Of a stretch of 24,707 bases of DNA, positions 1 to 24,707 are shown piece after piece. Made by a program: the position numbers and the translations under genes. The notes beneath the pieces were generated by a model. The model was not told where the DNA came from and searched no databases. It was given only the letters and a program-made list of their open reading frames with translations. The stretch is from a virus: positions 1 to 24,707 of the IMG/VR virus record IMGVR_UViG_3300032214_000294, one strand, 5' to 3'. Position 1 is the first letter of the stretch. Each line of letters starts with the position of its first letter.

Positions 1-302
1 ACCATAGGCGGAAATTTAGTTGGCATACGCCCTGTTACACCTTTCCATGTAGATACCACAATGCCTTCTTCAGGGTTAGTACCAACCACCATAAAAATAG
101 TGTCATAAGACGCATAAGTTTTGGTTTTACCGCGCCAAACCACAATGTTTTTTTCAAACGGCGGGCGGTACTTCATCAATGGTTCGGTAACGGCATGGCT
201 TCTATCGTCAACATAACCCGACAAATCAAACCATTGCATTTCAGTAGGGTCTAAGCCGCCATAGAAAGCCATTTTTATGGTTTCACGAATTAACGGTGTC
301 AT
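1..302 (-). CDS. Hypothetical protein, 3' end outside the window
   Basis: This leftward reading frame is open from an ATG at 302-300 to the left edge, giving the first 100 residues of a longer protein. It starts MTPLIRETIKMAFYGGLDPT and is rich in aromatic residues and Val/Thr. I see no signal peptide, membrane segment or motif that names a family. The ATG overlaps the TGA of the next gene upstream (299-583) as ATGA, so it is probably translationally coupled as the distal member of the leftward operon. The function is unknown. The unbroken frame and the operon-like overlap support it being real. Confidence 0.6.
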   Translation of the reverse strand, partial: MTPLIRETIKMAFYGGLDPTEMQWFDLSGYVDDRSHAVTEPLMKYRPPFEKNIVVWRGKTKTYASYDTIFMVVGTNPEEGIVVSTWKGVTGRMPTKFPPM

Positions 303-583
303 GCTTGTCCCCTTGCTCGGATCATTTCAGCCAAAATAGATGCTCTTATTGCGGCACTATTTGCTTGCAAGTTTTCATGCTCAAACGCTATTTTCTTGAG
401 TCGCCAAGACTCATCAACGCAAATCTTTGCACACGCCTCACGCTCGGCAGAAGCGACAAGGGCGGCAAAGCGTTCAAGTTCATCAGGCGTAAGAATTACC
501 CAATAGCCATCTTTGGTAAACGGGTCAATGCGGTCATCATCTCCCGCCTCTCGTGCCATGCGAATAATGTCTTCTCTGTTCAT
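299..583 (-). CDS. Small phage hypothetical protein (MNREDIIRMAREAG type)
   Basis: This 94-residue protein begins MNREDIIRMAREAG and contains ELERFAALVASAEREACAKIC followed by a C-terminal SAAIRASILAEMIRARG segment. From general knowledge, this arrangement is common in small early proteins of proteobacterial phages: an N-terminal REDIIRMAREAG, a central ERFAALV.AAEREACA helix and a C-terminal AAIRARG. Their role is not known. It is mostly helical and charged, with no membrane segment. Its ATG overlaps the end of the 580-915 gene by four bases, and its stop overlaps the next gene, so it sits in the middle of a coupled leftward operon. Confidence 0.8.
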   Translation of the reverse strand: MNREDIIRMAREAGDDDRIDPFTKDGYWVILTPDELERFAALVASAEREACAKICVDESWRLKKIAFEHENLQANSAAIRASILAEMIRARGQA

Positions 584-915
584 GTTGTTGCTCTCCCTTC
601 TGCGCGTGCAGTTGCTTCAAGACTTTTCCAAACTTCAATTTTGGCTTCTGCACCTACCATTAACCAACGCAATTTTTCACATTTCAAAACCGCTTGTTCA
701 AGTGCACGCAAATGCGCTTTGTAATCAGGATGTGAATACGCGAAAGTTTCTTTTGCCGACTCTGTTTTTTCACTGGAGGAAGCCATCAGAGACGCTTTAA
801 TTGTTTTACGGTACTCAGTCATGTAAATTACGTTTGCTTTCGCCTGAGCGTATTCTGATGCGTTGTCGCGTATGAAATCCAGTGCCTTAAAGGGGCTGAT
901 GTCTTGTTCTGTCAT
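580..915 (-). CDS. Conserved phage hypothetical protein, 111 aa, helical
   Basis: The protein has the helical segment FAYSHPDYKAHLRALEQAV followed by EKLRWLMVGAEAKIEVWKS. This pattern (aromatic-HPDY, then a charged helix with KLRWLMV.A..KIE.WRS) recurs in small phage proteins found near recombination genes. Its function is unknown. The start at 915 is supported by an AGG-containing Shine-Dalgarno about eight bases upstream on the minus strand. It overlaps its upstream neighbour (887-1093) by 29 bases and its downstream neighbour by four. Most of the length is predicted helix or coiled coil, with no cysteine cluster or membrane span. Confidence 0.75.
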   Translation of the reverse strand: MTEQDISPFKALDFIRDNASEYAQAKANVIYMTEYRKTIKASLMASSSEKTESAKETFAYSHPDYKAHLRALEQAVLKCEKLRWLMVGAEAKIEVWKSLEATARAEGRATT

Positions 916-1093
916 GATTCGTTACCTGTTGTTGAATGATTGCGTTGTAATATTGTTTTGGCATAGGTGCTTTTTTATCTAACAAAGTGCGAAACCATTC
1001 AGCCCCGCCTAGTTGATTAAAAATAATCCATTGTCTGTCTGACATTCGAATTTGTCTGCCAATAAGTTTTTCGGGTGGTTTTGGTCTTGGCAT
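887..1093 (-). CDS. Hypothetical basic protein, 68 aa
   Basis: This short basic protein starts MPRPKPPEKLIGRQIRMSDR. The middle, RQIRMSDRQWIIFNQLGGAEWFRTLLDKK, has the look of a small ribbon-helix-helix or degenerate helix-turn-helix protein (a polar strand followed by WxxFxxLGGAxWFRxLL). I cannot assign a family with confidence. It starts immediately after the TAA of the 1094-1309 gene, with GAGTTG as a weak ribosome-binding site. Its 3' end overlaps the start of 580-915 by 29 bases. A DNA-binding role is only a guess from composition and the RHH-like pattern. Confidence 0.6.
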   Translation of the reverse strand: MPRPKPPEKLIGRQIRMSDRQWIIFNQLGGAEWFRTLLDKKAPMPKQYYNAIIQQQVTNHDRTRHQPL

Positions 1094-1309
1094 TTACAAC
1101 TCTTGCACTGTGACGCGGTACTGTTTGCCTTGCATGTCCAAAACGTCAATAGTTTTGGTTGTTGAACAAAACTCGCCAAATTCGCCAAGGTCAAATTGAA
1201 TCTTGCCAACTTGGTCAAGCAAGTGCTCGCTGTCTTTGTTTAACAGCGAGTGTTGTATGACAGTGGCGATGTAATCGCAGTAGGCCAGTTTTAATACTTT
1301 ACTCATCAT
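1094..1309 (-). CDS. Hypothetical protein, 71 aa
   Basis: This small acidic protein begins MMSKVLKLAYCDYIATVIQH and ends TIDVLDMQGKQYRVTVQEL. The C-terminal half looks like a short beta-hairpin. Two consecutive ATG codons (1309-1307 and 1306-1304) could start it. GGAAATC just upstream fits the second slightly better, and the first overlaps the TGA of the DUF1376 gene. No recognised family, membrane span or cofactor motif is visible. Its place between a replication-type gene and other small early genes suggests an early accessory role, but nothing more can be said. Confidence 0.65.
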   Translation of the reverse strand: MMSKVLKLAYCDYIATVIQHSLLNKDSEHLLDQVGKIQFDLGEFGEFCSTTKTIDVLDMQGKQYRVTVQEL

Positions 1310-2076
1310 GATTTCCTTTTTAAAGATGCCAGCATTTCACGCTCGGCTTGGGTTGGTGGTCGGGTTGTTTTCTCGTCTGCTTTAATTTTGGCTAATGCCG
1401 CATCAGGCTCATTTGACGCAGGAACTGTAAGCCTAACAATGTCGTAAGGATTAGGTTTTGCCGCCTTACTGTTGCGTACCCAATTGCGCCATGTTGCCGC
1501 CCAATCAAGTTTTACGCCTTTTTGCCCTGCCTGTGCAATCCAGTAATCTCTGAACTGCTCTGCTGTCTGCCTGATATTCAGGTCGGGTCGTTCTGTTTGT
1601 GCCCACTCGCCCCATGGCTTTGGCAAAAACCAATCTTGGGCGAGGCGTGAGCCGCGCTGTGCCTTTTCTTTAATTGGTTTATGGTTAATGGTTAGTGGTT
1701 CTTGGTTAGGGTTATTTTGGCTTTCATTTTGTAACCCAGAAATAACCGACTGGGTTTTCTTTGGCCTACCACCTAGCCTTCCATTGTTTTTATTTTTCTC
1801 TACTTGCTGAGCGTAGTCTTTAATTTCTACTTCAATGCGCTTGTGTGTGTATCCTGTTTTGCCTAAAACAAAAAAATCTGACAATACATTTTGAAGAAAT
1901 GTAACCTCATCAGAACCCAAACGTAACCGTCTGATAACCACTTGGTTTTCCTCTGGAATTGGTTGTTCATCAAGGTAATACCAATCAATTAACTGGCGAT
2001 AAATGCCATGTTCAATAGTTGATAAATGACCGGTATCCTTACGATAATCCGCAATGTTAAATTTGTAATAGTGCAT
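1306..2076 (-). CDS. DUF1376 (YdaU-type) phage replication protein
   Basis: The N-terminal ~100 residues, from MHYYKFNIADYRKDTGHL through HGIYRQLIDWYYLDEQPIP, match the DUF1376/YdaU domain, a winged-helix-like module of phage replication genes. A linker with NNGRLGGRPKK follows. The C-terminal block DWFLPKPWGEWAQ...FRDYWIAQ...KLDWAATWRNWVRN is typical of phage replisome-organiser/DnaT-like proteins. The role is probably initiation or helicase-loader recruitment, inferred from family context. The frame is open upstream to 2169, but I start it at the ATG at 2076: the extra residues are low-complexity, homology begins at MHYYKFN, and GAGG lies about eight bases upstream. A 144-base non-coding gap separates it from rusA. 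Confidence 0.85.
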   Translation of the reverse strand: MHYYKFNIADYRKDTGHLSTIEHGIYRQLIDWYYLDEQPIPEENQVVIRRLRLGSDEVTFLQNVLSDFFVLGKTGYTHKRIEVEIKDYAQQVEKNKNNGRLGGRPKKTQSVISGLQNESQNNPNQEPLTINHKPIKEKAQRGSRLAQDWFLPKPWGEWAQTERPDLNIRQTAEQFRDYWIAQAGQKGVKLDWAATWRNWVRNSKAAKPNPYDIVRLTVPASNEPDAALAKIKADEKTTRPPTQAEREMLASLKRKS

Positions 2077-2134
2077 TAAGCATCCTCGCAAACCTCCAAA
2101 AAAGAAACAACGGCAGGTGGGAGGTACACTTTTC

Positions 2135-2156
2135 GGTTGGGGAGCAACTCCCAACC
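2135..2156. other. Hairpin in the gap between rusA and the DUF1376 gene
   Basis: The segment GGTTGGGGAG-CAA-CTCCCAACC folds into a nine-base-pair stem with one bulged G and a three-base loop. It lies in the 144-base leader between rusA and the DUF1376 gene (2077-2220). No T-run follows on either strand, so it does not look like an intrinsic terminator. In a leftward transcript it sits about 60 bases upstream of the DUF1376 start codon. It may be a processing or leader structure; its function is unknown. Confidence 0.4.
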
Positions 2157-2220
2157 TAGCCGGTTTCAAACCATTCTATAGTGTTTTTAAATGGTTGCAC
2201 AATAATTTTGCACAAATGTA

Positions 2221-2583
2221 TTATACCGCAATTTTTTCAATACTTACAACAGCCGCGCCCCATTTAATTACTTTTTCACGGGTAACGTGCAACACATCAA
2301 TTTGTCCGTCATCGGTAAAAATGCCGCACTGACATAAGGCATCAAGTGTAGATTTGACCACGTTATCTATGTCTCGAATTCTGCGGTCAGGCGGGTACAG
2401 TTCAATCGTTACTTTTAACCGAGCATCGCCTAATGGTTCAAAGCCACTGCGCAAATAAACGTTGTTGACCATATCTTTAAAGGTTTTAGCCTTTGAAGTT
2501 AGATACCTATGCGAACCTCGAAAACCCCAGTAGGTGTTAACGCTAGGTGGAAAGGGAATTGTTATTTGAAAATTATTTGTCAT
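2221..2583 (-). CDS. rusA: RusA-family Holliday junction resolvase
   Basis: This 120-residue protein equals the length of E. coli RusA. It shows the family's N-terminal PFPPSVNTYW loop (residues 10-19) and the catalytic block RDIDNVVKSTLDAL...IFTDDGQID. Asp71, Asp73 and Asp91 correspond to the three essential Mg2+-binding aspartates of RusA (D70, D72, D91), and Lys77 to the catalytic K76. RusA dimers cut four-way junctions made during recombination or replication, which helps produce packageable DNA. It is the first gene of the leftward operon. No clear Shine-Dalgarno precedes the ATG, so translation may be weak or start from a very short leader. Confidence 0.95.
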   Translation of the reverse strand: MTNNFQITIPFPPSVNTYWGFRGSHRYLTSKAKTFKDMVNNVYLRSGFEPLGDARLKVTIELYPPDRRIRDIDNVVKSTLDALCQCGIFTDDGQIDVLHVTREKVIKWGAAVVSIEKIAV

Positions 2584-2607
2584 ACATTGTGTTTTTGTGT
2601 TTATAAT
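2577..2607 (+). promoter_or_regulatory. Sigma70-type rightward promoter in the divergent control region
   Basis: A consensus -10 box TATAAT lies at 2602-2607, preceded by TTGTCA at 2577-2582 (five of six matches to TTGACA). The 19-base spacing is longer than ideal. The predicted start near 2613 would drive the recombination genes from 2651. On the other strand TATTAT (2603-2608) could serve as a -10 for rusA, but no good -35 is spaced for it. The -35 overlaps the rusA start codon, so the two directions may interfere. Confidence 0.55.
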
Positions 2608-2613
2608 ACTATC

Positions 2614-2628
2614 AGCACAATTGGTGCT
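2614..2628. promoter_or_regulatory. Palindromic operator candidate between divergent genes
   Basis: AGCAC-AATTG-GTGCT is a perfect five-base inverted repeat around a nearly symmetric AATTG centre. It sits at the predicted transcription start, seven bases after the TATAAT box and upstream of both rusA and the rightward operon. The position fits a repressor or activator site controlling one or both directions. No regulator gene can be matched to it from the sequence alone. Confidence 0.4.
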
Positions 2629-2650
2629 ATGTTCAAAAAAGGGAGTAAGT

Positions 2651-2956
2651 ATGAGAGATTTTGGCAGAGATTACGACAAGTGGCTAGATGAGAATGACGA
2701 AGCAACGTCAGACTACTACTACGAATTTCAAAACGCACGTGAGTATTTTCTAGACCACGAATGCAACCCCCACGACTTTGATGTGTTTATGGATACTCTG
2801 TTGGAGTGTGAAATAAACGATGACGACCTCAAGGCGGCAATCGCTTTGGGCGACAGTGGCTATGAACAACTTGGCAAGGTAATTTGGACTGCCGTTTATA
2901 ACCACTGCGACTGGAAAGCCAAAATATTGGCTACAGAAAAATGTAAAAAACTTTAA
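2651..2956 (+). CDS. Hypothetical acidic protein, 101 aa
   Basis: This protein is strongly acidic, beginning MRDFGRDYDKWLDENDEATS and continuing with DYYYEFQNAREYFLDHECNP. It has many Asp/Glu and aromatic residues, no membrane span and no obvious catalytic motif. The frame extends upstream to 2597, but the ATG at 2651 has a GGGAG Shine-Dalgarno six to ten bases before it and begins the charged, protein-like sequence, so I use it. It is the first gene of the rightward recombination operon, seven bases before the annealing protein gene. The acidity recalls DNA-mimic or inhibitor proteins of early phage regions, but this is speculation. Confidence 0.75.
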   Translation: MRDFGRDYDKWLDENDEATSDYYYEFQNAREYFLDHECNPHDFDVFMDTLLECEINDDDLKAAIALGDSGYEQLGKVIWTAVYNHCDWKAKILATEKCKKL

Positions 2957-2962
2957 GGAATC

Positions 2963-3526
2963 ATGATGACTAAAACATTTAATGAGTTACGCACAATCAA
3001 TGTTAATCAGCACATTGAAAAAAAAGGCAACCTATCATATCTATCGTGGGCGTGGGCAGTTGACTATTTATTGCAAGAAGACCCAACCGCGCATTGGGGA
3101 TTTCATGAGCCAAGTTATTTTGGCGAAACAGTCATGGTGTCTTGCACAGTAGAGGCTATGGGCAAATCCATGTATATGCACTTGCCTGTGATGGATAACA
3201 AAAACAACGCAATCAAAAATCCCGATTCGCGCAAAATTTCAGACGCAATGATGCGCTGTTTAGCCAAGTGCATTGCTACCTTTGGAATTGGGTTATATGT
3301 GTATGCGGGTGAAGATGTCCCGTCTGTTGATATGCCCGAGGAGGAGGCTATCGATGTTGAGGAAATGATTGACGCAATCATGGCATCGCCATCGCTTGAG
3401 CAACTGCGTGAAATTTACTTTGCAACAGTTAAATCTGCACGAGGCAATCAAGACACGATGAAGCAGTTGGAAGCCGCTAAGGATGCACGCAAAAACCAAC
3501 TGACCGAAGGTGCTGACAATGAATAA
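2963..3526 (+). CDS. Single-strand annealing protein, DUF1071 (Sak3-like) family
   Basis: The sequence from [20 protein letters not shown] through [20 protein letters not shown], then the strand-rich [22 protein letters not shown] and [21 protein letters not shown], matches the DUF1071 family of phage recombinases, which anneal complementary single strands. The 187-residue length is near the usual. The last ~60 residues are charged and helical and probably mediate oligomer or partner contacts. Two adjacent ATGs follow a GGAATC site. Together with the YqaJ exonuclease and SSB downstream it makes a Red-like recombination set. The 3' end overlaps the next gene by eight bases. Confidence 0.88.
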
Positions 3527-3893
3527 AGAAGAACTACTAGACCAGTTTGCAATTGAAGCAATGAAGGCAATCCAACATCAAGAAGGCATGGTGAGTGTGC
3601 ATAACGTAGCGATACGTGCCTATGGAATTGCAGAAAAAATGCTGGAGTGCAAACAAATTATTTTAGACAGTTGGGAATTAAAAGATGCAATTTCAGAAGA
3701 TGGCATTGAAAGGCTTGAATTAACTGTGCGGTCTGAGCGTTGTTTAAAAGCAGAAGGAATTTACACCATAACGCAGTTACTTGGATGCACCGAAATACGC
3801 TTGCTTAAAACTCCCAACTTGGGTAGAAAAAGTATCAAAGAAATTATTGAGCAATTAGATGCCCGTGGTTTAAAGTTAAGGGAACGAGTATGA
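3519..3893 (+). CDS. Small phage protein with RNA polymerase alpha-CTD-like domain
   Basis: Residues 64-124 closely resemble the C-terminal domain of bacterial Rpo[21 protein letters not shown], then [19 protein letters not shown] and a final [10 protein letters not shown]. By alignment to E. coli RpoA, the DNA-contact residues Arg265, Cys269, Lys271, Gly296, Lys298 and Ser299 are kept as Arg71, Cys75, Lys77, Gly102, Lys104 and Ser105; Asn268 is replaced by Arg74. The N-terminal ~50 residues (AMKAIQH...[12 protein letters not shown]) resemble a common small phage protein. Likely roles are binding UP-element or minor-groove DNA, or contacting host sigma or activators. The ATG at 3519 has GAAGG upstream; an upstream GTG in frame is less likely. 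Confidence 0.85.
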
Positions 3894-4516
3894 ATCAGCC
3901 GTATATAAACATCGAGCAAGGTTCAGACGAGTGGAAAACCGCACGTCTTGGTCATGTGACAGCAAGTAATATGGCAGACGTTATGTCCAAAGGCAAAGGG
4001 TCTAGCGAGGCCGTAGGGCGTTACAAATACAAGGTGCGACTGGTAGCAGAGCGACTGACGCAAACGGCTGGTGAATCGTATTCCAATGCCGCGATGGAAT
4101 GGGGTGTTGAGCAAGAACAGTTTGCCTGTATTGCATACGAATCCATTTTGGAGACTTTTATTGATAAAACAGGCTTTTGGTTGCACCCAACAATCCAATG
4201 GCTCGGTGTATCGCCCGACCGCTTGGTAGGTACAGATGGCCTTATTGAGGTCAAGTGTCCAAATACGACCACGCACCTTAATTATTTGTTTGAAAATAAA
4301 ATCCCTACGGACTATTACAAGCAAATTCAATGTCAATTATGGGTTACAGGTCGCCAGTGGTGCGACTTTGTATCCTATGACCCACGACTGCCAAAACGTA
4401 ATCAACTTTTGATTATTAGGACAGGACGAGACGAAAGTCTTATTAAGGAGATGGAAGCCGAGACCTTGCAATTCTTGTCTGAAGTCAATCAGTTAATCAT
4501 CAAACTCGAAGGATAA
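3890..4516 (+). CDS. YqaJ / lambda-exonuclease family recombinase nuclease
   Basis: The N-terminal [20 protein letters not shown] is the hallmark of the YqaJ/lambda exonuclease family. The PD-(D/E)XK active site is visible as SPD110, then E120-V-K122, with the same spacing as lambda exonuclease D119/E129/K131. The later [13 protein letters not shown] matches the conserved Q-rich helix. The enzyme degrades one strand from double-strand ends 5' to 3', leaving the 3' strand for the DUF1071 annealing protein. It is 208 residues long, close to lambda exo (226). It overlaps the alpha-CTD gene by four bases (ATGA) and is followed three bases later by ssb. Confidence 0.95.
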
Positions 4517-4519
4517 ATC

Positions 4520-4915
4520 ATGGCAGTCAATAAATTTATAGGCATCGGCAACTTAGGCAAAGACCCTGAGATGCGTTTTATGCCTGATGGCAAGGCAGTA
4601 ACCAATTTCAGTATTGCTATCAGTGAAAAGTACAAAGACAAATCGGGCGAGTCCAAGGAAGTCACAGAATGGGTCAATGTGGCGTATTTTGGCAAACTGG
4701 CTGAGATAGCGGGCGAGTACCTTAAAAAAGGCTCTAAGGTCTATGTCGAAGGCAAAATGAAAACGGAAAAGTACTCCAAGGATGGTGTTGACCGCTACAC
4801 GACCAAAATCATTGGCGAGAAAATGGAAATGCTATCCAGTAAAGGCGACACCGCTGATACGCCAAAGGCAAAGCCTGTAGAAACATTTGAAATGGATGAT
4901 GAAATTCCGTTTTAA
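4520..4915 (+). CDS. ssb: Single-stranded DNA-binding protein
   Basis: An OB-fold SSB of 131 residues. The start [20 protein letters not shown], the strand ATNFSIAIS-like segment ([13 protein letters not shown]), [20 protein letters not shown] and [16 protein letters not shown] are all classic SSB blocks. A short disordered linker leads to the acidic tip MDDEIPF, which in bacterial SSBs recruits replication and repair partners. The linker is shorter than in E. coli SSB (178 residues), as is common for phage SSBs. AAGGA lies upstream of the ATG. It is the last gene of the recombination operon and is followed by a strong terminator. Confidence 0.97.
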
Positions 4916-4932
4916 ATCAGGCAGAATGTAAT

Positions 4933-4956
4933 TGAGCGCAGTTGCCACGGTGCTCA
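4933..4956. other. Hairpin preceding the ssb terminator
   Basis: TGAGCGC (4933-4939) pairs with GTGCTCA (4950-4956) around a ten-base loop, with one G-T pair. It lies just downstream of ssb and nine bases before the terminator stem. It may protect the 3' end of the message or help fold the terminator region; no T-run follows, so on its own it is not a terminator. Confidence 0.35.
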
Positions 4957-4964
4957 TTACTCAC

Positions 4965-4998
4965 AAGGGGGATATCGAAAGATGTCTCCCTTTTTTTT
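4965..4998 (+). terminator. Intrinsic terminator after ssb
   Basis: GGGGGATATC pairs with GATGTCTCCC over ten base pairs (two G-T wobbles), closed by a GAAA tetraloop of the stable GNRA class, and followed directly by eight T. This is a textbook rho-independent terminator ending the 2651-4915 recombination operon. Confidence 0.92.
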
Positions 4999-5059
4999 CG
5001 CTATAGAAAGTCATGTAACCCCATCGCGCACCGGCATTACCAGTTTTAACCCGAGTGCT

Positions 5060-5101
5060 CCACAAAATCCCACAAAAAACCACAAAAAAACAAAATTTGT
5101 T
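5060..5101. repeat. Three phased CCACAAAA repeats (curved-DNA element, origin candidate)
   Basis: CCACAAAA occurs at 5060, 5070 and 5080, exactly ten bases apart, so the A-runs (5064-5067, 5074-5079, 5084-5090) fall in phase with the helix. Phased A-tracts bend DNA. They run into an inverted repeat, AACAAA-A-TTTGTT, at 5089-5101. The region lies in the 361-base gene-free stretch 4916-5276. It is followed by a very AT-rich block (about 5155-5203) with the palindrome ATTTGCAAAT at 5181-5190. This could be a replication origin or an upstream activating sequence for the 5205-5232 promoter. Confidence 0.45.
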
Positions 5102-5204
5102 GGTCTTTGTGATGAACCATAGACAGTGCTTCTGTTTCTGAAAACCCCTGTATTCAATTTAAGATTATTTTTTTAAAATTATTTGCAAATATTTGTTGCA
5201 AAGT

Positions 5205-5232
5205 ATGACAAACGCACAAATCCTACTATAAT
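5205..5232 (+). promoter_or_regulatory. Sigma70-type promoter for the 5277-6834 genes
   Basis: ATGACA (5205-5210, five of six matches to TTGACA) and a perfect TATAAT (5227-5232) are separated by 16 bases. The AT-rich block and phased A-tracts upstream could act as UP-like enhancers. Predicted transcription would start near 5239, inside the inverted repeat at 5238-5255, about 40 bases before the first start codon. Confidence 0.7.
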
Positions 5233-5237
5233 ACTTC

Positions 5238-5255
5238 TATGGCAACATCGCCATA
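5238..5255. promoter_or_regulatory. Inverted repeat at the predicted transcription start
   Basis: TATGGC-AACATC-GCCATA is a perfect six-base inverted repeat beginning six bases after the -10 box. It could be an operator or a 5' leader hairpin. Its position relative to the -10 mirrors that of the palindrome at 2614-2628, although the sequences differ. Confidence 0.4.
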
Positions 5256-5276
5256 CTGTGAAAAAAGGAATTAATC

Positions 5277-5477
5277 ATGCGTAAACAAATCAAAATTACA
5301 GAGGTTTTTCTCAAGCCCGAATACTTCAATCCTGTTTTAAATTGCACAGTGTCCGGTGCGTGGACAGCCGTTTTTAGCAACGGTTTTGAAGTTGCTATCT
5401 GCCGCGAATGGGAAGCATCAACAGCCGAGGATGCTCAAGCCTATTACGAAATGCACCACGAAGGAGCAACAGCATGA
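5277..5477 (+). CDS. Hypothetical protein, 66 aa
   Basis: This small protein starts MRKQIKITEVFLKPEYFNPV and contains WTAVFSNGFEVAICREWEAS and AEDAQAYYEMHHE. The pattern of a short beta-sheet (W.AVF.NGFEV) followed by an acidic helix is plausible for a folded small protein, but I know no family for it. AAAAAAGGAATTA upstream provides an AGGA Shine-Dalgarno. It is the first gene after the 5205-5232 promoter, and its stop overlaps the next start as ATGA. Confidence 0.75.
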   Translation: MRKQIKITEVFLKPEYFNPVLNCTVSGAWTAVFSNGFEVAICREWEASTAEDAQAYYEMHHEGATA

Positions 5478-5677
5478 AAGTAGAATTTACAAGGCATGGC
5501 GGTGCTTATGACCGCGGTTCAGCCGATAAATATTATGGTCGCGCTTTTGCACCACACTATTACAAGGGCGATACCATGCAATCTAAATTGGTTACAAAGT
5601 TAAATTCAGAGGAATTAGCCGCTTATACACAGGGCTACAAAGAACAAACAGACCAAAAGGACTATGGTTCATTATGA
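5474..5677 (+). CDS. Conserved phage hypothetical protein (FTRHGGxYDRGSADxYYGR type)
   Basis: This 67-residue protein has VEFTRHGGAYDRGSADKYYG, continuing RAFAPHYYKGDT, then TKLNSEELAAYTQGYKEQ and a final KDYG. It matches a small, widely seen phage/proteobacterial protein with the signature HGGPYDRGSAD.YYGR..PHY..G, usually ending G....KDW/Y. Its biochemical role is unknown. The ATG at 5474 overlaps the TGA of the previous gene; an upstream in-frame start at 5408 lies inside the neighbour and lacks family similarity, so I reject it. The 3' end overlaps the next small gene by four bases. Confidence 0.85.
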   Translation: MKVEFTRHGGAYDRGSADKYYGRAFAPHYYKGDTMQSKLVTKLNSEELAAYTQGYKEQTDQKDYGSL

Positions 5678-5844
5678 AATTCATTAAACAACTTGCAGTT
5701 TGGGTTTTACAGGGACTTGTCGGTTTGGCGTTTGTATTAGGCGGCGCATTGTTCTTGATTGAATATATGGCCGGATGTGGCGAAAACTACATCGATTCCA
5801 AGGGTATCAGTCACCCTAATCCGTGTTTTTTTATTAACCGTTAA
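5674..5844 (+). CDS. Small single-pass membrane protein, 56 aa
   Basis: The gene runs from an ATG overlapping the previous stop (ATGA) to TAA at 5842-5844. The product starts MKFIKQLAVWVLQGLVGLAF, continues VLGGALFLIEYM and ends AGCGENYIDSKG...CFFINR. Residues 7-29 form one hydrophobic helix with a positive N-terminus, so it is probably an inner-membrane protein with the C-terminus outside, or a small secreted or lipoprotein-like peptide (no lipobox). It has two cysteines in the tail. The function is unknown; small membrane proteins in this place are often superinfection-exclusion or accessory factors, but nothing here shows that. Confidence 0.65.
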   Translation: MKFIKQLAVWVLQGLVGLAFVLGGALFLIEYMAGCGENYIDSKGISHPNPCFFINR

Positions 5845-5865
5845 TCATTCAAAAGGAAATTTATC

Positions 5866-6834
5866 ATGGCACACGAACTTACTATCCGCGCAGATGGCTA
5901 CACAGAGATGGCTTTTGTTGGCGGTACACCTTGGCATGGCTTGGGTCAAGAACTTGACCAAAACGCTACCATTGAGCAGTGGCGCAAAGCCGCTGGCATG
6001 GATTGGAGCATCGAATCCACACCAGTTCGTTATGAACCGCATGGTGCAGATGGTGATTTGCTACAAGTAACAGGGCAAAATGTTTTGTTTCGTAGCGACA
6101 ATTTTGCACCTTTATCAATAGTTTCAGACCGCTATCAAATTGTTCAGCCCGCAGAAGTGCTGGAGTTTTTTTGTGATTTGGTTGAGGAATCAGGCTTTCG
6201 TTTACATACTGCCGGCACATTGTTTGGCGGCAAACGCTTATGGGCACTAGCCGAAACTGGTAAATTTGCAGAGGTAAGCGATGGCGATGGTATTGGTGGA
6301 TTTTTGCTACTGTCCACCTCGGCAGACAAATCCCTAGCCACCACAGCCCGTTTTACCAGTGTCCGTGTGGTTTGTAATAACACTCTGTCACTATCAGTTC
6401 AAAACAATGCGCACAGCGTATCGTTTACACATGCACGCAAGTTTGACCACGAACTAATCAAATCCAAATTAGGTGCGGCAGTTGCATCGTTTGATGGTTT
6501 TATGGAAATGGCTAAACATCTTGAGCGTCAACGTATTACAACAGAGCAAGCCAATAATTTTATTAAACGCATACTGTTTACGGCAGACCAGTTAAATCAG
6601 CCTGACTTTATCGTAGAAAAAAGCCGCCCATACAACAAAATCCTAGACCTATTTAAAGGCGAGGCCAAAGGTAGCGAGTTGGTCGGTGATAGCAAATGGG
6701 CACTGCTTAACTCAGTAACCGAGTATTTTGACCATCATCATCCATCACGCACAAACGATGCTCGTTTAAACAACACATGGTTTGGCAATGGCGATATGGT
6801 TAAAAACAGAGCAGTCGCTGTTTTAACCTCTTGA
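5866..6834 (+). CDS. DUF932 / phage-plasmid-like protein (TIGR03299 type)
   Basis: The start MAHELTIRADGYTEMAFVGG, then TPWHGLGQELDQNATIEQW and KAAGMDWSIESTPVRYEP, are the signature of the DUF932 family, called phage/plasmid-like protein TIGR03299. The body (FRSDNFAPLSIVSDRYQIVQ, then VRVVCNNTLSLSV) also matches. Members occur in phages and plasmids near recombination genes; the molecular function is not established. Its 322 residues are close to full length. AAAGGAAAT provides the ribosome-binding site. The stop codon TGA (6832-6834) lies inside the -35 box of the next promoter. Confidence 0.92.
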   Translation: MAHELTIRADGYTEMAFVGGTPWHGLGQELDQNATIEQWRKAAGMDWSIESTPVRYEPHGADGDLLQVTGQNVLFRSDNFAPLSIVSDRYQIVQPAEVLEFFCDLVEESGFRLHTAGTLFGGKRLWALAETGKFAEVSDGDGIGGFLLLSTSADKSLATTARFTSVRVVCNNTLSLSVQNNAHSVSFTHARKFDHELIKSKLGAAVASFDGFMEMAKHLERQRITTEQANNFIKRILFTADQLNQPDFIVEKSRPYNKILDLFKGEAKGSELVGDSKWALLNSVTEYFDHHHPSRTNDARLNNTWFGNGDMVKNRAVAVLTS

Positions 6835-6858
6835 CAGATATTACAAGCCTGATATCAT
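6831..6858 (+). promoter_or_regulatory. Promoter overlapping the DUF932 stop codon
   Basis: TTGACA (6831-6836, perfect consensus) and TATCAT (6853-6858, five of six) are spaced by 16 bases. The predicted start is near 6864-6866, inside the left arm of the hairpin at 6861-6881. It would transcribe the accessory and modification genes from 6889 onwards. Confidence 0.65.
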
Positions 6859-6860
6859 AG

Positions 6861-6888
6861 CCCTCATCTAATACATGAGGGTTTTTTT
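6861..6888 (+). terminator. Intrinsic terminator whose right arm contains the next gene's Shine-Dalgarno
   Basis: CCCTCAT (6861-6867) pairs perfectly with ATGAGGG (6875-6881) around a seven-base loop, followed by seven T (6882-6888) and immediately by the ATG of the next gene. It would terminate transcripts from the DUF932 gene. The GAGGG of the right arm is the only Shine-Dalgarno-like sequence for the 6889 start codon, so folding would also hide the ribosome site. Confidence 0.8.
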
Positions 6889-7143
6889 ATGTCCAACGCC
6901 GCTACAAAAGTGCGCGATGTTTTTGAGTTAACCAAACGACCAATGACATTGACTGATATACGCACAGCACGACCCGACCTAAAGTCTAGCCAAATCAGTA
7001 TGGCTTTGTGCTACTTTATTAGGCAACGATATATGACCCGTGAGCAAATACCTAACGAACAAAGCGTGGGTCGTAAAAAGGTTTGGCTTTACACTTTTTA
7101 TCAAACAAAATTACCATCGTATGAATACAACCAAAGCATGTAA
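6889..7143 (+). CDS. Small winged-helix-like DNA-binding protein
   Basis: The 84-residue protein has the layout of a winged helix-turn-helix: VRDVFELTKRPMTLTDI (first helices), RPDLKSSQISMALCYFIRQ (turn and recognition helix) and RYMTREQIP...GRKKVWLYTF (wing). This pattern is common in small phage transcription or replication accessory proteins, but I cannot name the family. The start codon directly follows the terminator T-run, and its Shine-Dalgarno lies in the hairpin arm. It is the first gene of the third rightward operon; its 3' end overlaps the next gene by 23 bases. A regulatory role is inferred. Confidence 0.7.
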   Translation: MSNAATKVRDVFELTKRPMTLTDIRTARPDLKSSQISMALCYFIRQRYMTREQIPNEQSVGRKKVWLYTFYQTKLPSYEYNQSM

Positions 7144-7363
7144 GGATTGCGCCTACGCTGAAAAAAAACAATTCTATGGTGGCTATTCATTTAAATGTTT
7201 TAATTGCCGTGAACGCCTATTACAAAGCGAGCCGTGTAAACTAATGCGCGAAATGCTGGTAAAAACACTGCGCAAATGGGGCGAAACCCCTGAGTGGAAG
7301 GTCGAGCCACATTGCGGTTGCGTCAAATCTTGCAAGCGTAGACAATATCAAAAACAGGGGTAA
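7121..7363 (+). CDS. Cysteine-rich small protein, probable zinc binder
   Basis: This 80-residue protein has CKDCAYAEKKQFYGGYSFKC followed by FNC, then C42-type and C-terminal CGCVKSC groups, with eight cysteines in all. The CxxC...CxxC arrangement of the first 30 residues suggests one zinc ribbon or knuckle, and the HCGCVKSCKRR tail a second cysteine cluster. It resembles small Cys-rich phage proteins of unknown role. I start it at the ATG at 7121 (MNTTKACKDC); the upstream in-frame start at 7040 would add residues from inside the neighbouring gene. No Shine-Dalgarno is visible, so coupling to the 6889 gene is likely. Confidence 0.65.
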   Translation: MNTTKACKDCAYAEKKQFYGGYSFKCFNCRERLLQSEPCKLMREMLVKTLRKWGETPEWKVEPHCGCVKSCKRRQYQKQG

Positions 7364-7366
7364 TGT

Positions 7367-7858
7367 ATGCCAATTAGTAAAAAAGCAGACGGATGGTACT
7401 GGGGAAGTAAAGGACCATTTGCCAGTAAACAAAAGGCAATTCAAGTTGGGCAAGCCGCCCACGCATCAGGCTTTAAAAAGGAATCACTTATGGACAATCA
7501 ACTTATTGGCACATTTGTTAGCACGCTGTTGCATTCAGCAACTCTTACGCACCTAATGCACTTTAAATCAACATCATACTCTCAGCACGTTGCCCTTGCC
7601 GCGTACTATGACACCATTCCTGAACTGGTTGACGGACTTGTGGAATCCATCCAAGGTGCGTATGAAACCATTATTGAGCCATATCCATCCATGTTTCGCA
7701 CAGGCGATGCAGAGCCGTTGGCATATTTAATAAGCCTACGCAATTACGTGCGCGATTATCGCGTTGAAATGCCACAGGATAGCGAGATTCAAAACGAAAT
7801 TGACAACATATCTAACTTGCTTAATCAGACTGTTTACAAGTTGAAATTTTTAAAATAA
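7367..7858 (+). CDS. DUF5856-like protein with an N-terminal phage WGSKGPF segment
   Basis: Residues 1-40 (KKADGWYWGSKGPFASKQKA...AAHASGFKK) resemble a short phage segment often found at the start of structural or accessory proteins. Residues 42-163, from MDNQLIGTFVSTLLHSATLT through SYSQHVALAAYYDTIPELVD, resemble DUF5856, a four-helix, ferritin-like phage family of unknown function (His and Asp/Glu residues at helix positions). An internal ATG at 7490 with AAGGA eight bases upstream could start the second domain separately. The ATG at 7367 has GGGG upstream. The gene stands just before the ParB gene. Confidence 0.7.
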   Translation: MPISKKADGWYWGSKGPFASKQKAIQVGQAAHASGFKKESLMDNQLIGTFVSTLLHSATLTHLMHFKSTSYSQHVALAAYYDTIPELVDGLVESIQGAYETIIEPYPSMFRTGDAEPLAYLISLRNYVRDYRVEMPQDSEIQNEIDNISNLLNQTVYKLKFLK

Positions 7859-7873
7859 ACCAAAGGACAAGAC

Positions 7874-8494
7874 ATGATAAAACTGGCGATTAAATATAAA
7901 AAAACCGCTGATTTAGTGCCGTATGCCAACAATTCCCGCCTGCATGACGAGACGCAACTAGGCCAATTGGTCGCAAGCATTAACGAATTCGGCTTTACCA
8001 ATCCCGTGTTACTGGATGGTGCAAATGGCATTATTGCGGGTCATGGTCGCGTTATGGCGGCTAATGTGCTTGGCTTAGAGACTGTGCCGACAATAGAACT
8101 GCAACACCTTACAGATGAGCAAAAAGCCGCTTACGTCATTGCTGATAACAAACTGGCACAAAACGCTAAGTGGGATGACGAAATTTTGCGCCTAGAGTTG
8201 CAATCGTTAAGCGATGCTGATTACGATTTGAGCATATTAGGCTTTGATGAAGCCAGTTTGTCACGTCTACTTGATGTTGCAGAAACTGCCGATGCTTTTG
8301 AGGAATATAACCAAGCCATCGAATACGAAAATAAAAATGCTGGTCCTTACAAATCATTAATTGTGCATTTTGAGAATGAACAAGATGTTGATAACTTTAA
8401 GTATTTAATTAAACAGAATTTTTCAAACAGCGCAAAGTACATATATCACCCGCTTCAGGTCAGAAAAGAAACCGAATCTAAGCGATATGTCTAA
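7874..8494 (+). CDS. ParB/sulfiredoxin-fold nuclease-domain protein
   Basis: Residues 1-110 form a ParB N-terminal domain: TADLVPYANNSRLHDETQLG, ASINEFGFTNPVLLDG, the box II motif GIIAGHGRVMAANVLG (residues 52-67) and VIADNKLAQNAKWDDEIL. In full-length ParB this fold binds CTP and drives clamping; in phages it is often fused or linked to DNA-modification enzymes and terminases. Here the C-terminal ~70 residues (PYKSLIVHFENEQDVDNFKY...) form a separate small domain with no methylase motif. AAGGAC precedes the ATG. It overlaps the glycosyltransferase gene by eight bases. I infer a role in directing modification, or in DNA recognition near packaging. Confidence 0.85.
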   Translation: MIKLAIKYKKTADLVPYANNSRLHDETQLGQLVASINEFGFTNPVLLDGANGIIAGHGRVMAANVLGLETVPTIELQHLTDEQKAAYVIADNKLAQNAKWDDEILRLELQSLSDADYDLSILGFDEASLSRLLDVAETADAFEEYNQAIEYENKNAGPYKSLIVHFENEQDVDNFKYLIKQNFSNSAKYIYHPLQVRKETESKRYV

Positions 8495-9377
8495 GCAACA
8501 ATTTCCAATTTACATTCCATCAAAAGGTCGTCATGAATCATGTATGACAATGAAAGCCTTGGATTTGATGGGCATGGATTATTACGTTATTGTCGAAGAC
8601 CAACAATACAATGATTACGCCTCTGTAATTGATAAGCGCAAATTGCTTGTGCTTGATATGGATTACAAACGTACATACGAAACGTGCGACCACCTTGGAG
8701 ATGAGAAAAGCAAAGGCGCAGGACCTGCACGCAATTTTGCATGGGACCACGCAATAAGCCTTAATTCAGGTTGGCACTGGGTAATGGATGACAACATACG
8801 CAGTTTTCGTATATTTAATAAAAACGAAAAGGTAAAGTGCGAAACGCCTGACTACTGGCGTGCAATGGAGGACTTTACATTACGATTCAGTAATGTTGGT
8901 ATGTCAGGACCAAACTACACTTTTTTTGCACCATCTAGGCAGAAAAAGCATCCTATGATAGTCAATACGCGCATTTATTCGTGCAACTTTATACGCAACG
9001 ATTTAAAGTTTCGTTGGCGTGGTCGGTATAACGAAGACACAATTTTGTCCTTGGATGTGCTGAAAGATAACTGGTGCACGATATTGTTTAACCAATTTCT
9101 ACAAGAAAAAATGGTCACGCAAGCCCTTAAAGGCGGTAACACTGCCGAGTTTTACGCTAAAGAGGGAACGGCTAATAAATCCAAAATGATTGTGCAAGTG
9201 CACCCTGATGTGGCACGTTTAGCCTATCGCTATGGTAGGGCGCATCACCATGTTGATTACAACGTGTTTAAGAAAAACGCATTTAAGGTGCGTACTGACA
9301 TTAATTCTGTTAAAAAGCCCGTTTACAAATTTAATCTAATAGAAAAACACCATGACACTGATGCATCAGATTTATAA
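8487..9377 (+). CDS. TET-associated glycosyltransferase (TAGT) family protein
   Basis: This 296-residue protein matches the TAGT family by its ordered motifs: FPIYIPSKGR (6-15), GAGPARNFAWDHAI (77-90), WVMDDNIRSF (98-107), GRYNEDTILSLDVLKDNWCT (179-198) and the late HPDVARLAYRYGRAHHHVDY (about 241-260). The DDN plays the part of the GT-A metal-binding DxD, and the NED is a candidate acceptor-side base. TAGTs were predicted as companions of phage TET/JBP dioxygenases that glycosylate hydroxymethylated bases in DNA. No dioxygenase or methyltransferase lies in this window, so the acceptor is uncertain. It overlaps the ParB gene by eight bases and the radical SAM gene by 26. Confidence 0.85.
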   Translation: MSKQQFPIYIPSKGRHESCMTMKALDLMGMDYYVIVEDQQYNDYASVIDKRKLLVLDMDYKRTYETCDHLGDEKSKGAGPARNFAWDHAISLNSGWHWVMDDNIRSFRIFNKNEKVKCETPDYWRAMEDFTLRFSNVGMSGPNYTFFAPSRQKKHPMIVNTRIYSCNFIRNDLKFRWRGRYNEDTILSLDVLKDNWCTILFNQFLQEKMVTQALKGGNTAEFYAKEGTANKSKMIVQVHPDVARLAYRYGRAHHHVDYNVFKKNAFKVRTDINSVKKPVYKFNLIEKHHDTDASDL

Positions 9378-10308
9378 CCAACATTTATTATCTGCATGCC
9401 CACCGGATGTCGATTTAACAGAATGGACAGAATTTAGAACTATGATGGCGCAAGCCTCTAATCTAGAGGAACTTGACCATCCATTACAGATAGACGTTGA
9501 GTTAAATGCGGGCTGTAATATGGCTTGCCCGTTTTGCATACATGGCTACGAAAAGATTGCAAATAACAAACTGGATAGAAAAAAGTTTGAAAAGGTGCTG
9601 AAGGAGGCTGTAAGCATTGGCGTAAAAGCGGTTAAGTTTAATTACATTAACGAGCCGATGTTACGCAAAGACCTTGAGGAAATTATCCGATGGACACGCG
9701 ACCAAGGCATCATTAATATTTACATGGTGACTAACGGCACATTGCTTACGCCTAAAAGACGTGAATCGCTGATGCAGTCAGGTTTAACCAAGTTATTTGT
9801 ATCCCTTGACGCTGTAACGGCAGAAACGTACAACAAACAGCGGTTATCGGGACAATTTAATAAGGTGGTTGCTAACGTACTGGCGTTTATTAAGGAACGC
9901 AACGAATTAGGTCAACAGTTCCCGCTTGTGCGCGTAAGTTTTCTTAAAAATAAAATTAACATACATGAGGAAGCAGAATTTACCGAGTTTTGGACAGGTA
10001 AGGCAGATTTGATAGCGTTTCAGAAAATGAACGAAGTGCCTGACAAAGATACTGGCCTAACCATCGCAGATGTTGATATGCCTACAAAGGGATGTGATTT
10101 TCCGTTTAAACAATTGGTTATTGACGATGATGGCGAGATACTGCCTTGCTGTAAGTTGGCGGGTAAAAAACTAGCATTAGGGCATATAGATACTATGACA
10201 TTGGCACAGGCATGGAAATCACCTAAGATGCAACACTTACGCCTAATACATAGTAGCGATGATTGGCAGAAGCACACGATATGTCGCAACTGTATGCTTA
10301 ATGACTAA
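9352..10308 (+). CDS. Radical SAM protein with SPASM-like C-terminal cysteines
   Basis: The 4Fe-4S motif C55xxxC59xxC62 (GCNMACPFCIHGYEK) defines a radical SAM enzyme. YMVTNGTLLTP, FVSLDAVTAETYNKQR and VRVSFLKNKIN match the barrel strands. The C-terminal part holds C248, C266, C267, C311 and C314 in a SPASM/twitch-like layout (GCDFPFKQLVIDDDGEILPC, then ICRNC), normally holding auxiliary Fe-S clusters. Such enzymes modify peptides, nucleosides or sugars by radical chemistry. The 26-base overlap with the TAGT gene suggests joint action on the same product, perhaps a modified base or its sugar. The substrate is unknown; a peptide substrate cannot be excluded. Confidence 0.88.
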   Translation: MTLMHQIYNQHLLSACPPDVDLTEWTEFRTMMAQASNLEELDHPLQIDVELNAGCNMACPFCIHGYEKIANNKLDRKKFEKVLKEAVSIGVKAVKFNYINEPMLRKDLEEIIRWTRDQGIINIYMVTNGTLLTPKRRESLMQSGLTKLFVSLDAVTAETYNKQRLSGQFNKVVANVLAFIKERNELGQQFPLVRVSFLKNKINIHEEAEFTEFWTGKADLIAFQKMNEVPDKDTGLTIADVDMPTKGCDFPFKQLVIDDDGEILPCCKLAGKKLALGHIDTMTLAQAWKSPKMQHLRLIHSSDDWQKHTICRNCMLND

Positions 10309-10778
10309 TGCCTACCATACCCACGTATGCCCTATGTGGGGAATTAGGGTGCAAGAATCCTCGCAGTAAATTTACCTCATCGTGCATACAACATGGAGGT
10401 AGGGATGAACAGGTATACAACCCTAAGTACAACGCTAACAGGGCTAAATACAATAAAAAGTACAACACTAAACAATGGGAAGCCCTAAGGCAAAGGCAAC
10501 TTAGTAAGTACCCATTGTGCGCGGGCTGTCAGGCAGAAGGTCGCATAGTCCCTGCTAATGTAGTTGACCACCTATTCCCGTGGACACACATAAGTGAGCA
10601 AGCGTTTTACATTAACCGTTTTCAGAGCCTATGCGCTACGCACCACGCTACCAAGACCCAATTAGAACGACACGGCATATACAGAGCATTTGGTATGCCC
10701 GACAAGGACTATGCTCGTTCAGACTACGCAAGGGTCATGGGCGTGGTTGACCCGTCAGATGCAGAGGCAGAAGTTTGA
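10308..10778 (+). CDS. HNH endonuclease of the packaging module
   Basis: The core, QWEALRQRQLSKYPLCAGCQ followed by VVDHLFPWTHI and FQSLCATHHATKTQLE, is a beta-beta-alpha-metal HNH nuclease. The VDH supplies the first histidine, CxxC and CxxHH hold structural zinc, and the final HH completes the site. An extra N-terminal block with three cysteines (YALCGELGCKNPRS...SCIQHGG) may bind another zinc. In cos-type phages such a nuclease, encoded next to the terminase genes, aids terminase cleavage. The ATG overlaps the rSAM stop as TAATG, linking the modification cassette to the packaging genes. Length is 156 residues. Confidence 0.92.
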   Translation: MPTIPTYALCGELGCKNPRSKFTSSCIQHGGRDEQVYNPKYNANRAKYNKKYNTKQWEALRQRQLSKYPLCAGCQAEGRIVPANVVDHLFPWTHISEQAFYINRFQSLCATHHATKTQLERHGIYRAFGMPDKDYARSDYARVMGVVDPSDAEAEV

Positions 10779-10877
10779 AACTTAAAAATACCGACCCACA
10801 GGACAGCAAGAACGGTCATGTAATCGTTCACAATGTAATTTGACCATTGGGGGGTGATGTATTATCATCCGAACACC

Positions 10878-11348
10878 ATGAACAAAAAACCACCAGAACT
10901 TCACATCGTTGACGGAACTACACCACGCAAGGGATTTCCCACCGCGTTGCCCGACAACATTAAAAAACGAATCCCTCGCGCCGAGTGGGTGGACAATCCT
11001 GCGGCTTGGGATAAAAATAAATTCATCGAGGAAACCGCTGAGTTTTTGTATAGCGTTTACGGCATTGGCAACGACCAAGACAAACACACGCTTTCAATGC
11101 TTGCCGACCACATCGAGACTTATGTGCAATGCACAGCCGCGATAAAAAAAGGCGGGGTAATTACCAAGTTCAATAACGGGCAGACTGTAGGACCAAACCC
11201 TTACCTATCTGTGCGCAATAAAACCATGACACTCATAATTCAAATTATGAATGAACTAGGGTTAACCCCACGCAGTAGGTTATCTGCCGGCAAAGCCGAG
11301 GAGGATAGCCCTGTTGCACAATTCCTGCGAGGACCATTTGCACAATGA
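10878..11348 (+). CDS. terS: Terminase small subunit, P27 family
   Basis: The N-terminal KKPPELHIVDGTTPRKG and the C-terminal GPNPYLSVRNKTMTLIIQIM, then NELGLTPRSRLSA, are characteristic of P27-family (Terminase_4) small terminase subunits, which recognise the packaging site and recruit the large subunit. The helical middle (KHTLSMLADHIETYVQCTAA) is the oligomerisation region. I start it at 10878, where family similarity begins; an upstream ATG at 10857 adds eight residues but has its G-run only two bases away, and neither start has a well-spaced Shine-Dalgarno. It overlaps terL as ATGA. Confidence 0.88.
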   Translation: MNKKPPELHIVDGTTPRKGFPTALPDNIKKRIPRAEWVDNPAAWDKNKFIEETAEFLYSVYGIGNDQDKHTLSMLADHIETYVQCTAAIKKGGVITKFNNGQTVGPNPYLSVRNKTMTLIIQIMNELGLTPRSRLSAGKAEEDSPVAQFLRGPFAQ

Positions 11349-13018
11349 ATTGGCAAGACGGTGTAGCGTATGCACACGCAGTAGCAAAAGGCGAAATCAA
11401 CGTCTGTAACGATGTTCGTTTAGCGTGTCAGCGATTTATAAATCAACTGGAAAACAAAGAATGGGAATGGGTGTTTGACCACCGAGTACCCGACCACGTT
11501 CTTAAATTTGCGGGGACACTACAACACACCAAGGGACCACAAGCGGGCGAGGCAGTACTATTAGAGCCGTTTCAAATTTTACTTATTTGCGCAACCTACG
11601 GGTTTAGGTCAAAAAAGGATTTAAACAAACGAATGGTCACGGATGTGATTTTGTTTATTCCACGCAAGGCGGGTAAATCGACTTTGACTGCGGTGCTGTG
11701 TTTATACGAATTATTGTGCGGTGAAAGTGGACCTGAGGTTTACACACTGGCAACAAACAGAGAACAAGCCACGATTGTGTTTGATGCTTCCAAAGGTTTT
11801 GTAGAAAATATGCCCCGCGACCTAGCAACCTTGTTTAACCCGAGTAAATACAACATCAGTAAAAAAGGCGATACGCAGTCAATTTTTAAAGCGTTAAGCC
11901 GCGATACAAAAAAGTCTGGTGACGGTAAAAATCCATCGTGCGTGGTCGTTGATGAATCCGCGCAGATAACAGACAGAAACAGCATTGAAGTATTACACTC
12001 AGGTATGGTCGCTAGGCAAAATCCACTAAGGGTTTATATTACAACCGCCTCGTTCACAAAGGACACCAAGTTTTACGAGGACTTATCCATGTACCAATCG
12101 ATGCTACGTGGCGAGGCAACTGATAATCCTAGATGGTTTGGTTTATTGTACGGGCTAGACCTTGGCGATGATTGGCGCGACCCAGTTAATTGGGCGAAAG
12201 CAAATCCAATGCACGGGATTTCTGTTTATGAGGATGCCATTGCACAACGAGCAGAAGAAGCCAAACATAAACCTGCCGCGCTAAACGAGTTTTTGTGTAA
12301 AACACTAAACGTCTGGGTTTCTGCTAATGCCGCATGGGTTGACCGCGCACATTGGGATGACCCTGCATGCACAAATGTCGCAAACCTTGGTCGTGTGCCT
12401 GAAGCGGTATTTATAGGATTTGACTTGGCGGCAACGCGAGATTTAAACGCAGTTTGTACATTAAAGCGATACGGAGAATTGGATTACGAGGCAGAGTGGC
12501 AGTTTTTCTTGCCCGAGGATAGCCTAGCGTTTATACCTAAACATTACCTAGATATTTTTCAAGTAGCGATTGCAAGCGGGATATTAAAATTAACCGAAGG
12601 CAACGTAATGGATGACCGCGAAATTAGTGAATACATCATTAATCAGCAGTGCCAAAAGTACAATGTTAAGGAAGTAGGCTATGACGCATACAATGCGGCA
12701 AGTTTAGTTGCTCGTTTGCACGATGCTGGTGTGCCAGTAAAAAAGGTTGGTCAAGGCATGGCAGTTTTAAACAATCCAAGCAAGTACATTGAAAAATTGA
12801 TACTGAACAAGCAAATTAAGCATAACGGCAACCCGTTTGTTGGATGGCAACTTGGTAACTGCGAGTGCTATACGGATGTAAACGGCAACATTAAGGTGCG
12901 CAAAAACGAGGCAGACAAAGCGGCAAAGGTTGATGGAATCATATCCATGATTATTGCGGCACATTGCTCATTGGATAACCCATTTGTGAGTGATAGTTTT
13001 GGTTTTCGGTCGTTTTGA
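11345..13018 (+). CDS. terL: Terminase large subunit (Terminase_1 / HK97-like)
   Basis: This 557-residue packaging motor has an N-terminal ATPase with Walker A PRKAGKST (106-113), Walker B CVVVDES (199-205) and the coupling motif ITTAS (232-236). The C-terminal RNase H-like nuclease carries the first acidic residue in FIGFDLAATRD (D360) and a later one in EVGYDAYNAASL. It cuts concatemers and drives DNA into proheads docked at the portal. Length matches HK97-type large terminases. It overlaps terS by four bases and is followed 30 bases later by the portal gene. Confidence 0.96.
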   Translation: MNWQDGVAYAHAVAKGEINVCNDVRLACQRFINQLENKEWEWVFDHRVPDHVLKFAGTLQHTKGPQAGEAVLLEPFQILLICATYGFRSKKDLNKRMVTDVILFIPRKAGKSTLTAVLCLYELLCGESGPEVYTLATNREQATIVFDASKGFVENMPRDLATLFNPSKYNISKKGDTQSIFKALSRDTKKSGDGKNPSCVVVDESAQITDRNSIEVLHSGMVARQNPLRVYITTASFTKDTKFYEDLSMYQSMLRGEATDNPRWFGLLYGLDLGDDWRDPVNWAKANPMHGISVYEDAIAQRAEEAKHKPAALNEFLCKTLNVWVSANAAWVDRAHWDDPACTNVANLGRVPEAVFIGFDLAATRDLNAVCTLKRYGELDYEAEWQFFLPEDSLAFIPKHYLDIFQVAIASGILKLTEGNVMDDREISEYIINQQCQKYNVKEVGYDAYNAASLVARLHDAGVPVKKVGQGMAVLNNPSKYIEKLILNKQIKHNGNPFVGWQLGNCECYTDVNGNIKVRKNEADKAAKVDGIISMIIAAHCSLDNPFVSDSFGFRSF

Positions 13019-13048
13019 TGTAGTATTGTCAAAACTTGGGAGAAAAGT

Positions 13049-14449
13049 ATGGGCATTATGGACATTTTCGGCAAGAAAAAGCAGAATTTGAACGAATCAA
13101 ATACCGTTTTAGGCCAATTGCAACTTGGTAATCAAGTTATTTATGGCACACAACGACAGCAATCTACTGGTCAACAACTACTTTATGTAACGACTTCGAG
13201 CACAACTGCCGCTGGTCGGGTGTTAGATATTTCCGCATTGACGCGAAATTCTACTGTTATGGGGTGCGTTGGTGTTAAGGCTAGGGCGTTATCACAGTGC
13301 GGCATTTCTATTATGTCTCGTGCCGATGATGGTAGTTTTGTTAATGCGCTTACAGATACAAACGTTGGGCCAAGAGATAAGGCTAAGGCACGGCAAGTGC
13401 TAAATTTGCTGATGAATCCAAATAATTTTCAAAGTTCGTATGAATTTTGGTATCAATGGATGATGTGGCAAGACCTTGCCGGTGAATCGTTTACGTTGTG
13501 GTGGAGAGAAAATCGTAAAAATGCAAGTACAACACCACTTGAAATGTACAACTTAGATGCAACGCTAATTACGGTGCAACTTACGCCTACGCGTTATCCC
13601 TCTTACAGATTGTCTACGCCATCGTACGGATTTAGCAAAGATGAGCCTCTGGATGCGTTTGAAGTTATGCATGTTAAAGAGGCGGCATGGCAAGGGTCGT
13701 CAGGTTTTAATAAAGGCATTTTAGCAACTGAGTTAATTGCGCTTGACCAAGACATAGATATTTACGCTAACTTTATTATGCAAAACGGCGCAAAGCCGTC
13801 TGGCATTTTTAAAACTGACCAAGTAATTCCTGATGCCAAATACAAGGAAATTGCTTCGCGTATTAAAGAAACTTGGAATCAAATGATTGGCAGTCGTGCG
13901 GCAGACCCGTCAAAATCAGGTCAAGGTATGTTATTAGACCAAGGTATGACGTACGAAAGCATTAAGATGCTGAATTTGCAAGACGCTGATGCGGCTAATT
14001 TAAAAGTGCAAACAATGAAACGCATTTGCGGTCTGTTTGGTGTGCCGCCCGCTATGCTTGGGATTGCAGACCAAAAATATAATAATACGCAGACAATGTT
14101 GGATGAGTTTTATAAAACTGTTATGTATCCAACGGTTATTTCGTTAGAGCAAAAATTAAAACAGCACTTATTCAAGGGATACCCTAATTTGTGTGTGCGT
14201 TTTGATACAAAAGACTTTTTAAAAGGCGCGGCACTTGACCAAATGAATTTTGTGACAGCCGGTGTAAAAGCAGGTATCATGACGGTTAATGAAGCGCGAG
14301 AATATATGAATATGGCAGAACTAGAAGGTGCAGATGTTTTAGCACCACTAGATTTAAAGGCAGATAAGCCTGTTGCCGGTAGTTCACCACAAGATACGGG
14401 CGGCGGTGGCGGTAATCAAAAGAGCAAGATGAATATCGGGGCAACCTGA
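13049..14449 (+). CDS. Portal protein, HK97 family
   Basis: This 466-residue protein shows HK97-portal landmarks: NSTVMGCVGVKARALSQCGI near the N-terminus, WYQWMMWQDLAGESFTLWW, VMHVKEAAWQGSSGFNKGIL and the C-terminal ICGLFGVPPAMLGIADQKYN. It forms the dodecameric ring through which DNA enters and to which the tail connects. The C-terminus is Gly/Gln rich (DTGGGGGNQK). The ATG at 13049 has GGGAG nine bases upstream. The TGA overlaps the start of a small frame at 14449 (ATGA). Confidence 0.95.
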   Translation: MGIMDIFGKKKQNLNESNTVLGQLQLGNQVIYGTQRQQSTGQQLLYVTTSSTTAAGRVLDISALTRNSTVMGCVGVKARALSQCGISIMSRADDGSFVNALTDTNVGPRDKAKARQVLNLLMNPNNFQSSYEFWYQWMMWQDLAGESFTLWWRENRKNASTTPLEMYNLDATLITVQLTPTRYPSYRLSTPSYGFSKDEPLDAFEVMHVKEAAWQGSSGFNKGILATELIALDQDIDIYANFIMQNGAKPSGIFKTDQVIPDAKYKEIASRIKETWNQMIGSRAADPSKSGQGMLLDQGMTYESIKMLNLQDADAANLKVQTMKRICGLFGVPPAMLGIADQKYNNTQTMLDEFYKTVMYPTVISLEQKLKQHLFKGYPNLCVRFDTKDFLKGAALDQMNFVTAGVKAGIMTVNEAREYMNMAELEGADVLAPLDLKADKPVAGSSPQDTGGGGGNQKSKMNIGAT

Positions 14450-14730
14450 TGAATAATTTAAAAAAAATGCTCACATTGTTGACTTCACAAACTAAGTCAA
14501 CTAATGTTACACTTGCGACCGTAGAGAAACCCCACAAGATAACAGACGACAATCAATCTATTCACAACGGGGTGATAAATGAAAAATCTGACTCTAATTT
14601 GCGAAGCGAAAGTCCAACTAGCGGTTGGCGCAAACGAGGCGCAAAATCCAACGGGCATGATGGAAGCCAGAGTGACAACGTGGGGAGCAAGAGAGGGCGC
14701 GGACGGCCGAAAATTCAATTACCAACCTGA
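14449..14730 (+). CDS. Possible small overlapping protein with a C-terminal AT-hook-like motif
   Basis: The ATG overlaps the portal stop as ATGA and opens a 93-residue frame. The first ~43 residues are encoded in DNA not used by the protease; the last ~50 overlap the protease start in another frame. The polar sequence is rich in Ser, Asn and Lys and ends GSKRGRGRPKIQLPT, which fits the AT-hook core GRP flanked by basic residues. The overlap makes chance a serious possibility: the protease codons there encode a conserved part of the protease and could dictate this frame. A real protein would be small, disordered and perhaps DNA-binding. Confidence 0.3.
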   Translation: MNNLKKMLTLLTSQTKSTNVTLATVEKPHKITDDNQSIHNGVINEKSDSNLRSESPTSGWRKRGAKSNGHDGSQSDNVGSKRGRGRPKIQLPT

Positions 14731-15367
14731 AGGTTTTATGGATTGGGCAAATGAGTTTAATGCTAGTGAAAAGCCTTTGCCTATGTTTCTAAATCACAAT
14801 GATTTAGGTATGCCAATGGGTGAGTGGAATTCTTTTGAATTTGACCAAGATGGCATGACTGCAAAAGGTCGTTTGTATACCAATACTGTCGGCGGTAACG
14901 ACCTGTATCAAATTCTAAAAGAATCTCCTAAAATGTTTGGCGGTGTTTCTGTTGGCGCATACGCAGACGAGGCACAAATGGTTGACGCGGATGGAAACCT
15001 CGTTGATGACGATACCGAAGAAGCATATTTTCAAATTACCAAAGGCGGACTGCGAGAAGTTAGCGTGGTGATGTACCCTAATAATCCCAATGCAGAAATT
15101 CACAAACTGGAAGCGTTTGACGCTAAAGGGCATGTGAACCCACGGGTTTTGGAAAAGGCTTTGCGTGATGCTGGCCTTAACAAAAAGGATGCGACCACCG
15201 CATCTAGTATCTTCAAGCGTGTATTGGAACAGCGTGATGCTACCAATAAACCTGAAGTAACCCCAACTCAGGGTGAGCCTGATGCGGTGGTAAACGAAGC
15301 CGATGCACTGCTTGCCGCTTTTGAAGCGCGTGAGTTAGCGAAGGCACTTGAAAAACGCATTAAATAA
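14579..15367 (+). CDS. HK97-family prohead protease
   Basis: Recognisable blocks are EARVTTWGAREGADGRKF, FNYQPEGFMDWANEF, PLPMFLNHNDLGMPMGEW with the catalytic His, FGGVSVGAYA with the nucleophilic Ser, and GGLREVSVVMYPNNPNAEI. This serine protease cleaves the scaffold region from the major capsid protein during maturation. The C-terminal ~90 residues (HVNPRVLEKALRDAGLNKKD onward) form an alanine/lysine-rich tail, also seen in phages where the protease carries its own scaffold-interacting segment. GGGGTGAT lies six bases before the ATG. It ends ten bases before the major capsid gene. Confidence 0.92.
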   Translation: MKNLTLICEAKVQLAVGANEAQNPTGMMEARVTTWGAREGADGRKFNYQPEGFMDWANEFNASEKPLPMFLNHNDLGMPMGEWNSFEFDQDGMTAKGRLYTNTVGGNDLYQILKESPKMFGGVSVGAYADEAQMVDADGNLVDDDTEEAYFQITKGGLREVSVVMYPNNPNAEIHKLEAFDAKGHVNPRVLEKALRDAGLNKKDATTASSIFKRVLEQRDATNKPEVTPTQGEPDAVVNEADALLAAFEARELAKALEKRIK

Positions 15368-15377
15368 AGGACTTATT

Positions 15378-16721
15378 ATGTCAATGGAAAAAGTACTGGA
15401 AAAAGTCGACGCAATCGAAGCGTCTAATTTGACCAAAATCGAAGCGGTTAAGGCCGAAGTAGCAACTACAGTTGAATCTGCTAAAACAGAAATTCAAGAA
15501 AAACTAACTGCGCTTGAAGCAAAAGTTGCATCCATTCAAATGCCAGAGTTTATTCGCGCCCCTGCTAAAACAGTGCGTAGCGATGTTAACCGCATGGTTA
15601 AAGAGCAACTGCGTGACTTTCAAAAGTCCGGCGGTCGCATGGATAAGGAAATTAAACTATGGGAATCCGTTGAACAGCATGACGCATATTTGCGTGAAGC
15701 CTCAACGTTGACAGGTTCTGGTGCTGGCATTGGTGGTCGTACTGCGTATGACCCCGTATTCCACGCATTGCGTTTAATGAATCCTATGCGCGGTGTTTCA
15801 CGTAACGTGGCAACTGATGGTTCGACCTATCAGTTTCGCGCAAAAACGGGCAACGCAGGTCCAGCATGGGGATATACGATTCAAAACAACGGTGCGGCAA
15901 CAACTGAAGCCACAACAATTTGGCAATTAAATCTTGCCGATTTGAACGTTCAGTTTCCAATTCGTACCGCCGCTTTGGATGATATTGATGGTTTGGAATC
16001 AAACGTCGTTGACGACATGTTGAGCGAATTCAGTGCCGCTGAAGGCAATTCAATGATTATCAACAATGACCAAGCCGGTTCAACCACCACAACAACTGGT
16101 GCGACTTCTGGTTTGCGTGGTTTGAATTCCTATCCCGGTGCTAACGCTTCTTATACAGGCGGAACAATTAGCGCGGCGGCTTACGGTTCTAGCGGTACTG
16201 CTACATCCGATGGCGTACATAGCATTGCTACGTATGACCAATTAACCACTAATGGTTTTGGAACTGCAAACAATGTCGCATTTGCTGACCTTATCAACTT
16301 CATTCACTTGTTGCCACAACAATACTGGACACCATCTGCTCGTTTTGTTGTATCACCTTTGATGTTGGCTGGTATTCGTGGTTTAGTTGACGACAACGGC
16401 ACGCCTGTGTTTGAGCGTATGTCACCTTTGGTTTATGAAGGCATTGTTGGTAAGTTGTTGGGCTTTGACGTTGTGGTGAATAACTACATTGAAAGTCCGA
16501 TTGCTAACGGCGCATCTGCCGGCACTAACAGCCAGTACCCAATGTATTTTGGTGACTGGAGCCGTGGTCATACAATCGTGGACAGGCTTAATATGGTATT
16601 ACGTCGCTACGACCAAACAGCCCCCGGATTTATCACATTTTTTGGGGAAAAACGTTTGTGCGCCAGTGTTGTTGACCCTTTTAGCATTATTCGCTATCGT
16701 TCAACCGCTACCGGTGCTTGA
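15378..16721 (+). CDS. Major capsid protein, HK97 fold, with N-terminal delta (scaffold) domain
   Basis: The first ~105 residues are a charged helical region (EKVLEKVDAIEASNLTKIEA, then EKLTALEAKVASIQ) like the HK97 delta domain that scaffolds assembly and is then cut off. The conserved capsid part begins at LREASTLTGSGAGIGGRTAY (R at 106), close to the HK97 cleavage position after residue 103. It continues through NPMRGVSRNV, FPIRTAALDDIDGLESNVVD, and ends QTAPGFITFFGEKRL. The ATG at 15378 has AAAGG upstream. It is 447 residues long, of which about 340 would remain after cleavage. A strong terminator follows the stop. Confidence 0.94.
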   Translation: MSMEKVLEKVDAIEASNLTKIEAVKAEVATTVESAKTEIQEKLTALEAKVASIQMPEFIRAPAKTVRSDVNRMVKEQLRDFQKSGGRMDKEIKLWESVEQHDAYLREASTLTGSGAGIGGRTAYDPVFHALRLMNPMRGVSRNVATDGSTYQFRAKTGNAGPAWGYTIQNNGAATTEATTIWQLNLADLNVQFPIRTAALDDIDGLESNVVDDMLSEFSAAEGNSMIINNDQAGSTTTTTGATSGLRGLNSYPGANASYTGGTISAAAYGSSGTATSDGVHSIATYDQLTTNGFGTANNVAFADLINFIHLLPQQYWTPSARFVVSPLMLAGIRGLVDDNGTPVFERMSPLVYEGIVGKLLGFDVVVNNYIESPIANGASAGTNSQYPMYFGDWSRGHTIVDRLNMVLRRYDQTAPGFITFFGEKRLCASVVDPFSIIRYRSTATGA

Positions 16722-16726
16722 TGAAG

Positions 16727-16758
16727 TGGGGGGCTTCGGCTCCCCATTTTTTCTTTTT
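16727..16758 (+). terminator. UUCG-loop terminator between the two capsid genes
   Basis: TGGGGGGC pairs with GCTCCCCA (one G-T pair) around the ultra-stable TTCG loop, followed by TTTTTTCTTTTT. It is a strong intrinsic terminator five bases after the major capsid stop codon. Partial readthrough would make capsid message abundant relative to the downstream tail genes. I see no evident promoter in the 16 bases between it and the next gene's ATG. Confidence 0.9.
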
Positions 16759-16774
16759 GTTAAAGGAAATTAAA

Positions 16775-17791
16775 ATGAGTGCAACCCAAAAGATTCTTGA
16801 CGGCATTAAATTAGCGATTGCTGAAAATCGTAAAGTAACTATTGACTTACGCGAAGCATCGACACTGACTGGTTCAGGCTTGGGTATTGGTGGTCGCACT
16901 TATTTTGATGACGCTTTTGCCGCATTGCGTTATGCAAACCCTTTCCGTATGGGTTCGCGCAATATTAAAACACCTAATTCATCGGCAGTGCAATTTGTAG
17001 CAAAAACCGGTAACGCAACTGGTGCAAATCCGTGGAATCCTAATGCAACAGTTAACACTGGTTCGCCTGATACGGCAACATCATTTTGGGTAATGCCAAC
17101 ACGAATTATTAACGCGCAACTACCTATTCGTACTGCGGCGTTTGATGATATTAACGGCATTGAAGAAGCGTTAATGACCGACCTTGCACTAGAGTTTAGT
17201 CAGCAAGAAGGCGCATCGATGGCAACAAATAACGACCAAGCAGGCTCGACAACAACGACAACAGGCGCAACATACGGTTTGCGTGGTTTAGATATTTATT
17301 TAAGTGGTTCTGCGGCCTATGGTACAAGCGGAACGGCTATTACAAACGGTATTCACACATTGGTAACTACATCGCTTGGTGGTGTTACGCCAACGTACAA
17401 TAAAATTACAAACATTGCAAATTCATTGCCCGCCCAATACTGGTGTTTGCCTACAACTGCATGGCACATGACACCAACAATGATTCAAACGTTGCGTCAA
17501 TTAAAAGATACGCAAGGTTTGCCATTGTTTTTAGAATTAGGCGAAGCGGGTGAAGGCGGTGCAGTCGGTTCAATTTTTGGTTGGCCTGTTATTCCTAATT
17601 CATTCTTGTCTGTTGATTTTCCTATTTATTTAGCAAATTGGGATAGATTTTTAACCATCGCTGACGTTGAAGAAATGTCGGTGCAAGTGTTTGAACAAAC
17701 CGCGCCCGGATTTGTGACCCTGTACGCAGAGAAACGAGTTATTAGTACTGTGCGTGACCCGTTTGCGGGCGTGCGTGCTAGTGCGGCATAA
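16775..17791 (+). CDS. Second HK97-fold capsid paralogue lacking the delta domain
   Basis: This 338-residue protein aligns along its whole length to the mature part of the preceding capsid protein. Shared blocks are LREASTLTGSG.GIGGRT (here at residue 25), PIRTAA.DDI.GIE/LE, NNDQAGSTTTTTGAT and QTAPGF. It has only 25 residues before the shared block, against 105 in the first copy, so it carries no scaffold region. It may be a minor capsid subunit, for example at vertices, co-assembling with the cleaved major protein; a relic of duplication is also possible. The ATG at 16775 has AAAGGAAA upstream. No frame damage is seen. Confidence 0.88.
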   Translation: MSATQKILDGIKLAIAENRKVTIDLREASTLTGSGLGIGGRTYFDDAFAALRYANPFRMGSRNIKTPNSSAVQFVAKTGNATGANPWNPNATVNTGSPDTATSFWVMPTRIINAQLPIRTAAFDDINGIEEALMTDLALEFSQQEGASMATNNDQAGSTTTTTGATYGLRGLDIYLSGSAAYGTSGTAITNGIHTLVTTSLGGVTPTYNKITNIANSLPAQYWCLPTTAWHMTPTMIQTLRQLKDTQGLPLFLELGEAGEGGAVGSIFGWPVIPNSFLSVDFPIYLANWDRFLTIADVEEMSVQVFEQTAPGFVTLYAEKRVISTVRDPFAGVRASAA

Positions 17792-17802
17792 AGGGGCTAC
17801 AA

Positions 17803-18465
17803 ATGGCAGTTGAGAATTTAACACTCGCGCCGTTTTATTCCGACCAACGGAATCCTTATAACTACGCTAAGTTTGAGCAAGTTAATCGTGATGTTGCGAC
17901 GCCATGGTTAACGCTGTCTGAAATTACGCAACAATTAAATTTGTTTGACGATGAAAGTCAGGATACGTATTTAAAATCGCTTGAATTAGCCACGCGCATG
18001 GCGATTGAGGATTACATTGGCGCGGCTATTTATCCAACGACATACAAGGTGTATTACACAAACTTTGGTTTGTACAACACTGCCGTGTATTTAGATTTGC
18101 CCGAAGTTGCTGTTAGTGCGTTTAACACGGTTGGCGTAACCATTAACTTGTTGCAATATTATTCAACATCAAACGTTACGCCTGTAACCATCGCATCTAC
18201 ATCGTATTCATACGACCCAACTGGAAATAGAGTTATTGTTAACACGATACCTAATACGCTAAACCAACAAGTGGCAAATCCTATTGTTTTAACGTACACG
18301 CAAAATTCAGGCTTTCTATCAACGTACCCTGTAATTAAACAAGCGGCACTAATGTTGTTAACGCATCTTTATAACAACCGGTCAAATACATCTGACACTA
18401 TGTTGCGCGAAGTTCCGTTTGGTGTTGCAACATTATTGCGTCCGTATAAACCTTTGGTGATGTGA
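17803..18465 (+). CDS. Head-tail connector (adaptor), gp6-like family
   Basis: The arrangement TPWLTLSEITQQLNLFDDES, then YLKSLELATRMAIEDYIGAAIYP, a middle beta region and VIKQAALMLLTHLYNNRSNT followed by VPFGVATLLRPYK is characteristic of the gp6/adaptor family, which forms the first ring below the portal. The C-terminal helix with the HLYNNR pattern and the final LLRPYK are the most reliable parts. The length of 220 residues is somewhat longer than HK97 gp6, through a beta-strand-rich insert. AGGGG precedes the ATG, and the next gene follows after one base. Confidence 0.85.
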   Translation: MAVENLTLAPFYSDQRNPYNYAKFEQVNRDVATPWLTLSEITQQLNLFDDESQDTYLKSLELATRMAIEDYIGAAIYPTTYKVYYTNFGLYNTAVYLDLPEVAVSAFNTVGVTINLLQYYSTSNVTPVTIASTSYSYDPTGNRVIVNTIPNTLNQQVANPIVLTYTQNSGFLSTYPVIKQAALMLLTHLYNNRSNTSDTMLREVPFGVATLLRPYKPLVM

Positions 18466-18466
18466 T

Positions 18467-18811
18467 ATGGGAATTGCACGCTTTGAGAACATTACAGTAA
18501 ACCAATTAACTTTTGGTGCAAGTTCTTTTGGTGAGCAATCTACAACTATTACAAAATGGTTTGATACAAGGGCGCGAGTTGCTTCAGTAGCCAATAGCGT
18601 ACGTATTTCAGAAAAGTATCGAATTTATGCCGACATTGTAGAGTTCACACTAAATTACACACCGAATACAAAAACGATTGTTGATAGCCAAAACTTGTAT
18701 TCGATTGCTTGGAAAAGTGCCAACTGGCGTATTGATAGTGTGCGTGAATCTAATGACCGCATGACGGTTAAATTGCTTTGCGTGCGCAACGACCCTGTGG
18801 TGGCAGTATGA
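18467..18811 (+). CDS. Head closure / head-tail joining protein
   Basis: This 114-residue beta-rich protein has FGEQSTTITKWFDTRARVAS, RISEKYRIYADIVEFTLNYT, and SQNLYSIAWKSANWRIDSVR. The sequence pattern (short strands ending in W.I.SVRE followed by a K-rich strand) and its place just after the adaptor fit the SPP1 gp16/HK97 gp7-type head closure or stopper family. It would plug the head and offer the docking surface for the tail. The stop overlaps the next ATG as ATGA. Assignment rests on position as much as sequence. Confidence 0.7.
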   Translation: MGIARFENITVNQLTFGASSFGEQSTTITKWFDTRARVASVANSVRISEKYRIYADIVEFTLNYTPNTKTIVDSQNLYSIAWKSANWRIDSVRESNDRMTVKLLCVRNDPVVAV

Positions 18812-19230
18812 CCGCACAAACCAATGTTGTTAATTACGGCAAAGCGATACAGTATCAACTGAACAGCATTGTTACGCCTGTGCCTGTTTATGCGGCTTTT
18901 AATCGCAATTTTGCGACTCAGCCTAAGTTCATTACATGGATGCTCAGAAACGTGCACCAAGACGTTTATACGGGCGTGTATCAGTCAGTTAAGGGCATTG
19001 ACCGCCCCGTGTTTCAGATAAGTATCTTTACGCAAGTGATTGAAGATGGTTTTACAATTTCCAATCAGGTACTACAATCGCTACACGGCTATAGCGGTAT
19101 GTTAGGAAATCCGGCTGACGGGGGTTTTTATATTTCCAAAGCGGATTGCCAGTGGCTGTATAACAGTTACGACAATGAGAATAAATTGGCTGAAATCTTC
19201 ATTGATTGCACCATAGATATTCCAACATAA
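18808..19230 (+). CDS. Tail completion/terminator-like protein (DUF3168-like)
   Basis: This 140-residue protein has RPVFQISIFTQVIEDGFTIS, NQVLQSLHGYSGMLGN and a C-terminal NKLAEIFIDCTIDIP. The central pattern (strand, long helix, LHGYSG) resembles the DUF3168/gp17-like tail terminators that cap the tail tube at the head side. The ATG at 18808 overlaps the previous stop; an upstream start at 18778 is inside the neighbour. It precedes the tail tube gene, the usual order. Confidence is moderate because the N-terminal half is not distinctive. Confidence 0.7.
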   Translation: MTAQTNVVNYGKAIQYQLNSIVTPVPVYAAFNRNFATQPKFITWMLRNVHQDVYTGVYQSVKGIDRPVFQISIFTQVIEDGFTISNQVLQSLHGYSGMLGNPADGGFYISKADCQWLYNSYDNENKLAEIFIDCTIDIPT

Positions 19231-19266
19231 GACACGATTTTTTCAACTCTTTAAAGGAAACTCAAA

Positions 19267-19761
19267 ATGGCTTTACCAACCAAAATTTTGCCCGGCTTTA
19301 GTGCAACGCTATACGCACAGCCAACCTCAACACCAACGCCTCTAACAACTGCGGCATTGTCCACTTACGCTACCGTTTCTGCCTTGGCAATTTCCGGTAA
19401 CTTAGTGCCAGTTGAGGCTATTCCTGCATTTGGTCAAGATGATGCTGTTGCGTCATTTGGCATTGCGGGGTCACGTCAATCGGACAAAATTCCTGTGCAA
19501 TCCGCACCAACAAGTATGAGCATTACAGCCGCTTGGAATCCTAGCGATACTGTTTTGTTATTGCTTCGCGCTGATGCTTATAACGGCACGATTGACCGCA
19601 CGTTTATTATTTCTGCTACCGATGGTACAGGCATCGTAAATTACGCGTTCAATGGTCGCGTGAGCCAATGGACTATTGACTCCGCGCCCGGAGCCGAGGC
19701 CAAAGTTAACTTTACGATTCATCCCCGTGGTAATCAATACGGCTGGTCTGCCAGTACCTAA
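19267..19761 (+). CDS. Major tail tube protein
   Basis: This 164-residue beta-rich protein starts MALPTKILPGFSATLYAQPT and contains VPVEAIPAFGQDDAVASFGI-like strands, then TAAWNPSDTVLLLLRADAYN and NYAFNGRVSQWTIDSAPGAE. The DxD/IDSAPGAEAKVNFTI pattern and length fit siphovirus tail tube proteins, whose hexameric rings form the tail lumen. AAAGGAAAC provides a strong ribosome site, consistent with a protein needed in many copies. It stands between the completion protein and the chaperone genes, as expected. Confidence 0.85.
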   Translation: MALPTKILPGFSATLYAQPTSTPTPLTTAALSTYATVSALAISGNLVPVEAIPAFGQDDAVASFGIAGSRQSDKIPVQSAPTSMSITAAWNPSDTVLLLLRADAYNGTIDRTFIISATDGTGIVNYAFNGRVSQWTIDSAPGAEAKVNFTIHPRGNQYGWSAST

Positions 19762-19763
19762 TT

Positions 19764-19961
19764 ATGACCACTGATGACGCAGTAACATTGCTGACCAGTA
19801 CCTACTTGCCTTTTGACCTTGTGGTCAGGGGCATGGAATTAGACCCTAAGGAAGTAGCGGATGCTTTGGCAAAAGTTGCACAAGGGTCTGAAGAACAAAC
19901 TGTTTTGCAGTTTTTGGCATCATACTTCCCGTATATGCCTCCAAATAAGACAAAAGAATAA
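19764..19961 (+). CDS. Small hypothetical tail-region protein, 65 aa
   Basis: The protein begins MTTDDAVTLLTSTYLPFDLV and is acidic and helical. Its main segment is DPKEVADALAKVAQGSEEQT, followed by VLQFLASYFPYM. No catalytic or membrane motif is present. It starts two bases after the tail tube stop and is followed four bases later by another small gene, so it is probably cotranslated. Small proteins in this position of siphovirus tail modules are sometimes assembly factors; nothing here proves it. Confidence 0.65.
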   Translation: MTTDDAVTLLTSTYLPFDLVVRGMELDPKEVADALAKVAQGSEEQTVLQFLASYFPYMPPNKTKE

Positions 19962-19964
19962 GAT

Positions 19965-20189
19965 ATGACAACGACAATAAAGGACAGTAATGACTTATTG
20001 GGTTTTCTGGTAAGCCAAGCCGAATCTCGCAAGGATTGGTTTGGCTTTTCTCAGCAACGCATGACAGCGGTAACGCTTGCGCATCAAATTGCACAGCATC
20101 ATGCGGACAAAATGACACCCGATGAAGTCGTAGATTACGCACTGCAAGTCAATCACCTTATATTTCATAAAATTATTAAGGCGGGATAA
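19965..20189 (+). CDS. Small hypothetical tail-region protein, 74 aa
   Basis: This helical protein starts MTTTIKDSNDLLGFLVSQAE and contains WFGFSQQRMTAVTLAHQIAQ and TPDEVVDYALQVNHLIF. It has several histidines and a mixed charge pattern, no cysteines and no membrane span. It lies between the tail tube gene and the gp10-like gene, four bases after its upstream neighbour. The family and function are unknown. A weak AAGATATG start context suggests translational coupling. Confidence 0.65.
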   Translation: MTTTIKDSNDLLGFLVSQAESRKDWFGFSQQRMTAVTLAHQIAQHHADKMTPDEVVDYALQVNHLIFHKIIKAG

Positions 20190-20192
20190 ACC

Positions 20193-20759
20193 ATGCAAGC
20201 ATCTTTCAAAATCGTTGGATTGAAGGATGTGCTTGCCGCGTTTAATAATTTGGCAGACCAAATTGGCGATAAAAAAGCCACCAGCAAAATTTTAGTGCCC
20301 GCCATGCGCGAGGCAATGCAACCTGTTTTAAATGAAGCGGTATCACGTGCACCGGTTGACACGGGTGGCTTAAGGTTATCTTTACAAATTGAGGCAAGAC
20401 GCCCTACAAGACGCGATAAACGTTCCAGATACATATCTGAAACTGATACTGTTATCGCGGCAGTTACCACGGCATCTGGTGAAAAACTAGCCAAGATGAG
20501 TGAGGGTAAAGGCTTGGTAAAAGCCAAGAGGCGGCTTGCCGCAATGGAAGGTGATGCGCATGTAGGCGCGTATCGCGCACATAAATTTCAAGGTATTAAA
20601 AGCGATGCTAGGGCAATAGCGCAAGAGTTTGGTTCTGCGCATAATGCCGCGCATCCTTATTTGAGAACATCAATGGAAGGCCAAGCCCAACAGACCGCCA
20701 AAAGGCTTGGTGAAATTATAGGTAGGCGGTTATTACAATACAAGGCAAAACAAAGATGA
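20193..20759 (+). CDS. HK97 gp10-like tail component
   Basis: The sequence FKIVGLKDVLAAFNNLADQI, then ILVPAMREAMQPVLNEAVSR followed by APVDTGGLRLSL, is characteristic of the HK97 gp10 family. The core APVDTG motif and the later EFGSAHNAAHPYLRTSM are diagnostic (normally EFGT...AQPFLRPA). Family members act at the tail-head join or in tail tube assembly. In HK97-like genomes gp10 usually precedes the tail tube gene; here it follows it and two small genes. At 188 residues it has a basic insert (RPTRRDKRSRYISETD). The last four bases overlap the chaperone gene. Confidence 0.85.
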   Translation: MQASFKIVGLKDVLAAFNNLADQIGDKKATSKILVPAMREAMQPVLNEAVSRAPVDTGGLRLSLQIEARRPTRRDKRSRYISETDTVIAAVTTASGEKLAKMSEGKGLVKAKRRLAAMEGDAHVGAYRAHKFQGIKSDARAIAQEFGSAHNAAHPYLRTSMEGQAQQTAKRLGEIIGRRLLQYKAKQR

Positions 20760-21238
20760 CAAAATTCTCAAGTGCGTTTGGCGACAAGTACCAAGCCAAC
20801 AGGAAAAACCTTTTAATTCGTTCCTTTGAATTAGGCGGTCATACATTTAAAGTGCGTATTCCATTGGTTGCAGAATCAGATGCAATATACAAAAAAGTTT
20901 CTGAGCCTGATGATGAAACGATAGAAAAAATTTACGTTGATATCACCGCTTCGTTAAGACAATTTGAGGCAACGCAGACAGAAGATTTTAAATTTACTGA
21001 TAACGATATTTTGGTTGATGGTCGCTCGATGCGAGAAGCGGCTAAAAACAAGGCTATTACAGAGGCTCGTATTACCGAGTTTTTTAAACTGCTTGTTCCT
21101 GAACTGGAAGGCGCAAGCCTTGAAGATTTAACCTACGCTGATATTGAGCAAGAATTTCCTACGTCAGTGCAAATGATGATTGTTGAAAAAATTGGCGAAG
21201 TGATTAGCCCAAGTTATAGGGAAGCGCGGGGAAACTGA
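20756..21238 (+). CDS. Tail assembly chaperone G-type protein
   Basis: The 160-residue protein starts MTKFSSAFGDKYQANRKNLL and contains FELGGHTFKVRIPLVAESDA, then LRQFEATQTEDFKFTDNDIL and EFFKLLVPELEGASLEDLTY. It is charged, acidic in the middle, and lies between the tube-related genes and the tape measure, the place of lambda gpG-type chaperones. Its final codons CGG GGA AAC TGA contain the slippery heptamer G GGA AAC, so a fraction of ribosomes would continue in the -1 frame into the T-like extension. G-type proteins coat the tape measure while the tail tube polymerises. Confidence 0.85.
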   Translation: MTKFSSAFGDKYQANRKNLLIRSFELGGHTFKVRIPLVAESDAIYKKVSEPDDETIEKIYVDITASLRQFEATQTEDFKFTDNDILVDGRSMREAAKNKAITEARITEFFKLLVPELEGASLEDLTYADIEQEFPTSVQMMIVEKIGEVISPSYREARGN

Positions 21239-21259
21239 TTGGCTCGTTGAAAAGCCAAT
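21229..21259 (+). promoter_or_regulatory. Programmed -1 ribosomal frameshift site (G GGA AAC plus hairpin)
   Basis: The heptamer GGGAAAC at 21229-21235 lies in the correct register (G GGA AAC) just before the zero-frame TGA (21236-21238). It differs from lambda's G GGA AAG only in the last base. After slippage the next codon is CTG at 21235-21237. A perfect seven-base stem, ATTGGCT (21238-21244) with AGCCAAT (21253-21259), starts two bases after the heptamer; the short spacer may weaken its stimulating effect. Confidence 0.85.
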
Positions 21260-21600
21260 GTCAAGCGGCAATGATTTTCAACGGGCACACCTTAGACACA
21301 ATACAAGACATTGATGATGTAACCATGGCAAACATCCAAACGATGTATGCCGACGGGTTGGTTGGAAATTACGGCGTGCTGACGCAAATAGCGACCCTGA
21401 CAAACGGGGTGTTTAACTATATGCGACCGGCAAATTCACCGCCTTATAAACTAGCCAACCTTCTTGGTAATGCGTATGATTACATTTATCCACCGTTGCC
21501 TGAAAGTAGTAAACAAGCGGCTGTAAACGATAGCCTTTTAATGTTTATGACGCAGGCGCAGGGGTTTGATAAAAAATTGTTTGAGGTAAAACATGGCTAA
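21235..21600 (+). CDS. Tail assembly chaperone T-like extension, made by -1 frameshift (GT fusion)
   Basis: This frame is continuous with the slippery heptamer: CTG ATT GGC TCG TTG AAA leads into CQAAMIFNGHTLDTIQDIDD, ending KKLFEVKHG. It has no convincing start of its own (only TTG at 21247 or an internal ATG further on). The expected fusion is 281 residues: 160 of G plus 121 of this extension. In lambda-type phages the T part binds tail tube protein and brings it to the chaperone-coated tape measure. The 3' end overlaps the tape measure start by eight bases, the usual arrangement. Confidence 0.82.
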   Translation: MIGSLKSQCQAAMIFNGHTLDTIQDIDDVTMANIQTMYADGLVGNYGVLTQIATLTNGVFNYMRPANSPPYKLANLLGNAYDYIYPPLPESSKQAAVNDSLLMFMTQAQGFDKKLFEVKHG

Positions 21601-23578
21601 TATGATTGCCCGCCTTGGCGTTGTTCTAGGCTTAGATTCAGCAGAGTTCAGCCGAGGATTAGATGCGGCTGGCAGAAAACTTGAGCAATTTAGTCAAGCG
21701 GCAGAAAAATTTGGCAAAATGAGTGCGACCGCGATGGTTGCGGCAACAGCCGCGGCTTTGCAATACGCGGATGAATTAGCCGATGTAGCACAAGCCAATG
21801 ATGTGGCCATTGGTACAGTTTTAAAACTATCAGATGCCCTTGCCAATTCTGGTGGCAAAGCCGACAACGCGGGAAAGATGTTATCGGCGTTTTCCAAATT
21901 TATTGACGAGGCGGCAGAAGGCTCGTTAAAGGCACAAACAACTGCGGCTAAATTAGGCGTTACGCTTAAAGATATTGGCACGTTATCGCAAGAGGAACTA
22001 CTTAACAAGTTTGTTAAAAATCTTAGCAAAATTGAAGACCCAATTACGCGCAATGCTAAAGCAATGGAAATATTTTCCAAAGCGGCAAAAGGCGTTGACA
22101 TGGTTGGCTTTGCTGAACAGATGTCAGAAGGTAACAGGGTCACTGCCGAACAAGAAGAAGCCATACGTAATGCGGCAGAAACCTTTGACATATTGGCACA
22201 AAGTTCACGCGATGCAATGGTCGTAATTGCCACTTCGGTTGGACCAACTCTTAAAACAATGGCTGAGTATATTAAAGAGTTAAACAGCGATGGCAATTTG
22301 TTTGGCGAAATATTTAAAACCGCATTTCAAACCGTTGCCATTGTTGCGGCAAATGTGTTCTATGTAGTTAAGGCGGTTTTTGACGAAATTAAAGCCATGT
22401 TTAATTACGTGGATAATTTGGTCAATAAAAATTGGGCAACTGCCGAGGCTGAAAACGATAAATATATTAAAAAGACTATTGAGGCTCGGGCAAAACTTGA
22501 TTTGTTTGAGATGAATATTCTTGACCCAAAGACATACGACTCTGGTGTAAAGGACAAACCTAAAGGCGGCAGAACTACCATAGTTGCGGAAAATCCAAAA
22601 TTAGAAGCGGCAAAAAGAAAACAAATGCACCTTGATGCAATGGCCGCGGCTAATGCGCAAAAGGCGGCAGAGGAAGATGCAAAGGCTCGTGCTGAATTTT
22701 TTAGTATGTACGAAAAAGGAAATGGTGCAGTTGCAGAACGTCAGCGTTTAATAAACATTGCACTTGATAATGAAAAGGAAATGATGCTTTTGGATATGAA
22801 AGCATCAAATATGCGTCAAGAGGATTTCACTTTAGAACGTGAACAAATGAGAATACGACAACAACTTGCGGCTAATCTTGAGGAACTGGATGCACGTAGG
22901 GATTTAACCAATACAGCAAGGGCAGAAGCGGAAGTGCGTGAAGTTGCATTAGCAGAAAAAGCATTAGCCATTGCTCGTGAAAAATATCAATTAACTTTAA
23001 ATTTGCGACAAGGTTCATACGAGGAAGGTTTTGCTAAACAAGCAATGCGGTTCTTGCGTGATATGCCGACTGAATTAGAACAAGGTGCAAAAGCGTTTGA
23101 TTCATTAATGGGCAATATGGAATCGGCTATTGATAGGTTTGTACGCACTGGTAAACTTGGATTTAAAGACCTTGCAAAAAGCATTATTCAAGACATGATT
23201 GCCATGCAAATAAAAGCGGCGGCATCTAATTTTCTAAGTTCGTTGTTTGGGTCAATGTTTGGTATGCGTGCAAACCCGTATCAGCCAGCGGCAATGGCGG
23301 GCGTTCCCGGATATGCTGATGGCGGCTCCCCTGCGGTGGGTCAAGCAAGTATCGTGGGCGAACGTGGACCCGAGTTGTTTGTGCCACGCACAGCGGGAAA
23401 CATTATTCCTAATCATGCGCTAAGTAGCATGGGTGGCACTACGATGGTGACAAACAATTACATTAACGCCATTGATACAAAATCCTTTGAGGACAGATTG
23501 CTAGGTAGCCCTAACGCTATTTGGGCGGCAAATCAATATGCAGGTAAATCTTTGGCTGTGAATCGAGGTCGAGCATGA
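21593..23578 (+). CDS. Tail tape measure protein
   Basis: This 661-residue protein has an N-terminal ARLGVVLGLDSAEFSRGLDA typical of phage tape measures, long alanine-rich helices (AEKFGKMSATAMVAATAAAL), then a charged coiled coil (about 330-480). The C-terminal part has a hydrophobic GFKDLAKSIIQDMIAMQIKA region and the hallmark VGERGPELFVPRTAGNIIPN (588-607). It fixes tail length; by the usual 1.5 angstrom per residue rule the tail would be about 100 nm. It is short for this family, with no visible muramidase or peptidase domain. The ATG lies inside the end of the chaperone frame. Confidence 0.93.
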   Translation: MANMIARLGVVLGLDSAEFSRGLDAAGRKLEQFSQAAEKFGKMSATAMVAATAAALQYADELADVAQANDVAIGTVLKLSDALANSGGKADNAGKMLSAFSKFIDEAAEGSLKAQTTAAKLGVTLKDIGTLSQEELLNKFVKNLSKIEDPITRNAKAMEIFSKAAKGVDMVGFAEQMSEGNRVTAEQEEAIRNAAETFDILAQSSRDAMVVIATSVGPTLKTMAEYIKELNSDGNLFGEIFKTAFQTVAIVAANVFYVVKAVFDEIKAMFNYVDNLVNKNWATAEAENDKYIKKTIEARAKLDLFEMNILDPKTYDSGVKDKPKGGRTTIVAENPKLEAAKRKQMHLDAMAAANAQKAAEEDAKARAEFFSMYEKGNGAVAERQRLINIALDNEKEMMLLDMKASNMRQEDFTLEREQMRIRQQLAANLEELDARRDLTNTARAEAEVREVALAEKALAIAREKYQLTLNLRQGSYEEGFAKQAMRFLRDMPTELEQGAKAFDSLMGNMESAIDRFVRTGKLGFKDLAKSIIQDMIAMQIKAAASNFLSSLFGSMFGMRANPYQPAAMAGVPGYADGGSPAVGQASIVGERGPELFVPRTAGNIIPNHALSSMGGTTMVTNNYINAIDTKSFEDRLLGSPNAIWAANQYAGKSLAVNRGRA

Positions 23579-24210
23579 GTTTCCAAACAATCTTTGAAAT
23601 ACAACAATCAATGACGGTAAACAACCGCCGTATGGTTGGACAACAAGTAGCCCGTTCGGGTTACATTACCGTGGCGCAATACCTAACCGCCGTGCCTTGG
23701 GTGTTTACGATACAACCCCATGCGTACCTGTACTATCCACAGGTTAGGTCTGTTATCCAAGCGATTGATAACAAAGACCGCCAATTGCCTGAGAACATTT
23801 TTTTCCAGAGTTCTAACTTATCGTGGTTTATGGCGTACCAAGGCGATATACCCTCTGCCAGTTTTGCTAGTGTGGTTTTGGCTAGTACCCCATCGGCTAA
23901 CACTCAAACGCTGTCTGTGACCGTTCCTACGGGGTCTGGCTTCGCTTTTAAGGCTGGTGACTTTATTATGGTTGGTGGCTATACCTACAAAGTTACGGCA
24001 GATGTGGCTAGGGCAAGTACGCCAGTATCGGTAGGAATTCACCGCCCGTTGATTGGATTGCCCGCAAGCGGTACGCAAGTTTTTATTGGCAATGATTGCG
24101 TGATTCAAGTTGTTGCAGAAGCGTGTCCGACATATACTTTAAACCCAATGACAAGCGGTGCGTTTGTTCAATGGGATGCGCCATTTGTGTTTAGGGAATA
24201 CATCACATGA
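23575..24210 (+). CDS. Tail tip/minor tail protein
   Basis: This 211-residue beta-rich protein contains YITVAQYLTAVPWVFTIQPH, YLYYPQVRSVIQAIDNKDRQ and LSVTVPTGSGFAFKAGDFIM followed by VGGYTYKVTADV. Position directly after the tape measure fits a distal tail or lambda gpM-like minor tail protein, though the sequence does not let me choose. The second half, with the FKAGDFI..GGYTYKVT pattern, resembles tail proteins with a small OB-like fold. The ATG overlaps the tape measure stop by four bases, and its stop overlaps the next gene likewise. Confidence 0.65.
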   Translation: MSFQTIFEIQQSMTVNNRRMVGQQVARSGYITVAQYLTAVPWVFTIQPHAYLYYPQVRSVIQAIDNKDRQLPENIFFQSSNLSWFMAYQGDIPSASFASVVLASTPSANTQTLSVTVPTGSGFAFKAGDFIMVGGYTYKVTADVARASTPVSVGIHRPLIGLPASGTQVFIGNDCVIQVVAEACPTYTLNPMTSGAFVQWDAPFVFREYIT

Positions 24211-24707
24211 CAACTATTAACGCCGTAACAGGCTCACAGATTAACCATGCGGAGTTTGTAAAACTAACTGTTGGGACTGCGGCAACTGTTTATACATTTT
24301 GCAATGCCGCCGCACCTATTACGGTTGGTGGAATCACATTTACAAACCTTGGTGCATTGCTTAACGTCAGCGATGTTCAGCGCGATATTAAAGCAACTTC
24401 TGACGATATGACGATTGCTTTAACTGGCATTGCATCGGCAAACATATCCTTAATTTTGTCTAACGACATTAAGGGTTCGTTGGTAGAAGTGTGGCGTGGG
24501 TTCTTTGATTCCAACAATCAAATTATTACAACGCCAACTACACAGTTTTTTAAACGCTATCAAGGCATTATCAATAGCGTGGCAATTACTGAGGACTTTA
24601 ATTCTGAGGCGCGAACACGCATTGCAACTTGTTCTATTTCTTGTTCATCAATGCGCCGCATTTTGGAAAATAGATTGTCAGGCGTTAAAACAAACAAAAG
24701 TAATTGG
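24207..24707 (+). CDS. Tail tip protein, DUF2163-like, 3' end outside the window
   Basis: This frame runs open from the ATG at 24207 to the right edge, giving 167 residues. It begins MTTINAVTGSQINHAEFVKL, and continues PITVGGITFTNLGALLNVSD, then SLVEVWRGFFDSNNQI and FKRYQGIINSVAITEDFNSE. The order (short strand, VGG..FT..G.L, WRG.FD, FxGxI..) resembles the DUF2163-type baseplate/tail-tip proteins that follow the distal tail protein in many siphophages, but the match is by pattern only. It is coupled to 23575-24210 by ATGA. Confidence 0.6.
   Translation, partial: MTTINAVTGSQINHAEFVKLTVGTAATVYTFCNAAAPITVGGITFTNLGALLNVSDVQRDIKATSDDMTIALTGIASANISLILSNDIKGSLVEVWRGFFDSNNQIITTPTTQFFKRYQGIINSVAITEDFNSEARTRIATCSISCSSMRRILENRLSGVKTNKSNW

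Follow-up and report, generated by a model that had tools for sequence, protein, structure and literature searches.

Phages in which a ParB-like gene sits among overlapping DNA-modification genes directly ahead of the terminase are already known, one example being Gordonia phage CaiB, whose genes 1-5 encode ParB, TET/JBP, pyrophosphorylase and kinase proteins (PMC9302106, citing Iyer et al. 2013). Phage ParBs fused to Methyltransf_23 or N6_N4 methyltransferases have been reported (PMC12704722), as has a ParBc gene beside that for the carboxymethyltransferase CmoX (PMC12783734), and a GNAT–ABC ATPase combination is predicted to acylate nucleobases (PMC7824862). The TAGT glycosyltransferases of phages T2 and T6 glucosylate hydroxymethylcytosine that is already glucosylated, and solitary TAGT homologues, unaccompanied by an alpha- or beta-glucosyltransferase, occur in 288 of 753 phage genomes (PMC13216743). 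While a ParB gene in a hypermodification cluster ahead of the terminase is therefore not new, the combination of ParB, a TAGT and a radical SAM enzyme described here, together with a correspondence between ParB tails and their partner enzymes, appears to be so, in that no description of either was found in the searchable literature, where an earlier mention of the neighbourhood is nonetheless possible; nor did the literature yield biochemistry for a ParB-linked TAGT or for this radical SAM family.

The window, by which we mean the whole stretch of 24,707 nucleotides analysed, is a 24.7-kb virus record, and the phage is of a freshwater type. The cassette comprises genes for a ParB-fold protein (206 aa, positions 7874..8494; PHROG 620, 4.6e-54), a TAGT-family glycosyltransferase (296 aa, 8487..9377; PF20691, 3.8e-37; PHROG 842, 4.1e-43) and a radical SAM/SPASM-type enzyme (318 aa, 9352..10308; PF04055, 1.1e-13; PF13186, 1.8e-13), which overlap by 8 and 26 bases respectively. 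The third gene overlaps by one base (10308, within TAATG) a gene for an HNH endonuclease (10308..10778; PHROG 144, 3.2e-22), the last before an inferred cos-type genome end (10797..10806, no strand), beyond which lie the terminase small subunit (10854..11348; PF05119, 4e-14) and large subunit, TerL (11345..13018; PHROG 9, 6.6e-130). To the left is a DUF5856 gene (7367..7858; PF19174, 3.6e-18) that serves as a conserved marker of the backbone, and all of these genes are on the plus strand. The arrangement of three overlapping genes, their identities and their place directly before the packaging genes had been predicted from the sequence, and are borne out by the open reading frames and profile searches; the adjacency to the terminase is moreover general across loci. 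Comparison with near relatives gives ParB, TAGT and the radical SAM enzyme dN/dS values of 0.01-0.05, close to that of TerL (0.011), and we conclude that all three are under purifying selection. CaiB-type operons likewise place a ParB-like gene in a run of overlapping modification genes that leads up to the terminase, but where they have TET/JBP, pyrophosphorylase and kinase the window has a TAGT and the radical SAM gene.

The original prediction had raised the possibility of a new pairing, and a neighbourhood survey establishes that it is recurrent and not a singleton. A radical SAM profile built from ten sequences with 51-86% identity to the window enzyme finds 69 viral loci, and among the 27 with both flanks sequenced, on contigs that are not fully independent, ParB lies within 2.6 kb in 23, a TAGT in 23 and both in 22. 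Two gene orders are seen, ParB-TAGT-rSAM and ParB-rSAM-TAGT (where rSAM denotes the radical SAM gene), and they stand ahead of several kinds of terminase. The radical SAM enzymes of the window and of phages bearing a second TAGT subfamily (TAGT2, as distinct from the TAGT1 of the window) are 81-86% identical, whereas the TAGTs themselves are only about 20% identical. Among isolated phages the complete triad was not found, the best matches to the radical SAM enzyme having 23-32% identity, but ParB–TAGT2 pairs lacking it are present in Lactobacillus phages phi jlb1 and c5, Haloarcula phage HHTV-2, Escherichia phage 683R6 and Nocardia phage NTR1. These pairs have the same arrangement of ParB and then an overlapping TAGT upstream of the terminase (the first gene in NTR1 being unannotated), and in c5 a cos site is annotated just before the pair; they differ in the TAGT subfamily, the ParB tail and the lack of the radical SAM gene. 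No function has been reported for them in the searchable literature, and we found no report of modified DNA in one published account of HHTV-2.

The position occupied by the cassette is an exchangeable slot. TerL of the window is 68% identical to that of Methylophilaceae phage P19250A, the one isolate of this lineage, and a search of IMG/VR gave 428 related terminases. In the window and its close relatives the slot holds ParB, TAGT1 and the radical SAM enzyme, whereas elsewhere on the same backbone it contains ParB, TAGT2 and the radical SAM enzyme (L019), TAGT2 with a ParB match and no intact ParB gene called (L065/L148), ParB with a histidine-phosphatase/cytidylyltransferase and TAGT2 (L145), an NAD-dependent epimerase with ParB and TAGT1 (L112), ParB with a glycosyltransferase and Tet_JBP (L071, L072, L094 and L143), or ParB with an ABC-ATPase–GNAT combination (L048, L053, L137, L108, L109 and L111). 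The Tet_JBP matches lie at 33-35 bits, where the cut-off is 34.9; two exceed it and two fall just short, and the phages that carry them have, like CaiB, ParB together with TET/JBP, here in the slot of the window cassette. In two genomes lacking ParB a C5-methyltransferase gene is found nearby, replacing DUF932, while L059, L084 and P19250A have neither ParB nor the C5-methyltransferase. Apart from genes of nucleotide-sugar type and one glycosyltransferase-like protein that matches no family, the partners of ParB in this slot are known or predicted DNA-modifying enzymes, which is our main argument that the TAGT also acts on DNA.

The ParB protein itself is consistent with such a role. Its N-terminal domain (approximately residues 1-140, with GHGR at 56 and DNKL at 91) matches PF02195 with 25.6 bits (E 1.3e-5), just below the 26.3 cut-off, and includes the conserved arginine of the ParB-CTPase P motif (Box II) at GHGR, as do most of the ParBs compared. 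Only ParB_N was matched within the 206 residues, with no sign of the helix–turn–helix and dimerization domains of canonical partition proteins, and partition-protein profiles give partial matches far below cut-off. The same domain matches residues 10-150 of the 436-residue PADLOC Type II MTase PDLC03229 (3.8e-38), from which it follows that it is the N-domain of known ParB–DNA-methyltransferase fusions. Those fusions, like the ParBc–CmoX pair, use this kind of domain to serve a DNA-modifying enzyme, but in the window the two are separate polypeptides and the enzyme is a glycosyltransferase.

The C-terminal tails of these ParBs behave quite differently from their N-domains. Among 18 ParBs of fewer than 300 aa with a recognizable GHGR motif, a small sample in which some members are related, N-domains have a mean identity of 48-54% between partner types and 52-80% within them, whereas the tails give mean z values against shuffled sequences of 35 (TAGT1), 66 (TAGT2), 55 (GNAT) and 44 (TET) within a partner type and about 0-1 between types. 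The window ParB, with a tail of the TAGT1-partner type (SLIVHFENEQDVDNFKYL...ETESKRYV), illustrates this well, in that its tail aligns with those from other TAGT1-bearing phages but is unrelated to that of the TAGT2-associated ParB of L145, even though the two N-domains are 66% identical. For TAGT1 the matching is not simply a reflection of phylogeny, since N-domain identity within this type (52%) is no higher than that between types. On the simplest reading of these alignments, the partner enzyme would dock onto the tail, with ParB acting as a DNA-bound docking platform.

The assignment of the glycosyltransferase is secure, with a PF20691 match of 128.7 bits against a curated cut-off of 27.5 and the predicted motifs PSKGR (residue 11), ARN (81), MDDN (100) and YNEDT (181) all present. 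An AlphaFold2 model (pLDDT 84.8) has a GT-A fold and aligns with GT-A enzymes in the PDB with Z of 12.7-14.7 and rmsd of 3.3-4.9 over 187-225 residues, although a search of the PDB found no sequence relative. Searching BFVD with the model returns TAGT proteins and also a T-even-type beta-glucosyl-HMC-alpha-glucosyltransferase (TM 0.57, 12% identity). The T2/T6 enzyme (PMC13216743, PMC13390438) shares the PF20691 family and GT-A fold, but its acceptor is glucosylated hydroxymethylcytosine derived from the products of a dCMP hydroxymethylase, for which there is no gene in the window. The expectation that a TAGT would glycosylate hydroxymethylated bases made by TET/JBP enzymes therefore needs some revision; a role on DNA is still the best reading, but a requirement for TET is not supported given the acceptor used by the T2/T6 TAGT. 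The window enzyme belongs with the solitary TAGTs.

The radical SAM enzyme has its CxxxCxxC motif (CNMACPFC) at residues 55-62 and the second set of cysteines noted in the original prediction, which corresponds to a SPASM-type C-terminal domain (PF13186) with another five cysteines that do not vary across the family alignment (248, 266, 267, 311 and 314), a number that would fit a single auxiliary cluster. Among solved structures the closest in sequence are BtrN (4.7e-14) and BlsE (4.4e-10), the latter a cytosylglucuronate decarboxylase, and both also top the Foldseek list. BtrN and BlsE act on a cyclitol or a sugar. They are nevertheless only about 19% identical to the window enzyme, and scores as high or higher against its structure come from numerous SPASM/Twitch enzymes, peptide maturases among them; with VIA-align, SkfB, SuiB, MoaA and BlsE are level (Z about 19-20, rmsd 3.0-3.5 over 244-270 residues), and with so many tied we reject an assignment of substrate from structure. 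The cellular relatives (34-40% identity) in Rickettsiales, Pelagibacter, Prochlorococcus and two archaeal bins are found in loci with nucleotide-sugar and glycan genes, with a PF00483 nucleotidyltransferase just before the radical SAM gene in three of them (Rickettsiales, Pelagibacter and Prochlorococcus). These loci, the position of BtrN and BlsE as closest solved relatives and the nucleotide-sugar-type genes that adjoin some TAGTs lead us to favour sugar tailoring over base preparation as the likelier activity. Radical chemistry had been predicted either to prepare or to finish the product, and it is the second, at the level of the sugar, that fits the cellular relatives better, and base preparation that fits them less well.

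The same relatives raise the question of whether DNA is the target at all, since TAGT and the radical SAM enzyme might instead produce a modified sugar, or attach one to LPS, to the capsule or to a protein of the phage, for instance to bring about superinfection exclusion. GT-A folds often glycosylate proteins or glycans, and two phage contigs (L211 and L220) have the radical SAM gene inside islands of glycosyltransferase-like genes. We consider this unlikely, as it leaves unexplained the linkage to ParB in 23 of 27 loci, the partner-specific ParB tails and the exchange in the same slot with Tet_JBP and ABC–GNAT. Far less probable still is that the radical SAM enzyme makes a modified nucleotide in the manner of viperin and that the glycosyltransferase is unrelated to it. 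Its core does match viperin profiles (pVip, 6.4e-15) and viperin structures, but the match is partial, reaching 45.6 bits of a curated 180-bit cut-off, a SPASM domain is present and the linkage to ParB and TAGT is constant; we have rejected its identification as a viperin.

Most close relatives have a fourth gene in the cassette. A class I methyltransferase (271 aa; Methyltransf_23, 3.7e-8) is encoded directly before ParB in L002, L003, L004, L006 and L007, which share about 91-95% DNA identity over the cassette region, and is lacking in the window and in L005; the corresponding junction in the window is at 7859..7873 (no strand). Its dN/dS is also low (0.04-0.07), and it is found beside the trio in phages with other backbones (L023, L030 and L175). 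Loss by deletion between direct repeats was considered from a 16-bp repeat hinted at by blastn and was dropped, the only common sequence being an RBS/ATG-like context.

If the TAGT acts on DNA, the origin of its acceptor requires closer examination. The window was predicted to lack TET/JBP, thymidylate-synthase-fold and C5-methyltransferase genes, and profile searches agree. The search can be extended using the genome ends, as the contigs L003 and L004/L154 stop, and L044/L155 starts, inside one 10-bp stretch corresponding to window positions 10797-10806, with the overlap being CACTGGACAG in the relatives and CACAGGACAG in the window; this shared contig end is best read as a putative cos-type genome end. 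From the same sample, L004 (G032; 19,923 bp) and L044 (G017; 17,254 bp) amount together to 37.2 kb, which is close to the length of the longest relatives (36.7-39 kb), and we infer that they are parts of one near-complete phage genome. In the two sequenced contigs of this pair, which flank an unread stretch, there is no match to Tet_JBP (PF12851), Thymidylat_synt (PF00303) or DNA_methylase (PF00145), and no DNA polymerase is evident among their open reading frames. PF12851 does match four sister genomes, and PF00303, representing the dCMP hydroxymethylase/thymidylate-synthase fold, matches neither the window nor its relatives but does match the controls and T4-like TAGT phages. The complete genomes of jlb1, c5, HHTV-2 and NTR1 also have no match to the three profiles, the absence of PF12851 from these isolates resting on its matches in the sister phages, as that search had no positive control of its own. 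The suggestion that another part of the phage genome provides for the making of the acceptor is thus unlikely for the known routes, since none of the three profiles matches the near-complete relative, although an enzyme of an unrecognized kind could be responsible. With no known source of hydroxylated bases in complete genomes that carry the ParB–TAGT pair, the question raised in the literature of what the solitary TAGTs do becomes sharper.

Several explanations may be weighed here. The radical SAM enzyme, or the methyltransferase, could prepare the acceptor by radical chemistry on a canonical DNA base which TAGT then glycosylates, and this would be in keeping with the failure to recognize any other base-functionalizing enzyme in the near-complete relative and with a radical SAM enzyme that remains 86% identical where TAGTs are only about 20% so, and which is hence not tied to one TAGT. 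It is quite unlikely, however, because complete isolate genomes with ParB–TAGT pairs have no radical SAM gene and no known hydroxylase either, such that TAGT seems able to work without the radical SAM enzyme, and because the cellular relatives point to sugars. Decoration of a modification made by the host, with the phage supplying only finishing enzymes, would account for the missing acceptor-maker in the ParB–TAGT genomes examined, but it requires suitable bases in hosts as unlike as lactobacilli, Haloarcula and Nocardia; we know of no host-made hydroxylated DNA base of a suitable kind, and rate this as having only a slim chance of being right. A bolder proposal, which we offer tentatively and regard as doubtful, is that the ParB/TAGT/radical SAM platform puts a tailored sugar on DNA that has not first been hydroxymethylated, by an undescribed route from canonical base to glyco-base in which ParB tails would be interchangeable adaptors.

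Overall, we favour, as having slightly better than an even chance, the view that these genes form a post-replicative module for DNA hypermodification, one that glyco-modifies DNA. The slot holding it contains TET/JBP with a glycosyltransferase, ABC-ATPase–GNAT or another TAGT in sister phages, and ParB has the N-domain of known ParB–DNA-methyltransferase fusions; DNA as the probable substrate is well supported by this context. Counting against it are the lack of a known hydroxylated-base source in the near-complete relative and in four complete ParB–TAGT isolates, the apparent action of the cellular radical SAM relatives in glycan synthesis rather than on DNA, and the unspecific structural match of the radical SAM enzyme. 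In such a module ParB would bind phage DNA through its conserved NTP-binding-type N-domain and recruit its partner through the partner-specific tail, and TAGT would take a sugar from a nucleotide-sugar donor and place it on a base, or on a group that the base already bears. The radical SAM/SPASM enzyme would tailor this sugar, either ahead of its transfer or once it is in place, by oxidizing, epimerizing or deoxygenating it, as BtrN-/BlsE-type enzymes do, and in most close relatives the methyltransferase may add a further group. The product would presumably shield phage DNA from host nucleases; a predicted role in marking modified DNA for packaging is not supported, the association being one of position only.

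In summary, these observations extend the TAGT branch of DNA hypermodification in phages by a radical SAM enzyme, as part of a trio that is widespread, and the matching of tails to partners provides a simple and testable model for the ParB genes that accompany phage DNA-modification enzymes. As no enzyme for making the usual attachment point was found, the cassette may represent a novel means by which a virus disguises its DNA, and since some isolated phages carry the simpler pair of ParB and TAGT, virion DNA could be analysed directly.

The window phage probably depends on its host for replication, as no polymerase is seen in the window or in its near-complete relative; a recombination-type set, comprising a 187-aa early protein (2963-3526), a YqaJ exonuclease and an SSB, is encoded at 2963-4915. 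Two tandem and mutually similar genes (15348-16721 and 16718-17791) match the major capsid region, and relatives also contain a second match to that region at 36-52% identity. These genes may represent either a duplication of the capsid gene or a pair in which one encodes a second capsid-like protein.

The N-terminal module MPI.KK.DGWYWGSKGPF..KQKAI.VG.AAHASGFKE (7367-7480) is fused to DUF5856 in the window and to another C-terminal domain in the related phage locus L112 (6126-6240). The DUF932 gene (5866-6834) is missing from two sister genomes that have a C5-methyltransferase at its position, possibly reflecting a functional link or a simple replacement; the related locus L019 also lacks it. 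The C5-methyltransferase of G008, a sister phage without ParB, is located in L150 (8211-9434, minus strand) and contains an SPPC motif, by which candidate carboxymethyltransferases (CmoX) have been selected (PMC12783734).

Relatives of the radical SAM enzyme in two phage contigs (L211, 4932-5903; L220, 4962-5939) are embedded in long islands of glycosyltransferase-like and methyltransferase-like genes, with neither ParB nor TAGT around them. In the related locus L032, an HldE/CTP_transf_like nucleotidyltransferase gene (2425-2823) follows the ParB–TAGT–radical SAM trio, hinting that with some cassettes the phage itself makes an activated sugar or alditol donor.
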